Source: Gemmatimonas sp. (GTDB lineage Bacteria > Gemmatimonadota > Gemmatimonadetes > Gemmatimonadales > Gemmatimonadaceae). From it: a DNA stretch of 64,000 nucleotides. Below the pieces are notes generated by a model. The model ran no database searches. It was given only the letters and a program-made list of their open reading frames with translations, and was not told the DNA's origin. Location: positions 1 to 64,000 of the forward strand of contig NZ_JAPZSK010000002.1 in the NCBI RefSeq assembly GCF_027531815.1, read 5' to 3'. The position numbers and the translations under genes were made by a program. Of this stretch, positions 1 to 64,000 are shown in pieces; the first letter of the stretch is position 1, and each line of letters opens with the position of its first letter.

Positions 1-2
1 GC

Positions 3-137
3 ACCGGCGTGGCCTTTCATTTCCCGCACTTCGCCATCCTCACCTCGACGGCGATCCTCGCGGGGCAAGGGGCCCGCGGTGGCCAGGGCGGATCCGGGTT
101 GCCCATGCCGCCGGCGCCCAAGGACTCGGCCCCATGA
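3..137 (+). CDS. C-terminal end of an unidentified protein (cut by window start)
   Basis: An open frame runs from the left edge to a TGA at 135-137 and encodes a Gly/Pro/Ala-rich tail ending PMPPAPKDSAP. The stop overlaps the ATG of the following kinase as ATGA, which is the same junction style used by confident genes elsewhere in this window and suggests translational coupling. Only about 44 residues are visible and no domain can be recognised. The function is unknown; the frame could also be non-coding, but the overlap and the codon usage favour a real gene. Confidence 0.5.
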   Translation, partial: TGVAFHFPHFAILTSTAILAGQGARGGQGGSGLPMPPAPKDSAP

Positions 138-2404
138 CCGATACGCCGGAACGCCTCACCACCGCCCTTGGCCGCAGCTACCGCCTCGAGCGTGAGCTCG
201 GCGCCGGCGGTATGGCCACCGTGTACCTCGCGCACGACATCAAGCACGAGCGCGATGTCGCCATCAAGGTGCTGCGTGCCGACGTCGCCCAATCGCTCGG
301 CGCCGAGCGATTCCTGCGCGAGATCCGCATGGCTGCCCGGCTCAGTCATCCGCACATCCTGCCACTGTTCGACTCGGGGCAGGTGGAGGACACCCTGTAC
401 TACGTGATGCCGGTGGTGCGCGGGGAGTCGCTGCGCGACCGCTTGGATCGTGAACGCATGCTGCCCGTGGAGGACGCCGTGCGCATCGCCGCCGAAGTCG
501 CTGGCGCGCTGGAGCACGCGCACCGGAGCGGGGTGGTGCACCGCGACATCAAGCCCGACAACATCTTGCTGCAAGACGGGCATGCGCTCGTCGCCGACTT
601 CGGCATCGGCAAGGCGCTTGGCGCCGTCGATCCCGCGACGGCCACACAAACCGGCATGAGTGTCGGGACCCCCGCCTACATGAGTCCCGAGCAGGCGTCA
701 GGCGAAGCCGTCGACGGCCGCAGCGATCTGTATTCGCTGGGGTGCGTGCTGTACGAGATGCTGGTGGGCGAGCAGCCGTTCACCGGGGCCACGGTGCAGG
801 CGGTGATCGCCAAGCGCTTCGTGCAAACGCCGGCCGACGTGACCGGGCTGCGTGAAGGAATTTCGCGGACGGTGGCGAACGCGGTGCAGAAGGCGTTGGC
901 GAGGGCGCCCATGGATCGCTACGCCACCGCCGCCCTGTTCGTCACGGCGCTGCAGGAAGTGGACAGCGTGACCGCCAAACCCGCACCGCCGGCGCAGTCG
1001 CTGGCCGTGATGGCGTTCGTCAATCGCAGCGGCGACGCCGACAATCAGTTCTTCTCCGATGGCCTCAGTGAAGATCTCATCAACGCACTCACCGCGCTGC
1101 CCGGGCTGCACGTGGCATCGCGGACCTCGGCCTTCCGCTTTCGCGGCAGCGAGTTGGACATCCGCGAGATCGGCGACCAGCTCAACGTCGCCTGCGTGCT
1201 GGAAGGGAGCGTGCGACGCGTGGGCTCCAAACTCCGCGTCACCGCGCAACTGGTGAGTGTAGAGACCGGCTTTCAGCTCTGGTCGGAGCGGTACGATCGC
1301 GAGATGGCCGACGTGTTCGAGATCCAGGACGAGATCGTCGCGTCGATCGTGAGTGCGTTGATGCCGACGCTGCTGGCCGGGGGCGTGGTGCCGCCAGCAG
1401 TACCCGCGGTGCGTCGCTCGACCGAAAACCTCGAGGCCTACGAGTTGTACCTCAAGGGGCGGCACTACTGGCACCAGCGGTCGCCGGCCACGGTGCGCAT
1501 CGCGATCCAGCAGTTCGAGCAGGCCATCGCCCTCGATGCCGACTATGCCTTGGCGTACTGCGGCCTCGCCGACTGCTATGGCATCCTGCGCGTGTACGGA
1601 TGGGTGGCACCCCACGCCATCCGGGACAAGGCGAAGGCTGCCGTGGATCGCGCAATGACCATCGATGCGTCGCTGGCCGAGGCGAACTTCTCGAAGGCGT
1701 TCTACACGTTCTACTTCGAACGGAAGTGGCGCGAGGCGCGGCCCTATTTCGCCCGATCCATCGAGATCAATCCGCGCGCGTCGTTGCATCTGATGTACTT
1801 CGCGCTGTTCGCGTCGATGGAGTACCGCGCCGACGAGGTCGAGCAGTTGCTCGCGCGCAGCGTGGCGCTTGATCCGTTGTCGCCCTTCCTGCATGGCCTC
1901 CGGTCCACGGCCTACTACACGATGGGCATGCACGAGCCAGCGCTGGCGGCGGCGCAACGGGCGATCGAGTTGCAGCCCGACTACCTGCTCGGGGTCTGGA
2001 CGCACGGGCTCGCGTTGTGCGCGCTCGGGCGGTATACCGAGGGTATCGCGCAGCTCGAGCGTGCGGTGGCGATGTCACGGGCGCCGTTCTTCGTGTGCGT
2101 ACTGGGACTGGGGTTGGGGCTGGCTGGTCGCGCGGAAGACGCGCGGCTCTTGCTCGCCGAGCTCGACGATCGGGCCTCGCGCGGCGAGTACGTGCCCCCG
2201 TTCACACGGCTGGCCCTCCATGTGGGGCTCGGCGACCTGGTGCACGTCCGCCGCGAGCTCGCCGCCGCGCTGGAGGAGGTCACGCCGCCGTTCAGCTTTC
2301 GGGTCACGAGTGGGGTGTTCCTCGACCGCTATCGCAGCGACCCCGAGGTCGCGCGGCTGCTCGATGCCTGGTTTGCCGGGGAGCGCATGGACCGGGAGAG
2401 TTGA
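134..2404 (+). CDS. Ser/Thr protein kinase fused to a TolB/FlgO-like domain and TPR repeats
   Basis: This is a 756-aa Hanks-type kinase. The glycine loop (GAGGMATVY, residues 23-31), the ATP lysine K45, the catalytic HRDIKPDN (H136-R137-D138), the DFG aspartate D155 and the GTPAYMSPEQ activation/APE region are all intact, so it should be active. Residues about 288-420 match the TolB/FlgO-like segment often fused to adenylate cyclases and kinases (LAVMAFVNRSGD, then FSDGLSEDLINAL and a QLWSERYDR block). The remainder (about 425-745) is alpha-helical TPR repeats (for example YALAYCGLADCYG). No membrane helix is evident between kinase and C-terminus, unlike the two kinases downstream, so a cytosolic location is inferred. 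It heads a cluster of three kinases; its substrate is unknown. Confidence 0.93.
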   Translation: MTDTPERLTTALGRSYRLERELGAGGMATVYLAHDIKHERDVAIKVLRADVAQSLGAERFLREIRMAARLSHPHILPLFDSGQVEDTLYYVMPVVRGESLRDRLDRERMLPVEDAVRIAAEVAGALEHAHRSGVVHRDIKPDNILLQDGHALVADFGIGKALGAVDPATATQTGMSVGTPAYMSPEQASGEAVDGRSDLYSLGCVLYEMLVGEQPFTGATVQAVIAKRFVQTPADVTGLREGISRTVANAVQKALARAPMDRYATAALFVTALQEVDSVTAKPAPPAQSLAVMAFVNRSGDADNQFFSDGLSEDLINALTALPGLHVASRTSAFRFRGSELDIREIGDQLNVACVLEGSVRRVGSKLRVTAQLVSVETGFQLWSERYDREMADVFEIQDEIVASIVSALMPTLLAGGVVPPAVPAVRRSTENLEAYELYLKGRHYWHQRSPATVRIAIQQFEQAIALDADYALAYCGLADCYGILRVYGWVAPHAIRDKAKAAVDRAMTIDASLAEANFSKAFYTFYFERKWREARPYFARSIEINPRASLHLMYFALFASMEYRADEVEQLLARSVALDPLSPFLHGLRSTAYYTMGMHEPALAAAQRAIELQPDYLLGVWTHGLALCALGRYTEGIAQLERAVAMSRAPFFVCVLGLGLGLAGRAEDARLLLAELDDRASRGEYVPPFTRLALHVGLGDLVHVRRELAAALEEVTPPFSFRVTSGVFLDRYRSDPEVARLLDAWFAGERMDRES

Positions 2405-2545
2405 GGGGCGTCGACGTCGGGGGACATGCACCGTTCGACGCGCGACGCGCGACGGGAGGAGTGAGTGAACTCTCAGACGTCGATGCTGCTCCCGAAAGAT
2501 ATAATTCACAACGGTTTAGCTTCTGTGCGCGAATTGGCAATCGAA

Positions 2546-2574
2546 TTGACACACAGCGTGTGTACACGTATTAT
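2546..2574 (+). promoter_or_regulatory. Near-consensus sigma70 promoter of the VapBC-like operon
   Basis: TTGACA (2546-2551) and TATTAT (2569-2574) are separated by exactly 17 bp. The predicted start point (about 2580-2581) falls on the ATG of the antitoxin at 2580, so the message should be leaderless or nearly so. No Shine-Dalgarno lies upstream of the ATG, in agreement. Confidence 0.75.
2549..2567. promoter_or_regulatory. Probable autoregulatory operator inside the promoter spacer
   Basis: The inverted repeat ACACAC-AGC-GTGTGT (2549-2563) and the overlapping 8-bp palindrome GTGTACAC (2560-2567) fill the spacer between the -35 and -10 boxes. Ribbon-helix-helix antitoxins normally bind such palindromes and repress their own operon; binding here would block RNA polymerase directly. 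That it is bound by the antitoxin is inferred from position only. Confidence 0.6.
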
Positions 2575-2579
2575 GTGTA

Positions 2580-2807
2580 ATGAAGAACATCACCCTCGCG
2601 CTCGATGAGGAAACGCTCGCGGCCGGCCGCGCCTACGCGGAGCGTCATCACACCACGCTGAATGCGCTGGTGCGCGATCTGCTGGCACGCACCGTTCATG
2701 TGGATCGCGCGGCCGCCGTTGAGGAGCTGTTTCGGTTGATGGACCAGGCGCCGGGCCGCTCGGGCGGCACACGGTGGACGCGAGACGAGCTGTATGAGCG
2801 GCGGTAA
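2580..2807 (+). CDS. VapB-like antitoxin (ribbon-helix-helix, DUF6364-like)
   Basis: A 75-aa protein. The N-terminus MKNITLALDEETLAAGRAYA is a beta strand followed by helices typical of ribbon-helix-helix DNA-binding antitoxins; the acidic/basic C-terminal tail (TRWTRDELYERR) would be the toxin-neutralising segment. It overlaps the PIN toxin by 14 nt, the usual antitoxin-toxin order. It is expected to bind the palindrome in its own promoter. Assignment to DUF6364/VapB rests on pattern and context, since these small proteins diverge quickly. Confidence 0.8.
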   Translation: MKNITLALDEETLAAGRAYAERHHTTLNALVRDLLARTVHVDRAAAVEELFRLMDQAPGRSGGTRWTRDELYERR

Positions 2808-3210
2808 GGTCTTTTTCGATACGAACGTGTTGGTGTACGCGCAGGATCTTGATGCGCCGCACAAGCGTGAACGCAGTCGCCAGCTGATGGCGGAGGTGGC
2901 GGCGGCGGGCGGCGGTGTGATCTCGACCCAGGTGCTGCAGGAGTACTACGTCACCGCCACGCGCAAACTGGGTGTCACACCGCTGGCCGCGAAGTCTGTC
3001 GTGCAATCGTTCCGCATGTTCGAGATTGTGCAGCTCTCGCCCGATCTGATCGAGCAGGCCATCGATCGGTCGGTGCTGAGCCAGCTCTCGTTTTGGGATG
3101 CCCTCATCGTGGCCGCATCGGCCGCCAGCGGGTGCACGACGATCTACAGTGAAGACTTGAATGCTGGACAGGTGATTGGCGGTGTGAGGGTGGTGAATCC
3201 GTTCGGATAA
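2794..3210 (+). CDS. VapC-like PIN-domain toxin ribonuclease
   Basis: A 138-aa protein of standard PIN length. The metal-binding acidic residues are in place: D9 in VFFDTNVLVY, E50 in QVLQEYY, D102 in SFWDALI and D121 in YSEDLNAG. Family knowledge predicts a Mg2+/Mn2+-dependent endoribonuclease that arrests translation by cleaving tRNA or rRNA when its antitoxin is degraded. The start ATG at 2794 lies inside the antitoxin gene (14-nt overlap), so translation is probably coupled. The operon sits between two kinase genes. The RNA target cannot be told from sequence. Confidence 0.9.
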   Translation: MSGGKVFFDTNVLVYAQDLDAPHKRERSRQLMAEVAAAGGGVISTQVLQEYYVTATRKLGVTPLAAKSVVQSFRMFEIVQLSPDLIEQAIDRSVLSQLSFWDALIVAASAASGCTTIYSEDLNAGQVIGGVRVVNPFG

Positions 3211-3292
3211 GCGACGTGCTGGCCGCGTCGTGCGCCCACGGGTATCTTCGCCACGCGCCGGTTGGCGCGTGCCAATCGGCGCCACTTCTACA

Positions 3293-5938
3293 ATGCCGTC
3301 GTTCGTGACTCCCCCTTCCGACCGCCTCACCGCCGCCCTTAGCCGCAGCTACCGCATTGACCGCGAGCTCGGCGCCGGCGGCATGGCCACCGTGTATCTC
3401 GCGCACGACCTCAAGCACGAGCGCGACGTGGCCATCAAGGTGCTGCACCCCGATCTCGGGGCGGCGCTCGGCGCCGAGCGGTTCCTGAGCGAAATCAAGA
3501 CCACCGCCAAGCTGCAGCATCCGCACATTCTGCCGCTGCTGGATTCCGGCGCGGCGGATGGGTTGCTGTACTACGTGATGCCGCTGGTGAAGGGCGAAAC
3601 GCTGCGCACGCGCCTCGAGCGCGAGTCGCAGCTGCCGGTGGCCGACGCGCTGCTCATTGCCCGCGAAGTGGCCGACGCGCTCAGCGAGGCGCACGGACAG
3701 GGGATCGTGCACCGCGACATCAAGCCCGAGAACATTCTCCTGCAGGGCGGCCACGCCCTCGTGGCCGACTTCGGCATCGCGCTGGCGGTGCAGCAGGCGG
3801 GCGGGCAGCGCATGACGCAAACCGGCCTCTCGTTGGGCACGCCGCAGTACATGGCCCCCGAGCAGGCCATGGGCGACAGGGCGGTGGATCACCGCGCCGA
3901 CCAGTATGCGCTGGCCGCCGTGACCTACGAGATGCTCACCAGCGAACCGCCGCACACGGGTACCAACCCGCAGGCGATCGTGGCCAAGCTGCTCACCGAG
4001 GCGGTGCGCCCGGCGACCGTGCTGCGCCCGTCGGTGCCGGCGCATGTAGACGCGGCCATCCGCCGCGCACTGGAGAAGCTGCCGGCCGACCGCTTCGCGT
4101 CCACGAAGGGCTTTGCCGATGCCCTCGAACGGCCGGGGCTCACGGGCGACACCGGGTTCGCCGCCGCCGCGCGGCCGCAGCCGCGGTGGCGGAGGCTGCT
4201 CTCCTCTCCGCTGTGGGCCGCGGCCGGCGTCGCGGCGCTGGCGGCGGCAGTCGGCATCACACAGCGAACGGCCGCCCCCACGCTGCCCGTGGTCCGCTTC
4301 TCGCTGCCGCTGGCCGACGCCCAGGCCGGGAGCATCCTTGGCACCGGCGAGATGCTCGCCATCGCCCCCGACGGCAGCGCCATCGCCTACATCGCCGCCA
4401 CGGCCAGCAACGGCTTGCTGTATGTGCGCCGGCTCGACGAGCTCACCCCGCGGGCGCTGCCGGGCACCGAGGGCTCGCGCGCGCCCTTCTTCTCCCCCGA
4501 CGGCAAGTGGGTCGCCTTTGTGGCGCGCGGCAAGCTGCGGAAGGTGTCGGTGGAGGGGGGCCCCGTGACCGAGCTCACCGATGGCAGCATCCTCCCCGAC
4601 AACACGGGCGGCGTGTGGACCCCCGCCGGCGACGTCATCTTCTCGCGCACCAACGATACCAAGTTCGCCGAAGCGATCCTGCTGCGCGTCCCGGCAACCG
4701 GCGGCCCGATCAGCCCCTTCGGGCGTCGTGACAGCACGCTGGGGGAGGTGTCGAGTCCGATCATGGCGCCCGATGGCAAGACGATGGTCGGTATCTGGGT
4801 CCAGTCGCGCATCAAGGCGGGGTCGGTCACCCCGCTCTGTCTGCTCGGCCCCGATGGCGAGCTCACGCGCCTCGAGGTCGGGGCCGAGCGACCACTCGGC
4901 TTCGTGGATGATCGGCTCATCTACCTGCGCAACGACGGCACCATCATGGCCGTCCCCATCGACCTGAGCGCGCGCAAGCTCACCGGGCCGCCCACCGCAC
5001 TCCTCGAGGCGGTGAGCAGTCCGGTCATGTCCGCCTCCGGTACGCTCATGTACTCGCCGGGGCAGCCGGCCACGACGGCTGTGCTCGTCGACGAGGCCGG
5101 CGCCGCCACGCCTCTGGTTGGCGAGCCGCGCCAGTTCGGCAACCCGCGTTATTCCCCCGATGGCCGGCGGGTGGCCTTCGATATCGGCAGCCCGCAGGGG
5201 CGTGACATCTGGATCTTCGAGATCGCCTCGGCCACCCTCACCCGGCTCACCTCCGCCGGCAGCAACGTGCGGCCGGAGTGGAGCCCCGACGGTCAGCGCG
5301 TGCTCTATCGGCAGGTCACGCCGCGCAAAGGCATCTGGTGGCAGCCCGCCAATGGCAGTGGCGCGCCAGAGTTGCTCGTGGAGGTGCCGGGCGGACCGAA
5401 CGAAGGGGTGATCTCCCCCGACGGGCGCACGCTCATGTATCGCACCGACGAGGGGACCGGCGACCAGCACATCATCACCATGCCGATGGACAAGTCGGCG
5501 CCGCCCACGCCGCTGGTCACAAGGGCGGTCAACTGGGCCCCCCGGTTCTCCCCGAACGGCCAGTGGATTGCCTACAGCTCCGACGAGTCGGGAACGGCGG
5601 AGATCTACGTGCGCCCCTTCCCCGGCCCGGGCGGGCGCATTCAGGTCTCGAACGAGGGCGGAAGCGAACCGGTGTGGTCGCGTGACGGGCGCACGTTGTA
5701 CTACCGGCAGGGCGATGCCCTGATCGCCGCGGCGGTATCGGCGACACCGACCTTTACCGTGCAGTCACGCCGGCAGCTGTTCGTGGGCCCCTATGAGGCC
5801 TCGGGCCCCCACGCCACCTACGACGTAGCGCCCGATGGCAAGCACCTGCTCATGCTCAAGGCCAGGGAGGATCGGGCGCCGGTCGTGATGGTGCTGAACT
5901 GGGCGGCCGAAGTGCGGGCCCGGCTCCAGGCGCCGTGA
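3293..5938 (+). CDS. Membrane Ser/Thr protein kinase with periplasmic WD40/PD40 beta-propeller
   Basis: An 881-aa receptor-type kinase. The kinase domain (about residues 20-290) has the GAGGMATVY loop, K49, H140-R141-D142 and D159 of DFG. One hydrophobic segment near residues 300-322 (LWAAAGVAALAAAVGITQ) should be a membrane span. The rest is a TolB-type propeller with repeated SPDGKWVAF, YSPDGRRVAF and FSPNGQWIAY blades, presumably in the periplasm and acting as sensor or scaffold. The start at ATG 3293 is preferred over an in-frame ATG at 3230 because it reproduces the short DRLTAAL...YR leader of the flanking kinases. DNA in the kinase domain is nearly identical to the third kinase, which points to tandem duplication or gene conversion. 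Confidence 0.93.
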   Translation: MPSFVTPPSDRLTAALSRSYRIDRELGAGGMATVYLAHDLKHERDVAIKVLHPDLGAALGAERFLSEIKTTAKLQHPHILPLLDSGAADGLLYYVMPLVKGETLRTRLERESQLPVADALLIAREVADALSEAHGQGIVHRDIKPENILLQGGHALVADFGIALAVQQAGGQRMTQTGLSLGTPQYMAPEQAMGDRAVDHRADQYALAAVTYEMLTSEPPHTGTNPQAIVAKLLTEAVRPATVLRPSVPAHVDAAIRRALEKLPADRFASTKGFADALERPGLTGDTGFAAAARPQPRWRRLLSSPLWAAAGVAALAAAVGITQRTAAPTLPVVRFSLPLADAQAGSILGTGEMLAIAPDGSAIAYIAATASNGLLYVRRLDELTPRALPGTEGSRAPFFSPDGKWVAFVARGKLRKVSVEGGPVTELTDGSILPDNTGGVWTPAGDVIFSRTNDTKFAEAILLRVPATGGPISPFGRRDSTLGEVSSPIMAPDGKTMVGIWVQSRIKAGSVTPLCLLGPDGELTRLEVGAERPLGFVDDRLIYLRNDGTIMAVPIDLSARKLTGPPTALLEAVSSPVMSASGTLMYSPGQPATTAVLVDEAGAATPLVGEPRQFGNPRYSPDGRRVAFDIGSPQGRDIWIFEIASATLTRLTSAGSNVRPEWSPDGQRVLYRQVTPRKGIWWQPANGSGAPELLVEVPGGPNEGVISPDGRTLMYRTDEGTGDQHIITMPMDKSAPPTPLVTRAVNWAPRFSPNGQWIAYSSDESGTAEIYVRPFPGPGGRIQVSNEGGSEPVWSRDGRTLYYRQGDALIAAAVSATPTFTVQSRRQLFVGPYEASGPHATYDVAPDGKHLLMLKAREDRAPVVMVLNWAAEVRARLQAP

Positions 5939-6243
5939 GGCACCCGCCATACCTGAGATTTTCGCTCGTACACCGTGTGGGATGGCGTGTGCTTTGTGCT
6001 CGAACGCACCCGCTGATCTTCGGTAGGCGCATCCGCTCGCGACCCCTGGCGATTGCCGCAAGCACGCCTTTGGAGCGCTCTATATGTGCCAGCTATACGC
6101 CAGCAAAACGCCAGCATTAGGCTACGGCTTGTAGTGAGCCCCCCGTGTACACCGCCACGCCGGCGGTGCGACCACGGTAACGGTTCTGTGCGCTTGACGG
6201 AAAGCCTATATGCCTCCACTTTGGAGGAAAAAGGAGGCGTTTC
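5939..6243 (+). promoter_or_regulatory. Leader of the FitAB-like operon with helically phased GCCAGC repeats
   Basis: This 305-bp gap contains no convincing gene. It holds three GCCAGC copies starting at 6088, 6099 and 6110, that is, one per 11 bp and so on the same face of the helix; the last two belong to a longer ACGCCAGCA direct repeat. Further down (6212-6238) the antitoxin's Shine-Dalgarno can pair with an upstream anti-SD. I could not find a well-spaced -35/-10 pair. Confidence 0.5.
6212..6238 (+). promoter_or_regulatory. Duplicate Shine-Dalgarno with anti-SD hairpin before the antitoxin
   Basis: The real ribosome site AGGAGG (6232-6237) lies 6 nt before GTG 6244. GCCTCC (6212-6217) is perfectly complementary to GGAGGC (6233-6238), and a decoy GGAGG (6223-6227) sits between them, which can pair with the same CCTCC. 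Two mutually exclusive hairpins are therefore possible, one hiding and one freeing the SD. The role is inferred. Confidence 0.5.
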
Positions 6244-6474
6244 GTGGCTATTCTCAACATCAAGAATCTTCCCGACGCCCTGTACGAGCGACTCAAGGCT
6301 CGCGCCGAGCAGCAGCATCGGTCGGTGGCGCAGGAAGTCACGCACATCCTCGATCAGGTGCTGGGGGGCGCTGAGCCGCTCTCCATTCTCGACCTGCAGG
6401 GTCTTGGCAAGTCGGCGTGGGCCGGAACCGATGCGGTCGCGCACGTGGACGCCGAGCGCCGCGCGTGGGATTGA
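6244..6474 (+). CDS. FitA-like ribbon-helix-helix antitoxin
   Basis: A 76-aa protein starting at GTG 6244 after a strong AGGAGG site. The N-terminal MAILNIKNLPDALYERLKAR with QHRSVAQEVTHIL is the ribbon-helix-helix DNA-binding fold of the FitA/Arc type; the C-terminal tail rich in acidic residues would embrace the toxin. The stop overlaps the toxin start as TTGA. It probably represses its own operon, with the phased repeats or palindromes upstream as candidate sites. Confidence 0.85.
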   Translation: MAILNIKNLPDALYERLKARAEQQHRSVAQEVTHILDQVLGGAEPLSILDLQGLGKSAWAGTDAVAHVDAERRAWD

Positions 6475-6908
6475 CCGAGGCGGCGGGGTCGGGCCCGATC
6501 GCCGTCGATACGGCGCTCTTCATCTACTTCATCGAGGAGCACCCGCGATTTCTTGCGCCGGTCCGTGCACTCTTCGCCAGGGCAGATGCGGGCGATCAGG
6601 AGATTGTCACCTCGGCGTTGACCCTGCTCGAAGTGCTGGTGGTGCCGTATCGCGCCGGCGACCGGGCGCTCGCCGCGAGGTATGACGCGCTGCTGACCCG
6701 ATCGCGCGGGGTGAAGGTGGTGGACCTGACGCGGGATCAGTTGCGGACCGCAGCGCGGCTCCGGGCGCAGTACCCCACCCTCCGCACCCCTGATGCCATG
6801 CAGCTGGCGGCGGCCATTGGCGCGGGGTGCACCACGTTTGTCACCAACGACCGGCGTCTGCCGTCACCGGACGGAGTGCGCGTGCTGCAACTCTCGGAGT
6901 GCGAATGA
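6471..6908 (+). CDS. FitB-like PIN-domain toxin ribonuclease
   Basis: A 145-aa PIN protein. The start is taken as TTG 6471, which overlaps the antitoxin stop (TTGA); a longer in-frame GTG/ATG start would lie deep inside the antitoxin. Acidic metal ligands are seen at D13 (AVDTALFIYF), in LTLLEVLVVP, in RTPDAMQLAAA and in FVTNDRRLP. It should be a metal-dependent RNase inhibited by the protein upstream. Its own stop overlaps the ATG of the next kinase gene (ATGA), so toxin and kinase may be translationally coupled, which is unusual for a mobile stability module. Confidence 0.88.
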   Translation: MTEAAGSGPIAVDTALFIYFIEEHPRFLAPVRALFARADAGDQEIVTSALTLLEVLVVPYRAGDRALAARYDALLTRSRGVKVVDLTRDQLRTAARLRAQYPTLRTPDAMQLAAAIGAGCTTFVTNDRRLPSPDGVRVLQLSECE

Positions 6909-9553
6909 CGACCATGTCGCGTCTCACCACCGCCCTGCATAACCGCTACCGTGTTGAGCGTGAACTCGGGCAGGGCGGCATGGCTACCGTGTACCTCGCG
7001 CACGACCTGCGCCATGAGCGCGATGTGGCCATCAAGGTGCTGCATCCGGATCTTGGCGCCGCCCTCGGCGCCGAGCGGTTCCTGAGCGAAATCAAGACCA
7101 CCGCCAGGCTGCAGCACCCGCACATTCTGCCGCTGCTCGACAGTGGTGCCGCGGATGGCCTGCTGTACTACGTCATGCCCTACGTGCGCGGCGAAACGCT
7201 GCGCGCGCGGCTCGAGCGGGAAACCCAGCTGCCGATTGCCGACGCTGTGCGCATCGCCACCGAGGTGGCCGAGGCGCTGCAGGCGGCGCATGCCCTCGGC
7301 ATCGTGCACCGCGACATCAAGCCCGAGAATATCCTGCTGCAGGACGGGCACGCCCTGGTGGCCGATTTCGGCATCGCGCTCGCGGTGCAGCAGGCGGGCG
7401 GGCAGCGCATCACGCAGACGGGGCTGTCGCTGGGCACCCCCGCCTACATGAGCCCCGAGCAGGCCGGCGCCGAGAAGACGCTGGATGGCCGCAGCGACCA
7501 ATACGCGCTGGCAGCGGTGCTGTACGAGATGCTCGCTGGGGCGCCGCCCTTCACCGGCCCGTCCGTGGCGGCGGTGATGGCGCGACTCATGACCGAGCGT
7601 CCGAGGCCGGTGCATGAGCAGCGTGCGTCGGTGCCGCCCGCCGTCTCCGCTGCGGTGGGCCGCGCGCTGGAAAAGCTCCCGGCCGACCGGTTCGCCAGCT
7701 GCGCCGAGTTCGCGCGGGCACTGGGGGACTCCCACACCGCGCGGGCTGATGCGGTTGGCGCACCGGCGAGCGCTCGCAGCCGGTGGCGGCCAGCCGTGGG
7801 CATCGCCGCCGCCGCCCTGCTGGCCGCCGGCGCCTGGTGGATGGGGCAGCAGAGGCGCCGCGACGACGATCGCGTGGCGGTGCAGGGGGCCCTGTTGGTG
7901 CCCCCGCGCCTGAGCTTCGCCCGCTCGCTGGGCGACCGGGCCATCGGTGTCACCGACGATGGGCGCGAGGTGATCTACAGCGCCCGCGCCGGGAACGATG
8001 ACCCGGTCTCGCGCCTCTACATCCAGCGCATCGATGAGGACAGCGCCACGCTCATCCCCGGCTCGGAAGACCTGACGGCGCCTACGCCGTCCCCCGACGG
8101 TCGCTGGCTGGCGGCCAACAATGCGAGTGGCCGGCTGGTGGTCATCCCCTTGCGCGGCGGCGCCGCCGACCTGCGCCCTTTGGTGGACGGGACCTTCAAC
8201 TTCCTGGCGTGGGCCGACGACGGTACGCTGGTGCTTTCCCGAGGGGACTTCCTTAGTGTCGAGCGGCTCGACCCCGCGACGCGCACCCTCACCACGCTGG
8301 TCAGGGTGCCCGATCCGGGGGTCTGGGTGCAGGCGGTGCTGGCGGGTGGAGACCGCGCGCTGGTCGTGCGGGGGGGGAACTCAGCCAAGACCGGGACGCT
8401 GGCCGTGCTCGACCTGGCCACCGGGACCCTGGCGACCGTCCTCGACGCACAGGTCGCGGCGGCGCGCCTCACCCCCGGGTTTCTCGCCGTGCAAGTCGCC
8501 GGTGGCGATGTGCAGCTGGTGCCGTTCGACGAGCGGCGCGGCACGGTGACCGGGGCGCCCGTCACCGTGGCGCGCGGCGTCTTCCAGGTGGGCGGCAACG
8601 GCTCCACGCAACTCGCGGCGGCGCGTCGCCATCCCATGATCGTCTATGGCGGCCGCGATCTGACCCGCCTCGTGCTGGTGGATAACGACGGGGGCGCCAC
8701 GCCGGTGACCACCCGCTCCGGAGAGTGGCACCGGCCCACCTTCTCCCCCGACGGCCGTCGCCTGCTGGCCGACCTCTCCGGCGAAGACGGTCGCAACGTC
8801 TGGGCCATCGACCTCGCGAGCGGGGTCCCCACCCGTGCAACGACCGCCCGCAACGGCCACGATGCCATCTGGGCCCCCGACGGACGGAGCTTCGTGTTCC
8901 TGTCCGACGAGTCGGGGCCGCTTGGCCTGCGCCGAGGCACCCTCGACGCCGCCGCGCGCCCCGAGTCGCTGTACACCGGTCCGCTCGCCGGGGCACCGAC
9001 CGGCTGGCACCCGGGAAGCGGTGATCTTCTCGTGTCGGCCGTCCCCGCCGGGCGCAGCAACATGGACGTGCTGCGCATCGGCGCGGCGGGGCGCGGCCCG
9101 GTCTCCACTCTGTACGGCGAGGCCACCTCCGACGAGATCTCCGGCGCCATTTCCCCGGATGGTCGTTGGCTGGCCTACGGGTCCGATGTCGGCGGTCGCT
9201 CGCGCGTCTACGTCCGCCCAGCCAATGGCGCCGGGCCCGCCGTGACCGTCACCCCCGATGGCGGCAGTGAGCCACTCTGGTCGCGCGACGGCCGTACGCT
9301 GTACTTCCGGATGATCGACGGACGCGGCGAGCGCATGGGCGTCGCGCGGGTCGAGCCCGGGGCGGAGCTGCGCATTACCCCCGCGACCACGCGCTTTCCA
9401 ATCGATCGCTACTCTCCCGCCACCCCGCACACGAACTTCGACGTGGCCCCCGACGGCAGCCGCTTCGTGTTCGTCGAGGCTGGCGAAATCAGCCGGATCG
9501 TGCTGGTGCACGAGTTGGAGGCGCTCTATCGCCAGCGCCAGGGGGCGCGATGA
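6905..9553 (+). CDS. Membrane Ser/Thr protein kinase with PD40 beta-propeller
   Basis: An 882-aa kinase, paralogue of the gene at 3293-5938. The glycine loop GQGGMATVY, K44, the HRDIKPEN catalytic loop and DFGIAL are intact. A membrane span lies near residues 294-316 (AVGIAAAALLAAGAWWMG), followed by a propeller with TPSPDGRWLA, FSPDGRRLLA and SRDGRTLYFR blades. The ATG at 6905 overlaps the toxin stop as ATGA; ATG 6914 is an alternative start. The catalytic domain shares a block of more than 40 identical bases with its upstream paralogue, while the propeller is much more diverged. The ligand and substrate are unknown. Confidence 0.93.
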   Translation: MTTMSRLTTALHNRYRVERELGQGGMATVYLAHDLRHERDVAIKVLHPDLGAALGAERFLSEIKTTARLQHPHILPLLDSGAADGLLYYVMPYVRGETLRARLERETQLPIADAVRIATEVAEALQAAHALGIVHRDIKPENILLQDGHALVADFGIALAVQQAGGQRITQTGLSLGTPAYMSPEQAGAEKTLDGRSDQYALAAVLYEMLAGAPPFTGPSVAAVMARLMTERPRPVHEQRASVPPAVSAAVGRALEKLPADRFASCAEFARALGDSHTARADAVGAPASARSRWRPAVGIAAAALLAAGAWWMGQQRRRDDDRVAVQGALLVPPRLSFARSLGDRAIGVTDDGREVIYSARAGNDDPVSRLYIQRIDEDSATLIPGSEDLTAPTPSPDGRWLAANNASGRLVVIPLRGGAADLRPLVDGTFNFLAWADDGTLVLSRGDFLSVERLDPATRTLTTLVRVPDPGVWVQAVLAGGDRALVVRGGNSAKTGTLAVLDLATGTLATVLDAQVAAARLTPGFLAVQVAGGDVQLVPFDERRGTVTGAPVTVARGVFQVGGNGSTQLAAARRHPMIVYGGRDLTRLVLVDNDGGATPVTTRSGEWHRPTFSPDGRRLLADLSGEDGRNVWAIDLASGVPTRATTARNGHDAIWAPDGRSFVFLSDESGPLGLRRGTLDAAARPESLYTGPLAGAPTGWHPGSGDLLVSAVPAGRSNMDVLRIGAAGRGPVSTLYGEATSDEISGAISPDGRWLAYGSDVGGRSRVYVRPANGAGPAVTVTPDGGSEPLWSRDGRTLYFRMIDGRGERMGVARVEPGAELRITPATTRFPIDRYSPATPHTNFDVAPDGSRFVFVEAGEISRIVLVHELEALYRQRQGAR

Positions 9554-9554
9554 G

Positions 9555-9869
9555 CGGGGCGCCCATCAGCAGCTGCGACGCGATCTCCATCACTACCGCG
9601 ACGCGGCCGGTCTGGAGGTGGCTCTGGTGTCGACCGACGGCCGCAGCGTGACGCTCATCGAGGCGAAGTCGGGGGCCACCATCGCCAGTGATTACACCGA
9701 TGGGGTCGATCGGCTTGCGCGCGTCCTGCGTGCCCGCGCCCACGACCGCCCGATCGCCACGCGGGTCATCCATGGCGGCATGACGCGACAGACACGCGGC
9801 CCCACCCAACTCGTGCCCTGGTACGAGATCGATCAGCACACCTGGATCGACACGGACGCCCCCGCATGA
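9555..9869 (+). pseudogene. 5'-truncated remnant of an AAA/DUF4143 ATPase
   Basis: Starting just after the kinase stop, one frame reads LHHYRDAAGLEVALVSTDGR, then VTLIEAKSGATIASDYTDG, then RVIHGGMTRQTRG and VPWYEID, ending at TGA 9867-9869. This is the characteristic C-terminal nuclease-like end of AAA_14/DUF4143 ATPases, whose full length is near 400 aa; the ATPase part is missing. The only start-like codon in the preserved part is GTG 9618, inside the conserved motif. I read it as a decayed fragment left by deletion or insertion at the end of the kinase cluster. Confidence 0.65.
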
Positions 9870-10231
9870 CCGCAGCACACGCCCGCCTCGCCGCCGCGAT
9901 GCATGCACGCAGGCGGCGCCGGCGCCGGAGCGCGACACCGGCGAGCCCCGCAAGGCCGGCGGGCATGAGCGCGAAGGTATTCGGTGCGGGCACGACATCC
10001 GGTACCGTGACCGAGCTGGTGATGCGCACGGCGAGTCCATGTGGAACGAGCACTGCAGGCCCAGCCTGAGTTGGTCGCCGGCGTCGAGCGAGCACGTCGT
10101 GCGCAGGAGGTACGGAACCGCCGGCGCGAACGTACAGACCCCTGCCGCCGCCAGAGCAGGAACGTCGTATCACGTCACTACCGCGCCCCCGTTCCCCTGG
10201 CTTCCACGAACGCATAGTTTCCCGATTCACC

Positions 10232-10263
10232 CGGCGCGGCCTCCAGCCGCGCCGTCTGCTTTT
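10232..10263 (+). terminator. Hairpin with U-rich tail upstream of argF
   Basis: A perfect 9-bp GC stem (CGGCGCGGC, 10232-10240, with its complement 10246-10254) and 5-nt loop is followed by TCTGCTTTT. It could end transcription from the kinase cluster or act as an attenuator for argF, since the argF ATG is only about 50 nt further on. Confidence 0.55.
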
Positions 10264-10269
10264 CCCACC

Positions 10270-10292
10270 GGGGAGCCGCCCGAGCGCTCCCC
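10270..10292 (+). promoter_or_regulatory. Second hairpin in the argF leader
   Basis: GGGGAGC (10270-10276) pairs with GCTCCCC (10286-10292) across a 9-nt loop, just 18 nt before ATG 10311. No U-tract follows. It may affect ribosome access; no clear arginine operator was found. Confidence 0.35.
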
Positions 10293-10310
10293 AGCCTGGG
10301 TCGCATATCC

Positions 10311-11249
10311 ATGCACGCACCGTCCGGGGCCGCGCGCCCGCACCGCGACTTTCTGAACATCGCCGACTTCACGCCGGCGGAGACGTTCGCCCTGCTCGAC
10401 CTCGCCGAGCGCATGCGAGCCGGGACGTACGACGCCAGGCCACTCGCCGGGAAGGCGCTGGCCATGCTGTTCATGAAGTCCTCCACCCGCACGCGCATGT
10501 CGTTCGAGGTGGGCGCCATTCAGCTGGGCGGCACGGCGCACTTCCTTTCTCCGCGCGACGTGCAGATCGGCCGGGGGGAGCCCATCGCCGACACCGCGCG
10601 GGTGCTGTCACGCTATGTGCAGGGCATCATGATCCGCACCTTCGCGCATCAGGATGTCGTCGAACTCGCCGAGTACGCGAGCGTGCCGGTCATCAATGGC
10701 CTCACCGATCTGTCGCACCCCTGTCAGATCCTCGCCGATGTCCTCACGGTGCAGCAGCATCTGGGCGACATCCGCGGCAAGACCGTGGCGTGGATCGGCG
10801 ACGGCAACAACATGGCCAACTCCTGGATCGAGGCGGCTGCGCATCTTGGCTTCGCGTTGCGCGTGGCGTGTCCCGAGGGGTATGAGCCCGATGCCCAGTT
10901 CCTCGCCCAGGCCGAGGCCACGGGCGGCGATGTGCGACTGCTGCGCGATCCGCGCGAGGCAGTGGAGGCCGCCGATGTCGTGACCACCGATGTCTGGGCC
11001 TCCATGGGGCAGGAGGAGGAACAGGGCAGGCGGGCGATGGCATTCGCACTATATCAGGTGGATGCCGACCTCATGGCCCGCGCCCGACGTCACGCGATCT
11101 TCCTGCACTGTCTGCCGGCGCACCGCGGCGAAGAAGTCACCGCCGACGTGATCGACGGCCCCCAGAGCGTGGTGTGGGACGAAGCCGAAAACCGTCTGCA
11201 CATCCAGAAGGCCATCATGGCCGCGCTCATGGGCAACGTGCCCCTCTGA
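10311..11249 (+). CDS. argF: Ornithine carbamoyltransferase
   Basis: A 312-aa enzyme that makes citrulline from ornithine and carbamoyl phosphate in arginine synthesis. The carbamoyl-phosphate site SSTRTRMSFE (S58-T59-R60-T61-R62), the second ligand segment SHPCQILAD and the ornithine-binding FLHCLPAHRGEEV loop with C267 are all present, and the length is standard. An alternative identity as N-acetylornithine carbamoyltransferase is less likely given the canonical HCLPAHRG. It stands apart from other arginine genes here; the next gene, a peroxiredoxin, begins 17 nt downstream and is probably co-transcribed. Confidence 0.95.
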   Translation: MHAPSGAARPHRDFLNIADFTPAETFALLDLAERMRAGTYDARPLAGKALAMLFMKSSTRTRMSFEVGAIQLGGTAHFLSPRDVQIGRGEPIADTARVLSRYVQGIMIRTFAHQDVVELAEYASVPVINGLTDLSHPCQILADVLTVQQHLGDIRGKTVAWIGDGNNMANSWIEAAAHLGFALRVACPEGYEPDAQFLAQAEATGGDVRLLRDPREAVEAADVVTTDVWASMGQEEEQGRRAMAFALYQVDADLMARARRHAIFLHCLPAHRGEEVTADVIDGPQSVVWDEAENRLHIQKAIMAALMGNVPL

Positions 11250-11266
11250 ACTTTCGTCTCTCCCTT

Positions 11267-11731
11267 ATGCCCATCGCTGCCGGTCAGCCCGCCCCCGACT
11301 TCACGCTCCCCACCGACTCCGGCGAGTCGCTCACGCTCTCCTCGCTGCGCGGCCAGTGGGTGGTGCTGTACGCCTATCCCAAGGACGACACCTCCGGCTG
11401 CACCACCGAGGCGTGCGAGTTCCGCGATCTCTTCCCGAAGTTCAAGAAGGGCAAGCACCAGGCTGTCGTGCTTGGCATCAGCCCCGATTCCGTCAAGAGC
11501 CACCAGAAGTTCAAGACCAAGTACGCGCTCCCCTTCACGCTGCTCGCCGATGAGGACAAGGTCGCACTGCAGGCCTATGACATCTGGAAGGAGAAGAGCA
11601 TGTACGGACGCAAGTACATGGGCGTCGAGCGCACCACCTTCGTCATCAACCCCGAGGGCGTCATTGCCCACGTGTTCGAAAAGGTGAAGCCCGCCGGCCA
11701 CGCCGAAGCGGTCATGGCCGTCATCGGCTGA
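11267..11731 (+). CDS. bcp: Bcp-type thiol peroxidase (peroxiredoxin)
   Basis: A 154-aa cytosolic peroxiredoxin that reduces hydroperoxides using thioredoxin. The peroxidatic C45 and the resolving C50 lie in DTSGCTTEAC, the atypical 2-Cys spacing of Bcp/PrxQ; the usual proline before Gly-Cys is serine here. The start is ATG 11267, because upstream in-frame codons lie within argF. A strong intrinsic terminator follows at 11791-11829, so argF and bcp probably form one transcript. Confidence 0.93.
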   Translation: MPIAAGQPAPDFTLPTDSGESLTLSSLRGQWVVLYAYPKDDTSGCTTEACEFRDLFPKFKKGKHQAVVLGISPDSVKSHQKFKTKYALPFTLLADEDKVALQAYDIWKEKSMYGRKYMGVERTTFVINPEGVIAHVFEKVKPAGHAEAVMAVIG

Positions 11732-11790
11732 TCTGCGGCCTCGGGGCTGCCGCAATGGCTGGCACACGACTGCCAGAACGGGCATCTTTC

Positions 11791-11829
11791 CGGGGTGCGG
11801 CCAATCACGGCCGCACCCCGCTTCTTTCC
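11791..11829 (+). terminator. Intrinsic terminator after bcp
   Basis: A perfect 12-bp stem (11791-11802 with 11809-11820; core GGTGCGGCC) closed by a 6-nt AATCAC loop and followed by CTTCTTTCC. It ends 6 nt before the gcvT start, so gcvT must be transcribed from read-through or a promoter overlapping this element. Confidence 0.8.
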
Positions 11830-11834
11830 AGCCC

Positions 11835-12947
11835 ATGACTGCCATCGATTCCGGCGCGCTCAAGCGCACGCCGCTTCACGATATTCACGGTGCCCTCGGC
11901 GCCAAGCTCGTCCCCTTCGCGGGCTACGAAATGCCGGTGCAGTACCCCACCGGCATTACCGTCGAACACAAGGCCGTGCGAGAGACCTGCGGCATGTTCG
12001 ATGTGTCGCACATGGGCGAGGTGCTCGTGCAGGGGCCCGACGCCATCCGCTTCGTGAACAGCGTGACCAGCAACGACGTGGCCGCGCTGGCGGTGGGGCA
12101 GGTGCAGTACAGCACGCTCCTGCGCGCCGATGGTACCATTGTCGACGACCTGCTCGTGTACCGCTTCGCCGATCACCTCATGCTGGTCATCAACGCCAGC
12201 AATCGCGACAAGGATCTGGCGCATCTGCGCGCGCATCAGGCGGCGTTCGACTGCACGCTCACCGACGTCAGCGACGACACCGCGCTGCTGGCGGTGCAGG
12301 GGCCGCAGGCGCCCGCCATTGTGGCGTCGCTCGCCAGTGTACCGCTGGATGGCATCAAGTACTACTGGTTCACCGAAGGCCGCATTGCCGGCGTGCCCGC
12401 CATCATTTCGCGCACCGGCTACACCGGCGAGCTGGGTTTCGAGCTGTACTTCGACCAGGCGCAGGCGGCGCACGTGTGGAACGCCGTGATGAACGCCGGC
12501 GCCGTGACCCCCGCGGGGCTGGGCTGTCGCGACTCGCTGCGGCTGGAAGCGGGCATGGCGCTGTACGGCCATGAACTCGACGACCACACCACGCCGCTGG
12601 AAGCGGGGCTCAACTGGCTCGTCAAGCTCGGCAAGAGCGAGCCGTTCCTCGGCAAGGATGTGCTCGTGCGCCAGCACCAGGAAGGCACTGACCGCAAGCT
12701 GGTGGGCTTCACGTTCGACGAGCGCGCCATTCCGCGTCACGGCTACGGCGTGTACTACGGCGGCGTGAAGGTGGGCGACGTGTGCAGCGGCACCATGAGT
12801 CCCACCCTCGGCATCCCGGTGGGCACCTGCTACCTCCCCACCGCGGCGGCGGTGGAGGGCACCACCTTCGACGTGGAGATTCGTGGCAAGATGATCCCCG
12901 CTCGCGTGGTGAAGCTCCCGTTCTACAAGCGTCCGGGGAAGGCGTGA
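11835..12947 (+). CDS. gcvT: Glycine cleavage system T protein (aminomethyltransferase)
   Basis: A 370-aa protein of normal length that transfers the aminomethyl carbon from lipoyl-H protein to tetrahydrofolate, releasing ammonia. Recognisable features are the N-terminal LHDIHGALGAKLVPFAGYEM, VSHMGEV, the folate-site region RTGYTGELGFE, and GLGCRDSLRLEAGMALYGHE. GcvH and GcvP are not in the window. Its stop overlaps the GTG of a sigma54 activator (GTGA), an odd partner for a metabolic gene. Confidence 0.95.
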   Translation: MTAIDSGALKRTPLHDIHGALGAKLVPFAGYEMPVQYPTGITVEHKAVRETCGMFDVSHMGEVLVQGPDAIRFVNSVTSNDVAALAVGQVQYSTLLRADGTIVDDLLVYRFADHLMLVINASNRDKDLAHLRAHQAAFDCTLTDVSDDTALLAVQGPQAPAIVASLASVPLDGIKYYWFTEGRIAGVPAIISRTGYTGELGFELYFDQAQAAHVWNAVMNAGAVTPAGLGCRDSLRLEAGMALYGHELDDHTTPLEAGLNWLVKLGKSEPFLGKDVLVRQHQEGTDRKLVGFTFDERAIPRHGYGVYYGGVKVGDVCSGTMSPTLGIPVGTCYLPTAAAVEGTTFDVEIRGKMIPARVVKLPFYKRPGKA

Positions 12948-14605
12948 GCACCCGCGCGCGCCCCACGGGGCGGCGCACCGGCAGCGACGACGGCAGCGCG
13001 CCGGTCGTCGCCATTCTCATGACCGATGTGGAGCTGGCCGTGCGGCTCAACGCAGCGCTCGAGGCGCTGGGAATGGCCACGGTCACCATCTCCCCCATGG
13101 ACGACGTGCGCGGCGACCTGCGCCGCGCACGTCCCACCGTGCTGGTGCTCACCGGCGCACTGCTGGACACGGCCACCGTGGCGCTGGTGCGCCAGCTGCT
13201 GTGGGATAACGTGGCGGTGATCGGCTTCACCGATGTGAGCGACCCGCTGCTGCTGGAGCGGCTGCGTGACATCGGCTACGTCGAAACGTGGCCCAAGCCG
13301 GTGCCGATCGACGACGTGGTGGACAGCATCCGCCGCCGTCTGGAGCGGTTGCGCCTGGCCAGCGACACGGGGCTGGTCGGCGAGTCGGCGGCCATTCGCG
13401 AGGTGCTGGTGAAGGTGGAGCAGATCGCGCCGGTCACCAGTACGGTGCTCATCGAAGGGGAAAGCGGCACGGGCAAGGAGCTCGTGGCGCGTGCGGTGCA
13501 CCGGCTCAGTCCTCGGCGCGGCAAACCGTTCATTGCCGTGAATGTGGGCGCGTTGCCCGAAACGCTGCTGGAAAGCGAACTGTTCGGCCACGAAAAGGGC
13601 GCGTTCACCGGTGCCGCCGAGCGACGGTTGGGGCGCTTCGAACTGGCTGATGCGGGCACACTGTTTCTCGACGAGATTGGCGAGATCCCCTCGGCCACCC
13701 AGGTGAAGCTGCTGCGGGTGCTGGAGGAGCGCGAAGTCACACGGGTGGGCGGCAGTCAGAGCATTCCGGTGGATGTGCGAGTGGTGGCCGCCACCAACCG
13801 GCCGCTGCGTGAGCACGTGGAGGAGGGGGGCTTCCGTGCCGACCTGTTCTATCGCCTGAACGTGCTGAGTGTGTACCTGCCGCCGCTGCGCGAGCGACGT
13901 GAGGACATTCCGCTGCTGGTGCGCACTTTCGTAACCGAGTTCAGCGCGTTGCACGATCGCGAGTTCCCTGGCATTTCGGGTGAAGCGCTGGAGATGCTCG
14001 TGGAGTATCCGTGGCCCGGCAATGTGCGGGAGCTGCGCAATCTGGTGGAGAGCATGGTGGTGCTCGCGCACGGGCGTGTGATTGGCGCCGATGACATCCC
14101 GCGTGCCATTCGGGAGCGCGGCGGGCGCCGCTTGCTTCCCGTGCCGGTTGGTCCGCTGGTGCAGGGTAGCGAGCGGGCGCAGGGGCGCGAGCTCGAGTTC
14201 ATTGTGCGGTCGTTGGTGGAGCTCAAGCTGCAAGTTGAAGAGCTGCGACGTCGCATCGATATCGAGCAACGGCCGGTGGCGCCTGCCGGGTGGGTGGGCG
14301 ATGCGCGTCCATCAGCGCCAATGGCCGGGCTCACGGAGATTCTTCCCGGCAACGGCTACGGCCTCGTGCGCGGCATCGAGCCACGTGACGAAACGCCTCC
14401 GGCGACGGTCATCACGCTGGGTCCGGGGATGACGATGGCGGAAATCGAGCGGGTCGCCATCCAGGCGGCGCTGCGTGACACGGGCGGAAATCGCCGCAAG
14501 GCAGCGGATCTGCTGGGTATTGGCGAGCGCACCCTGTACCGCAAACTGCGGGAGTACGAAGGAGAGGAGGGCGTCGAGGGGTTCCTCCCCGAAGACGAAG
14601 GTTGA
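12944..14605 (+). CDS. Sigma54-dependent transcriptional activator with degenerate receiver domain
   Basis: A 553-aa NtrC-family activator starting at GTG 12944. Residues about 20-135 resemble a response-regulator receiver (VVAILMTD and a terminal WPKPVPIDDVVDSI) but the strand that should carry the phosphorylated Asp reads VLVLTGALL, so normal phosphorylation seems impossible. The AAA+ domain is complete: LVGESAAIREV, Walker A GESGTGKE, the sigma54-contacting GAFTGA loop, Walker B TLFLDEIGE, and the arginine-finger region. The C-terminus carries a Fis-type helix-turn-helix (GGNRRKAADLLGIGERTLYRKL). It needs RpoN to act. The missing acceptor Asp suggests control by protein partner or abundance. 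Confidence 0.92.
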   Translation: MSTRARPTGRRTGSDDGSAPVVAILMTDVELAVRLNAALEALGMATVTISPMDDVRGDLRRARPTVLVLTGALLDTATVALVRQLLWDNVAVIGFTDVSDPLLLERLRDIGYVETWPKPVPIDDVVDSIRRRLERLRLASDTGLVGESAAIREVLVKVEQIAPVTSTVLIEGESGTGKELVARAVHRLSPRRGKPFIAVNVGALPETLLESELFGHEKGAFTGAAERRLGRFELADAGTLFLDEIGEIPSATQVKLLRVLEEREVTRVGGSQSIPVDVRVVAATNRPLREHVEEGGFRADLFYRLNVLSVYLPPLRERREDIPLLVRTFVTEFSALHDREFPGISGEALEMLVEYPWPGNVRELRNLVESMVVLAHGRVIGADDIPRAIRERGGRRLLPVPVGPLVQGSERAQGRELEFIVRSLVELKLQVEELRRRIDIEQRPVAPAGWVGDARPSAPMAGLTEILPGNGYGLVRGIEPRDETPPATVITLGPGMTMAEIERVAIQAALRDTGGNRRKAADLLGIGERTLYRKLREYEGEEGVEGFLPEDEG

Positions 14606-14807
14606 GGTGTGGCGGGTTACCTTCATGCGGGACAAGACGTTGGGCGCTCTGAAGCCTTGCCGGAAAGCAATCCCGACCACATATTGGCCCCGATGACAGC
14701 CGGACCCATTCCACCGGTTTGCCCTCGCACCGGAGCCTGATCTGTCTATTCCAGTCAATTTCGGCATAAGCACCCCGTCGGCGGCCCCTGGTGCCATTGC
14801 CGGCAGT

Positions 14808-15686
14808 GTGCTGCCGCTCCGTCGCGCCGAGGAGCTCATTGCGACCCTGCCGGGGGTCATTTCCGTGCGTATCGTGCCTGGCGAGTCGGGTGCTGTGGAG
14901 GAGATCCACGTGCTGACCACCGATCAGGTGCCGCCGAAGAACACGGTGCGCAACATCGAGAGCGCACTGATGGCGCAGTTGGGGCTGCGGGTGAACCACC
15001 GCAAGGTGTCGGTGGCGACCACGCTCGATGCACCGCGGGCCATGGACGCGGCGCCGGAGCCTTCGGCGGTTGCGGGGTTGAGCGCCATTCCCGGCGGCGC
15101 GCCGGCGGCGGCCACCCCCCCCGCGCCCATGCCGTTCGTGGCTGGAAGCCCCACCCCAGGCGGGTCGGCTGCCGCGGGAACGCCGGCGCCACCGCCGGAT
15201 TTCGTCCCTGTCGAATTCGCGTCCGGTACCTTTGGGCGGGCTCGATCGTCCCTAGGGGTGGCGGCGGCTCCCGACCTGTCGGCTGGTCGTCGGCTGCTGA
15301 TCTTCGAGGATGTCGAGGTGCGGCGTTCGCGTTCGCGCGGGGTGCTGTGTCGAGTGACGTTGTCGCGGGACGGGCAGGAGTACTTCGGTGAGGCCGAGGG
15401 GCAGGATTCTGAGCGATCGCGCATCGAGTTGGCGGCGCGCGCGACGTTGCTGGCCATCGGCACGGCGATGAAGTCCACGGCGGGCGGCGAACGGAGTCTG
15501 TCGCTGGAGGGCGCCAAGTTCATCGACGCCTTCGATCGTGAGTTCGTGTTCGTGAGCGTGTCGGCGCGCGTCGGTCGCGAGCCGGTCTGTCTCACGGGTA
15601 GCTGCGAGATCCGGGAGAGCGCGGAAACGAGTGCGGTGTTGAGCGTACTCGACGCGACCAACCGGTGGGTGCACCTCGATCGGTAG
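14808..15686 (+). CDS. Conserved-looking two-domain protein of unknown function
   Basis: Unrecognised, 292 aa from GTG 14808; the frame stays open upstream (about 35 more plausible residues, SIPVNFGISTPSAAPG), so the true start may be an earlier non-ATG codon. Residues 1-72 form a small alpha/beta module (LPGVISVRIVPGESGAVEEI and NTVRNIESALMAQLGLRV) resembling ACT-like or ferredoxin-like folds. A Pro/Ala-rich linker (about 75-135) leads to a second alpha/beta domain (LIFEDVEVRRSRSRGVLCRV to about 235) that continues to the end. No catalytic motif or signal peptide is seen. It lies 200 bp after the sigma54 activator on the same strand. Confidence 0.8.
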   Translation: MLPLRRAEELIATLPGVISVRIVPGESGAVEEIHVLTTDQVPPKNTVRNIESALMAQLGLRVNHRKVSVATTLDAPRAMDAAPEPSAVAGLSAIPGGAPAAATPPAPMPFVAGSPTPGGSAAAGTPAPPPDFVPVEFASGTFGRARSSLGVAAAPDLSAGRRLLIFEDVEVRRSRSRGVLCRVTLSRDGQEYFGEAEGQDSERSRIELAARATLLAIGTAMKSTAGGERSLSLEGAKFIDAFDREFVFVSVSARVGREPVCLTGSCEIRESAETSAVLSVLDATNRWVHLDR

Positions 15687-15878
15687 AGCGCGGACGCACG
15701 CGTTCACACACATAACCCTCATTCGTCATCGACACGACGACATCACAAACGTCCCCGTCAGCCGTCTAGAGCGGAGCTGAGCGGGCAGGCCAAGCGGTAG
15801 GAGCGGAGCCAACTTTGATCGAGCACGTGCGGTCCCGAGCGGGGCACACGTGACTGACCCGAAGGGAGGTGACGTTCG
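15687..15878 (+). ncRNA. Structured leader upstream of a micropeptide gene
   Basis: Nearly 200 bp with no larger gene. It includes CACGTG at 15824-15829 and again at 15847-15852, able to pair and enclose a C-rich/G-rich inner stem, plus several AGCGGAGC-like repeats (around 15770-15810). I could not match it to a known riboswitch, including the c-di-GMP classes, despite the c-di-GMP-related gene downstream. Whether it is an RNA element is inference. Confidence 0.35.
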
Positions 15879-15950
15879 ATGGAATTCATGGCCCAGCTCG
15901 TGAATGCGGTCCTGGCGATCTTCTTCGCCGACATGAAGACGTGGGGCTGA
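15879..15950 (+). CDS. Candidate 23-residue hydrophobic micropeptide
   Basis: ATG 15879 is preceded by an excellent ribosome site (GGGAGGTGA, about 15864-15872, 6-7 nt spacing), far better than most large genes here. The peptide begins MEFMAQLVNAVL, continues with a hydrophobic AIFFA and ends DMKTWG, then TGA at 15948-15950. One amphipathic or membrane-seeking helix followed by a charged tail is predicted. It lies 32 nt upstream of the HD-GYP gene and a hairpin overlaps its stop. It might be a signalling peptide, a small membrane regulator of the HD-GYP protein, or a leader peptide controlling it. No homologue is known to me. Confidence 0.5.
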   Translation: MEFMAQLVNAVLAIFFADMKTWG

Positions 15951-15979
15951 TTTAATCAGCCGGCTGGCGGGACATTTTT
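15946..15979 (+). terminator. Hairpin(s) and T-tract between micropeptide and HD-GYP gene
   Basis: GCTGAT-TTA-ATCAGC (15946-15960) begins in the micropeptide stop region, overlaps the palindrome CAGCCGGCTG (15958-15967), and is followed by TTTTT (15975-15979) just before ATG 15983. The two stems are mutually exclusive. This could be an attenuator between peptide and phosphodiesterase genes; the stems are short, so termination would be partial. Confidence 0.4.
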
Positions 15980-15982
15980 CTC

Positions 15983-17311
15983 ATGAAGACAAGCGTAATC
16001 GCCTACGTTTACTCGATCGTTGTCGCCGCGGCGGCAGCGCTTGTCTTGTCGTATTGGTACGATCCGAGTTTTGCCATCGCACTATTTGCTGTCCCAGGAT
16101 TGCTTGCGTTCGTCGCCTTTTTCGGTGCGATCTCTAGCTACAGGATTCAGGGTAGCACTTTTGGTGAAATCTCATTCATCCCGTACTTGACGGCGGTTGT
16201 CCTTTATCCGTCATGGTCGACTCTAGGCGCAATCGGCGTTGGTGCGTTACTAGCTGAGGTTGCGAAGCCCAAGACGGGTATCAAACGGGCGTTCAATGTA
16301 GCCCAGACAGTTCTTGCCGGCGCCGCTGCCCTTTTCGCGTATGTACTGCTCGGCGGCGTAGCCTTGCAGGTCGAAAAGGCGTTTCAGCCGCTTCCTCATT
16401 CCGCAGCAGTGGTCTCATTCCTGCTCGTCAACACCTTCGCGGTCGCGACTGCGATTGGTCTTGCTGAAGGCAAGAGTATCGTAAAGACGTGGGCAAAGGG
16501 AAACGTTGCGGGGCTAGCTTACGACGTGGTTGCCGTACTCGCTGTCTACGCATTTGCACGTGCCGCCGTCGATTGGGGCCTTTGGGGTATCTTGGGCTTC
16601 TGTGCAATCCTGGTGGTGCTACGATTTACCTACCAGTCGAAGCACCAGCTTGAGACTACCAACAAGGAACTGCTGGAGCTCTTCGTCCACACCGTCGAAT
16701 TTCGGGACCCTTACACCTCGGGTCATTCACAGCGGGTGCGTCGATTCTCGCGGATCATTGCGCAGGTGATCGGCCTTTCACCAAAGGAAGTCGAACAGGT
16801 ATCCAAGGCTGCACTCCTCCACGATGTTGGCAAGATTCACGAGATCTTCGCGCCAGTCCTCATGAAGCCAGGACGGCTTACTCCGGAAGAACGAGCCATC
16901 ATGGAACTGCACCCAATCAAGAGTGCTGAACTCGTGGCAAAGATCTCCGAGCTCCAGGACATTGTGCCCGCCGTTCGCCACCATCATGAGAACTGGGACG
17001 GTACGGGATATCCGGACCGACTGCAGGGCAAGGAAATTCCGCTCGCGTCTCGAATCATCATGTTCGCAGACACGATCGATGCCATGACAACCGACCGGCC
17101 ATACCGCAAAGCGCTCGGCGAAGCGGATGTGCGAGCCGAGCTTGTGAATTTCAGGGGAAGGCAATTCGACCCGGATATTTGCGACGCCCTCCTCGGTTCA
17201 GATAAGTTCTCGCGTATCTTCGATAAGAATGATGATGGCGGTGTCTATTCGCTAACTCAGATGTTCGATTCCATCCGTAGGCGCCGCCCCAAGACGCCGG
17301 CCGTCGCTTAG
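15983..17311 (+). CDS. Membrane-bound HD-GYP phosphodiesterase
   Basis: A 442-aa protein. The N-terminal 215 residues contain about six membrane helices (for example AYVYSIVVAAAAALVLSYWY, FAIALFAVPGLLAFVAFFGA) and resemble MASE-type sensor domains of the MASE9 kind. The C-terminal domain has the HD pair H280-D281 in LLHDVGKIH, the HHHENWDGTGYP segment with G342-Y343-P344, and ADTIDAMTTDRPYR. HD-GYP enzymes hydrolyse c-di-GMP or related dinucleotides. The gene is markedly lower in GC (near 50-55%) than its surroundings and it follows a micropeptide gene. Its stop overlaps the stop of the convergent regulator (TTAG). Confidence 0.93.
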   Translation: MKTSVIAYVYSIVVAAAAALVLSYWYDPSFAIALFAVPGLLAFVAFFGAISSYRIQGSTFGEISFIPYLTAVVLYPSWSTLGAIGVGALLAEVAKPKTGIKRAFNVAQTVLAGAAALFAYVLLGGVALQVEKAFQPLPHSAAVVSFLLVNTFAVATAIGLAEGKSIVKTWAKGNVAGLAYDVVAVLAVYAFARAAVDWGLWGILGFCAILVVLRFTYQSKHQLETTNKELLELFVHTVEFRDPYTSGHSQRVRRFSRIIAQVIGLSPKEVEQVSKAALLHDVGKIHEIFAPVLMKPGRLTPEERAIMELHPIKSAELVAKISELQDIVPAVRHHHENWDGTGYPDRLQGKEIPLASRIIMFADTIDAMTTDRPYRKALGEADVRAELVNFRGRQFDPDICDALLGSDKFSRIFDKNDDGGVYSLTQMFDSIRRRRPKTPAVA

Positions 17312-20300
17312 CGACCTGTCCTCGCAAGCTTAAGCTTGTGGAGTACGGGTCGGAGGAACGCATTTGGAGCTGAACGTTCTCTCCGCGTCTTTTGCATGTA
17401 TTCACCGAGAATGCTCGCTGCATCTTCGTGGCGATTCAGTCTGATCAGCGACTCTCCGATTCTCGACGCCAGGAAGTCAGAGGCGCAGTACCCAGCCGAC
17501 TGAAAGAAGCGAGAAACTGCGGTCGTAACTTGTGCTGAACTTGGACGCCACTTCCTGTCAATCAGCCCTACGCCAAGCTCCAGGCCTGCGGAATATGCCA
17601 ATGTCCGTAGTGGGCGAGTGCGCGAGAGCGTTTGCATTACCCTTTCGCACTGCAGCGCGGCCTCCTCGCGATCCTCTTCCGCGATAGCCATGAGACACAG
17701 ATGCGCGTGGATGTAGTTGTTCGCGGCATCGTCAGCGTTCGCTTCGCCGAGCCGGCGGAGCTCTGTCGTCCAGCGCTTAGCACCCTGTACATCACCAGTC
17801 TCGAGCGCCAACTGCGCCAACTGCCAGATTGGATACTCTGCCAAGCGAGGTGAGCCTATCTCCAAGGCGACCTCTCTCGCGCGATGCAGTGCGCTAACGG
17901 CCGCATTTGTATTTCCAATGATGCGGTAGACAAAACCAGCTCTTCCGCATTCGACGACGCGTTGCGCCGTGGACCGGGAATCGCTGTTTCTCCGGATAAG
18001 CTCGTCGGCAATGCCTACTGCGATGTCGACGGATCCGAATACGGTATGGTAGGTAAGCCCTAGCTTCTGCGTCTTTTCACTAGATCGGACATAATCGTCT
18101 GACAACTGAAGGCCAAGGTAGCAGTCTTCTGCCACCTTAGGATCGCACGTGTTAGATGCAATCAAGAGGCCGACATCGGCAGCGCGAATACGATAATCGA
18201 GTGACGTAGACTGGCTCTTGGCTACGTTCGCCGCAAAATCAGAAAGCGTGCGAGGGTCGGTCGTCGGTGACGAACGGTATGCTGCCTCCGCGAACGAGAG
18301 GCATAAGTCCAGTTCAGTCTCCGGCAATGAATCGATATCGGCAGGTAGTCGCAGCCCCTTGGGGAGCAAAGAGAGGGCACGACTGGATGCTCCATTCTGC
18401 GACTCTTGGTTCACCTGAAGCCGCGCAATGCGCTGCTCGGTACGAGTCTTGGGCACCTCCTCATGGAGTATCTCTATCGCTCCGAGCACCGTTGAAGGTC
18501 GATCACCCTTAATCAATGCCTCGTCGTGGTTGACGAAGAAGCGGTATAGAACCTCTGGGCGTCCGCTCATTGACGTATGGGTGAGTGCCTCAAGAAGTAC
18601 GGTAAGGTCCGCGCTTCTCGAGTACTCCGATTCAAGCGCGTCTGCGATAGACGCACGTAGCGCTGCTTCCACCAGCGGCGACATACGTCGAAGGGACACC
18701 TGGCGAACCATGTCGTGTGTAATCACGACGGAGGCTAGACCCGTCATCAAGCACCCAGAAAGCTCAAGCTGCTCGATCGAGTGTATGAGCTCATGTACTG
18801 GAAGCTCAAGAACAAGCTTGATGCGTTCGAGTGTCGCGAGAGAGGCTAGTAGGCAGACTGTGTGGAGTGTATGCTGCGCGCGCGCATCTAATCGATCGAT
18901 CCTCTGATCCAACAGTGCGCTCAGTGACGGTGGGACACCACCCGATGTTCCGGTTACGTGCCAGTGCTCAAGAAGCGCCCGCAACATCAGCGGATTCCCC
19001 TCGCACCCGCGGATGATCCACCGCTCCACTTCCTCCGGCACCGATACGCCATGTTCGTCCGCCGCGCCGCGCACCAGCGACAGGAGCGCGTCTTCCGCCA
19101 ACGGCAGCAGGCGACGGTAGGTGAGAGGCGTCGGCAAGCGCGCCGGTCGCTCTTCGCGAATCGTCGCGAAACGCGAGGTCAGCACGATGTACACCCGCAT
19201 CTCGTTCACCCGCTGGATCACGTCCGCCAGCACCTCCCACGACGCGTCGTCCAGCCAGTTCACATCCTCCGCCAGCAGGAAGATCGGCCGCTCTTCCGAC
19301 ACCGCAGCAAACAGATCCACCACCGCGTGACGGATCGACTGCGCCCGCATCGTACGAATCGCCAACTCCACCCGCTCCGTCACCGAGAGCTCGTGGTTCG
19401 ACACGGCGTCGGCCTCCGCCGCCTCCTCCTCGCCCACAGCCATGGGGTTGGGCCCCAGCAGCTTGCGCAGCACCGTGAGGCTCTCCGGCGCGCAACCGAT
19501 GGCCCCCGGGGCACTCAACAGGTCAGGGAGCGCTTCGATCAGCGCCCCCAGCGGCCGCGTCGTAATGCTCTCCCGGCACTCCATCACCACCTCACGGTAC
19601 CCCTCCACCTGGGCCACCTTGAGGATCTCCAGCATCAGCCGAGTCTTGCCCATCCCCGGCGGACCATGCAGCAGGACGGCGCTGCCGTCGTGCCAGCGCG
19701 CGCGCCGCAGCGACATCGTGAGTTCGCTCAACTCCACGTCACGGCCGTGGAAATGCTTGTCCGTCACCAGCGCCACCGAGCGCCGACGCGCGGGCGCCTC
19801 CACGAAGCGCCGCCGCAGCAGCGTGGCCGGCAGGCGGATGTCGCCGGCGCCCGGGCCAAGCTCCTGCAGATACCGATCGAGGATGGCCACGGCCTCCGCC
19901 TTCGACCCCGACAGCGCCGCGCACTCCGCGAGCGCCAGCGTGGCATCCTCATTCAGCGGATCCAGCTGCAGCAGCCACGCGGCCACCATCTGCGTTCCCT
20001 TCCAGTCGGCGCGCTCCCGGCGCTGACGCAGGACGTCCACCAGCACCCGCCGCATCGCCCCGTGCAGCGTCTCGCGCGTTACGTCGAGCCACTCCTGCAG
20101 CGGGGCCGTCGGCGGCGTCACACCGGGCAGGAAGCTGCCATACGGTTCCGTCCCGCGCGTGACATCGCGATCGAAGCTGTCGGCGCTCGGCGCCAACGCG
20201 AAGTTCCGCTGCACCTGCGTGGTATCGAGGTGCACCACATCCCCTCGCAACGCCGTGCGTACCCCCATCGTGCGCAGCTTATACAACGCCTGCCGCAAGT

Positions 20301-20568
20301 TCCCGCGCTGACGCGACTCCTCCTGGTCGGGCCAGAACTCCCGCACCAGCGTGTCGCGCGCCACCGCCATGCCAGGGGTGTACGCCATGCGCAGCACCAG
20401 CAGGAAGAGCAACGCGTTGTGCATCCCCAGTGCCTGCTCACCCAGCAGCACGCGAGACGCCCCCAAGGTCTGCAGCTGAATGGAGACGGCGTGCAGCGCG
20501 TCCTCCTCGGTATCGGGCACGGCGCTCACGATGTCCGTCAGGTCCGGCAGGGTGGAAGGCAGTGACAT
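17308..20568 (-). CDS. Large BTAD/AAA transcriptional regulator (SARP-like), compositionally mosaic
   Basis: A 1086-aa regulator. Residues about 30-110 form an OmpR-like winged helix (LGASRVLLGEQALGMHNALL and GNLRQALYKLRTMG), followed by a BTAD-type helical domain to about 265. An AAA/NTPase domain follows, with Walker A HGPPGMGKTR (K308) and Walker B IFLLAEDVNWLDD. The C-terminal 540 residues are helical and TPR-like (YRIIGNTNAAVSALHRAREV). SARP/MalT-like STAND regulators usually sense a ligand with this part. GC content is 65-70% in the half coding residues 1 to about 535 and about 50-60% in the rest, matching the convergent HD-GYP gene. That suggests recombination inside the gene. Confidence 0.88.
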   Translation of the reverse strand: MSLPSTLPDLTDIVSAVPDTEEDALHAVSIQLQTLGASRVLLGEQALGMHNALLFLLVLRMAYTPGMAVARDTLVREFWPDQEESRQRGNLRQALYKLRTMGVRTALRGDVVHLDTTQVQRNFALAPSADSFDRDVTRGTEPYGSFLPGVTPPTAPLQEWLDVTRETLHGAMRRVLVDVLRQRRERADWKGTQMVAAWLLQLDPLNEDATLALAECAALSGSKAEAVAILDRYLQELGPGAGDIRLPATLLRRRFVEAPARRRSVALVTDKHFHGRDVELSELTMSLRRARWHDGSAVLLHGPPGMGKTRLMLEILKVAQVEGYREVVMECRESITTRPLGALIEALPDLLSAPGAIGCAPESLTVLRKLLGPNPMAVGEEEAAEADAVSNHELSVTERVELAIRTMRAQSIRHAVVDLFAAVSEERPIFLLAEDVNWLDDASWEVLADVIQRVNEMRVYIVLTSRFATIREERPARLPTPLTYRRLLPLAEDALLSLVRGAADEHGVSVPEEVERWIIRGCEGNPLMLRALLEHWHVTGTSGGVPPSLSALLDQRIDRLDARAQHTLHTVCLLASLATLERIKLVLELPVHELIHSIEQLELSGCLMTGLASVVITHDMVRQVSLRRMSPLVEAALRASIADALESEYSRSADLTVLLEALTHTSMSGRPEVLYRFFVNHDEALIKGDRPSTVLGAIEILHEEVPKTRTEQRIARLQVNQESQNGASSRALSLLPKGLRLPADIDSLPETELDLCLSFAEAAYRSSPTTDPRTLSDFAANVAKSQSTSLDYRIRAADVGLLIASNTCDPKVAEDCYLGLQLSDDYVRSSEKTQKLGLTYHTVFGSVDIAVGIADELIRRNSDSRSTAQRVVECGRAGFVYRIIGNTNAAVSALHRAREVALEIGSPRLAEYPIWQLAQLALETGDVQGAKRWTTELRRLGEANADDAANNYIHAHLCLMAIAEEDREEAALQCERVMQTLSRTRPLRTLAYSAGLELGVGLIDRKWRPSSAQVTTAVSRFFQSAGYCASDFLASRIGESLIRLNRHEDAASILGEYMQKTRRERSAPNAFLRPVLHKLKLARTGR

Positions 20569-20577
20569 GGCTACGGC

Positions 20578-20772
20578 TCAGCGGCCGACGAGAGAGACAG
20601 GATGCAGCACGGTGGGATGAGCCGCAACTTCGAGCGTTGCTGTCAGCGCCGCGTCATCTGGAATGGTCGCGTGGTCACGCAGGGCGTCGTTACCGATGAT
20701 GCCTGAGCACGCGCGCAGCCGTCCGCCGTGCCAGCCGTGAGGCGTGATCCGCCACGACACGACGGGCGACAC
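20578..20772 (-). CDS. Possible 64-aa protein upstream of the regulator
   Basis: A frame from GTG 20772 to TGA 20578 ends 9 nt before the regulator ATG on the same strand. The peptide (VVSWRITPHGWHGGRLRACS at the start, LEVAAHPTVLHPVSLVGR at the end) has no recognisable domain. Composition is compatible with coding but also with chance in GC-rich DNA. The rest of the 287-bp gap up to the MoxR gene holds nothing else that I can identify. Confidence 0.25.
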   Translation of the reverse strand: MSPVVSWRITPHGWHGGRLRACSGIIGNDALRDHATIPDDAALTATLEVAAHPTVLHPVSLVGR

Positions 20773-20855
20773 TCGCCATGAGTGCCGCCCGCGTGATAGT
20801 CTCCCGCCACTTCCACTGCCAACCGTACACCGCGTGCCGGGCGGCGGCGCCGAGG

Positions 20856-21854
20856 TTACGGCAGTTCGATGAGGGACTCGGTGGGAATGCCGTCGGCCTC
20901 GGCCTGGAAATTCACCACCAGGCGGTGCCGCAGGACACTCTTGGCCACGCTCTTCACATCGGCAATATCCGGCATCGCGCGGCCGTCCATCGCCGCGCGC
21001 GCCTTGGCCCCCAGCACGAGATACTGGGACGCGCGCGGACCGGCCCCCCAGCTCACATACTTCTTTACCTTCGCCGTGGCTTCCGGCGTGTCGGGGCGCG
21101 TACTGCGCACGAGCGCCACCGCATAGCTCACCAGGCTCGGCGGCGCCGGCAGCCGCCGCACGAGACGCTGCAGCCGAAGCAGCTCCTCGCCGCCCAACAC
21201 CGGCGTGATGGTGCCCTGGCTGTCCCCCGTGGTGGAGCGCACGATCTGCTCCTCTTCCTCACGCGTCGGATAGCCGATGTTCAGCTCGAACATGAATCGG
21301 TCGAGCTGCGCTTCCGGCAGCGGGTACGTGCCTTCCTGCTCCACCGGATTCTGCGTGGCGAGCACGAAGAACGGGCGCGGCAGTTCGTACGTGCGCCCCG
21401 CCACGGTGACGGTACGCTCCTGCATGGCCTGCAACAGCGCGGCCTGCGTTTTTGGCGGGGCGCGATTGATTTCGTCGGCCAGCACCATGTTGCCGAACAC
21501 CGGACCGGGCGCAAAGCGGAACGCCCGCTTCCCCGTACCCGGCTCCTCTTCCATCAGCTCGGTGCCGGTGATGTCACTCGGCATGAGATCGGGGGTGAAC
21601 TGCACGCGCGAGAAGCTGAGGTCGAGTGCCTGCGCCACCGTTTGCACGAGCAGCGTCTTGGCGAGCCCGGGCACACCCACGAGCACCGCGTGACCGCCGG
21701 CGAGCAAGGCGGTCACGAGGTCATCCACCACGTGCGACTGGCCAACGATCCGTTGAGCGATCTGTGCCGTTAACTGCCGGCGCGCCTGCGCGAGCCGGTC
21801 GAGGAGCTGCAGATCCTGGCTGTCCGGCGCTGCGGTCTCGGAGGTCGAGGTCAC
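20856..21854 (-). CDS. MoxR-family AAA+ ATPase
   Basis: A 332-aa ATPase from GTG 21854; an in-frame TTG at 21893 would add 13 residues but lies next to a terminator hairpin. Features: RIVGQSHVVDDLVTALLAGG, Walker A GVPGLAKT (K66), Walker B MVLADEINRAPPKTQ, sensor LATQNPVEQEGTYPLPEAQ, and the C-terminal lid domain. MoxR ATPases act as chaperones maturing enzyme complexes or envelope systems, usually beside DUF58 and VWA genes; neither partner is present here, so the client is unknown. The gene is on the same strand as, and upstream of, the BTAD/AAA regulator. Confidence 0.93.
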   Translation of the reverse strand: MTSTSETAAPDSQDLQLLDRLAQARRQLTAQIAQRIVGQSHVVDDLVTALLAGGHAVLVGVPGLAKTLLVQTVAQALDLSFSRVQFTPDLMPSDITGTELMEEEPGTGKRAFRFAPGPVFGNMVLADEINRAPPKTQAALLQAMQERTVTVAGRTYELPRPFFVLATQNPVEQEGTYPLPEAQLDRFMFELNIGYPTREEEEQIVRSTTGDSQGTITPVLGGEELLRLQRLVRRLPAPPSLVSYAVALVRSTRPDTPEATAKVKKYVSWGAGPRASQYLVLGAKARAAMDGRAMPDIADVKSVAKSVLRHRLVVNFQAEADGIPTESLIELP

Positions 21855-21899
21855 GGGGGTGGGTTGGAGGGTCTCGCGTGGCCACTGTCGCAAACAGTA

Positions 21900-21921
21900 A
21901 CGGACGCCGCGGGGCGTCCGT
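21900..21921 (-). terminator. Hairpin after the BsuPI lipoprotein gene
   Basis: A perfect 9-bp stem ACGGACGCC/GGCGTCCGT (21900-21908 and 21913-21921) with a 4-nt loop, about 50 nt beyond the lipoprotein stop and before the MoxR start. On the minus strand it is followed by TACTGTTTG rather than a clean U-tract, so termination may be inefficient. Confidence 0.5.
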
Positions 21922-21971
21922 TGTGGTGACCGGGAATCTAGCCGCCCGGCGGCGGATCTGCGGCACGCCCT

Positions 21972-22421
21972 TCAGCGCAGCGCGAATTCCACCTGCTGCC
22001 GTACCGGATAGTTTTCGCTGTGCAACTGCGCGACCAGCGTGTAGCGCCCGGAACCCGGTGCCTGCCACCGTTCGTCGTACACCGTGCGGTCGCGGGCGTC
22101 GAGCAGCCGGTTCTGCATGCCCTGCGTGAACAGGCGCCCTTCGCTCCAACGCCACACTTCGCGTCCCGTGCTGTCGAGGACCACGAAATCGTGTGTGCGC
22201 CCGTCGGGGAAGGTGAGCTCCACCCGCTTGGGCGAATCGTTCGCCACTTCGATGGCGAAGCGAACCGTCCCGTTGGCCGTATCCACCATGACGTGGGAGG
22301 TCACGCCGTGGTCGGCGCCGGCCTTGGGGCGCGCGCCGGCCAACGGGCTCGGGGTGCGGGGACCGCACGCAAAGACGAGCCCGGCAGCAGCCAGCAGTGG
22401 AACGGTGATGCGTGCAAGCAT
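21972..22421 (-). CDS. Lipoprotein with BsuPI (proteinase-inhibitor-like) domain
   Basis: A 149-aa protein from ATG 22421. The N-terminus MLARITVPLLAAAGLVFACG is a lipoprotein signal with the acylated Cys at residue 19, although Phe at the -2 position is unusual. The mature part is a beta-sandwich with FAIEVANDSPKRVELTFPDG, HDFVVLDSTGREVWRWSEG and LFTQ, the pattern of the BsuPI/intracellular proteinase inhibitor family. In most bacteria this domain is of unknown role and secreted, so real protease inhibition is not implied. The longer in-frame start at 22535 would bury the signal peptide. Confidence 0.8.
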   Translation of the reverse strand: MLARITVPLLAAAGLVFACGPRTPSPLAGARPKAGADHGVTSHVMVDTANGTVRFAIEVANDSPKRVELTFPDGRTHDFVVLDSTGREVWRWSEGRLFTQGMQNRLLDARDRTVYDERWQAPGSGRYTLVAQLHSENYPVRQQVEFALR

Positions 22422-22544
22422 CAGTGAACGGGGCGAAATGTCGGGGGAGCGACGCCACAATGCCAATCCGTAGGTCCTGCATACGGTTGGACGATTCGGC
22501 ATCACATTTCGATACTCCGCCACGTTATTAACCACCCTTCAGAC

Positions 22545-22587
22545 TGTCAAGAGCGAATTGACACGCCACGGACCTGCTAAGTAACGG
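22545..22587. promoter_or_regulatory. Back-to-back promoters for the lipoprotein and the ATP synthase operon
   Basis: Two TTGACA boxes face away from each other 7 bp apart: one on the minus strand (22550-22545) with TAACGT 17 bp further, and one on the plus strand (22558-22563) with TAACGG (22582-22587) after an 18-bp spacer. The -10 boxes are weak. Plus-strand start would be near 22594, about 100 nt before atpZ. Confidence 0.45.
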
Positions 22588-22693
22588 TGGTCATTGGCCT
22601 TCGGTTCGGTTTGCCGGTTTTCGGTGTATGTTCGTTTTCGGTCAAAAGGTTCGCTTGCGAAAAATTTCACAAGCGTCTAGGTTCCGCCGTCGA

Positions 22694-22969
22694 ATGGCAG
22701 AGATCCCGGAAAAGCCGACGCGTGATTCCAGGCCAGCGGACAGAGACGTGTCCCCCTGGGCGTTGGCGGGGTTGGGCACGCAGTTCTTCGGGGCCATCCT
22801 GCTCTTCGTCTGGATCGGCGGGTGGCTCGATCGCCGGTTCGACAGTACGCCGCTCTTTCTGCTGGGCGGTGTGCTGCTGGGAGGAGGAGGCAGCTTCTAT
22901 CTGAGCTATCGGCGACTCACGTCGCCGAAACGTTCGAACTCACGGGACAACGACTCGCCGCCATCATGA
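22694..22969 (+). CDS. AtpZ/AtpI-like small membrane protein of the ATP synthase operon
   Basis: A 91-aa protein with a charged N-terminus and two membrane helices (LGTQFFGAILLFVWIGGWLD and FLLGGVLLGGGGSFYLSYR), the layout of AtpZ (DUF4405/AtpI-like) proteins at the head of atp operons. AtpZ/AtpI assist assembly of the c-ring and may carry Mg2+/Ca2+. ATG 22694 is chosen; an in-frame ATG at 22628 would add an unconserved basic leader. The stop overlaps the next start (ATGA). Confidence 0.8.
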   Translation: MAEIPEKPTRDSRPADRDVSPWALAGLGTQFFGAILLFVWIGGWLDRRFDSTPLFLLGGVLLGGGGSFYLSYRRLTSPKRSNSRDNDSPPS

Positions 22970-23364
22970 CGGAGCACGCCATGCCGCCGGCCACCGCCGC
23001 TGTACCCATGAGGATGGGCCGGGCACTGCTCGGGTTCACTGCCGCACAGGGCGCCATCATTGTCGTCGCGATGCTGGTAATGCAGCGGTTCATCTGGACC
23101 GATGCGGCGGCGGCCGGTGCAGTGCGGGCGAGCGCGTGGGTGGCGTTCTCCGTGCAGAGCTTCACGTTCGTCATCGCGCGGCTGGTGGCGCGCGAGCAGG
23201 TCATCGCAGGATGGGGACTCGGCGTGCTGATGCGCTTTGCCTCGCTCCTCCTGTGGGCGTTTCTCGGCATCAAGGCGCTCGGGCTCGTGTCGGGTCCGGC
23301 GCTCATCTCACTCGTGGTGTTCTACTTCGTCTCGACCCTGGTCGAGCCGCTCTTCCTGAACTGA
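22966..23364 (+). CDS. AtpI-like integral membrane protein
   Basis: A 132-aa protein with four predicted membrane helices (MGRALLGFTAAQGAIIVVAM, AWVAFSVQSFTFVIARLV, MRFASLLLWAFLGIKALG and LISLVVFYFVSTLVEPLF). Size, topology and place between atpZ and atpB fit the poorly conserved AtpI or ATP-synthase I-like family. Sequence conservation is weak, so the assignment is mostly contextual. It begins inside the stop codon of the preceding gene. Confidence 0.75.
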   Translation: MTEHAMPPATAAVPMRMGRALLGFTAAQGAIIVVAMLVMQRFIWTDAAAAGAVRASAWVAFSVQSFTFVIARLVAREQVIAGWGLGVLMRFASLLLWAFLGIKALGLVSGPALISLVVFYFVSTLVEPLFLN

Positions 23365-23373
23365 ACTCTCCGG

Positions 23374-24357
23374 ATGCAGCACATGCTCCGTTCGTTGTCG
23401 CGTGTCATTCGTGTCTTCACGCTCGCTGCGGCTACCGTCGCGGCCGCGCCGTTCGTGGCGAGCGCGCAGGAGCATGGCGCCGAGTCTGCCGCGCATACCG
23501 CCGCCCCGGCGGGTGAGAAGCCGGTGGATTTCATCACGCCGCACATCACCGACAGTCGCCATCTCGAGATCCCCGCACTCAATTCGCATCTGGCGGCGGA
23601 AGTCGAGCTGCCGACGTGGGAGCCAATCCACATCGGCGGCATGTCCATCGATCTCTCGCCCACCAAGCACGTGGTCTTCATGCTGCTGGCGGCGGTCATC
23701 GTCTCGCTCCTGCTCATCGTGGCAGGCAACGCCTCCAGGAAGCAGCACGCAACCCACGGACACTCGAAGGGCTTCGCGGGCGCGATTGAAGCCATGGCGC
23801 TCTACCTCCGCAACGAGGTGGTGCTGCCGAACGTGGGGCACCATGGTGAAGGCTTCGTGCCCTTCGCCCTCACGCTCTTCTTCTTCATCCTCGTCTGCAA
23901 CCTGCTGGGCATGCTGCCGTGGGGAGCCACGGCCACCGGCAACATCGCGGTGACGGCGACGCTCGCCATCATCACCGCCGTCATCGTGGAAGTGGCTGGC
24001 ATCCGCGCCAATGGGCTCGGATATCTCAACACCATCTTCTACTGGAACAAGGATCTGCCGCTCCCCATGCGCATCCTCATGTTCTTCGTCATGACGCCGG
24101 TCGAAATCGTGGGTAAGCTCTCCAAGCCGTTCGCCCTCACGATCCGTCTGTTCGCCAACATGACGGCCGGTCACATCGTGCTGCTGGCGCTCATCGGCAT
24201 CATCTTCACGTTCAAGAGCTGGGCGCTGGCGCCAGTCCCGGTGCTCATGGCCACCGCCATCAGCATGCTCGAACTGTTCGTCGCATTCCTGCAGGCATTC
24301 ATCTTCACGCTGCTGGCCTCCGTGTTCATCGGCCAGATTCGGGAAGCGCACCACTAA
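23374..24357 (+). CDS. atpB: ATP synthase Fo subunit a
   Basis: A 327-aa proton channel subunit. A signal-like N-terminus ending in AAPFVASAQ and a long periplasmic segment precede the membrane core, an extension also seen in Bacteroidota and related phyla. The essential arginine is R258 in PFALTIRLFANMTAGH. Helices include GFVPFALTLFFFILVCNLLG and VPVLMATAISMLELFVAFLQ. It lies 9 nt after the AtpI-like gene and is followed by a 250-bp spacer containing a 7-bp-periodic inverted repeat before atpE. Confidence 0.95.
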   Translation: MQHMLRSLSRVIRVFTLAAATVAAAPFVASAQEHGAESAAHTAAPAGEKPVDFITPHITDSRHLEIPALNSHLAAEVELPTWEPIHIGGMSIDLSPTKHVVFMLLAAVIVSLLLIVAGNASRKQHATHGHSKGFAGAIEAMALYLRNEVVLPNVGHHGEGFVPFALTLFFFILVCNLLGMLPWGATATGNIAVTATLAIITAVIVEVAGIRANGLGYLNTIFYWNKDLPLPMRILMFFVMTPVEIVGKLSKPFALTIRLFANMTAGHIVLLALIGIIFTFKSWALAPVPVLMATAISMLELFVAFLQAFIFTLLASVFIGQIREAHH

Positions 24358-24363
24358 ACAACA

Positions 24364-24433
24364 GTCGAGAGTTTCGAGTCGCGGGTTCCGGGTACTCACA
24401 ACCCGTTACCCGGACCCGTAACTCGCGACTGAT
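24364..24433. repeat. Heptad-built inverted repeat between atpB and atpE
   Basis: Seventy bases divide into ten 7-bp units (GTCGAGA, GTTTCGA, GTCGCGG, GTTCCGG, GTACTCA, then their inverted relatives). The arms 24378-24391 and 24416-24429 pair with only two mismatches in 14. The element begins a few nt after the atpB stop, so a processed or terminating hairpin could tune the much higher expression needed for subunit c. Confidence 0.6.
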
Positions 24434-24605
24434 CCGTTCAGCGATTTTCAGTGATCCGACCGCCCCACTCCCGGGCCGAGGATCGCGTAGCCGGTTGAGC
24501 GACCGGCGATACCCGTTGAGCCCTTGGGCTCGCCGACGGGGCATGCGGACCTGAGTGTCCGTCGGGAGCGCAGCAACCACACGACTTTCTTCTTGGAGTT
24601 ATACG

Positions 24606-24884
24606 ATGGAAATCATGGGTTTCCTCCAGGCCGCCGCTCCGGTGGTGCAGGATCCGAAGGGTCTCGCGATGATCGGTGCCGGCATCGCCGCCGGCGGCGC
24701 GGTCATCGGTGCCGGCATGGGCATCGGCCGCATCGGCGGCTCGGCCGTGGAAGGCATGGCGCGTCAGCCCGAAGCCGCTGGCAAGATCCAGACGGCCGCC
24801 CTCATCCTGGCCGCTCTCGTCGAAGGCGCCGCGCTGTTCGGCGTCGTCGTGGGCTTCCTCATTCAGGGCAAGATCACGTTCTGA
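24606..24884 (+). CDS. atpE: ATP synthase Fo subunit c
   Basis: A 92-aa c-ring subunit with the two-helix hairpin: GLAMIGAGIAAGGAVIGAGM, the polar loop RQPEAAGKI, and ILAALVEGAALFGVVVGFLI carrying the ion-binding E73. Glycine after the Glu and the lack of the polar Gln/Ser ligands of sodium-type rings argue for proton coupling. It has a slightly long N-terminus (MEIMGFLQAAAPVVQDPK). The SD TTGGAG lies about 8 nt before ATG 24606, and a 250-bp leader separates it from atpB. Confidence 0.95.
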   Translation: MEIMGFLQAAAPVVQDPKGLAMIGAGIAAGGAVIGAGMGIGRIGGSAVEGMARQPEAAGKIQTAALILAALVEGAALFGVVVGFLIQGKITF

Positions 24885-24949
24885 TGTGTCCGCGTGCGGG
24901 GCGTCCTCCCGGGCGCCCCGCCGCACTCTCTCTCTTCGTGGACTTCTCC

Positions 24950-25549
24950 ATGTTCGCTCTTTCTGCCCGCCGCGTCGGTGCACTCGCCGCCGCCCTGATG
25001 ATCTCCGCCACGCCGGCGCTGGCGTCCGAGTCCGCCGAGGGCGGCCCGCCGAATCTGCTCGATCCGAACGTCGGCGTGATGGCGTGGACGCTCATCATCT
25101 TCGTGCTGTTGCTCTTCGTGTTGTCCAAGTTCGCCTTCAAGCCGCTCTTCGCCGCCGTCGAGGCGCGCGAAAAGGCACTCGAAGACGCCATCGAGGGCGC
25201 GAAGCGTGATCGTGCCGCCACGGAAGAGGCGCTGGCGCAGCAGCGGGCGCAGCTCGAGGCCGCCCGTAGCGAGGCGCAGCAGATCATCGCCGACAGCCGG
25301 GGTACCGCCGAAAAGATGCGTGCCGACCTGCTCGCGCAGACGAAGCAGCAGCAGGAGGAGATGATCGAGCAGGCGCGTCGCGCCATCGAGGGCGAAAAGG
25401 CCGCGGCGATCGCCGACCTGCGCAAGGAAGCGGTCGATCTCGCCATCGCCGGCGCCTCGCGCGTCATCGAGCAGAACCTCGACTCCGCCGGGAACCGCAA
25501 GATCGTCGAGAGCTTCCTGGCCTCGCTCGATCAGCAGGCGGCCCGCTGA
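24950..25549 (+). CDS. atpF: ATP synthase Fo subunit b
   Basis: A 199-aa stator subunit: a signal-like leader (MFALSARRVGALAAALMISA), a membrane helix (MAWTLIIFVLLLFVLSKFAF), then a long charged coiled coil (EEALAQQRAQLEAARSEAQQ). The N-terminal extra hydrophobic segment resembles cleavable leaders reported for b subunits in related phyla. GTG 24938, four codons earlier in frame, is an alternative start. The stop overlaps the atpH ATG by one base. Confidence 0.93.
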   Translation: MFALSARRVGALAAALMISATPALASESAEGGPPNLLDPNVGVMAWTLIIFVLLLFVLSKFAFKPLFAAVEAREKALEDAIEGAKRDRAATEEALAQQRAQLEAARSEAQQIIADSRGTAEKMRADLLAQTKQQQEEMIEQARRAIEGEKAAAIADLRKEAVDLAIAGASRVIEQNLDSAGNRKIVESFLASLDQQAAR

Positions 25550-26106
25550 TGCCCGCCGGCGTACAGGGCGAGTCGGTTGCCCGCAACTACGCCGAGGCGC
25601 TGCTGACGCTGGCGCGCAAGGCCGAGGATCCGGCGGGGTGGGGCGTGATGCTGCGGCAGGTTGCCACGGCCATGACCACCGACATCACCCTGTCGCGCTT
25701 CCTCGAGTCCCCGCGCATCGCCGCCGACGCCAAGTCGGCGCTGCTCAGCAAGGCCCTCGGCGATCGGGTGCCCCGGCATTTCCTCCGCTTCCTGCAGCAA
25801 CTCGTGCGCAACCGACGGCAGATGCTCGTACCCGTCATTGCCGATGAGTACGACACGCTGCTTGACGCGTCCCAGGGCATCGTGCACGCCAAGGTGACGC
25901 TCGCGCGCCCGGCCGGGCACGACGAAACGGCCATGATTGGTCAGCGGCTCTCCAAGGTGGTCGGACGCACGGTGGTACCCCACGTGACCGTCGATCCCAC
26001 CATTCTTGGCGGTGTGGTCGTTCGCATGGGCGACACCGTCATGGACGGCTCGGTGAGCCGCAGGCTGGCCACGCTGCGCGCACGCATGGGTACCGGGCGC
26101 CGCTGA
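25549..26106 (+). CDS. atpH: ATP synthase F1 subunit delta
   Basis: A 185-aa OSCP/delta subunit linking the b stalk to the alpha-beta head. Typical features are VARNYAEALLTLARKAED at the N-terminus and the C-terminal VDPTILGGVVVRMGDTVMDGS signature. It is the last ATP synthase gene here: the alpha, gamma, beta and epsilon genes that normally follow are absent, replaced by a cupin gene 44 nt downstream, so the operon is split on this chromosome. Confidence 0.95.
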   Translation: MPAGVQGESVARNYAEALLTLARKAEDPAGWGVMLRQVATAMTTDITLSRFLESPRIAADAKSALLSKALGDRVPRHFLRFLQQLVRNRRQMLVPVIADEYDTLLDASQGIVHAKVTLARPAGHDETAMIGQRLSKVVGRTVVPHVTVDPTILGGVVVRMGDTVMDGSVSRRLATLRARMGTGRR

Positions 26107-26150
26107 GCGGCGCTCGGCGGCCTCCATTATCGCCCCCCCCGGAAACGCTG

Positions 26151-26528
26151 ATGAGTGGTTATGTCGATGTCCGGCACGTGCCGAAACCGTGGGGGCACGA
26201 AACGATCTGGGCCCATACCGATCGCTATGTCGGCAAGATCCTGCACATCAAGGCCGGGCACGCGCTCTCCGTACAGTACCATGAGCGCAAGGACGAAACG
26301 GTCTACCTGCTGCAGGGCGAGATGAAGTACTGGGTGCAGCGGCCGGGCGAGCCGGAGCTGCAGGATCAGGCCCTCGTGGCCGGACAGTCATTTCACATCA
26401 CCCCGGGCACCATCCACTACATGGAAGCCGTCACGGATTGTGATGTGCTCGAGGCCAGTACGCCCGAACTCGACGACGTGGTCCGCATCAAGGATCGCTA
26501 CGGCCGGGAAGGCACCAGCGCCCCCTGA
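26151..26528 (+). CDS. Cupin protein, mannose-6-phosphate isomerase C-domain type
   Basis: A 125-aa single-domain cupin. KPWGHETIWAHTDRYVGKIL is the conserved opening of type II phosphomannose isomerase/GDP-mannose pyrophosphorylase tails; metal ligands are likely in QYHERKDETVYLLQGE and the later FHITPGTIHYMEA. Stand-alone proteins of this type may isomerise sugar phosphates or bind them. Position at the head of a sugar activation and glycosidase gene set supports sugar metabolism, but the substrate is unknown. Confidence 0.85.
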   Translation: MSGYVDVRHVPKPWGHETIWAHTDRYVGKILHIKAGHALSVQYHERKDETVYLLQGEMKYWVQRPGEPELQDQALVAGQSFHITPGTIHYMEAVTDCDVLEASTPELDDVVRIKDRYGREGTSAP

Positions 26529-26704
26529 GGCGCGCGTGAACCGGTGCCTGCCTGCACGGGGCCGGGGCGTACAAAGTCGGTACGGCGATACCCTTCCCCC
26601 GGGGTGTCGCCGTTCTGCATCTTGGGGCACTGCCTCGGCACCGCCCACGCGGCATGGCGCGCACGGCGGCGCGTGGCGCCGACTCCCACCCACAGACTGC
26701 CGTC

Positions 26705-27694
26705 ATGAAAGTGATCATCCCGCTCGCCGGCAAAGGCACCCGATTGCGGCCCCATACGCATGTCGTTCCCAAGCCCATGCTCAAGGTGGCCGGACGCCCC
26801 GTCATGAGCTACGTGATGGACGACGTGATGCAGCTCGGCAATGTCGAACAGGTGGTGTACATCACCGGGCACCTCAAGGAAAAGGTCGAGGCCTTTGCTG
26901 CGGCCGCCTATGACGTCCCGTCGGTGTTCATCGAGCAGGATGTGCAGGACGGCACCGCCGGCGCGGTCGCGCGCGCGAGGGCGCTCATCGATTCGCCGGT
27001 GCTCATCATCTTCGTCGATACCATCTTCGACGCCGATCTCAGCCTGCTCAAGCATTGCACGGACGACGGGATCATCTGGACCAAGGAAGTCGAGGATTAT
27101 CAGCGCTTCGGCGTCGTGGTGACCGATGCGAATGGCCACATGACCCGCATCGTCGAGAAGCCGAAGGAGCCCATCAGCAAGCGTGCCAACATCGGACTCT
27201 ACTACATCCGCAACTGGCAGCTCCTGCTCGAAGGCATCGCCCACGTCCTCACCACGCCGCCCAACAAGGGGGAGTGGTATCTCACCGACGCCTTCCAGTA
27301 CATGATCGATCAGGGTGCGAAGATCCGCGTGGTCGATGTGGACGGTTGGTACGATGCCGGACAGCTCGAGACGTTCCTCGACACGAACCGCGTCATGCTC
27401 GAGAAGGGACGCGCCCGTCGTCCCGCTGCGCTGGGCGAGGGCGCCACGATTGTGGAACCCGTGTACATCGAGGATGGCTGCACCATCGAACACGCGACCA
27501 TTGGCCCCAACGTCTCGCTGGGCAAGGGCAGCGTCGTGCGCCAAAGCACGGTGCGCGATACGGTCGCTGGTGATCAGGTCACCATCACCAACGCGTCCCT
27601 CCACGACTGCTTCCTGGGGGATCATGTCCGGGTGGAAGGCGTGGCCGGGAGCCTCAACATCGGTGATCACTCGGAGATCCGGGGCGAAGGATGA
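26705..27694 (+). CDS. Sugar-1-phosphate nucleotidyltransferase with C-terminal left-handed beta-helix
   Basis: A 329-aa protein from ATG 26705. The N-terminal nucleotidyltransferase has the signature LAGKGTRLRPHTHVVPKPML, the GTAGAVARA loop and the VDTIFDADL metal region. From about residue 245, hexapeptide-type repeats (VEPVYIEDGCTIEHATIGPN, VSLGKGSVV) form a left-handed helix as in RmlA-long/GlmU-like proteins. It should make an NDP-sugar from NTP and sugar-1-P; base and sugar specificity cannot be read. The stop overlaps the GH109-like start (ATGA). Confidence 0.88.
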   Translation: MKVIIPLAGKGTRLRPHTHVVPKPMLKVAGRPVMSYVMDDVMQLGNVEQVVYITGHLKEKVEAFAAAAYDVPSVFIEQDVQDGTAGAVARARALIDSPVLIIFVDTIFDADLSLLKHCTDDGIIWTKEVEDYQRFGVVVTDANGHMTRIVEKPKEPISKRANIGLYYIRNWQLLLEGIAHVLTTPPNKGEWYLTDAFQYMIDQGAKIRVVDVDGWYDAGQLETFLDTNRVMLEKGRARRPAALGEGATIVEPVYIEDGCTIEHATIGPNVSLGKGSVVRQSTVRDTVAGDQVTITNASLHDCFLGDHVRVEGVAGSLNIGDHSEIRGEG

Positions 27695-29094
27695 GCGAAT
27701 CGCGTACTCCCCTGTCGCGGCGTGACCTGCTGGCTGGTGCCGCGGCCGCGGCCGCCGCCGCGGTCACGGCCGCCCCGGCGCAGCTGCTTGCCAGTACCGA
27801 TGCGTGGCGCGCCGACCTCATCCCGCCGTCTCCCGCCGGGAACGGCACCATGCTCGGGATCCCCTTCGAGAAATACGACAAGGTCCGTGTGGCCATCGTG
27901 GGCACCGGGCTGCGCGGGCGCAGCGTGCTGGGAGAACTGCTCGCGATCGACGGCGTGGAAATCACCGCGGTGGCCGACATCGTCGCCGAGAAGGCGCAGT
28001 TGGCCGTCGCCATGTGCACGAAGGCCGGTCGGCCGGCGCCGGCGGTGTTCACCAACGGCGAGCGCGACTTCGAGCGACTCGTGCAGCGGGCCGACATCGA
28101 TTTCGTCTACACGGCGACGCCGTGGCCGTGGCACACGCCGGTCATGCGCGCCGCGCTGCAGGCAGGCAAGCACTGCGGCAGCGAAGTCCCCATTGCGCTC
28201 ACCACCGAACAGGCCTGGGAGCTGGTCGAGCTGTCGGAGAAGACGCGGCGGCATTGTCTCATGATGGAGAACTGCTGCTACGGGGAGAGCGAGCTCACCG
28301 TGCTGCGCATGGTGCGCGAAGGGGTCTTCGGCACCCTGCTGCACGCCGAGGCCGCGTACAATCACGACCTGCGCGACATCCTCTTCGAAAATCGGGACGA
28401 GGGATTGTGGCGGCGTCAGCCGCACACCGAACGCGACACCAATCTCTATCCCACGCACGGGCTCGGCCCCGTGGCGCAGTATCTGGGCATTCACCGCGGT
28501 GACCGCTTCGAGTACGTGGTCTCCATGTCGTCGCCGGAAGCGGGGCTTACCGAATGGCGCGAACGGCATGAGCCACGCGACAGCCCCAAGTGGCGGGAGT
28601 CGTACAAGACGGGCGACGTGAACACCTCGCTCATCAAGACGGCCAAGGGACGTACCATCCTGCTGCAGCACAACGTGACGAGCCCGCGCCCCTACTCACG
28701 ACTCAACAACCTGCAGGGCTCGAAGGCCGCCTTCAACGACTATCCCCCGCGCCTGTACATCGACGGCCAGCCCGGAGGCCATCGGTGGACGCCCTTTGCC
28801 GAGTTCCGGCAGAAGTACCAGCATCCGCTCTGGACCGCGATGGGGGAGCTTGCGCGCAAGAACGGGGGGCACGGCGGCATGGACTTCATCATGGCCTATC
28901 GGCTGGTCCAGTGCATGCGCGAAGGATTGGCGCCGGATTTCGACGTGTACGACGCCGCGGCGTGGAGTGTGCCGTATGCGCTGTGCGAACAGTCCATCCG
29001 GAAGGGGAGTGCGCCGGTGAAGTTCCCCGACTTCACGCGCGGCGCCTGGCGGACGAGCACGGCGCCGCAGGGCCCGGCGATCGTCGCCGGCTGA
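27691..29094 (+). CDS. Tat-exported Gfo/Idh/MocA protein of the GH109 type (alpha-N-acetylgalactosaminidase-like)
   Basis: A 467-aa protein with a twin-arginine signal (SRRDLL, residues 9-14, then an Ala-rich hydrophobic run), so it is exported folded with its NAD cofactor. The Rossmann fold (VRVAIVGTGLRGRSVLGE), AGKHCGSEVP, CLMMENCCYGE, LYPTHGLGPVA (H256) and NGGHGGMDFIM match the NAD-dependent glycoside hydrolase family 109, which cleaves terminal alpha-GalNAc by a redox elimination mechanism. Many GH109 members are untested, so substrate specificity is tentative. It is embedded among sugar kinase and nucleotidyltransferase genes. Confidence 0.85.
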   Translation: MSESRTPLSRRDLLAGAAAAAAAAVTAAPAQLLASTDAWRADLIPPSPAGNGTMLGIPFEKYDKVRVAIVGTGLRGRSVLGELLAIDGVEITAVADIVAEKAQLAVAMCTKAGRPAPAVFTNGERDFERLVQRADIDFVYTATPWPWHTPVMRAALQAGKHCGSEVPIALTTEQAWELVELSEKTRRHCLMMENCCYGESELTVLRMVREGVFGTLLHAEAAYNHDLRDILFENRDEGLWRRQPHTERDTNLYPTHGLGPVAQYLGIHRGDRFEYVVSMSSPEAGLTEWRERHEPRDSPKWRESYKTGDVNTSLIKTAKGRTILLQHNVTSPRPYSRLNNLQGSKAAFNDYPPRLYIDGQPGGHRWTPFAEFRQKYQHPLWTAMGELARKNGGHGGMDFIMAYRLVQCMREGLAPDFDVYDAAAWSVPYALCEQSIRKGSAPVKFPDFTRGAWRTSTAPQGPAIVAG

Positions 29095-29128
29095 GTCCTG
29101 CGCGTTCTCACCCGCTGCGTTCCGCACC

Positions 29129-29938
29129 ATGATTCGTACCGCCGTCATCATGGCCAGAGGGCTTGGCTCCCGCATGCGCCGCGCCGACGCCACCGCCACG
29201 CTAAGCGCGAGCCAATCGGCGGCGGCCGAATCCGGCGTGAAGGGGATGATCCCCATCAGGCGCCCGTTCCTCGAGTACGTCATCTCGGCTCTCGCGGATG
29301 CGGGGATCACCGACGTCGTGCTGGTCATTGGCCCCGAGCATGATGGCATGCGTCGCTACTTCGTGGAGGAGGCGCCGCCGGTCCGCACGCGGATCCGCTT
29401 TGCCGTTCAACCCGAGCCCATCGGCACCGCGAACGCCGTGACGAGCGCCGCCGATGTCATCGGCGCGGAGCCATTCCTCGTGCTCAATGCCGACAACTAC
29501 TACCCGGTCGAGGCATTCCGCCTGCTCGCTGCCGAGGCAACCGCTGGCGTGGTGGCGTTCGATCGTGACGTGCTGGTCAGCGCGGGCAATATCGATGCGG
29601 AGCGCGTGCGCGCCTTTGCCGTGCTCGAGGTGGGAGACGACGGCTACCTGCACGGCATCGTGGAAAAGCCGGGCGACACACTCGACCTTGGCTCGGAGGC
29701 GGCGCGCTGGGTCGGCATGAACCTGTGGGCCGTCACCCCCGCCATCGTGAACGCGTGCCGGCAGGTCCCGCGCTCGGTGCGCGGCGAATACGAGTTGCCG
29801 GAGGCCGTCGCCATGGCCGTGCGGGACGGGGTGCCGGTGCGGGCCGTACGCCTCGCGGCTCCCGTGCTCGACCTGTCGCGTCGCGGCGACATTGCCTCGG
29901 TTGCGGCGCGGCTGCAGGACATCGAGCCCCGGCCCTGA
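29129..29938 (+). CDS. Nucleotidyltransferase-family protein (sugar-1-phosphate activation)
   Basis: A 269-aa single-domain nucleotidyltransferase. The N-terminal signature is modified (AVIMARGLGSRMRR for the usual AAGxGTRM), with KGMIPIRRPFLEYVISAL, the QPEPIGTANAV loop, the metal site LVLNADNYYP and IVEKPGD. It lacks the beta-helix of the enzyme at 26705. An insertion after the signature (ADATATLSASQS) is unusual. It lies directly before a GHMP sugar kinase, whose product, a sugar-1-phosphate, is the expected substrate class. Confidence 0.85.
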   Translation: MIRTAVIMARGLGSRMRRADATATLSASQSAAAESGVKGMIPIRRPFLEYVISALADAGITDVVLVIGPEHDGMRRYFVEEAPPVRTRIRFAVQPEPIGTANAVTSAADVIGAEPFLVLNADNYYPVEAFRLLAAEATAGVVAFDRDVLVSAGNIDAERVRAFAVLEVGDDGYLHGIVEKPGDTLDLGSEAARWVGMNLWAVTPAIVNACRQVPRSVRGEYELPEAVAMAVRDGVPVRAVRLAAPVLDLSRRGDIASVAARLQDIEPRP

Positions 29939-29939
29939 C

Positions 29940-31310
29940 GTGAACGATCTGTTCGCAGGCAGGTCCCTGGCTGACGCCGCGTTTCCTGTCGCCGCCGCCG
30001 AGGCGTATCGTACGCTGCTGCGCGATGCCCACCGGGCCCTCGACGAGGCGGGGGTCTCGCGCGACGGCCGACGCACCTGGATCATCCCCGGTCGCATTGA
30101 AGTGCTGGGCAAGCATGTGGACTATGCCGGCGGCCGCTCGCTGCTGTGCACCGTCGAGCGCGGCATCGTGCTGGTGGCGCGCCCGCGCGACGACCGGCAC
30201 GTCGTGCTGCGCGACGCGCGCCGTCGCGAGGCGATCTCGCTGTCGCTCGACACGCAGGCGCGCGTGGCGGCACCGTGGGCGATCTATCCGCGCACGGTGC
30301 TCAATCGGCTCCAGCGCAACTTCGGCGACCGCCTGCGGGGCGCCGACGTCTCCTTGGCCAGCAACCTGCCTCCAGCGGCCGGTGTCTCCAGCTCCAGCGC
30401 GTTGACCGTTGGCCTGACGCTGGCGTTCGCCGCGCTCTGCGATCTGCCCTCACACCCGCTATGGCGCGAGGCCATCAGGGACCGCGCGGCGCTTGCCGGC
30501 TACGTGGGGGCGCTGGAGAACGGCATGGACTATGGCGTGCTGTCCGGCGAGAAGGGCGTGGGGACCATGGGCGGCGCGCAGGATCAGACGGCCATTCTCT
30601 GCTGCGAGCGTGCACGGCTGGACGTCTTCTCGTGGGCACCGGTGCGTTTCGAGCAATCGGTCGGGTGGCCCGACTCACACACCTTCGTGATTGGCGTGAG
30701 TGGCGTCGTGGCGGCCAAGACCGGAGCGGCCAAGGAGCGCTACAATCGCGCGGCGCGAACGGCGCACCGACTCGTGGACGCGTGGAACGCGACCGGACAG
30801 GCGCCGGTACGTACCCTGCGCGAAGCGTTCCTGGCGGCGGCGGGAGACGCGCCGCTCGACGAGGTGCCACCGACGCTGATTGCGGCGGCCGAAGCCGCTG
30901 CCACTGCGGAGTTCTCGGCGGGCCACCTCACGGCACGGCTCGGGCAGTTCTTCGACGAAACGTTCGTCATTGTGCCGCAGGCGACCGAGGCACTCGCCGC
31001 CGGGCAGCTGACGCAGTTCGGGCGCCTCGTGGACAAATCGCAGGCGGGCGCCGAGCGCGCGCTCGAGAACCAGATCGCCGAAACCGTGCACCTGCAGCGG
31101 TACGCCCGTGATCTCGGCGCCACGGCCGCCAGTGCATTTGGTGCCGGTTTCGGTGGGGCCGTATGGGCCATGGTGCCGACCACCGACGTCGAGCGCTTCG
31201 CCGGCCGGTGGCGCGACAAGTATCTGCGTGTACACCCCAACGCCGGGCGCCGATCGATTTTCTTCGCCACGTTACCCAGCCCACCAGCGTTCGAACTGGT
31301 GAACGGCTAG
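29940..31310 (+). CDS. Galactokinase-like GHMP sugar kinase
   Basis: A 456-aa kinase starting at GTG 29940, one base after the previous stop. The substrate motif PGRIEVLGKHVDYAGG corresponds to the galactokinase GRxNxIGEHxDYxGG but with Glu and Lys replacing conserved Asn and Glu. The ATP loop LPPAAGVSSSSAL (about 143-155) and the third GHMP motif AFGAGFGGAVWAM are intact. Length exceeds bacterial GalK (about 385 aa) and is nearer GalNAc kinases. With the GH109 homologue upstream, an N-acetylhexosamine substrate is a reasonable guess but not shown. Confidence 0.87.
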   Translation: MNDLFAGRSLADAAFPVAAAEAYRTLLRDAHRALDEAGVSRDGRRTWIIPGRIEVLGKHVDYAGGRSLLCTVERGIVLVARPRDDRHVVLRDARRREAISLSLDTQARVAAPWAIYPRTVLNRLQRNFGDRLRGADVSLASNLPPAAGVSSSSALTVGLTLAFAALCDLPSHPLWREAIRDRAALAGYVGALENGMDYGVLSGEKGVGTMGGAQDQTAILCCERARLDVFSWAPVRFEQSVGWPDSHTFVIGVSGVVAAKTGAAKERYNRAARTAHRLVDAWNATGQAPVRTLREAFLAAAGDAPLDEVPPTLIAAAEAAATAEFSAGHLTARLGQFFDETFVIVPQATEALAAGQLTQFGRLVDKSQAGAERALENQIAETVHLQRYARDLGATAASAFGAGFGGAVWAMVPTTDVERFAGRWRDKYLRVHPNAGRRSIFFATLPSPPAFELVNG

Positions 31311-32545
31311 GCGCTCGCGGGGGCCGTTCAGCGCCGGGCGCGTGGGCAGCGTTTCTGGCCGTGCTGGGCCCAGGGCTGCTGGCTGGACTGTCGGACGACG
31401 ACCCGGCCGGCATCACCACCTACTCCATACTCGGCACCGAGTACGGATATCGCCTCCTGTGGATCATCCCGGCGTCCACGGTGTTGCTCATCCAGTTCCA
31501 CCTCATCGCGGTCCGCCTGGGGGCCGTGAGCGGCAAGGGCTTCGTGGCGCTCGTGCGAAGCCGCTGGGGGCGCGGGTGGGGTTACGCGGCCGTACTCGGC
31601 CTGCTGTTCGCCAACTTCGGCACCATTTGCGCGGAGTACGCCGGCATCGCCGCCGCCGGCGCCATGGTGGGGGTTCCCGCCTGGCTCAGCGCACCGATTG
31701 CCGGGACGCTCATTGCCCTCATGGTGGTGGTAGGATCATTCCATCGCATCGAACGCGTGTTGCTGCTGGTGTCTTCCACCCTCGTGCTGTACATCGTGGA
31801 CGGCGTGCTGGCTGCCCCGGACTGGCGGGCCGCGGCAAGTGGCGCGGTGACCCCGCGTCTGCCCCTCGAACCGGCCGGCTGGGTGGCGCTCGCAGCCGCG
31901 CTTGGCACTACCCTCGCCCCGTGGGGATTGGCATTCATTCAGTCGTACGCGGTGGACAAGAAGATCACGGTGGCCACCTTGCGCTGGGCGCGTGTGGACG
32001 TCGTGATCGGCTCGGTACTCACCGGCGTGGTGGGGCTCGCCATTGCCGTGGCGTGTGCAGCCACGCTGTACCCGGTGCGGGCGCACGTGGAGACCGCTGC
32101 CGATGCGGCCATGGCCCTGCGGCCACTGGCCGGCTCGTTCGCCACGACCCTGTTCGGCGCGGCGCTGCTGGGCGCCTCGCTGCTCGCGGCGGCCATCGTA
32201 CCCATTTCCACGGCGTACTCCATCGCCGAAGCGACGGGAGAACCGGCGTCACTGGGGCTGGATTCGCGGCACTTCCACTGGTTCTACGCGGCGTTCGTTG
32301 GGCTTACCGTAGCGGCGGTGAGTGTCGTGGCACTTCCCCGCCTGCCGCTCATTCCCCTCATCTACTCCAGTCAGGTGGTGAATGCCGTGCTGCTGCCACT
32401 GCAACTGCTGGCGCTCAACCTGCTCGACGCGGACGTGGCCGTGGTGGGCGACGCGCGACCCGCGCGATGGGTGCGCATGCTGAGCTGGATGAGCCTCGGA
32501 CTGGTGCTCGCGTGTCTCGCCGGCATGGTGTGGGCCTGGCGCTGA
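31208..32545 (+). CDS. Divergent Nramp-family metal transporter
   Basis: An eleven-helix-type transporter. Conserved homology starts at FLAVLGPGLLAGLSDDDPAG; the TM1 motif is DPAG rather than the DPGN whose Asn binds Mn/Fe, and the TM6 region reads LAPWGLAFIQSYAVDKK without the Ala-x-x-Met metal ligand. Lack of both ligands resembles branches reported for Mg2+ or other ions. No ATG, GTG or TTG exists in frame between GTG 31208, inside the kinase gene, and GTG 31361, which would remove part of TM1; the true start is unsettled, and an in-frame ATG lies at 31163. Confidence 0.85.
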   Translation: MARQVSACTPQRRAPIDFLRHVTQPTSVRTGERLGARGGRSAPGAWAAFLAVLGPGLLAGLSDDDPAGITTYSILGTEYGYRLLWIIPASTVLLIQFHLIAVRLGAVSGKGFVALVRSRWGRGWGYAAVLGLLFANFGTICAEYAGIAAAGAMVGVPAWLSAPIAGTLIALMVVVGSFHRIERVLLLVSSTLVLYIVDGVLAAPDWRAAASGAVTPRLPLEPAGWVALAAALGTTLAPWGLAFIQSYAVDKKITVATLRWARVDVVIGSVLTGVVGLAIAVACAATLYPVRAHVETAADAAMALRPLAGSFATTLFGAALLGASLLAAAIVPISTAYSIAEATGEPASLGLDSRHFHWFYAAFVGLTVAAVSVVALPRLPLIPLIYSSQVVNAVLLPLQLLALNLLDADVAVVGDARPARWVRMLSWMSLGLVLACLAGMVWAWR

Positions 32546-32577
32546 ACTCAGCCGCGGCGCGACGACCGCGTCGTCCC

Positions 32578-33774
32578 TCAGCTGGCCGCGAGCTGCACGA
32601 CCAGCCGTATCAGGCGATCAAGACCTCGCACGGCGTGCGTGTCGTCGTACCACTCGTCGCGTGTGTGTGCCCCGCCGCCGGCACCGCCGGCTCCCAGGGC
32701 GATGGCGGGAATGCCGCGCGAGAGCGCGATGTTGGCGTCGGAGCTGGCGACCGCTGAACGGGGGCAGCGCCCCACCGCTTCGGTGGCCCGTACGGCCGCC
32801 TGCACCAGCGGATGCGACGCATCGAGGACGCCGGCCGGCCGGTCGCCCAGCACGGTGAACTCGGCGCGCAGTGACGGCGGCGTGAGTCGTGCTACCAGAC
32901 GACGCAGTTCCTGCCGCACCCACTCGAGGCGCACCGCCGACGTGCCGCGCACGTCGATTTCCACCCACGCCTGCTGCGGAACGGCGGTGAGCGACTCGCC
33001 TCCCTGCATGCGAGTCACGTGCACGACGACATCACGTCGGTGGGCATCCCCGAGGCGCGCGGCGGCCGCAATGAATTCGCCGAGGGCGTGGATGGGATTG
33101 GCCGCGTGGGCGTGTACCCAACTGTGCCCACCCGCTCCGCGCAGCGTGACGCGCAGGCGATGCGAGCCGACCGCGTGGTGCACGATGGACTCGTCCCCAG
33201 GGCCATCCACGGCAATCACGGCATGCGGTGACACTCCCTGCCGCGCGGCCTCGTTGAACCAGGCGCGCGCGCCGCGCAGGTTGCCGTCTCCCTCCTCGCC
33301 CACGGTGGCCACCAGGTGGACCGGGCGCATCAGGCGTGCCGCAAACTGCGGGGCACGCAGCAGCCGCGCCAGCGTGAGCAGTGCGGCCAGCCCGCGTCCG
33401 TTGTCGCCAATGCCGGGGGCTCGGACAACGGGGCCGTCGCGGTGCACCGGCACCATGCCAACTGGTGCTCCGGCTTCGTAAACGGCATCGAGATGCGCCA
33501 TGCATACCAGCGGCGGCACCGTCCCCTTGCCGTGCACATCGCAGACATTCCCGACCGCATCGAGGCGCACGGTCGAGGAGCCTGCCTGCCGCAGCGCCAG
33601 TTGCACGAGACGCGCCCGGGCACTTTCGTTGCCGGTGGGAGCGGCAGTCTGCGTCAACAGGATCTGCTGGTCGAGTGTCCAGCTCCGGTGCGCCACCGCA
33701 GCGTCGGTGAGCGCTGAGCCCCACGCATCACCGGCAGCCGATATCCCATCGGCGCCTCGAGGTCTCCGTGCCAT
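32578..33774 (-). CDS. M20-family metallopeptidase
   Basis: A 398-aa dipeptidase/tripeptidase-like enzyme from ATG 33774 (an in-frame start at 33819 is possible). Metal-ligand and catalytic motifs: VCMAHLDAVYE (His and Asp), GIGDNGRGLAAL (bridging Asp), VATVGEEGDGNLRGA (catalytic and metal Glu) and the C-terminal AHTRDEWYD. The dimerisation domain insert contains GAGGHSWVHAHAANPIHALG. It hydrolyses small peptides or amide bonds in the cytosol. Its start overlaps that of the divergent MFS gene by 7 bp. Confidence 0.88.
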   Translation of the reverse strand: MARRPRGADGISAAGDAWGSALTDAAVAHRSWTLDQQILLTQTAAPTGNESARARLVQLALRQAGSSTVRLDAVGNVCDVHGKGTVPPLVCMAHLDAVYEAGAPVGMVPVHRDGPVVRAPGIGDNGRGLAALLTLARLLRAPQFAARLMRPVHLVATVGEEGDGNLRGARAWFNEAARQGVSPHAVIAVDGPGDESIVHHAVGSHRLRVTLRGAGGHSWVHAHAANPIHALGEFIAAAARLGDAHRRDVVVHVTRMQGGESLTAVPQQAWVEIDVRGTSAVRLEWVRQELRRLVARLTPPSLRAEFTVLGDRPAGVLDASHPLVQAAVRATEAVGRCPRSAVASSDANIALSRGIPAIALGAGGAGGGAHTRDEWYDDTHAVRGLDRLIRLVVQLAAS

Positions 33775-34994
33775 CAGCTGTCCATCACCACGATCCTGCG
33801 GATGCCGCGTGGCGACCACGCGGCAACGTGCTTGCGCTGGCCGTCGTGAGCTTCCTCACCGACGCCTCGAGCGAAATCATCGCCCCGCTCCTGCCGCTCT
33901 TTCTGGTGGGCACGCTGGGCTCGTCGGTGCGCATGGTGGGCGTGATCGAGGGCGCCGCGGAGGCGGTGGCGGCGCTGCTCAAGGTGGCCAGCGGATGGTG
34001 GTCGGACAGGGTCGCCCGGCGCAAGCCGCTCATTGTGGCCGGGTATGCGCTCGCCTCACTGGCGCGGCCGCTGGTGGCGGTCGCCCAGACGGGAGGGCAG
34101 GTGCTGGCCATTCGGCTCACCGACCGGGTGGGGAAGGGTATACGCGGTGCGCCGCGCGATGCGCTGCTGGCCGCATCGGTACCTGCAATCCAACGGGGGC
34201 GCGCCTTCGGTTTCCATCGTGCCGCGGACCATGCCGGCGCCGTGGTGGGCCCGCTGGTGGCCCTGACCTGTCTCCAATGGGCGGGGATGCCCGTACGTGA
34301 CGTGTTCTGGGTGGCCGCCGTGCCGGGCGCACTGGCCGTGATGGTAGCCGCGATCTGGGTCCGCGAACGCCCCGTCGCGCCCCAGCCCCGCCCTGTGGCG
34401 CCGCGCTCCGCGGCCGCACCGCTGCCGCGCGACTTCTGGCGCGGCATTGCCCCCATCGTGCTCTTCACCCTGGGCAACTCCACCGACGCGTTCCTCCTGC
34501 TGCGCGCCTCGCAGCTCGGGGTATCCACCGCCCTCATCCCGCTGCTGTGGGTCGTGCTGCATCTGGTGAAGAGCGCCGCCTCCACCCCTGGCGGGGCACT
34601 CTCCGATCGAATCGGCAGACGACCGCTGCTCGTTGCCGGGTGGATGCTCTATGCCGCGGTCTATGCCGGCTTTGCACTCGCCACTGCCGAGTGGCACGCG
34701 TGGGCGCTCTTTGCCACGTACGGCGTGGTGTTCGGACTCACCGAGGGCACCGAGAAGGCGCTGGTCGCCGACCTCGTACCGGCGGCGCAGCGGGGCACCG
34801 CGTTCGGCTGGTATCACGGCGTGGTGGGGGTGGCGGCGTTGCCGGCCAGCGTGCTCTTCGGCGCGGTGTGGGATGGCTGGTCGGCCAGCACCGCCTTCGG
34901 CATGGGCGCCACCGTGGCGCTGGCGGCCGCGGCGTGGATGGCCGCGACCGGCGGTACCACGCCTCAGCAGCAGCGAGAGCCGGTGGCCTTGTAG
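33768..34994 (+). CDS. MFS transporter
   Basis: A 408-aa major facilitator protein with 12 predicted helices. VLALAVVSFLTDASSEIIAP is TM1, and the MFS loop motif appears as SGWWSDRVARRKPLIVAGY after TM2 and again as ALSDRIGRRPLLVAGWM in the second half. Proteins of this subgroup (with FLTDxSSEII) are multidrug or metabolite exporters, with substrate unknown. The start is GTG 33768; GTG 33828 is an alternative. The 3' end overlaps the convergent YbdD-like gene by 31 bp. Confidence 0.88.
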   Translation: MPSAVHHHDPADAAWRPRGNVLALAVVSFLTDASSEIIAPLLPLFLVGTLGSSVRMVGVIEGAAEAVAALLKVASGWWSDRVARRKPLIVAGYALASLARPLVAVAQTGGQVLAIRLTDRVGKGIRGAPRDALLAASVPAIQRGRAFGFHRAADHAGAVVGPLVALTCLQWAGMPVRDVFWVAAVPGALAVMVAAIWVRERPVAPQPRPVAPRSAAAPLPRDFWRGIAPIVLFTLGNSTDAFLLLRASQLGVSTALIPLLWVVLHLVKSAASTPGGALSDRIGRRPLLVAGWMLYAAVYAGFALATAEWHAWALFATYGVVFGLTEGTEKALVADLVPAAQRGTAFGWYHGVVGVAALPASVLFGAVWDGWSASTAFGMGATVALAAAAWMAATGGTTPQQQREPVAL

Positions 34995-35230
34995 CGCGCC
35001 GTGAGGCGCTCGCGCTCGAACGTGGCACGGTCGAGCGGCGTGCACCCCGGATAGCGGTGCCGCATGTGCACGAGGTAGGTGTCGTAGTCGGGCACGCCGA
35101 TCATGCGCCGCACCACCGCCGCGGCCCGCCGCCAGGCGGCGAGCCAACGACGGAACGGCGATGCCGACGGCGATGCACTTGGCGATGGCGCCGTGCCGAC
35201 GGGGGCGGCGGGCATCAGCGCCGACTCCAC
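34964..35230 (-). CDS. YbdD/YjiX-family protein (DUF466)
   Basis: An 88-aa protein. The family signature MIGVPDYDTYLVHMRHRYPG and the C-terminal ERERLTARYKATGSRCC ending in paired cysteines are unmistakable. YbdD/YjiX proteins are always small partners of CstA/BtsT-type transporters and modulate pyruvate or peptide uptake. The gene lies 10 nt after cstA on the same strand, as expected. The Ser/Pro-rich N-terminus (PSPSASPSASP) is longer than usual. ATG 35215 is an alternative start. Confidence 0.88.
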   Translation of the reverse strand: MESALMPAAPVGTAPSPSASPSASPFRRWLAAWRRAAAVVRRMIGVPDYDTYLVHMRHRYPGCTPLDRATFERERLTARYKATGSRCC

Positions 35231-35240
35231 GTCGTGTGCA

Positions 35241-37313
35241 TCACGCGCCCGTGAGCTGGGTGCGCACGAACGGCGTCTCGCTCGACACCATGGCCTTGCG
35301 GCCGCTCGTCACGGCCAGCCACTCCTTGATGGACGCACCCAGAATGACGATCACCGACACCAGGAAGAAGGCGGCGACACCCGCGTCGAGCTGATCGTTG
35401 AAGATCATGCGTTGCGCCGCTTCCACGGTCTTGATGTTGGCCGGCAACGTGCCCGAGGCGATCTGCTGCTTGAGCAGCGCGGCGTGCGAGAGGAAGCCCA
35501 GCTTGGGATCGCTGGAGAAGATCTTGGTGAGCCCCGCCGTCATCGTCACGATCACCAGCCACACCATGGGCAGCAGCGTCACGAACGCGTAGCGCGCCTT
35601 CCCCATCTTGATGATGACCGTGGTGCCCACGCACAGCGCCACCGTGGCCAGCAGCTGGTTGGAAATGCCGAAGAGCGGCCAGAGCGAGTTGATGCCACCG
35701 AGGGGGTCGGTCACGCCCTGATACAGGAAGTAGCCCCACATGCACACGAAGAGCGCGCTGGCGAAGATGCCGGCGGGATACGACGAGACCTTGCCGAGCG
35801 GCTTCCAGATGTTGCCCAGCATGTCCTGCAGCATGAACCGACCCACGCGCGTGCCGGCGTCGAGCGTGGTAAGGATGAACAGCGCCTCGAACATGATGGC
35901 GAAGTGGTACCAGAGCGCCATCGTGGCTTCACCGCCCAGCGCCTGCGAGAACAGGTGGGCCATGCCCACCGCCAACGACGGCGCCCCACCCGTACGCGAC
36001 AGCAGCGAGTTCTCGCCGACGGCCTTCGCCAGGGCATCGAGCTCCGCGGCCGTGATGGGCTTGAACAGGGCCCAGTTGTTGATCGTATCGGCCGCGGCCA
36101 TGGCGGTGGTGCCGATCACCCCCGCTGGCGAGTTGATCGCGAAGTAGATACCCGGAGTGAGCACGCAGGCGGCAATGAGCGCCATCGTGGCCACGAGCGA
36201 CTCCGTGAGCATGGAGCCGTATCCAATGAGGCGGGCGTCCGACTCGCGCTTGAGAATCTTGGGGGTGGTGCCGCTGGAGATGAGGGCATGGAACCCCGAG
36301 ATCGCACCGCAGGCAATGGTGACGAACACGAACGGGAAGAGCTTGCCGGAAAACACCGGGCCGGTGCCGTCCACGAACTTGGTGACCGCCGGCATCTCGA
36401 GCGGCGGCAACACCCACAGAATGCCGATCGCCAGGGCCACCACCACGCCCACCTTCACGAACGCGGAGAGATAGTCGCGCGGCGCCAGCAGCAGCCACAC
36501 CGGCAACACCGAGGCCGCGAAGCCATAGATCATGATGGCGATCGACAGCGTCGTGCCGTCGAGCGTGAAGACGGGCGCCCACACCGCCGACTCCGATACC
36601 CACTTGCCGGCCCACAGTGACACGCCGAGCAGCACGAGGCCGATGGCCGTGGTCTCGAGCACCGCGCCCGGGCGCACGTAGCGCATGTACAGCCCCATGA
36701 GCAGCGCGATGGGAATGGTGAGGCCAATCGTGACGGTGCCCCAGGGGCTGTCGCGCAGCGCATTCACCACCACCAGCGCCAGTACCGAAATGAGGATGAT
36801 CATGATGCCCAGCACGGCGATGAGCGCCGTGGTACCGGCCACCGTGCCGATCTCCTCCTTCGCCATCTGTCCCAGCGACTTGCCGTCGCGCCGTACCGAG
36901 GCCGCCAGGATCACGAAGTCCTGCACGGCCCCTCCCAGCACCACACCCACCAGAATCCAGATCGCCCCCGGAAGGAAGCCGAACTGGGCGGCCAGGGTGG
37001 GCCCCACCAGCGGGCCGGGGCCGGCAATGGCGGCGAAGTGGTGCCCGAACACCACCCACTTGTTGGTGGGCACGTAGTCGCGCCCGTCCTCGAGCCGCTC
37101 GGCGGGGGTGGCCCGCTCAGGGTCGAGGTTGAAGATGTCGTGCGCAATGATGCGGCTGTAGAACCGGTACCCGATGAGGTACGTGCACACGGCAGCGGTC
37201 AGCAGCCACGCCGCGCTGACCTGCTCGCCACGGTTCACGGCCACGAAGGCCAGGGAACCCGCGCCGAGGGCGGCCAGGGCCAGCCAGGGGAGGACTTTCA
37301 GCAGTCGAGTCAC
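35241..37313 (-). CDS. cstA: CstA-family carbon starvation transporter
   Basis: A 690-aa polytopic membrane protein from GTG 37313; the frame continues upstream but that part lacks family character. Signature blocks include FYSRIIAHDIFNLDP, YVPTNKWVVFGHHFAAIAGP, GPLVGPTLAAQFGFLPGAIW, ISGFHALISSGTTPK and YGSMLTESLVATMALIA. CstA/BtsT members import pyruvate or peptides during starvation. Together with the downstream ybdD it forms the standard two-gene unit. A 148-bp divergent region separates it from the isocitrate dehydrogenase gene. Confidence 0.94.
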   Translation of the reverse strand: MTRLLKVLPWLALAALGAGSLAFVAVNRGEQVSAAWLLTAAVCTYLIGYRFYSRIIAHDIFNLDPERATPAERLEDGRDYVPTNKWVVFGHHFAAIAGPGPLVGPTLAAQFGFLPGAIWILVGVVLGGAVQDFVILAASVRRDGKSLGQMAKEEIGTVAGTTALIAVLGIMIILISVLALVVVNALRDSPWGTVTIGLTIPIALLMGLYMRYVRPGAVLETTAIGLVLLGVSLWAGKWVSESAVWAPVFTLDGTTLSIAIMIYGFAASVLPVWLLLAPRDYLSAFVKVGVVVALAIGILWVLPPLEMPAVTKFVDGTGPVFSGKLFPFVFVTIACGAISGFHALISSGTTPKILKRESDARLIGYGSMLTESLVATMALIAACVLTPGIYFAINSPAGVIGTTAMAAADTINNWALFKPITAAELDALAKAVGENSLLSRTGGAPSLAVGMAHLFSQALGGEATMALWYHFAIMFEALFILTTLDAGTRVGRFMLQDMLGNIWKPLGKVSSYPAGIFASALFVCMWGYFLYQGVTDPLGGINSLWPLFGISNQLLATVALCVGTTVIIKMGKARYAFVTLLPMVWLVIVTMTAGLTKIFSSDPKLGFLSHAALLKQQIASGTLPANIKTVEAAQRMIFNDQLDAGVAAFFLVSVIVILGASIKEWLAVTSGRKAMVSSETPFVRTQLTGA

Positions 37314-37461
37314 GCGGAGGGGGGAAAGGTGGGAACCGACGTGCCCATATGCAGCGTGGGGCGGCGGCTTGTCAATGAACGCGCATCCTCGGGGGGGCGT
37401 TGTCCGGCGGTCGGACCCACTGTTCCTATCTCCCCGTCCCCCGGAGTGGCTATGCTTCGGG

Positions 37462-38475
37462 ATGCCCACACCTGTCACCCTCATCCCCGGCGACGGCATC
37501 GGCCCCTCCATTGCCGACGCCACCGTCCGCATCCTCGGCGCCGCCGGATGCGACATCGCCTGGGACCGGCAGGTGGCCGGCATGGCGGGGGTGGCCCGCT
37601 GGAACGACCCCATTCCCGACGCCACGCTCGATTCCATCAAGCAGACCCGGGTGGCGCTCAAGGGGCCGCTCGAAACGCCGGTCGGCGAGGGGTTCCGCTC
37701 CATCAACGTGGCGCTGCGCAAGACGTTCGACCTCTACGCCAACGTGCGTCCGGCGCGCACCATCGTGCCCGGCCGCTTCGAGAACATCGACATCACGCTG
37801 GTGCGCGAGAACACCGAGGGGCTGTACATCGGCGTCGAGCACTATGTGCGCATTGGCGACGACCCGCGGGCGGCGGCCGAGTCGGTGGCCATCATTACCC
37901 GGCAGGGGAGCGAGCGCATCGTGCGCTATGCCTTCGAGTACGCCCTCGCCAACGACCGTCGCAAGGTCACGCTGGTGCACAAGGCCAACATCCTCAAGTA
38001 CTCGCAGGGGCTCTTCCTCGACGTGGGGCGCATGGTGGCCCGTGAGTACGAAGGACGGGTGCAGTTCGAGGAGCGCATCATCGATGCCATGGCCATGCAC
38101 CTCGTGATGCGCCCGGAGCAGTTCGACGTGGTGGTCACGACGAACCTCTTCGGGGATATCCTCTCCGACGAAATCTCGGGGCTCGTGGGAGGACTCGGGC
38201 TGGCACCCGGCGCCAACATCGGGCGCAACACGGCCATCTTCGAGGCGGTGCACGGCACGGCCCCCGATATTGCCGGCAGGAACATCGCCAACCCGGGCGC
38301 GCTCGTTCTGGCAGCCTGCATGATGCTCGATCACATCGGCGACAGCGGCAACGCCACGCGCATCCGCGACGCCTTCGAGCGCACCATCCGGGAGGGGCGT
38401 GTGCTCACGCGCGATCTGGGCGGCACCGCGGGCACGGACGCGTTCACCGATGCCGTGATTGCGAAGCTTGGCTGA
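37462..38475 (+). CDS. NAD-dependent isocitrate/homoisocitrate-type dehydrogenase
   Basis: A 337-aa beta-decarboxylating dehydrogenase. VTLIPGDGIGPSIADATVRI opens the fold; the substrate region LVRENTEGLYIGVEHYV has Asn-Thr-Glu rather than the Thr-Gly-Gly of isopropylmalate dehydrogenases, pointing to isocitrate (or homoisocitrate). FDVVVTTNLFGDILSDEISG and the cofactor motif AVHGTAPDIAGRNIANPGA fit an NAD-preferring enzyme. It converts isocitrate to 2-oxoglutarate in the TCA cycle. ATG 37462 is chosen because conserved sequence begins three residues later. Confidence 0.9.
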   Translation: MPTPVTLIPGDGIGPSIADATVRILGAAGCDIAWDRQVAGMAGVARWNDPIPDATLDSIKQTRVALKGPLETPVGEGFRSINVALRKTFDLYANVRPARTIVPGRFENIDITLVRENTEGLYIGVEHYVRIGDDPRAAAESVAIITRQGSERIVRYAFEYALANDRRKVTLVHKANILKYSQGLFLDVGRMVAREYEGRVQFEERIIDAMAMHLVMRPEQFDVVVTTNLFGDILSDEISGLVGGLGLAPGANIGRNTAIFEAVHGTAPDIAGRNIANPGALVLAACMMLDHIGDSGNATRIRDAFERTIREGRVLTRDLGGTAGTDAFTDAVIAKLG

Positions 38476-39346
38476 GCCCGCGCCCTCCGCGCCGGCGGCC
38501 GTGCGGGTGCTGCACCTGTCGGACATCCACTGCGGACGCCCGTTTGTTTCGGCCCACGTCGACGCTGCATTGGCGCTCGCCCGCGCGCAGCGCTGGAACG
38601 CCATCGTGCTGTCGGGGGACTTCTCGCAGCGCGCCCGGGTGCACGAGTTCGAGCAGGCGCGCGAGATCGTGGCGCAGTTTCGCGCCGTGGCGCCGGTCAT
38701 CACGGTGCCCGGCAATCACGATACGGCCTGGTGGCACGCGCCCTTCGGCTTCGGCGAGTATGCGCGGCTGCACGAGCGCTATCGCCAGTACATCTGCCAG
38801 GACACCCAGCCCACCATCCATGCGCCGGGGGTGACCATGGTGGGGCTCAACTCGGCGTGGGGCACCCACCCCGAGTCGCTCACCTGGTATCCGCGTGACT
38901 GGCGCGTGAAGGGTGGGCTCACCGAGGCCCAGCTGCAGCAGGCGCACGAGCGGCTGGCTGCGGCCCCCGCGGGCGCCCTGCGCGTGTTGGTGGTGCATCA
39001 CAACGTGGTGCGAGGCCGTCTTTCCAACCGGTGGGGGCTCAAGCAGCCGCAGCGGGTGCTGCAGGCGCTTGCCGCTATGCCCGTGGACGTCGTGTGTACC
39101 GGACACGATCACGAGGAGCGCGTGGAGCTGGTGGGTGGCCGCGTGCTGGTAAGTGCGGCGAACACGCTGAGCAGTCGCATGCGCGGCAGGCGCCCCAGTG
39201 CACTCAACGTGATCGAGGCTGACACGGGGCGAGTGATGGTGCAGGCGTGGACGTTCGACGGTGGTGCGTTCGTGCCGGGCCCCATGCAGCTCGTGGCAGA
39301 CCGCACCGACAGTTCACCACGCTACCGCTCCCCCGCGCCCACCTGA
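38468..39346 (+). CDS. Calcineurin-like metallophosphoesterase
   Basis: A 292-aa enzyme. The start is taken as TTG 38468 (TTG 38459 is also possible), overlapping the dehydrogenase stop by 8 bp. Dimetal motifs in order: LHLSDIHCG, LSGDFSQRA, VPGNHDTAW, LVVHHN and CTGHDHEERV. The architecture is that of cytosolic class III phosphoesterases (CpdA/Icc-like or DNA-repair-like); the natural substrate, for example a cyclic nucleotide or phospholipid, is not defined. The 3' end overlaps the convergent kinase gene by 25 bp. Confidence 0.88.
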   Translation: MAEPAPSAPAAVRVLHLSDIHCGRPFVSAHVDAALALARAQRWNAIVLSGDFSQRARVHEFEQAREIVAQFRAVAPVITVPGNHDTAWWHAPFGFGEYARLHERYRQYICQDTQPTIHAPGVTMVGLNSAWGTHPESLTWYPRDWRVKGGLTEAQLQQAHERLAAAPAGALRVLVVHHNVVRGRLSNRWGLKQPQRVLQALAAMPVDVVCTGHDHEERVELVGGRVLVSAANTLSSRMRGRRPSALNVIEADTGRVMVQAWTFDGGAFVPGPMQLVADRTDSSPRYRSPAPT

Positions 39347-41172
39347 CGCGGCGGCTCGCCACTGAAGAGCGCCTGCTGCGCCAACTGCCGTTCGATCTGC
39401 TGCAGCAGGGTTTGCAGTTCATCGACCATCTTCTTCAGCGCATCACGGAATAGCCAGCGGTACCAGACGATCTCGAGAGCGCCCGCGATCACGGCGGCCC
39501 CGGCCGCCCCCAATGCCGGGGCCACACTCAGTGGGGACACCCCCATGACCTTGCCCAAGCCCATCGCCGTGGCCACGAGCGCCGTGCCGCTGGCGAGCCC
39601 CATGAGCATCAGGTCGAGCTTGGCGTTGCGCGTGAGCCCGGGACGCAGATCGCCGGTGATGACCACTTCGCACGCGGGGTTCGCCGCAGAGCCGCGCGGC
39701 TGCAGGGTGACGTTGAGATCGAACAGCTCGATCTGCTCGAGGCGGTAGCGGAGTTGCTTCTCCTTGGAGAAGGCCACCAGCGGGTTGCCGTAGGCCTCCA
39801 TGAGTCGCGGGACCCTGAAGCGCATGATGCCGCCGTCGAGCGGATGCCCGTTCACGGTGTCCTGCAGCGTGAAGTCGTTGGGGGCGGTCGTGAAGAGCGC
39901 GCCGAGCGCCTGCAACGTGGCCTTGGGACTGGCCTTGATGACCCGTGACACCGACACGGCGCGGTCGGCGGTGCCCATGAGCAGCGTGAGTCGACGGTCC
40001 TCGCTCTCGCTGAGCACACGCGCAGGAGCTGCGCTGGCGCCGCGCGCACGCAGTTCGGCCAACGCGATGGCCACGTACTGGCGCGAAATCCCGGCTTCCA
40101 CCGCCGCCGCTTCCACGTCGCGCACCCGGAACTGTCCCGTATCGAGCGCCTCCTGCGTGTCACCCGTGACACGGGCATGCGCGCCGCTGCTGGTGGATCG
40201 CAGGGCGGCTGAACGCTCCATGCGGTGCGCGGCCTCCGCTTGCAGTTGCGCCGCGCGCTGCCACACCACGCGCGCATCGTCTTCGTTCAGCACGCCACCC
40301 GGTGCCGCATCGGCCGCGGCCCGTTCGCTCGCCTCGGCGTCGAGGAGGGCCGCGTCGAGCGCCGCCGCCACGGCGTCGGCGGTCTGGTAGCGCCCGGCCG
40401 GGTCCTTGGCCAGGCACCTCTCGATCACCGCCACCACGCTGGCCGGCACATGACCGGCGAGTGTGCCCAGCGAGGGCGTGGGGCGCGTCACGTGCGCCAC
40501 CAGCACGGTCTGCGGCGCGCCATCGAAGGGCGGTACACCACTCAGGGCATGGAAGCCCACGCACCCCAACGCATAAATGTCGCTGCGGCCATCCAGCGCA
40601 TCACCTGACGCCTGCTCGGGGCTCATGTAGTGCACCGAGCCCAGCACGTTGCCCATCATGGTCAGCCCGTGGGCATCGCCCGCGTCACGCGCGATGCCAA
40701 AGTCGGTCACCACGGCGCGCCCGGACTCGCGGTCGAGCAGGATGTTGTCGGGCTTGATGTCGCGGTGCACCACGCCGCGCGCATGCGCGTACGCCAGCCC
40801 CCACGACACCTCGCGCAGGATGCGCACCACGTCGGACACGGGGAGAGCGCCGCGGTCGCGGAGGCGATCGCCAAGCGACTCGCCGTTGATGTAGCGCATG
40901 CTGAACCACACCACACCGTCGGTCTCATCGGCGCGGTAGACGTCGATGATGTGCGGATGCTCCAGCCGCGCACTGGTGCGGGCCTCCCGCAGGAAGCGTT
41001 CTCGCGCCGCGGGGCTAGCCTCTTCGGCCAGCAGCACCTTGAGCGCCGCCAGGCGATCGAGGAATCGATCGCGGACGAGCCACACGGCCCCCATGCCGCC
41101 CGTGCCGAGGAGGCGCACGGTTTCGAAGGTCGCGGTCAGGGCGGGGGGAAGCGGAGTCGGGGAGGGCGGCAT
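39322..41172 (-). CDS. Ser/Thr protein kinase with C-terminal membrane hairpin
   Basis: A 616-aa kinase unlike the three at the start of the window. The catalytic core is complete: GTGGMGAVWLV, K45, VVHRDIKPDNILL and TDFGIARDAG, with GSVHYMSPEQ. After residue 290 there is a helical region, then an unrecognised globular domain, then a Gly/Ala-rich membrane hairpin (LMGLASGTALVATAMGLGK, ALGAAGAAVIAGALEIVWY, about 530-580) and a short coiled coil (MVDELQTLLQQIERQLAQQA). The catalytic domain probably faces the cytosol from an inner-membrane anchor. ATG 41172 is preferred over an earlier in-frame start. Confidence 0.9.
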   Translation of the reverse strand: MPPSPTPLPPALTATFETVRLLGTGGMGAVWLVRDRFLDRLAALKVLLAEEASPAARERFLREARTSARLEHPHIIDVYRADETDGVVWFSMRYINGESLGDRLRDRGALPVSDVVRILREVSWGLAYAHARGVVHRDIKPDNILLDRESGRAVVTDFGIARDAGDAHGLTMMGNVLGSVHYMSPEQASGDALDGRSDIYALGCVGFHALSGVPPFDGAPQTVLVAHVTRPTPSLGTLAGHVPASVVAVIERCLAKDPAGRYQTADAVAAALDAALLDAEASERAAADAAPGGVLNEDDARVVWQRAAQLQAEAAHRMERSAALRSTSSGAHARVTGDTQEALDTGQFRVRDVEAAAVEAGISRQYVAIALAELRARGASAAPARVLSESEDRRLTLLMGTADRAVSVSRVIKASPKATLQALGALFTTAPNDFTLQDTVNGHPLDGGIMRFRVPRLMEAYGNPLVAFSKEKQLRYRLEQIELFDLNVTLQPRGSAANPACEVVITGDLRPGLTRNAKLDLMLMGLASGTALVATAMGLGKVMGVSPLSVAPALGAAGAAVIAGALEIVWYRWLFRDALKKMVDELQTLLQQIERQLAQQALFSGEPPRQVGAGER

Positions 41173-41340
41173 GTTGCAGGAACGGTAGGTGGGGACGGCG
41201 CCTCGTGGCAAAGGCTACACGTCGGTGGTCTCATCGGCGAGGTCGCGTGCCCCGCCGGCCACGTCCCCCATGGGGCGGGTCATGTCGCTGGCCGGGGCGC
41301 AGGCGTTGCCCGAACGCGGGGGGACCTCCAAGTTGCTACC

Positions 41341-42129
41341 GTGTCCCTTTTCGACGATCTGCAGCTCGGGTTCTTCTCCGAGGCGCCCACACCACCGGCG
41401 CCGGCGGTGTCGTCGACGCCCGCGGCGGCAGGCGAGGGGCGGCAGGTGCGCGGCCGCAGTGCCGTGCGCGCGCGCACGGCGGTGCTCTTCTCCCGTTTGC
41501 AGGAGATGGGGCTGCGCGGGGTGGAGCAGCTCGTGCTGATGCGCACGCGTACCGTCATGGTGTCGCTCATTGGCCGCACGCTGCGCGTGAACGAAGGCTA
41601 TGCGGAGGCCCCGGAGGCGGTGTTGCGCGCCATTGTGGCCTTTGCCACGGCCCGCACCAAGGCCGAGCGGCTGGCCGCGCGCGAAGTCATTCTGGCACAC
41701 GAGGTGGAGCGTGCCCCGGTGGCGCGGCGACAGGAGCCGGCGCGTCCGGGCGATGCCGCCCTCATCACGCAGCTCGCCGAGGCGCACCGCCAGCTCAACG
41801 CACAGTGGTTCGGCGGCGTGCTCGCGAGCATTCCGCTGCGCCTCTCCGGCCGCATGGCCACCCGCCTGGGGCACTACGACCCGGGCTCGCGGCATCTGCG
41901 GGCGGAGATCGTCATGTCGCGCACGCACATTGTGCGGCACGGGTGGCGCGAAGCCCTGCATACCCTGCTGCACGAAATGGTACACCAGTGGCAGCACGAG
42001 ACCGGACGCCCCGTCGATCATGGGCCGGAGTTCCGCCAGAAGGCGCGCGAGGTGGGCATTACTCCCGCCGCGCGACGCGACGTAACGCCGCTCGAACGGC
42101 GGCGGCAGCGGCAGGCGCACGGGCGCTGA
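41341..42129 (+). CDS. SprT-like zinc metalloprotease
   Basis: A 262-aa protein from GTG 41341. The zinc-protease motif HEMVHQWQHE (H211, E212, H215) sits in a SprT-like domain (LAEAHRQLNAQWFGGVLASI, with a third ligand region near DHGPEFRQKA). SprT/Spartan-like proteases are linked to DNA-protein crosslink repair in eukaryotes; bacterial homologues are poorly understood. The N-terminal 130 residues are Pro/Ala-rich and then a short helical region of unknown role. A long hairpin follows the stop. Confidence 0.85.
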   Translation: MSLFDDLQLGFFSEAPTPPAPAVSSTPAAAGEGRQVRGRSAVRARTAVLFSRLQEMGLRGVEQLVLMRTRTVMVSLIGRTLRVNEGYAEAPEAVLRAIVAFATARTKAERLAAREVILAHEVERAPVARRQEPARPGDAALITQLAEAHRQLNAQWFGGVLASIPLRLSGRMATRLGHYDPGSRHLRAEIVMSRTHIVRHGWREALHTLLHEMVHQWQHETGRPVDHGPEFRQKAREVGITPAARRDVTPLERRRQRQAHGR

Positions 42130-42181
42130 GTGTTGCGGCCGCGCCGACGATCGCCGTTCCGCGCGCCATCGGCAAACGACA

Positions 42182-42212
42182 CGGGGCGCCGGTGACATGC
42201 ACCGGCGCCCCG
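42182..42212. terminator. Bidirectional terminator hairpin between convergent genes
   Basis: A perfect 13-bp stem (42182-42194 with 42200-42212; CGGGGCGCCGGTG and its complement) with a 5-nt loop lies between the SprT-like and Ig-repeat lipoprotein genes. No clear U-tract follows on either strand; the stem strength suggests it serves both genes. Confidence 0.6.
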
Positions 42213-42242
42213 CGTTCCCAACCGTACTGAGGTCGGTTGCCG

Positions 42243-45065
42243 TTATGGCGACACGGTGCCGGTTCGCGAGGCGGAGCGGAACGTGCCGCCTTCGCCGAAT
42301 CCGAGCGCGTTGTTTCCCGGGGCAAACAGGCCACCGAGAGCGGTGAGCGACCAGCTCGTGCTGGCGTTGGCGAGCGCCCACGCGCTGTTGAAGCCGCTCA
42401 CCCCGGCGAAATTCGGCACCGCGAGCGTCCAGGTTGCGCCGCTGCCGAAATAACTTCGCGACATGGTGACCGTCCACGTGTTCGACGTCTGCGCCTGCTG
42501 GAAGAAGGAGGCGCCAACGGCATCCGGGTACTCGGTCTGCCAGGTGCCCGTCACCGAGAAGCGCGGGTACGGGCTCGAACCCAGCGAGGTGGGCGCCGTG
42601 CTGGACAGCGCCGGACCCAGCGTGAGGGTACGGTTGGTGAGCTCACGGTTGTATTGCGCGACGGTTCGCACGCTCGCGCCATTGCCGCCGATGGCAGTCA
42701 CCAGCACCTGATGCAGGTCCCCGCTCACCGTGTTGGCCAGCGGCACCCCGTACGCCTTCTGGGTCGCGCCGGTGAACAGCGGATTGAAGAACGTGAACGA
42801 ACCCGCGAAGCCGTTCTGCGTCACGAACGACGACGCGAGCGTCACTTGTTCACCGGTGGCATTGGCCACCGTGTAGTCGGCCGACGCCACCGCGAACGAC
42901 TCGCTCCCCGTGAAGTCGAGCACCGGGATGGTGCTGCCGGCCGCGTAGTTCTGGTTGCGACGGATGACGCCGCGGTCGGGCGCCGGGAAGAACGTGGGCG
43001 GACTTGACACGCTGCGCACGCCGACGATGTCCGTCGGCCCGTCATCGACACCGCTGACGGTGAACGTCGTCGCCGGGCCGCTCACCGTTGCCGTCGCACC
43101 GCCCACGCCGATGAACGCCTGCGCACCCGCCGGCACGTTCGCCACCGAGCCGTTGAGCGTCTTGGTGCTGCGGTTGGAGACACATTCATTCGCTGCCTGC
43201 TGGCCCAGCTCGGCCGACGAGAAATACAGCACCGACAGGTCCGTCCCGCCGCCCGTCCGCGGAATGGCGTACGCCACGCCGCCCACACTGCCGCTGATGT
43301 TGAACGAGTACACACGCGTGGTAGTGCCGCTTGGCGTGACGGCGTTCCATGCCCCACCGGTCCCGCTTTGCACGGCAAACCATACCGGGAAGCGGTCCGT
43401 CTCGCAGAAGGTCCAGCTGATGCTCCCGCCGGTGGGGGCACCGGCCACCGATCCGCCAAGGCTCGTGGTCACATTGGCCAGCCCCGTCGCCGTACCGGTG
43501 AGGGTGGCCGTAAAGGCGCCTGTGCTGGCGTTGCTCGCGGCGTTGAAGGTGATTGAGGCGTTGCTTCCGGTGGTGCTGGCGGGGTTCACCGTGGCGGTCA
43601 CTCCGCTCGGGAGCCCACTCACAGCCAGCGCCACGCTGCCGGCGAAGCCGCCGGTGCGATTGATCGTCACCGTGCTCGTGGCCGTACCGCCCTGCGTGAG
43701 GTTCACCGCGGTGGCGGTGAGCGAGTAGCCCTGCGCCGCGCTCACCGTGAGCGATAGCGGCGCGGTGGTGGCGCTTACCCCCGTGCCGGACGCGCTGACC
43801 GTCAGTGGATAGCTACCGACCGGCACCGCGCTCCCTACGGTAAGGGTGAGCGTCGATGCCAGCGTGCTCCCGGTCAGCGTCGCTGGCGCAAACGCCGCCG
43901 TAACGCCCGACGGCAGCCCCTGTACGGCCAGTGCTACCTCGCCGGCAAAGCCACCCAAGCGCGTGAGCGTGACCCCAGTGCTTACCGGTGATCCGGCCGC
44001 GGTGCTGAGCGAGCCGCTCGCCAGCGCCAGGCCAATGGCCGGCGCGGCCGCCACCGTCACGCCAATGGTGGTGCTCTGCGCCTGCACGCCAGTGCCGGTG
44101 CCATTCACGGTGAGCGTGTACGCACCCGGCGCCACGGCTGCCGTCGTGGTGACCGACACCGACGCGGTCGTCACGCTGGTACCAAGGCTGGCTGGGGTGA
44201 TCGTGGCGGTCATGCCCGTCGGTGCCCCGCTGATCGCCAGCGCTACCTCACCCGCAAAGCCGCCGGTGCGCGCCGCGGTAATGGTGCTCGTGGCGCTCTG
44301 GCCGGCCACGAGGCTGAGCGCGGCCGGTGCGGCGCTCAAGCCGAACGCCGGCGTGGCCGCTGCCGCCACCGTAAGCGTGACCGTGGCGGTGGCGTTGCTC
44401 ACTCCCGTGCCCGACGCGGTGACCGTTATGGGGTAGTTGCCCGGCGTGGTGGTCCCCGAAACGGCCAGCGCCAGCGTACTGGCGCTGCTGCCCGCCGCCA
44501 CCGATGCCGGAGCGAAGGTGGCGGTCACTCCGGTCGGCACGCCCGTTGCCGTCAGGGTTATCGCATCGGCAAAGCCGTTCGTGCGCGAGACCGTGATGCC
44601 CACGTTGCCGCTGGTGCCCTGCGTCACCGTGAGGGCGCTGGCCGCCGTGGTCACGCCAATGGTGGGCGCGGGGACGGTGAGCGCGAAGGCGGCACTGGCG
44701 GTGGAGACGCCGCTCCCCGAGGCCGAGATGTTGACCGTCGCGTTCCCGGCCGCGGCCGTGCTGCCCACCGAAATGGTGGCGGTGGCACTGGTGGTGGTGC
44801 CACTCAGCGTGGCGGGCGCGAAGCTGACCTGCACCCCCGCCGGCAACGCGTCGGCAGCCAGCGTGACCGTGCCGGCGTAGCCACCACCGCGGGTGAGCGA
44901 CACGGTGGTGGCGGTGGTGGCGCCGCGCGCCGCCGTGCCGGCGCCTGGCGCCAGCGCCACCGCAATGGTTGGCGTGGGGGGCGGGGTAACGGGGCCCGTG
45001 TCGTCTCCGCCACCACCCGAACAGGCGGCACAGACCAGGGAGAGCAGCGCAAGGGAGCGGCGCAT
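42243..45065 (-). CDS. Large secreted lipoprotein with five Ig-like repeats
   Basis: A 940-aa protein starting at ATG 45065 with a lipoprotein signal (MRRSLALLSLVCAAC) and a Gly/Pro-rich linker (SGGGGDDTGPVTPPPTPT). Five tandem repeats of about 100 residues follow (about 35-525), each with a GGFAGxVALA strand, LPSGVTAxFAPA and GTGVSxATxxLTV motif, typical of bacterial Ig-like/Big beta-sandwiches. The remaining 400 residues form a unique domain containing an FCETDRFPVWFAVQSG segment and RNQNYAAGSTIPVLDFTGSE. Surface exposure and adhesion or carbohydrate binding are plausible; the function is unknown. Confidence 0.85.
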   Translation of the reverse strand: MRRSLALLSLVCAACSGGGGDDTGPVTPPPTPTIAVALAPGAGTAARGATTATTVSLTRGGGYAGTVTLAADALPAGVQVSFAPATLSGTTTSATATISVGSTAAAGNATVNISASGSGVSTASAAFALTVPAPTIGVTTAASALTVTQGTSGNVGITVSRTNGFADAITLTATGVPTGVTATFAPASVAAGSSASTLALAVSGTTTPGNYPITVTASGTGVSNATATVTLTVAAAATPAFGLSAAPAALSLVAGQSATSTITAARTGGFAGEVALAISGAPTGMTATITPASLGTSVTTASVSVTTTAAVAPGAYTLTVNGTGTGVQAQSTTIGVTVAAAPAIGLALASGSLSTAAGSPVSTGVTLTRLGGFAGEVALAVQGLPSGVTAAFAPATLTGSTLASTLTLTVGSAVPVGSYPLTVSASGTGVSATTAPLSLTVSAAQGYSLTATAVNLTQGGTATSTVTINRTGGFAGSVALAVSGLPSGVTATVNPASTTGSNASITFNAASNASTGAFTATLTGTATGLANVTTSLGGSVAGAPTGGSISWTFCETDRFPVWFAVQSGTGGAWNAVTPSGTTTRVYSFNISGSVGGVAYAIPRTGGGTDLSVLYFSSAELGQQAANECVSNRSTKTLNGSVANVPAGAQAFIGVGGATATVSGPATTFTVSGVDDGPTDIVGVRSVSSPPTFFPAPDRGVIRRNQNYAAGSTIPVLDFTGSESFAVASADYTVANATGEQVTLASSFVTQNGFAGSFTFFNPLFTGATQKAYGVPLANTVSGDLHQVLVTAIGGNGASVRTVAQYNRELTNRTLTLGPALSSTAPTSLGSSPYPRFSVTGTWQTEYPDAVGASFFQQAQTSNTWTVTMSRSYFGSGATWTLAVPNFAGVSGFNSAWALANASTSWSLTALGGLFAPGNNALGFGEGGTFRSASRTGTVSP

Positions 45066-45240
45066 GGGAGGCTCGGCGCAGGGGAGGGAATGGGACGACC
45101 GGCAATAGACCACCACCGGTCCCGAATATCATGACGACGACGCGCAGTGCAACCAGCCTCGACCATGCCCCGGTGCCTCCCTTCCCGTGCGCCTTGCTAC
45201 ATTACGGGGTCGACCTTTTCCCTCTCTCCCGCAGCGCCCC

Positions 45241-46479
45241 ATGGCCCTCGATACCCTGCTGGCGAGCGCGATCCCTGCGCTCCCGTCCGTGGAACTCACC
45301 GCTCACCCGGGCGACCTGTTCAACATCGACGCGGCGCTCACCGAAGAAGAGCGCGCCATTCGCGACACGATTCGCGCCTTCGTCAACGAGAAGATCCTGC
45401 CCATCATCGGCAGCTGCTACGTCGACGGGCGCTTCCCCGATGAACTCATCCCGGAACTCGCCGAACTGGGCGTGCTGGGCGCGAACCTCCCCGAGGAGTA
45501 CGGCTGCGCCGGCCTGTCGAGCGTGGCCTACGGGCTCATTATGCAGGAGCTCGAGCGCGGTGACAGCGGCATCCGCTCGTTCGCCTCGGTGCAGGGCGCC
45601 CTGGTCATGTATCCGATCTTCGCGTTCGGCAGTGAAGAGCAGAAGCGCCACTATCTGCCGAAGCTGGCCAAGGCCGAGATGATCGGCTGCTTCGGCCTTA
45701 CCGAGGCGGACTACGGATCGAACCCCTCCGGGATGATCACGCGGGCGCGTCAGCAGGCCGACGGCAGCTGGATCATCAACGGCGGCAAGATGTGGATCAC
45801 CAACGGTTCCAGGGCGCACATCGCGATCGTCTGGGCCAAGACCGGCGACAGCACCGACGACAGCAGCATCCGCGGCTTCGTCGTCGATACCTCGTTGCCC
45901 GGCTTCCACGCCAAGGACCAGCACGGCAAGCTGTCGCTCCGGGCCAGTCACACCTCGGAATTGGTGCTCACCGATGTGCACGTTCCCGCCGACGCCATCC
46001 TCCCGCTGTCGAAGGGCTTAAAGAGCCCGCTCATGTGCCTCACCCAGGCGCGCTACGGCATTTCCTGGGGCGTGCTCGGTGCGGCCATGGCGTGTTTCGA
46101 GGAAGCGGTCAGCTACGGCAAGACGCGCGTCATGTTCGACAAGCCCATCGGCGGCTTCCAGATTCAGCAGGTGCGCCTCGCCGACATGCTCACGGAAATC
46201 GTGAAGGGGCAGCTGGTCTCGCTGCACCTGGGCCGTCTCAAGGATGCCGGCAACTTCACCCCCACACAGGTGTCGCTGGCCAAGCGCAACAACGTGGACA
46301 TTGCCACGAACATCGCGCGTGAGACGCGGCGTCTGCTCGGCGGCAATGGTATCCTGGCCGAGTATGGCGCCATGCGCCACATGGCCAACCTGGAGAGCGT
46401 GTACACGTACGAGGGCACGCATGATGTGCACTCGCTCATCCTCGGTCAGGCCATCACGGGGCTGAACGCGTTCAAGTAG
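45241..46479 (+). CDS. Acyl-CoA dehydrogenase, glutaryl-CoA dehydrogenase type
   Basis: A 412-aa FAD enzyme. The catalytic base is E391 in TYEGTHDVHSLILG, and IRSFASVQGALVMYPIFAFG supplies the arginine that binds the distal carboxylate of glutaryl-CoA. GCFGLTEADYGSNPSGM binds FAD and substrate, and QARYGISWGVLGAAMACFEE is family-typical. It would oxidise and decarboxylate glutaryl-CoA to crotonyl-CoA in lysine/tryptophan breakdown, giving electrons to ETF. The etfBA genes about 5 kb downstream are likely partners. ATG 45241 starts just ahead of conserved sequence. Confidence 0.9.
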   Translation: MALDTLLASAIPALPSVELTAHPGDLFNIDAALTEEERAIRDTIRAFVNEKILPIIGSCYVDGRFPDELIPELAELGVLGANLPEEYGCAGLSSVAYGLIMQELERGDSGIRSFASVQGALVMYPIFAFGSEEQKRHYLPKLAKAEMIGCFGLTEADYGSNPSGMITRARQQADGSWIINGGKMWITNGSRAHIAIVWAKTGDSTDDSSIRGFVVDTSLPGFHAKDQHGKLSLRASHTSELVLTDVHVPADAILPLSKGLKSPLMCLTQARYGISWGVLGAAMACFEEAVSYGKTRVMFDKPIGGFQIQQVRLADMLTEIVKGQLVSLHLGRLKDAGNFTPTQVSLAKRNNVDIATNIARETRRLLGGNGILAEYGAMRHMANLESVYTYEGTHDVHSLILGQAITGLNAFK

Positions 46480-46496
46480 ACGCGCGCCAGCAAAAA

Positions 46497-46651
46497 CAGG
46501 AAGCAGGAAGCAGGAAGCAGGAAGCAGGAAGCAGGAAGCAGGAAGCAGGGGGCGGACGAAGAGCGATCTTCGCCGTCCCCTTCGCGTTGTCCCCAACTGC
46601 TCTGCCCCCTGCTCCCTGCTCCCTGCTCCCTGCCCCCTGCACCCTGCTCCC
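46497..46651. repeat. Heptad tandem repeats arranged as an inverted pair
   Basis: Seven exact copies of CAGGAAG (46497-46545) plus CAGGGGG, then a 50-bp spacer, then six units of the complementary type (CCCCCTG, three CTCCCTG, CCCCCTG, CACCCTG; 46605-46646). Both arms follow a CAGGNNG consensus read on opposite strands and can pair imperfectly. The array fills most of the 288-bp gap between the dehydrogenase and the SusC-like gene. Copy number could vary by slippage. Confidence 0.85.
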
Positions 46652-46767
46652 GCAGTCCGCCGTGCTCAACCGCACTCCGCGGTGACCGGGCGCTTGTCTC
46701 CGTTGTTTGGGCGCATAGGTTCCGCCGCAACAGTGGTTTCCTCCCCAATCCCCTGGAGATGACGCAC

Positions 46768-49700
46768 ATGCTGCACTCCGCCGCCCGCTTGGTCGCGGTC
46801 CGGTCGCGCACCGTCGGTGTGGCGCTCGGGCTCGTGGCAGCGAGTCTGGCCCCACGCGCCCCCCTGCATGCGCAGGGCACTGGCACCATCGCCGGTACGG
46901 TCGTGAACGACAAGAACGGATCGCCCATTGGCGACGCCCAGATCGTGGTCGAAGGGCGCAACGTGGGCACCACCTCCGACAACGCCGGCCGCTTCCGGTT
47001 GGCCGGGCTCACCGGCACCGGACAGGTCCAGATCACCGTGCGTCGCATTGGCTTCCTGCCGCGCACCCTGGGGGCCACCATCGGTGACGCCAATGTGCGC
47101 ATTGCGCTCTCCGAGCGCGCCATGGAGCTCACGTCCGTGGTCGTGACGGGTACGGCCGGGGTGGCCGAGAAGCGCGCCATCGGTAACGCCGTCAGCACCG
47201 TGAATGCGGCCGAGGTGGTGGCCACGCAGCCGGTGAACTCCTTTCAGGAGCTGCTGAACGGGCGCGCGGCGGGCGTGAGCATCGTGGCCAGCTCGGGGCA
47301 GGTGGGCACCGGCTCGCGCATCCGCGTGCGCGGCGCGTCCTCGCTGTCGCTCTCCAACGACCCGCTCATCTACGTGGATGGCGTGCGCGTCGACAACACG
47401 CAGGCCTCTGGCCCATCGAATCAGGGGTTCGGCTCCGCGTCGATCTCGCGCTGGAACGACTTCAACCCCGATGACATCGAGAGCATCGAAGTCATCAAGG
47501 GCCCGGCTGCCGCTACGCTGTACGGCACCGAGGCGTCGAACGGCGTCATCCAGATCATCACCAAGAAGGGTGCCGCCGGCCGGCCGGTGTGGAGCCTCAC
47601 CGCCCGCGGTGGCTCCAGCTGGGTGCCCAACTGGCTCAACCGCTTCGACGACAACTACGGCACCGTCCCGCGCGCCGGCAGCGCCACGGCGCTCGACACG
47701 GTGAGCATTTCCACGCGCCAGCTCAACGACTCGCTGAATGCGCGCTTCGGCAACGATGTGTTCACCAGCGGGCAGCTGCAGGACATCCAGATGTCGGTGT
47801 CCGGCGGCACCAGCGCCGTGCGCTACTACGTGGGTGGCGGCTACGAGGAGAACCAGGGTGCCGAACGCGTCAATCGTCTCCGTCGCACCAATCTGCGCGT
47901 CAACCTGCAGGCGAACCCCTCGCCCAGCGTCGACGTGCAGACGAGCCTCGGCTACACCACGGGGCGCACCTATCTGCCCTTCGAATCCGGTGGCGGCGGG
48001 GCCGTCTGGGGGACGCTCTTCTCGTCGCCCAGCTTCCTGTACGGCGGCGTGGGCGTGAACTCGCGCACCCCCGGCAATCCGCAGCTGGGCTTCCGCTCCG
48101 GGCCGCCCAACGCCTACTACGAAGCGTACGACGTCTTCCAGGACGCCGACCGCTTCACGGGCAGCTTCCAGTTCACCAATCGCCCGGCCAAGTGGCTCAA
48201 CCACCGGCTCATCGTGGGCATTGACCGCCTCGCCGAGAACAACGAAGACCGGACGCCGCGCAACGACATCATCGCCGCCACGTACGCGGCGTTCGCCGGG
48301 TCGGGGCTGCCGACCGCCGGCGCGATCTCGGCCAGCACGCGCGACGTCACGCTCACGTCGTACGACTACGTCGCCAATGCCGAATTCCAGCCGTCGTCGG
48401 CGATCAAGAGCGTCACGTCGGTTGGTGGGCAGATCTATCTGCGCCAGACGCGCTTCCGGTCCATCAGCGGCGCGACGTTCCCCGCCGTGGGGCTCACCTC
48501 CATCTCGTCGGCGGCCATCCGCAACGTGGGCGGCGACGAGCTCACGCAGAACAACACCGTGGGCGCGTTCATCCAGCAGCAGTTCGTCTGGAACGATCGC
48601 CTCTTCCTCACGGCCGCGGTGCGTACCGACGACAACTCGGCCTTCGGCACCAACTTCGATGCCGTGACGTATCCCAAGCTCAGCGCCTCGTGGGTGGTGA
48701 GCGAGGAGCCGTCGCTCCCCATTCCGGCCTTCATGAACCAGCTGCGCCTGCGCGCGGCCTACGGCGCCTCGGGGCTCCAGCCCGGCGCCTTCGACGCCAT
48801 CCGCACCTACACCGCGGCGGGTGGCTTCCTCACGCCGTCCTCCGCCGGTAATGTCGACCTCGGCCCCGAGCGCAGCACCGAGCTCGAGCTGGGCTTCGAC
48901 GCGGGCATGTGGAACGACCGCGTGGGCATGGAGGTCACGTACTTCGGTGGCTCCACGCGTGACGCCATCCTGTCGCGCCAGGCCCCGCCGTCGAACGGCT
49001 TCCCCGGCTTCCAGCTGTTCAACGCCGGCAAGGTGGATCGGCAGGGGGTCGAGTGGGTCGTGCGCGGCACGCCGCTGCGCCGCGACAATCTGTCGCTCGA
49101 TCTCACGCTGAGCGGCTCCACCACCGCGTACAACATCGCGTCACTGGGGGGCTCCACGCAGTTCGTGTCGCTGTCGAGTAACATCGGGCACCGCGTGGGC
49201 TATGCGCCCGGTGCGTGGTGGGATCGCCGCATCGTGAGCGCCGACTACGACGCCACCACCCGCCGCGCCACGAACGTGCTCTGCGACAATGGCGCCGGCG
49301 GCACCATTGCCTGTGCCCAGGCACCGCGCGTCTTCCTCGGCAACTCGGTGCCCATGCAGGAAGGCTCGTTCTCGGCCGGCCTCACCATGTTCAAGAACCT
49401 CCGCGTGAACGCCTTCGTCGACTGGCGCGGTGGCTACAAGAAGCTCGACGGCAACTACCGCGTGCGCTGCGGCGCGTTCGTGCTGTGTCGGGAGCTGTAC
49501 TACCCCGACGAAGTGCAGGACCGGGCGCAGCTGGCCGCCGTCCAGGCCGGTACCGCGTTCACGCATCACCTCATTCACGACGCCAGCTTCGCGCGCTTCC
49601 GCGAGCTCTCGGCCACCTACACCCTGCCCGGCAACTTCGCGCGCCGCGTGGGGGCCACGCGCGCGTCCATCACCGTGGCCGGCCGCAACCTCGGCCTCTG

Positions 49701-49833
49701 GACGAACTTCCCGGGTATCGAACCCGAGGCGTCGTTCAACGGCGGCACCCGTGGTGGTGCCTTCGGCCAGTGGGAGCAGAACGTGCTGCCGCAGCTCCGG
49801 CAGTTCGTGACCACCGTCAACTTCAACTTCTGA
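46768..49833 (+). CDS. SusC/RagA-like TonB-dependent outer-membrane transporter
   Basis: A 1021-aa outer-membrane receptor. GGAG at 46755-46758 spaces well to ATG 46768 and is too close to use ATG 46759. A signal peptide (ending near APLHAQG) is followed by a carboxypeptidase-regulatory-like domain (GTVVNDKNGSPIGDAQIVVE), a plug (SFQELLNGRAAGVSIV, GPAAATLYGTEASNGVIQII) and a 22-strand barrel ending in FVTTVNFNF. With the SusD-like protein five nt after its stop, it should import oligosaccharides or peptides as a TonB-powered pedal bin. No SusR or glycosidase neighbour reveals the substrate. Confidence 0.94.
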   Translation: MLHSAARLVAVRSRTVGVALGLVAASLAPRAPLHAQGTGTIAGTVVNDKNGSPIGDAQIVVEGRNVGTTSDNAGRFRLAGLTGTGQVQITVRRIGFLPRTLGATIGDANVRIALSERAMELTSVVVTGTAGVAEKRAIGNAVSTVNAAEVVATQPVNSFQELLNGRAAGVSIVASSGQVGTGSRIRVRGASSLSLSNDPLIYVDGVRVDNTQASGPSNQGFGSASISRWNDFNPDDIESIEVIKGPAAATLYGTEASNGVIQIITKKGAAGRPVWSLTARGGSSWVPNWLNRFDDNYGTVPRAGSATALDTVSISTRQLNDSLNARFGNDVFTSGQLQDIQMSVSGGTSAVRYYVGGGYEENQGAERVNRLRRTNLRVNLQANPSPSVDVQTSLGYTTGRTYLPFESGGGGAVWGTLFSSPSFLYGGVGVNSRTPGNPQLGFRSGPPNAYYEAYDVFQDADRFTGSFQFTNRPAKWLNHRLIVGIDRLAENNEDRTPRNDIIAATYAAFAGSGLPTAGAISASTRDVTLTSYDYVANAEFQPSSAIKSVTSVGGQIYLRQTRFRSISGATFPAVGLTSISSAAIRNVGGDELTQNNTVGAFIQQQFVWNDRLFLTAAVRTDDNSAFGTNFDAVTYPKLSASWVVSEEPSLPIPAFMNQLRLRAAYGASGLQPGAFDAIRTYTAAGGFLTPSSAGNVDLGPERSTELELGFDAGMWNDRVGMEVTYFGGSTRDAILSRQAPPSNGFPGFQLFNAGKVDRQGVEWVVRGTPLRRDNLSLDLTLSGSTTAYNIASLGGSTQFVSLSSNIGHRVGYAPGAWWDRRIVSADYDATTRRATNVLCDNGAGGTIACAQAPRVFLGNSVPMQEGSFSAGLTMFKNLRVNAFVDWRGGYKKLDGNYRVRCGAFVLCRELYYPDEVQDRAQLAAVQAGTAFTHHLIHDASFARFRELSATYTLPGNFARRVGATRASITVAGRNLGLWTNFPGIEPEASFNGGTRGGAFGQWEQNVLPQLRQFVTTVNFNF

Positions 49834-49838
49834 CCATC

Positions 49839-51077
49839 ATGCGAAACACGATGAAGGTCCTGACGGCGGTCGCGTCGCTCGGCCTCACCGCGGCCTGCGG
49901 CAATTTCGATCGCCTGCTCACGGTCCAGACCCCCAGCCGTCTGGCCGAAGAAGCGTTTCTGGTGCCGGCCAACGCGGCGCTCATTTCGGCCAGCGCCGTG
50001 GCCGACTACGAATGCGCTCTGGGCGGCTACGTGGTGGCCAGCGGTCTTGCCGCCGGTGAGCTCGTGGACGCCACGCAGACGGCGGCGCGGTGGAACTACG
50101 ACCGCCGCAACGTCGAGGCCGTGGACGCGCTCTACTCCACCAGCGGCTGCGAGGGCATTGGGGTGTACACGCCCATCAATACGGCCCGGTACACCAACGA
50201 CCAGGCGGTGTCGCGGCTCGAGGGGTGGAGCGACGCCCAGGTACCCAACCGGCAGCGGCTCATTGCCCTGAACTCGGCCATGGCGGGCTTCAGCCTCCTG
50301 CTGCTGGGTGAAGGCTTCTGTGAGGGGGTCATTGGTCTGGGCAGTGCGCTCACGCCCACGCAGCTGTTCGACTCGGCGGAGGTGCGCTTCACGAAGGCCA
50401 TTGCCGCCGCCACCACGGCCGGCGATGCCACCGTGCTCAACCTGGCCTACGTGGGGCGGGCGCGCGCGCGCATCAACAAGGGGGCGAAGCCCGGCGCGGC
50501 CGACGATGCCGCCCGCGTGCCGGTGGGCTTCGTGTACAACGCCACCGCCGACGCCACCATCGGCCGCCGCAACAATCGCATCTTCCAGCAGGTGAACCAG
50601 TCGAACGCCACCAGCGTGGCGCCGGCGTATCGCACGTTGAATGATCCCCGCGTGTCGGTCACGGATCTTGGCCGCACGGCACCGGATCAGATCAACCGGT
50701 TGTGGAACCAGAACAAGTACGCGAGCCTCGTGGCGACGTATCCCATTGCCACGGGTATCGAGGCGCAGCTCATCCTTGCCGAAGCGCGGGGCGGGGCCGC
50801 CGGGGTGACCGTGCTCAACACCCTGCGCGCCCGTGCGGGCGTGGCGTTGCCGCCCCTCACGGCCCAGGAAACGGCCAACGTGGACGCCGCCGTGGCTGAA
50901 GAGCGCCGCCGCGAGCTGTTCCTGCAGGGGAACCGCTGGTTCGACGTGAAGCGCTTCAACCTGCCGCAGGTACCCGCTGCCGGAACGCTGTACGCCAAGG
51001 GTGGGGTGTATGGTGATCAGCGCTGCTGGCCGCTGCCGGACGCGGAGAAGCTGGCGAACCCCAACTTCGGGCGCTGA
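49839..51077 (+). CDS. SusD/RagB-like outer-membrane lipoprotein
   Basis: A 412-aa surface lipoprotein, partner and lid of the SusC-like transporter. MRNTMKVLTAVASLGLTAAC is the signal with lipid Cys near residue 20. It is helical with TPR-like pairs, and it ends in the family's ERRRELFLQGNRWFDVKRF and final CWPLPDAEKLANPNFG, which correspond to the conserved RagB/SusD C-terminus. It shows an unusual extra disulfide candidate region (GEGFCEGVIGLGSALTPTQ). A terminator follows, so the pair is the whole transcript. Confidence 0.92.
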   Translation: MRNTMKVLTAVASLGLTAACGNFDRLLTVQTPSRLAEEAFLVPANAALISASAVADYECALGGYVVASGLAAGELVDATQTAARWNYDRRNVEAVDALYSTSGCEGIGVYTPINTARYTNDQAVSRLEGWSDAQVPNRQRLIALNSAMAGFSLLLLGEGFCEGVIGLGSALTPTQLFDSAEVRFTKAIAAATTAGDATVLNLAYVGRARARINKGAKPGAADDAARVPVGFVYNATADATIGRRNNRIFQQVNQSNATSVAPAYRTLNDPRVSVTDLGRTAPDQINRLWNQNKYASLVATYPIATGIEAQLILAEARGGAAGVTVLNTLRARAGVALPPLTAQETANVDAAVAEERRRELFLQGNRWFDVKRFNLPQVPAAGTLYAKGGVYGDQRCWPLPDAEKLANPNFGR

Positions 51078-51129
51078 AACGGGAAACCCGCACGGGAGCC
51101 GGTCGCTACGCCGGTTCCCGCGGGACGGA

Positions 51130-51172
51130 CGGGTCGGACTTGCCTGCGGGCGGGTCCGACCCGCGCTGTTTT
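51130..51172 (+). terminator. Intrinsic terminator after the SusC/SusD pair
   Basis: CGGGTCGGAC (51130-51139) pairs perfectly with GTCCGACCCG (51154-51163) and is followed by CGCTGTTTT. A weaker stem precedes it around 51098-51121. Confidence 0.75.
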
Positions 51173-51270
51173 CGGACGGCAGGGGCGCATTGCCCCCCTC
51201 TGTCCCCGTCCCTTAGCTTGCACTCACGTAGTCTCCCAATCCTACCTGACATTCGAACGGAGCGACCGCG

Positions 51271-52026
51271 GTGAAGATCGCCGTGTGCATCAAGCGTGTC
51301 CCCGTGATGGAAACCAAGTTCGCGATCGCGGCCGATGGCACGCGCGTGGACGAGGCGGGGCTCAAGTACGACGTGAACGACTTCGACCTCTGGGCCATCG
51401 AGGCGGGGCTGCAGCTCAAGGAAAAGAACAACAACACCGGCGAAGTGGTCGCCATCTGCCTCGGCCCCGATGCGGCGCAGGAGCAGATCCGCAAGGCGCT
51501 GGCCATGGGCGCCGATCGTGGGGTGCTGTTGCAGGCGGCGTCCGTGCCGGCCGACGGTCTGGCGGTCGCGCGCGCGCTGGCGGCCGAGCTCAAGGAGGGT
51601 AGCTACGACCTCGTGCTCATGGGCCGCATTGCCATCGACTCCATGAACCAGATGACGGGGCCCATGGTGGCCGAGCTGCTCGACCTGCCGTGCGTGACCA
51701 ACGTGTGCAAGCTGGAGATCAGCGGGGGCACCGGCCGCGCCGAGCGTCAGCTGGAAGGCGCCAGCGAGGTGGTGGAGTTCCCGCTCCCGGCGCTGCTCAC
51801 CATCGACGACGGGCTCAACAAGGAGCGCCTGCCCAGCCTCAAGGGCATCATGGCGGCCAAGAAGAAGCCGCTCGATGTGAAGCCGGCGCAGCTGGGTGAC
51901 ATCAAGGTGTCGGTCACGAAAATGGTGCTCCCCCCCGAGCGTGCCGCTGGCCGTATTCTCGGCGACAGCGCGGCGGCGGTGCCCGAACTCGTCCGTCTCC
52001 TCCAGACCGAAGCGAAGGTGCTCTGA
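51271..52026 (+). CDS. etfB: Electron transfer flavoprotein beta subunit
   Basis: A 251-aa subunit that binds AMP and docks acyl-CoA dehydrogenases. It starts at GTG 51271 with KIAVCIKRVPVMETKFAI, then YDVNDFDLWAIEAGLQLKEK and the conserved GRIAIDSMNQMTGPMVAELL; the recognition loop near LPALLTIDDGLNKERLPSLK is typical. It is followed three nt later by etfA. Upstream lies a strong terminator, so the etfBA transcript starts in the 51173-51270 gap. Confidence 0.95.
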   Translation: MKIAVCIKRVPVMETKFAIAADGTRVDEAGLKYDVNDFDLWAIEAGLQLKEKNNNTGEVVAICLGPDAAQEQIRKALAMGADRGVLLQAASVPADGLAVARALAAELKEGSYDLVLMGRIAIDSMNQMTGPMVAELLDLPCVTNVCKLEISGGTGRAERQLEGASEVVEFPLPALLTIDDGLNKERLPSLKGIMAAKKKPLDVKPAQLGDIKVSVTKMVLPPERAAGRILGDSAAAVPELVRLLQTEAKVL

Positions 52027-52029
52027 GCC

Positions 52030-53019
52030 ATGGCCAACGTTCTCGTTTTTGCTGAAGTCCGCGCCGGTGACCTGCGCAAGGTGGCGCTGGAGGCCGTGAC
52101 GGCCGGGCGTCAGCTCGCCGATCTGTCCGGCGGCGGCAGTGTGCACGCCGTGCTGGTGGGCGACGCGGGTATCGCGTCCAAGGCCGGTGCGCTCGCCGAG
52201 TACGGCGCCGACCGTGTGCTCGTGCTCGAACATGCCGGGTTTGCGCAGTACAACCCCGAGGCGCTGGCGGCCACGTTGGCGCAGCAGCTGTCGGGTGGCA
52301 CGTACGCCTTTGCCGTCTTCAGCGCCACGGCGCAGGGTCGTGACCTTTCCCCGCGCGTGGCGGCCAAGTTGGGGAGTGGTCTCGCCCCCGATCTCACGGG
52401 GTTCACGGTGGAAGGCGGCAACGTGTTGGGGCAGCACTTCAACATGAACGGCAAGACCATCGCCACCCTCACCCTCACGGGGACGCCGGCCGTGCTGTCG
52501 GTACGTCCGGCGGCGTTTCAGCCGGTGGTCAACGCCAAGCCGCTGGCCACGGAGTCCGTCACGAGCGCCACGGATCCGTCAGCCTCGCGAGTGAAGGTGG
52601 TGGAGCTCAAGCAGGGTAACACCGGCAAGATCGATCTCAACGATGCGCCCGTCATCGTGGCCGGCGGTCGCGGGCTCAAGGCGCCCGAAAACTTCGCGCT
52701 GTGCGACGAGCTCGCCGATGCCTTCGGCAACGCTGCGGTCGGTGCCACGCGCGCGGTGACCGACGAAGGGTGGCGTCCGCATTCGGACCAGATTGGCCAG
52801 ACAGGCCGGAATGTGAGTCCGAACCTGTACATCGCCGTGGGCATCTCGGGCGCCATCCAGCACCTTGCCGGCATGCGCACCTCCAAGACGATCGTGGCGA
52901 TCAACAAGGACAAGGACGCCCCGATCTTCAAGGTGGCCGACTACGGCATCGTGGGCGACGTCTTCGAGGTCATGCCGGCGCTCATCGCGGCAGTGAAGGC
53001 GGCGCGCGCGCAGGGCTGA
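52030..53019 (+). CDS. etfA: Electron transfer flavoprotein alpha subunit
   Basis: A 329-aa FAD-binding subunit. The C-terminal FAD domain is canonical: [60 protein letters not shown] and the closing [20 protein letters not shown]. With EtfB it carries electrons one pair at a time from acyl-CoA dehydrogenases to the membrane. The Fe-S oxidoreductase gene that follows after a hairpin is the likely quinone-reducing acceptor. Confidence 0.95.
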
Positions 53020-53049
53020 CGTCCCCTTGGCACGCTCAGTCAGACAGGA

Positions 53050-53082
53050 CGGGCCCCATCGCCATCAAGGCGGTGGGGCCCG
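53050..53082 (+). terminator. Hairpin after etfA
   Basis: CGGGCCCCA (53050-53058) pairs with TGGGGCCCG (53074-53082), extended inward by CGCC/GGCG with a mismatch. There is no U-tract (CTGCGTTCC follows), so it may only partly separate etfBA from the membrane Fe-S gene. Confidence 0.5.
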
Positions 53083-53161
53083 CTGCGTTCCCCGTGCCTC
53101 CTCCCCTCCGTGCCTCCCCGCCGCGCTTGTCGCGGCCCATTCCACGGTCTAGCTTCGCGCC

Positions 53162-55201
53162 ATGACCCTGCAGAACTACCTTTTCGCGGTGATCCTTGCC
53201 GGCGCCCTCTGGATGTTCAGCCAGCAGGCCCAGCGGCTCGTTCGATGGCTCAAACTGGCCAAGCCCGAGGATCGCACCGATCACCCGGATGTCCGCACGA
53301 AGAACTTCCTGCTGATCGGACTGGCGCAGACCAAGATCCTGCGCGACCCGCTGGGCGGCATGATGCACGCCCTGGTGTTCTGGGGCTTCTGCGTGCTGGG
53401 GCTGGGCACCATCGAGATCATGATCCAGGGGCTGTATACGCCCTTCACGTGGAACGTGCTCCTCCCCGACGTGCTCTACACGGCCTTCGTGGCGTCGCAG
53501 GAGCTGTTCGCGGTGTTCGTGCTGATCCCCGTGTTCTACCTGCTTTACCGGCGCCTCGTCATTCGCCCGCGCCGGTTCACGGTCGATGCGGTGCACAGCG
53601 GCGAGGCCGTGCTCATCCTCAGCGTGATCGCCGGGTTGATGATCACCCTGCTGCTGCTGTACATCGGCGAGCAGATGCAGCCCGGCGCCTCGCAGGCGGG
53701 GCACGTCGTTACCAGGGGCTTCCTGCCGCTCTTTGCCGGCATGATGAGCGTGGAGGCGGCACACACCATGGCGCGGGTCTCCTGGTGGCTGCACGCCCTC
53801 GGCATTCTCTGGTTCCTCAATCACCTCCCCAAGTCGAAGCACCTGCACGTCCTCACGTCGCTCATCAACGTGTGGTTCTCCAACACCGATGGGCCGGGAC
53901 GGGTGGGCGCCATGCGCCCCATGGACCTCGAGGCGGAGGACGCCGAACAGTTCGGGGCCAGCGATGTGGAGCACCTGAGCTGGAAGAACCTGCTCGACGG
54001 CTACAGCTGCACCGAGTGCGGGCGCTGCACCGCAGCCTGCCCGGCCAACATCACCGGCAAGGTGCTGTCGCCCCGCATGATCGTGGTGAAGACGCGGGCA
54101 CGACTCACCGAAAAAGCCACCGTGCTCGATGCCGTGGCGGCCGGGGGGGGCACCGCCACGGCCGAACAGCAGGTCGTGCTCGACAGGAAGCTGCTCGACA
54201 GCTGGATCACCGAGGAGGAGCTGTGGGCGTGCACCAGCTGTCGCGCCTGCGTGCAGGAGTGCCCGGTGAGCATCGACCAGCTCGACATCATCAACGAGCT
54301 GCGTCGCGATCTCATGCTCATGGAGTCGCGCTTTCCCGACGAACTGCAGCCTGCGCTCACGAGCCTCGAACGCAACGGCAGCCCGTGGGCCTTCAGCGCC
54401 GCCGATCGCGAACAGTGGGCCGAGGGGATGAACATTCCCACCATGGCCGAAATGGCGGCCAGCGGCGAGAAGCCCGATCTGCTCTTCTGGGTGGGCTGTG
54501 CCGGGTCGTTCGACGATCGCAGCAAGAAGATCACGGTGGCGTTCGCGCGCATTCTGCAGGCGGCCAACGTGAAGTTTGCCATTCTTGGCCAGGAAGAAAC
54601 CTGCCATGGCGACCCCGCCCGTCGCATGGGCAATGAGTACCTGTACCAGATGATGGCCAAGGGCGTGATCGAGACGCTCAACGGGTACGAGATCAAGACC
54701 GTGGTGACCTTCTGTCCGCACTGCTTCCATCAGATGGGGAAGGAGTTCCCCGATCTTGGCGGGCATTACGAGGTCATTCACCACACCGAGTACATCGAGC
54801 GGCTGCTCAACGAGGGGCGCGTGCCGCTCGACACCGAGCATGGGCAGCGGCTCAAGGTGGCGTACCACGATTCCTGCTACCTGGGGCGCTACAACGAGGT
54901 GTACGATGCGCCGCGCAACACGCTCAAGAAGGCGCTGCCTATCATGGAGCTGGTGGAGCCGGCGCGCACGAAGAGCCGCGGGCTCTGCTGCGGGGCCGGT
55001 GGCGGCCGCATGTGGATGGAAGAGAACGTGGGCAAGCGGGTGAACGTCGAGCGCAGCGAAGAACTGCTGGCCACCGGCGCCGATCAGATTGCCGTGGCGT
55101 GCCCCTTCTGCATGACGATGATCACCGACGGGGTCACCGGGGCCGGCAGCGAGGTGCCGGTGCTGGACATCTCCGAAGTGGTGGCGGCGCGGTTGCGCTG
55201 A
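53162..55201 (+). CDS. Membrane Fe-S/CCG oxidoreductase (ETF:quinone oxidoreductase of the Emo type)
   Basis: A 679-aa inner-membrane protein. Residues 1-240 hold about six helices (for example [36 protein letters not shown]) resembling NarI-like quinone-binding domains. Two 4Fe-4S motifs follow, [14 protein letters not shown] (C283, C286, C289, C293) and [14 protein letters not shown], then two cysteine-rich CCG domains ([42 protein letters not shown]). This is the layout of the DUF224 proteins proposed as ETF:menaquinone oxidoreductases. Location after etfBA strongly supports that role. An alternative is another heterodisulfide-reductase-like dehydrogenase. Confidence 0.85.
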
Positions 55202-55218
55202 CGGGGCCCGTCAGCGCA
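55194..55218. terminator. Palindrome spanning both convergent stop codons
   Basis: TGCGCTGACGGG (55194-55205) and CCCGTCAGCGCA (55207-55218) are exact inverted repeats with a 1-nt centre. The TGA of the Fe-S gene (55199-55201) and the TGA of the opposite methyltransferase gene (55213-55211) fall at mirror positions inside the arms. It likely works as a bidirectional terminator. Confidence 0.7.
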
Positions 55219-55927
55219 CCGCGTGCCGCAGATGCAGCAGCTGCACCACCTGCTTTACGGCCCCGCTCTCGTAGGGCGTGTGCGAGCGGTGCACCAACTC
55301 GAGGCCCACGGCCGGCAGCTGTTCGAGGAACGCCGGTAGGGCGAGGCGCCCGGGGTCGGCAATGATCGCCTCGCCCTGTGGGGCGAGGGCGCGCGCCACG
55401 CAGGCGCCCACCAGCGAGGCGTACTCCTTCTCGTACAACACGTCGGCCGCGATGACCACGTCGAACGTGCCGAGGTCGTCGGGCCAGGCACGCCAGTTTA
55501 CCAGCCGCGCCTGCGGCTCCCGACCGAGATTGCGCGCGGCATTGCCCCGCGCCATGTGGATGGCGTCCTCGTAGTAATCGGTGGCCGTGACCGAGAAGCC
55601 GGCGGCCATGGCTGCCGTGGTGTCGAGGCCCAGACCGCACCCCAACTCCAGCAGCGTGCGCCCCTCTCCGTGCATGGTCAGCAGGGCGCCCGCCAGCACG
55701 CGCGCCGATGGCCAGAGGTCGGCCCAGTACGGGAGCCGCTCATCCATGACGTAGTCGGCTTCGCTGATCAGGTGATCGGCGTTGGCCGGTTTGAACAGGG
55801 TGAAGGTCCGGGCCAGCGCACCCGATCCCACGGGCACCGTCTCGAAGTCCGTCGTCCACTTCTGCGTGAAGGCTGCGTCGAGCGCCGCGCCGTGCAGAGC
55901 GCGCAGGGGACTTGCGGTGTCGCTCAC
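55211..55927 (-). CDS. Class I SAM-dependent methyltransferase
   Basis: A 238-aa protein from GTG 55927, overlapping the moeA stop (GTGA). The SAM-binding motif I LLELGCGLGLDTTAAMAAG, motif II VTATDYYEDAI and VVIAADVLYEKEY (motif IV region) follow the METTL21/nicotinamide N-methyltransferase-like pattern, whose members methylate lysines of proteins or small molecules. The N-terminal DFETVPVGSGALARTFTLFK and ERLPYWADLWPSARVLAGAL agree with that group. The substrate is unknown. Confidence 0.88.
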   Translation of the reverse strand: MSDTASPLRALHGAALDAAFTQKWTTDFETVPVGSGALARTFTLFKPANADHLISEADYVMDERLPYWADLWPSARVLAGALLTMHGEGRTLLELGCGLGLDTTAAMAAGFSVTATDYYEDAIHMARGNAARNLGREPQARLVNWRAWPDDLGTFDVVIAADVLYEKEYASLVGACVARALAPQGEAIIADPGRLALPAFLEQLPAVGLELVHRSHTPYESGAVKQVVQLLHLRHAVR

Positions 55928-57249
55928 GACCCGGTGTGCGGCAGAGCCGCGGCCATGGGCAGCAGCGGGGGGGCGTCGGGAAGCAGGATGGCGTGCATCA
56001 TGGCGCCGGCATCCACGCGTGTCATCACCTCGGGCACCTCCAGCAACGCGTCGGCGAGCGCCATGGTGCGCAACAGATTCGAACCCTGCGCCCCCGACAG
56101 CCGGGCCTCCAGCAGCCCATCGCTGCCAACGCCGAGCGTCACGCGCAGAAAGTAGCGCAGCGCGGCCGGCGTGTCGGCGCTGTCCATCATGCGCACCGGG
56201 ATACGTGCGTGGTGTACGCCGGCGTGCCCACCCAGCGCCCGAATGAGCGGCCACGCGAACAGGGCCGCCGTCACCAGCGTCGATACCGGATTGCCCGGCA
56301 GCCCCAGCCACGGCACATCGCGCACCATACCGGTGCCAATTGGGCCGCCAGGGCGAATGCGGGCCCGCCAGAACCCTTGGGTGCCCCCCAGCGCCGCGAG
56401 TGCATCCCGCGTGTAATCGTGCGCTCCTACCGAGACGCCGCCGGTGGTCACCAGCAGGTCGCATCCGGCGTCGAGCGCACGCGCGAGCGCTGTCGTAAGG
56501 GCGTCGAGCGAATCCGAGACCAGCGGGGCCATGGTCACCTGCGCGCCTGCTCCGCGCAGCAGCGCCGGCAGCGCATAACTGCTCGACGATACCAGGCGGT
56601 GCCCCGCCAGCACCTCGTCGAAGCGATCGAGCAGCACCAGCTCATCGCCGCTCGACACGATCGTGACCCGCGGCTGCCGAAACACCGGGACCTCGGCGGC
56701 GCCAATGGACGCGAGGGCGCCCAGGTGCGCAGCCCGCAACGACGTGCCACGCCCGAACAGCACCGCGTTGGCGGCGATGTCCTCGCCGCGCGGGCGCACA
56801 TTGCCGCGCCCCTGCACATCGCGATCGCTCGTGATGTGCACCGTGTCTTCACCCCGATCCGAATCCTCGAGGCGAACGACCGCGTCGGCGCCGGGCGGGA
56901 GCGGCGCGCCCGTCATGATCCGCACGGCCGTTCCCTGCTGCACCCATGGCAGCGCCGTCGGATCGCTGCCGGCGACGCTGGTGCCGATCACCGGCAGGAC
57001 ACGCGGTGACGCGGCCGTGGCGCCCAGCACATCGGCCCCCTGCACGGCGTAGCCGTCCATGCCGGCATTGTCCCAGGCGGGGAGCGCCAAACGACTCGTG
57101 ATGTTCTGCGCCAGCACGCGCCCCAACGCATCTGCCAGGCCGACGCGTTCCGTGGAGATGGCACGTCCGGCCACCGGTGCCAGCACGGCCGCCAGCGCGT
57201 CGGCAAAGGAGAGTCCCGACGCCGGCCCCATCCCTGCGCCTGCGGTCAC
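55924..57249 (-). CDS. moeA: Molybdopterin molybdenumtransferase
   Basis: A 441-aa enzyme that inserts molybdate into adenylylated molybdopterin. Landmarks: LPAWDNAGMDGYAVQ, GTAVRIMTGAPLPPGADAVV, RPRGEDI, VTIVSSGDELV, the catalytic LLVTTGGVSVGAHDY, and LPGNPVSTLVTAALF. The start is GTG 57249, overlapping the dacB stop. Its placement in a run with a PBP4-type enzyme and QueD suggests a housekeeping operon; no other molybdopterin genes are visible. Confidence 0.93.
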   Translation of the reverse strand: MTAGAGMGPASGLSFADALAAVLAPVAGRAISTERVGLADALGRVLAQNITSRLALPAWDNAGMDGYAVQGADVLGATAASPRVLPVIGTSVAGSDPTALPWVQQGTAVRIMTGAPLPPGADAVVRLEDSDRGEDTVHITSDRDVQGRGNVRPRGEDIAANAVLFGRGTSLRAAHLGALASIGAAEVPVFRQPRVTIVSSGDELVLLDRFDEVLAGHRLVSSSSYALPALLRGAGAQVTMAPLVSDSLDALTTALARALDAGCDLLVTTGGVSVGAHDYTRDALAALGGTQGFWRARIRPGGPIGTGMVRDVPWLGLPGNPVSTLVTAALFAWPLIRALGGHAGVHHARIPVRMMDSADTPAALRYFLRVTLGVGSDGLLEARLSGAQGSNLLRTMALADALLEVPEVMTRVDAGAMMHAILLPDAPPLLPMAAALPHTGS

Positions 57250-58826
57250 GAACCGCTTCCCGCCACGAGTGTGCCGCCCGCGAGCATGGCCGCGAGCAGA
57301 TCCTGTACGCGCTCCACCTCGCGGGTGGGCACCGTGAAGTTGTTCATCATCATGGAGAAGAGCAGCACCCGCCCGTTGGCGGTGGTTACGTAGCCACTGA
57401 GCGCACGCGCCTTGTCGAGCGTGCCGGTCTTGGCGCGCACATTGCCCTCGGCCGGTGTGCCACGCATGCGGCTCCGAATGGTGCCATCCACGCCGGCAAT
57501 CGGGAGCGCCTGGCGAAAGAGCATGTCGTGCGGCGAGCGGCGCATGGCGTCGAGCACCTTCACAATCGCGCGCGGCGTCACGTAGTCGTGGCGCGAGAGA
57601 CCGCTGCCATCACGATACGCGGCATCGTTCGCCGTCACCCCCCAGGCGGCCAGCGCGCGTGCGCCAACGGCCTGCGCACTGTCGGCCGACCCGTTGCCCG
57701 TCTGCTGCAGGGCCACCGTCCGGAAGAACAGTTCGGCCATCTGGTTCTGCGACGGTTTCTCCATGCGCCGCAGCACGTCGGCAAAGGGCGGCGAGGTGAT
57801 CACGGCCAGCGTGTCGATGGCCCGCGCCGCGGTGTCGCGCCTGGCCAGCCGCTTCTGCTGCACCGTGATGCCGCGTTCGGCCAGCGACTCGGTGAAGGCC
57901 GCCACGAAGGCATCGTTGGGGTGCCGATACGCCACCGTGAATCGCGCGCTGTCGCCAAGCGCGAGCGTCCCCGACACGATCAGCGCCCGTCCGATACTGT
58001 CGTACGCCGCCTGCAGGCGCGGCGGGCGGGTGCCGGCGGGGAGCGGTGTGCTGTCGCGTGTCACGGCATCCACCACCACCGACGGATAGCGCCGGGTGGG
58101 CGCGGTCTGCACCCGTACCGGAGCACCCACGCGACGACCGGCGTGCACGGTGACGTACAGCTCCCCCTCGTTGTACATCAGCTCGTCGATCGCCGCACTG
58201 TAAGCCGCATCGAAATCGTCCCAGGCCCACCCGTAGCCTGTGCTCAGCCCGGGCAGCGCATCACCGACGGGGAGTACGCGTCCGGCAATGCGGCGTACGC
58301 CGCGGGCCGAGAGTGCCTCCACGGCCGCGTCGAACGCCGAACTGGCACGACCACCGCGCAGTGCGTCGCTGATGCTCGGATCGCCGCTCCCCTGCAGGTA
58401 CACATTGCCGTGCCACGTGGAGCCGCGCTGCACGCCGTGCAGCAGCACCGGCGTGCGCCACCGGAAGTCGGGCCCCAGCAGCGTCGTCGCAATCGCGCCG
58501 GTCAGCAGCTTCTGGTTGGAGGCCGGCATGAACAACCGGTCGGCATCGTGACTGGCGAGCGTGTCCCCCGACTCGGGGTCGACGATCAGGATGCCCAGGC
58601 GGGCGTTGCGCCACATGGGAGCAGCCACGACGGAGTCCACGGTGTAGCGGATCCGGTCGCGCAGGGTGGGGGCCGGCACCGTGGCCACGGGCATCATGTA
58701 GGGAGCCACCGGCTCCGGCTGATGCGGCTGGAGCACCGCCTGCGGCGGTCGCGCCTGCGGCGGTCGCGCCGCACAGGCCGTAGTGGCACCGACGCCCAGC
58801 GTCACGGCGAGCAGGCGCCGCATCAT
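57246..58826 (-). CDS. dacB: D-alanyl-D-alanine carboxypeptidase/endopeptidase (PBP4 type)
   Basis: A 526-aa class C penicillin-binding protein. MMRRLLAVTLGVGATTAC is a lipoprotein-type signal. Active-site motifs: SNQK (S103, K106), SQN (S359-N361) and KTG (K466-T467-G468), with YRDGSGLSRHDY before the third. It trims or opens D-Ala cross-links in periplasmic peptidoglycan. A short linker contains the repeated ARPPQ unit. The stop overlaps moeA and its start overlaps queD. Confidence 0.93.
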   Translation of the reverse strand: MMRRLLAVTLGVGATTACAARPPQARPPQAVLQPHQPEPVAPYMMPVATVPAPTLRDRIRYTVDSVVAAPMWRNARLGILIVDPESGDTLASHDADRLFMPASNQKLLTGAIATTLLGPDFRWRTPVLLHGVQRGSTWHGNVYLQGSGDPSISDALRGGRASSAFDAAVEALSARGVRRIAGRVLPVGDALPGLSTGYGWAWDDFDAAYSAAIDELMYNEGELYVTVHAGRRVGAPVRVQTAPTRRYPSVVVDAVTRDSTPLPAGTRPPRLQAAYDSIGRALIVSGTLALGDSARFTVAYRHPNDAFVAAFTESLAERGITVQQKRLARRDTAARAIDTLAVITSPPFADVLRRMEKPSQNQMAELFFRTVALQQTGNGSADSAQAVGARALAAWGVTANDAAYRDGSGLSRHDYVTPRAIVKVLDAMRRSPHDMLFRQALPIAGVDGTIRSRMRGTPAEGNVRAKTGTLDKARALSGYVTTANGRVLLFSMMMNNFTVPTREVERVQDLLAAMLAGGTLVAGSGS

Positions 58827-59251
58827 GCGTCCACCTCGTAGCAGCTGCTCAAGGTGGCATCCTCCGCCAGGTGCACCTTGATCACCCGGGCGGTGGTGTG
58901 CGCCAGCGCGGCCTGCACCCGCTCGCAGATGAAGCGCGACAGCAGCTCACCCGTGGGGATCATCTTGCCGTCGGCAAACTCCGGTACATCGAGATTGATG
59001 TTGCGATGATCGAACCGGTCGCGCACCTCCCGCTGCAGCACGTGGTCGAGGAAGCCGAGATCCACGAGAAATCCTGTTTCCTCGTCTACCGGACCGGCGA
59101 CCGTCACATCACACACGTACGTGTGCCCATGGTAGTGCGGGTGGGCACAGGCGCCAAACACCTCGGCGTTCTCCTGGTCGCTCCAGTCGGGGCGACGGTA
59201 CCGATGGGCGGCGGCGAAGGTCACGCGACGGGTGAGCGACGTGCGGGGCAT
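58823..59251 (-). CDS. queD: 6-carboxy-tetrahydropterin synthase/6-pyruvoyl-tetrahydropterin synthase family
   Basis: A 142-aa protein. Zinc ligands H16 (FAAAHRY), H41 and H43 (HPHYHGHTY), the catalytic-site cysteine C35 in GACAHPHYHG, and VDLGFLDHVLQREV plus LDHRN-like FDHRNINL and the terminal Glu region are in place. The cysteine fits QueD (preQ0/queuosine synthesis) or eukaryote-like PTPS rather than the folate-type PTPS-III. The gene has ATGA-type junctions with its neighbours. QueC, QueE and QueF are not in the window. Confidence 0.88.
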   Translation of the reverse strand: MPRTSLTRRVTFAAAHRYRRPDWSDQENAEVFGACAHPHYHGHTYVCDVTVAGPVDEETGFLVDLGFLDHVLQREVRDRFDHRNINLDVPEFADGKMIPTGELLSRFICERVQAALAHTTARVIKVHLAEDATLSSCYEVDA

Positions 59252-59257
59252 GCCAAA

Positions 59258-59974
59258 CTACCGGAACAGGGGGAACGTGACACCGGCCGTGAGCGCCCAA
59301 TTGGCACGCCAGGCTTCGCGTCGGCGGGTGTCGGTGAGAATGCTCGTGGTGTCGGCCGCCTTCACGAAGTAGCGGTCGGGATACTGGTACTGCCAGAGGT
59401 AGTTCACGGCATCGATGCGCAGCTGCGGTCCGCGGCGGGGCAGGTACCGCAGGCTGAAGCCGTAGTTGAAGGCGAACTTGGTGCCGAACTGGTAGCCGCC
59501 CGTATCGGCGCGGGCGAAGTCGCTGGCCAGTCCCGCGCCCACGTTCACCGACGGCATCAGATGCCGCCACGTCTTGCGTCCCGTGAGCGACACGTCGAGC
59601 CCCGCATCGACCAGGTGCGTCGTGGCCCCCGGCGTGGCGATCACGCGCGTGGCGCGCGGGTTGCCGGGTGCCAACACGTTCCGTTCACTCGGCGAGAGCA
59701 CGTAGCGCGCAAAGAGCGAGGCCGGACCGCCCACGCCGATGTCGTAGCGCAGGCCGGCCAGCCAGCTCGCCACCGGCGCCACGTCGGCCAGATCGCGCTT
59801 CACGGCCAGCCAGCCACCCAGCACCGTCGCCGACTGGCCGATCTTGAAGTCTTCATAGGGGCTCTTGTCGGGCAGGTATCCCACCTGCGCCCTCCCCGCG
59901 ACGGGCAGCATGAAGGCGAGGGCGGCCGCCAGTGCCGCACCGGAACGAAAAGGAAGAACACGCATGGAGCGCAT
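59258..59974 (-). CDS. Outer-membrane beta-barrel protein of unknown role
   Basis: A 238-aa protein from ATG 59974 (overlapping the gpmI stop). A clear signal peptide (SGAALAAALAFMLPVAGRAQ) is followed by alternating hydrophobic strands (ATVLGGWLAVKRDLADVAP, LAGLRYDIGVGGPASLFARY, HLVDAGLDVSLTGRK, NWALTAGVTFPLFR) ending in an aromatic C-terminal residue pair, the sign of a porin-like small barrel. No enzyme motif is visible. Probable function: outer-membrane structural or lipid-related protein. Confidence 0.8.
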   Translation of the reverse strand: MRSMRVLPFRSGAALAAALAFMLPVAGRAQVGYLPDKSPYEDFKIGQSATVLGGWLAVKRDLADVAPVASWLAGLRYDIGVGGPASLFARYVLSPSERNVLAPGNPRATRVIATPGATTHLVDAGLDVSLTGRKTWRHLMPSVNVGAGLASDFARADTGGYQFGTKFAFNYGFSLRYLPRRGPQLRIDAVNYLWQYQYPDRYFVKAADTTSILTDTRRREAWRANWALTAGVTFPLFR

Positions 59975-61533
59975 CAGGACGGAGAATCGGAAGGACGGAC
60001 GCGAAGATCGCGCCCGGTGATGTCGGAAGGCAGGGGAAGCCCGAGCAGCGCCAGCGCCGTGGGCCCCACGTCGCACAGCGCGCCGCCGCTGCGCAGCGGC
60101 GCGGTCTCGTCGGGATCGAGGATGACCAGAGGGACCGGATTGGTGGTGTGTGCCGTGTGCGGCTGGTGCGTGTCCGGATCGATCATGAGATCGGCGTTGC
60201 CATGATCGGCCGTGATGATGAGCCGCGCGCCACCGGCGGCCGCGGCCTCCAACACCCGACCAAGGCAGGCATCCACGGCTTCCGCGGCCTTGATGGCGGC
60301 AGCGAGCGACCCGGTGTGCCCCACCATATCCGTGTTGGCGAAGTTGCACAGCATGAAGTCATGCGTGCGGTGTGCCAGCGCATCACAGAGCACGTCGCAC
60401 ACCGCCCCGGCACTCATCTCCGGCTGCAGGTCGTACGTGGCCACTTTGGGACTCGGCACCACCCGCCGGTCTTCGCCGGGGAGCGGCTGCTCGTGGCCGC
60501 CGTTGAAGAAGAACGTCACGTGCGGGTACTTCTCCGTCTCCGCCGTGCGCAGCTGCGTCAGCCCCGCCTTGGCAATCACTTCGCCCACCAGGTTGTTCAT
60601 CGATTGGGGGCCGAACGCCACCGGAAACGGAAACGTATCGTCGTACTGCGTCATCGTGACGATCTGCACCAGCGGGCGAGACCCCGTGTCGAACCCGTCG
60701 AAGTCGGGAAACGCGAGCGCGCGCATGGGCTGGCGCATGCGGTCGCTGCGGAAATTGAAGCTCACGACGGCATCGCCATCCACCATCGGAGCCAGCGCGG
60801 CACCGTCCGGCCCCGGCATGACCCACGGCTTCACGAACTCGTCGTGCACCCCCGCCGCATACGAGCGCTCGAGGGCGGCCAGCGCGTCCGGCTCCACCGG
60901 GGCCTGGCCACGCACCGCCGCGTCGTACCAGAGCTGCGTGCGCTCCCACCGGTTGTCGCGGTCCATGCCGTAGTAGCGACCGCACACACTGGCCAGCTGC
61001 GCCTTGCCCGCGATCGTGGCGAGCGTCTCACGCAGGAAGCCCAGGGCGCTCTGCGGCGGGGTATCGCGTCCGTCGAGCAGGGCGTGCAGCACCACGCGCG
61101 GCACCTGCTGCTGCACCGCCAGCTCCACGAGCGCATACAGGTGCGCCTGGAACGCATGCACGCCGCCGTCGCCCAGCAGGCCCAGCAGATGCAGGGTGCC
61201 GTGGTTGAAGCGCACATGCGCGCACGCCTGGAGCAGCGCGGGATTCTCGAAGAAGCGGCCGGTGTCGATGGCGCTGCCGATGCGCACCAGATCCTGCATG
61301 ACCACGCGCCCGGCCCCGAGGTTGAGGTGCCCCACTTCACTGTTGCCCATCTGTCCTTCGGGCAACCCCACCGCCGTTCCCGATGCGGTGAGCAGCGTGC
61401 GGGACCCGTGCGACCAGATACGGTCCCAGTTGGGCGTGTCGGCGAGGCAGATCGCGTTCGCCTCACACTCTTCGCGGTACCCCCACCCATCCAAAATGAT
61501 GAGCGCCACCGCGCGATCTACGCGTGCAGGCAT
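59974..61533 (-). CDS. gpmI: 2,3-bisphosphoglycerate-independent phosphoglycerate mutase
   Basis: A 519-aa dimanganese enzyme interconverting 3- and 2-phosphoglycerate in glycolysis. Motifs: ALIILDGWGYRE with the metal Asp, the phosphoserine nucleophile S65 in EGQMGNSEVGH, LLGDGGVHAFQAHL, LDGRDTPPQSAL, SFNFRSDRMRQ, FFFNGGHEQPLPGE, NFANTDMVGHTG and LIITADHGNAD. Length is standard. It is the first gene of a minus-strand run with ATGA/GTGA overlaps down to the methyltransferase. The divergent gap to 61663 should hold its promoter, although I see no clear -35/-10 pair. Confidence 0.95.
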   Translation of the reverse strand: MPARVDRAVALIILDGWGYREECEANAICLADTPNWDRIWSHGSRTLLTASGTAVGLPEGQMGNSEVGHLNLGAGRVVMQDLVRIGSAIDTGRFFENPALLQACAHVRFNHGTLHLLGLLGDGGVHAFQAHLYALVELAVQQQVPRVVLHALLDGRDTPPQSALGFLRETLATIAGKAQLASVCGRYYGMDRDNRWERTQLWYDAAVRGQAPVEPDALAALERSYAAGVHDEFVKPWVMPGPDGAALAPMVDGDAVVSFNFRSDRMRQPMRALAFPDFDGFDTGSRPLVQIVTMTQYDDTFPFPVAFGPQSMNNLVGEVIAKAGLTQLRTAETEKYPHVTFFFNGGHEQPLPGEDRRVVPSPKVATYDLQPEMSAGAVCDVLCDALAHRTHDFMLCNFANTDMVGHTGSLAAAIKAAEAVDACLGRVLEAAAAGGARLIITADHGNADLMIDPDTHQPHTAHTTNPVPLVILDPDETAPLRSGGALCDVGPTALALLGLPLPSDITGRDLRVRPSDSPS

Positions 61534-61662
61534 CGGTCTCCGGGATATGCTTCAGGATGACCGCTCAGGCCGCATGCCGGCCGTGGCGGAACGTATGTGG
61601 GGCATCGGGGGCCACCGCGCGGGCGGTGGGGTCAGCCGGTGGAATCTAAACCTTGCCGTATC

Positions 61663-62322
61663 ATGCGTGTTCGTCGTCGGACGCTGGTGTTGGTCCTGTC
61701 ATTGGTGGCGTTGCTCCTCGTGGATGGTTTGCTGCTGCGGCGGCGCGCGCGCTACCGGGAGGAGACGGCGCGGTTGCGGGCCGGTATGTCCGAACTCGAG
61801 CAGAAGCGGGCCGACGCCATCATGGCGGCGAATGTCGACAAGGCCACCCTCATGCTCGAACTCATGCGGCGGCAGGCCCGGGGCGACGCCGCTCTCCACC
61901 TCGCGGTGAACACCGATTCGGGGTACGTGGCCCTCGACCGGGGGGGCGCACGGCTGCGCACGATGCCCGCCCGCATCGGCCCCGAGCGGCGGGTTGGAAG
62001 CGGCGCCGATACGGCGCACGTGGTCATTCCCCGGGGGGTACGCAGCATCGAGCGCCTGCTCGGCGCGTCCGACGCGTGGCCGCTCCCCGACTGGCTCTGG
62101 GCCGACCGCGGCCTGCCCCCCGTGGCCAAGCATGCGACGCCTGGGTGGACTGGGACGCACGCGATCGTGACCACAGGGGGAACCCTGCTGTACGCCGTGC
62201 CCGGCAGCGGCCCGCTCGCCGACAGCAGTTATGTGATGCCCGGCTCCGTGCGCCTCGACGCCGGCGACTTGCGGGCCATACGCGAGAACCTCACCCCGGG
62301 TACCCGGGTGTACTTCTACTGA
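61663..62322 (+). CDS. Catalytically dead L,D-transpeptidase homologue (membrane-anchored)
   Basis: A 219-aa protein. An N-terminal anchor (RTLVLVLSLVALLLVDGLLL) and a coiled coil (REETARLRAGMSELEQKRAD) precede a small periplasmic domain. Its end YAVPGSG...MPGSVRLDAGDLRAI and PGTRVYFY aligns with the YkuD end of the adjacent enzyme (YALHGTN...SHGCVRLRNEDIAAL and VGTPVFIY). The catalytic His is Pro180 and the catalytic Cys is Ser195. It thus appears to be a pseudoenzyme derived from, or paralogous to, its neighbour, from which it is separated by one base. A regulatory or scaffolding role for the active partner is inferred. Confidence 0.8.
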   Translation: MRVRRRTLVLVLSLVALLLVDGLLLRRRARYREETARLRAGMSELEQKRADAIMAANVDKATLMLELMRRQARGDAALHLAVNTDSGYVALDRGGARLRTMPARIGPERRVGSGADTAHVVIPRGVRSIERLLGASDAWPLPDWLWADRGLPPVAKHATPGWTGTHAIVTTGGTLLYAVPGSGPLADSSYVMPGSVRLDAGDLRAIRENLTPGTRVYFY

Positions 62323-62323
62323 C

Positions 62324-63217
62324 ATGACCCTGCACGCGGTACCCCCGGCGCCCGGCAAGGCCCGGTCACGCGCGCCGCGACGTGGCTGGCGCGGCGCGCC
62401 CCTCTGGCTCCTGGCGCTCACCATCCTGGCACTCGGGTTCACCGGCTGGCTGACCGTGGTCACCTTGCGCGCGCGCTTCGAGCGCGACGTGGCGCGGCTG
62501 GTGTTCAATGACAATTCCGAGGCGCTCGAACAGATCACCCTGCAGGCCGGCCTCGGCGCCGACAGCCTGCGCGCCGAGCTGGCCGCCACCCCCCAGGCGC
62601 CGGCGGACTCCTCGTACATCGTGGTGTCCATCACCGACCGCCGCCTGTGGTACAAGCGCGGCGACAGCGTGCTCTTCACGGCGCCCGTGGCGACCGGCTC
62701 GGGGAAGCAGCTGGTCGTGAAGGGCGGCGCCAAGGTCCTGCGCTTCGAAACGCCCCGCGGCCGGCTGGCGGTGCAGCGTCGGGACTCCGCGCCCGCATGG
62801 ATTCCGCCCGACTGGCACTATCAGGAACAGGCCAACAAGCGACGGCTCGGCCTCACCCAGCTGGTGCGCGGCAAGCCTCTGCCATTACGCGACGGCGGGC
62901 AGATCACCGTGAAAGGGAACGATGTCGTGCGCGTGACCCCCGATGGCGCGGTCCGGCCGCTGGCGGCCACGGACGGCCGGGAGATCGTGGCCGATGGCAC
63001 GATTATCATTCCGCCATTCGGAACAAATCAGCGCAAGTATCCAGACGTGCTCGGCAGCTACCGACTCTATCTGGGGGATGGCTACGCCCTGCACGGCACC
63101 AACAACCCGGCGTCGGTGGGGCAGGCGGTGAGCCACGGATGCGTGCGGCTGCGGAACGAAGACATCGCGGCGCTGTACCACCGCGTGGCCGTTGGCACCC
63201 CGGTCTTCATCTACTGA
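62324..63217 (+). CDS. L,D-transpeptidase (YkuD family)
   Basis: A 297-aa inner-membrane enzyme with one N-terminal helix (LWLLALTILALGFTGWLTVV). The catalytic domain includes SSYIVVSITDRRLWYKRGD and PVATGSGKQL, then the active site LHGTNNPA (H257) and SHGCVRL (H271, C273), ending VGTPVFIY. Such enzymes form 3-3 peptide cross-links or attach lipoproteins to peptidoglycan, using Cys acylation, and resist most beta-lactams. The upstream gene encodes an inactive relative and the downstream gene a cell-wall peptidase-like protein. Confidence 0.92.
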   Translation: MTLHAVPPAPGKARSRAPRRGWRGAPLWLLALTILALGFTGWLTVVTLRARFERDVARLVFNDNSEALEQITLQAGLGADSLRAELAATPQAPADSSYIVVSITDRRLWYKRGDSVLFTAPVATGSGKQLVVKGGAKVLRFETPRGRLAVQRRDSAPAWIPPDWHYQEQANKRRLGLTQLVRGKPLPLRDGGQITVKGNDVVRVTPDGAVRPLAATDGREIVADGTIIIPPFGTNQRKYPDVLGSYRLYLGDGYALHGTNNPASVGQAVSHGCVRLRNEDIAALYHRVAVGTPVFIY

Positions 63218-63366
63218 AGTCACACGCACTTACAGATGAGATTCCCATAGGCGTTCATCACCGTCGGGTGAACGTGCGGACCAGGGTCGACTATATTTCC
63301 CGAACGGGCGCCGGGTCGTCTGCCGTCAGGCAGCCGTGTCCTTGACCGTGCGCCACTACCAAACTC

Positions 63367-64000
63367 GTGATTCAGACACCTTCCGACGCCCAGGCGTCTT
63401 CAGCCAACTCCGCCGTACCGGTCGGGCGGCGCGCACGTACGCGCCGCCGCGGGGCGGTGGTTGTTGCCCTGTCCGTCGCTGCGCTTGCGGTCGTCGTGCG
63501 CCCGACCGGCATGTCGGCCACAACGGTACGGGCCCTGACGCCCGACACCCGTGCGGCCGCGCCGCGCACCGCGTCGCTGCCGGGGCTCGACTCCCTCCGT
63601 GGCGTGAGTCGCAAGCTTCGGGCCCGATTTCTCGCCCCGCACCGCGCCGCCACCATCCCGGTCCTGCGCCTGCTCTTCGGGGACTCGGCCGCCACGCGGC
63701 CTGGGGTGTACGCCGCCAACGATTCAGCGGGCGCGTTTCATTTCATCACCATGCGCCCCTTCGCCGACAAGGTGCGCGGGCGCATTGGTGCCTATCGCAT
63801 TGGCTTCTTTCCGGCCGAAAGGCGGGCGCGTGGCGGCAGCTACGGCAATCCCGAGGGCTTCCTGGAAGTCACGGCCGGCAATGCCGATACGCCCATTTCC
63901 GAGCATTTCCGCCTGCGCGACTTCCTGACCAAGGATCAGACGAGCGTGTGGCCCAAGTACCTCGTGCTGCGCGAGCCGCTCGTGGACAAGCTCGAGCTGG
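63367..64000 (+). CDS. Exported DUF882/M15-type peptidase-like protein (runs off the window)
   Basis: An open frame from GTG 63367 reaches the right edge. A basic N-terminus and one hydrophobic segment (GAVVVALSVAALAVVV) indicate export. The later sequence RIGAYRIGFFPAERR, NPEGFLEVTAGNADTPISEH, FRLRDFLTKDQ and PKYLVLREPLVDKLEL resembles the region that precedes the peptidase fold in DUF882/M15-like murein L,D-peptidases; the catalytic His/Asp residues would lie beyond the window. The start could also be a later codon. Position after two YkuD genes fits peptidoglycan metabolism. Confidence 0.75.
   Translation, partial: MIQTPSDAQASSANSAVPVGRRARTRRRGAVVVALSVAALAVVVRPTGMSATTVRALTPDTRAAAPRTASLPGLDSLRGVSRKLRARFLAPHRAATIPVLRLLFGDSAATRPGVYAANDSAGAFHFITMRPFADKVRGRIGAYRIGFFPAERRARGGSYGNPEGFLEVTAGNADTPISEHFRLRDFLTKDQTSVWPKYLVLREPLVDKLEL

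Follow-up and report, generated by a model that had tools for sequence, protein, structure and literature searches.

Organization of the locus

The window, a stretch of 64,000 nt from Gemmatimonas sp., contains a short open reading frame (ORF) encoding a hydrophobic micropeptide between an uncharacterised gene, which we call protein X, and the gene of a membrane HD-GYP protein (Table 1). A strong Shine-Dalgarno (SD) core, GGGAGGTGA at 15864-15872, lies 5' of the micropeptide ATG, and 32 nt separate the micropeptide stop from the ATG of the HD-GYP gene. The SD, the start at 15879, the 23-aa hydrophobic frame and this spacing are all as first described in an earlier note on this DNA. Inspection of the ORFs of the window revealed no other plausible gene between the stop of the upstream gene (15686) and the micropeptide ORF.

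Table 1. Genes and RNA features around the micropeptide ORF, in window coordinates.
Feature	Coordinates	Strand	Sequence	Remarks
Protein X, uncharacterised	14808..15686	+		Putative GTG start, from the ORF listing
P1, 5' arm of the closing stem	15752..15764	+	TCCCCGTCAGCCG	Alignment; cognate versus permuted pairing
Conserved block	15769..15786	+	GAGCGGAGC-T-GAGCGGGC	Alignment
P3, 5' strand	15801..15813	+	GAGCGGAGCCAAC	Pairs with the SD strand; 98.7% of cells paired, nearly invariant
P4 hairpin	15822..15855	+	AGCACGTGCGGTCCCGAGCGGGGCACACGTGACT	Strong covariation
Extended SD, doubling as the P3 3' strand	15864..15875	+	GGGAGGTGACGT	SD predicted to be sequestered
Micropeptide ORF	15879..15950	+	MEFMAQLVNAVLAIFFADMKTWG	ATG 15879, 23 codons, stop TGA 15948-15950
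Stop-codon hairpin	15945..15961	+	GGCTGATTTAATCAGCC	Final base overlaps the P1 3' arm
P1, 3' arm	15961..15972	+	CGGCTGGCGGGA	Candidate ribosome-binding site of the HD-GYP gene
Membrane HD-GYP protein, 442 aa	15983..17311	+		N-terminal MASE9-type membrane domain plus HD-GYP; Pfam, AF2, Foldseek

Two further features of the region were observed. An inverted repeat, TCGTC...GACGA (15723-15740), occurs between the protein X stop and P1, also in many relatives, and might be a terminator or an operator. The G+C content drops to 0.55-0.58 between 15750 and 18750, against 0.65-0.70 around it; this stretch takes in the HD-GYP gene together with the 3' half of a convergent gene of 1086 aa (17308-20568, minus strand), and the HD-GYP gene is conserved throughout the genus despite it.

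Products of the flanking genes

The HD-GYP protein of the window matches HD_5 in Pfam (E 4e-34) and retains the conserved LLHDVGKI and GTGYP motifs, and thus has the catalytic domain expected of a MASE9-HD-GYP phosphodiesterase. The earlier description of a multi-helix HD-GYP gene is therefore correct, but its MASE9 label needs qualification: MASE9 (PF20972) has no Pfam match in the window protein, whereas 11 of 16 aligned homologs match it (best E 5.5e-11). The AF2 model (pLDDT 82) consists of a helical membrane domain, a long helix and then the HD-GYP domain. In Foldseek searches the C-terminal part matched solved HD-GYP structures, and the membrane domain came near the ECF S-components ThiT, BioY and FolT (probability 0.91-0.99, TMt 0.56-0.63, E 0.4-1.7). 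This resemblance to a substrate-binding membrane fold would suit a ligand that is a small molecule or a peptide.

Protein X lies directly 5' of the element. Members of its family in Bacillota and in the phylum of an Actinobacteria MAG, also upstream of the RNA and peptide, show the pattern ...IxEIHVL...PKQxVRDIESALMA..GI.xDHKKISIAQ...ATLDAINRR. Neither Pfam nor NCBIfam has a family for it, with a weak LeuA_dimer match (E 9e-4) in 2 of 14 sequences. Its AF2 model (pLDDT 89) comprises two domains, the C-terminal one resembling the LeuA regulatory domain in Foldseek and, weakly, double-stranded-RNA-binding domains. Protein X might serve the element as a sensor of RNA or of a ligand.

The micropeptide is conserved and under purifying selection

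A tblastn search with the 23-mer among 100 relatives detected the micropeptide in the window genome and in 24 more, of which 22 belong to the same genus and two to different genera within the family (Gemmatimonadaceae). Nearly all matches are open over their full length and follow an identical SD core, and GGGAGGTGA was identical in every same-genus genome carrying the micropeptide. Each copy adjoins the HD-GYP ortholog (62-77% identity across most of the genus) wherever the contig extends that far, and we found the micropeptide only beside HD-GYP. Frame, start and SD, whose conservation the earlier note had proposed to check, are thus kept in relatives, as is the C-terminal Trp. Neither of the outcomes that the note named as refuting, a lack of conservation or substitution at the neutral rate, was observed. 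Trp22, Ala5 and Leu7 are invariant (25/25 each), followed by Ser13 (24/25) and Asp18 (23/25).

From these 25 sequences we estimated a dN/dS of 0.34, hence not substitution at the neutral rate, with a dS of 1.04 in codons 11-23. The pN/pS ratio was 0.46-0.51 in frame versus 0.83-1.34 in the wrong frames. Synonymous divergence is low in codons 2-10, consistent with RNA pairing there (P2, see below). As judged from these comparisons, the micropeptide frame is under purifying selection.

To cover the order we took 40 further regions upstream of HD-GYP homologs, from other genera and a second family, and all 40 contained a hydrophobic micro-ORF of 14-35 codons with a strong SD, four of them assigned by eye. 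These peptides drift far in sequence, and their stop codon and length vary; most show a hydrophobic body followed by W-x-stop (MTIIADLVAAMFSGTLIWW, MGIVEWIVGVLSGLLTWN), with Trp within the last three residues in 21/21 and 42/46 Gemmatimonadales micropeptides. Three loci (L105, L106 and L100) have peptides without a C-terminal Trp, ending in ISIY, TIDT and ISQL. At another (L048, genome G003), the leader and peptide (ATGCAGTTCATGGCCCAGCTCGTGAAC...) appear tandemly duplicated upstream of the element, with an N gap between the copies.

The micropeptides have no match above cut-off among Pfam and NCBIfam profiles; NCBIfam was searched with the window peptide and five others. An AgrD cyclic lactone autoinducer was rejected, the window peptide containing no Cys and having no NCBIfam AgrD match.

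A structured RNA encloses the ORF

The micropeptide ORF lies inside a structured RNA of about 220 nt that is absent from Rfam 15. The leader had been described as gene-free and structured, and both points stand, with the correction that the conserved structured RNA also includes the ORF itself. Its closing stem, P1, encloses the entire ORF and ends just 5' of the HD-GYP start, pairing CCCCGTCARCCG upstream with YGGYTGRCGGGG between the peptide stop and the HD-GYP start. Among 69 Gemmatimonadales elements, cognate P1 arms pair at -34.1 kcal/mol versus -27.6 kcal/mol for permuted arms (z=-13.2), with massive compensatory change; the window copy has one bulged C. The 3' arm is a candidate ribosome-binding site for the HD-GYP gene because it is the sole purine-rich stretch before its start.

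Within P1, GAGCGGGC (15779-15786) could form a predicted pairing, P2, with GCCC-A-GCTC inside the ORF (15891-15899). P3 is nearly invariant, so that a pairing covering the SD is compatible with the alignment rather than proven by it. P4 shows both-sided changes in three of four counted pairs, and the covariation score of the whole structure was 0.231 versus 0.109 after shuffling (0/500). Similar hairpins, judged by eye, occur around the micropeptide stop codon in relatives. A hairpin with a T5 tract had been thought to separate the micropeptide from the HD-GYP gene; the tract (15975-15979) varies among relatives, and the conserved part is the 3' arm of the long-range stem. We therefore rejected an intrinsic terminator at this position.

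A 78-nt core model, R1, detected the RNA in 88 of 298 genomes of the phylum, 82 of them of this family, almost always once per genome; the element is essentially single copy and always at this locus where checked. Comparing by hand the HD-GYP and R1 lists, for family genomes in both, we counted 53 genomes with the RNA and a full-length HD-GYP, one with the RNA without HD-GYP (a weak match, G069) and one with HD-GYP without the RNA (G045), the remaining listed genomes having neither. At gathering thresholds Rfam had no match in the window or 16 related loci, one tRNA excepted, and at E<=10 only chance-level matches in the element. The c-di-GMP riboswitches and other Rfam classes were consequently rejected for lack of a covariance-model match, as was tmRNA, with 0 genes predicted by ARAGORN in five element loci.

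The block 5' of the ORF (GAGCGGAGC..GAGCGGGC..GAGCGGAGCCAACC..hairpin..GTGACT..GGGAGGTGACGC) is better conserved than the peptide. Together with the strong covariation, this would fit a riboswitch-like regulatory RNA whose small ORF is incidental or just a placeholder. We regard this as very unlikely in view of the coding selection and its wrong-frame control, the conservation of a hydrophobic ORF in three phyla, the existence of loci without the RNA (see below) and the absence of Rfam matches.

The same RNA features would serve a leader peptide or attenuator, with a functionless peptide whose translation, or stalling near the C-terminal Trp or stop, opens P1 and switches on HD-GYP translation. 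The conserved RNA around the ORF has a closing stem that reaches almost to the HD-GYP start, the SD is in P3, a near-invariant Trp stands beside the stop, and codons 2-10, overlapped by P2, show the low synonymous divergence noted above. Against this, stop codon and peptide length vary freely, and a class of loci described below departs from this layout.

The arrangement recurs in other phyla

Among HD-GYP relatives in named metagenome-assembled genome (MAG) contigs, we found this layout in Actinobacteria and in Firmicutes; our phylum labels, Bacillota and the phylum of G329 (an Actinobacteria MAG; hereafter the second phylum), follow the named records. A micropeptide was found upstream of the MASE9-type HD-GYP gene in 28 of 29 loci scanned in Bacillota (MKNIVKAILALVALVLAGGGTFWW, MAKLFKVLTALTALLLAGGASWRW) and in most of 29 loci of the second phylum (MKRIAFLLASLAALVLGGGAFTKM). 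In both, the peptides follow the pattern LALxALVLAGGAxxRW and are preceded by a member of the protein X family. A strict scan, which required an SD, a hydrophobic peptide and a Trp among its last four residues, was positive in 22/28, 9/28 and 26/38 loci of three sets; the regions preceding other HD-GYP genes gave 0/53 and shifted windows 0/54. Some MASE9-type HD-GYP genes have no detectable peptide, for instance those of a Thermus (L189) and an Acidobacteria (L219) locus.

P1 also occurs in both phyla with unrelated sequences, such as GGCCGACAGATTTGAGGGG / CTTTTCAAATCTGTCGGCC, with permutation z values of -9.4 and -9.9. The RNAs of the two phyla share a AGCGGAGCGG block and a hairpin containing TAGCGG, which echo GAGCGGAGC and CGAGCGG of Gemmatimonadota. 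RNAalifold found no structure in the Bacillota alignment, and the model built from it, R2, is therefore sequence-only; in 250 Bacillota genomes it gave 22 matches at E<=1e-4, of which 21, judged by coordinates and neighbours, are flanked by protein X on one side and the HD-GYP start on the other; the contig of the 22nd ends first. Since R1 does not find these RNAs, RNA homology between phyla rests on the AGCGGAGC/(T/G)AGCGG blocks, the layout and the flanking genes.

The peptides of Bacillota and the second phylum have a positive N-terminus (mean +1.9 to +2.3) and an aromatic C-terminus, as for a short transmembrane helix or a signal-peptide-like precursor ending in LAGGA-xxRW. In the second phylum, Trp falls within the last three residues of just 9 of the 21 RNA-type peptides. 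The N-terminus of Gemmatimonadota peptides is neutral or acidic, without the Lys/Arg of the other groups, and peptide localisation may therefore differ.

The mRNA of hok folds back over a long range and sequesters its SD. A type I toxin-like peptide with such a folded mRNA would agree with the peptide's size and hydrophobicity, the SD inside the fold and the resemblance of P1 to the hok fold-back. Toxin modules, however, are usually mobile and multicopy, whereas the element is essentially single copy, co-occurs with HD-GYP and in all three phyla occupies one fixed position, after protein X and before HD-GYP; we give this explanation only a slight chance.

Tandem peptide genes without the RNA

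In one class of the second phylum (type B loci), every locus with enough upstream sequence encodes peptides of the ...GSLVGICSTVRW / GSLxGIxxTVRW type. These loci carry one to three tandem peptide genes, about half having two or three copies; the RNA is missing, with no detectable P1 (z=-1.3), and most have a promoter-like extended -10 (TGnTATAAT) near the HD-GYP start. Three diverged copies at locus L330, in one genome, differ by 15 nt (13 at third and 0 at second codon positions), 11 nt (10 and 0) and 12 nt (9 and 0), and those at L341 show the same third-position trend with fewer changes. This pattern shows protein-level selection on repeated peptide genes, which are unlikely to be leaders. 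In four loci (L258, L262, L263 and L265), an HTH/excisionase-like gene (...LKGFKIREGRSSWRI...) lies 5' of the peptide copies, in some with a small membrane ORF next.

Type B loci thus speak against the leader or attenuator reading, in that P1 is missing and HD-GYP mostly has its own -10-like box, yet one to three peptide genes with mainly synonymous divergence are kept. The layout of an attenuator, an ORF in cis on one switchable transcript, is compatible with RNA-type loci and is not found in type B loci. The leader reading is weakened and we consider it unlikely, although it may hold in the lineage of the window, where the embedding RNA fits a regulatory leader equally well. The tandem RNA-free copies, the -10 before HD-GYP and the third-position divergence indicate that the peptide is probably a functional product, which we rank above a leader mainly because of the selection on the repeated type B genes.

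A conserved membrane peptide might instead partner protein X, or another protein, and not HD-GYP, since RNA-type loci link protein X to the RNA as tightly as HD-GYP. This appears highly improbable: the RNA-free loci inspected closely keep peptide genes and HD-GYP adjacent, whereas their upstream genes differ (an HTH-type gene, a small membrane ORF).

A putative peptide partner of HD-GYP

The earlier note had suggested a dedicated pair of peptide and HD-GYP enzyme, and the conserved frame, SD, start and Trp, the purifying selection and the recurrence in three phyla strongly support it. We favour, with reasonable though not high confidence, the reading that the ORF is a real gene whose hydrophobic, membrane-type peptide is a dedicated ligand or pheromone, or a small subunit, of the MASE9-type HD-GYP protein, tuning c-di-GMP hydrolysis. 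Because the pairing recurs in three bacterial phyla, the peptide is probably a dedicated, so far undescribed partner of the enzyme. In the lineage of the window, expression of peptide and enzyme is probably coupled through the RNA, because the SD can pair with the P3 5' strand and P1 brackets the ORF and covers the HD-GYP start region.

According to the mechanism that we propose, the leader would fold and P3 would limit access to the SD; the peptide would be translated from the structured RNA, and ribosomes finishing near its stop would loosen P1, aiding initiation at HD-GYP. Peptide and enzyme would then meet in the membrane. We infer this contact, binding to the MASE9-type domain, the direction of its effect, the switching role of P3 and P1, the sign of the regulation and any sensing of a ligand by the RNA. 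More tentatively, and at slightly less than even confidence, we suggest an ancient micropeptide system in at least three phyla, in which a genetically encoded peptide of 20-25 residues serves a MASE9-type membrane HD-GYP enzyme as its dedicated ligand or subunit and so sets the breakdown of c-di-GMP, and in which a new RNA class, its closing stem enclosing the ORF, controls the ratio of peptide to enzyme.

Comparison with known systems

The inputs of membrane c-di-GMP enzymes are largely unknown, and a 2022 census counts MASE-type domains with the sensors that have no known purpose; by word search, it names no micropeptide partner (PMC8846402). A micropeptide fixed beside a MASE9-type enzyme in three phyla would be a directly testable input, and peptide control of c-di-GMP hydrolysis would become testable in cultured Gemmatimonas and Bacillota. 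Three groups that Rfam, Pfam and NCBIfam lack also came to light: a class of RNA, a family of micropeptides and the protein X family. The probable cause of their absence is that annotation passes over ORFs of 14-35 codons.

The locus resembles the pheromone pairs AgrD-AgrC, SHP-Rgg, PapR-PlcR and ComS-ComR in having a tiny hydrophobic peptide gene fixed beside a candidate sensor gene, a conserved C-terminal motif (W-x or RW) and, in some species, tandem copies. It differs from them in that the candidate sensor is a c-di-GMP phosphodiesterase, with no AgrB, Cys thiolactone motif or Rgg, and in that a structured RNA surrounds the peptide ORF in three phyla. What links the locus to such pairs is genomic pairing and C-terminal conservation. 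With the TnaC, SpeFL and Erm leaders it shares a short ORF with a strong SD in a folded leader before a regulated gene, and a Trp near the stop; unlike in these, the closing stem encloses the entire ORF, and the peptide persists in RNA-free tandem, where a promoter-like box usually precedes HD-GYP.

Downstream-peptide RNA, a relative of the glutamine riboswitch, is a structured RNA tied to short ORFs of unknown family (PMC2864571). That RNA precedes its ORF, whereas the RNA described here encloses the ORF, continues to a second gene and has no Rfam match. KdpF, AcrZ, CydX and MgtS are likewise single-helix peptides of 20-40 aa beside a membrane protein that they may modulate, without the RNA encasement seen here; we know of no small regulatory membrane protein for an HD-GYP enzyme. 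MASE9-HD-GYP phosphodiesterases themselves provide the adjacent enzyme type (PF20972 and HD_5 in homologs), with no micropeptide described in the papers found, and among open-licence papers we found none describing this pair, whether they dealt with MASE9 or linked HD-GYP to a leader peptide, a pheromone or an RNA motif. We rate the arrangement as new because it falls outside Rfam, tmRNA, AgrD, Pfam and NCBIfam and because the open-licence papers found describe no such pair. Its mechanism may prove a variation on leader-peptide control, on peptide pheromones or on regulation by a small subunit.
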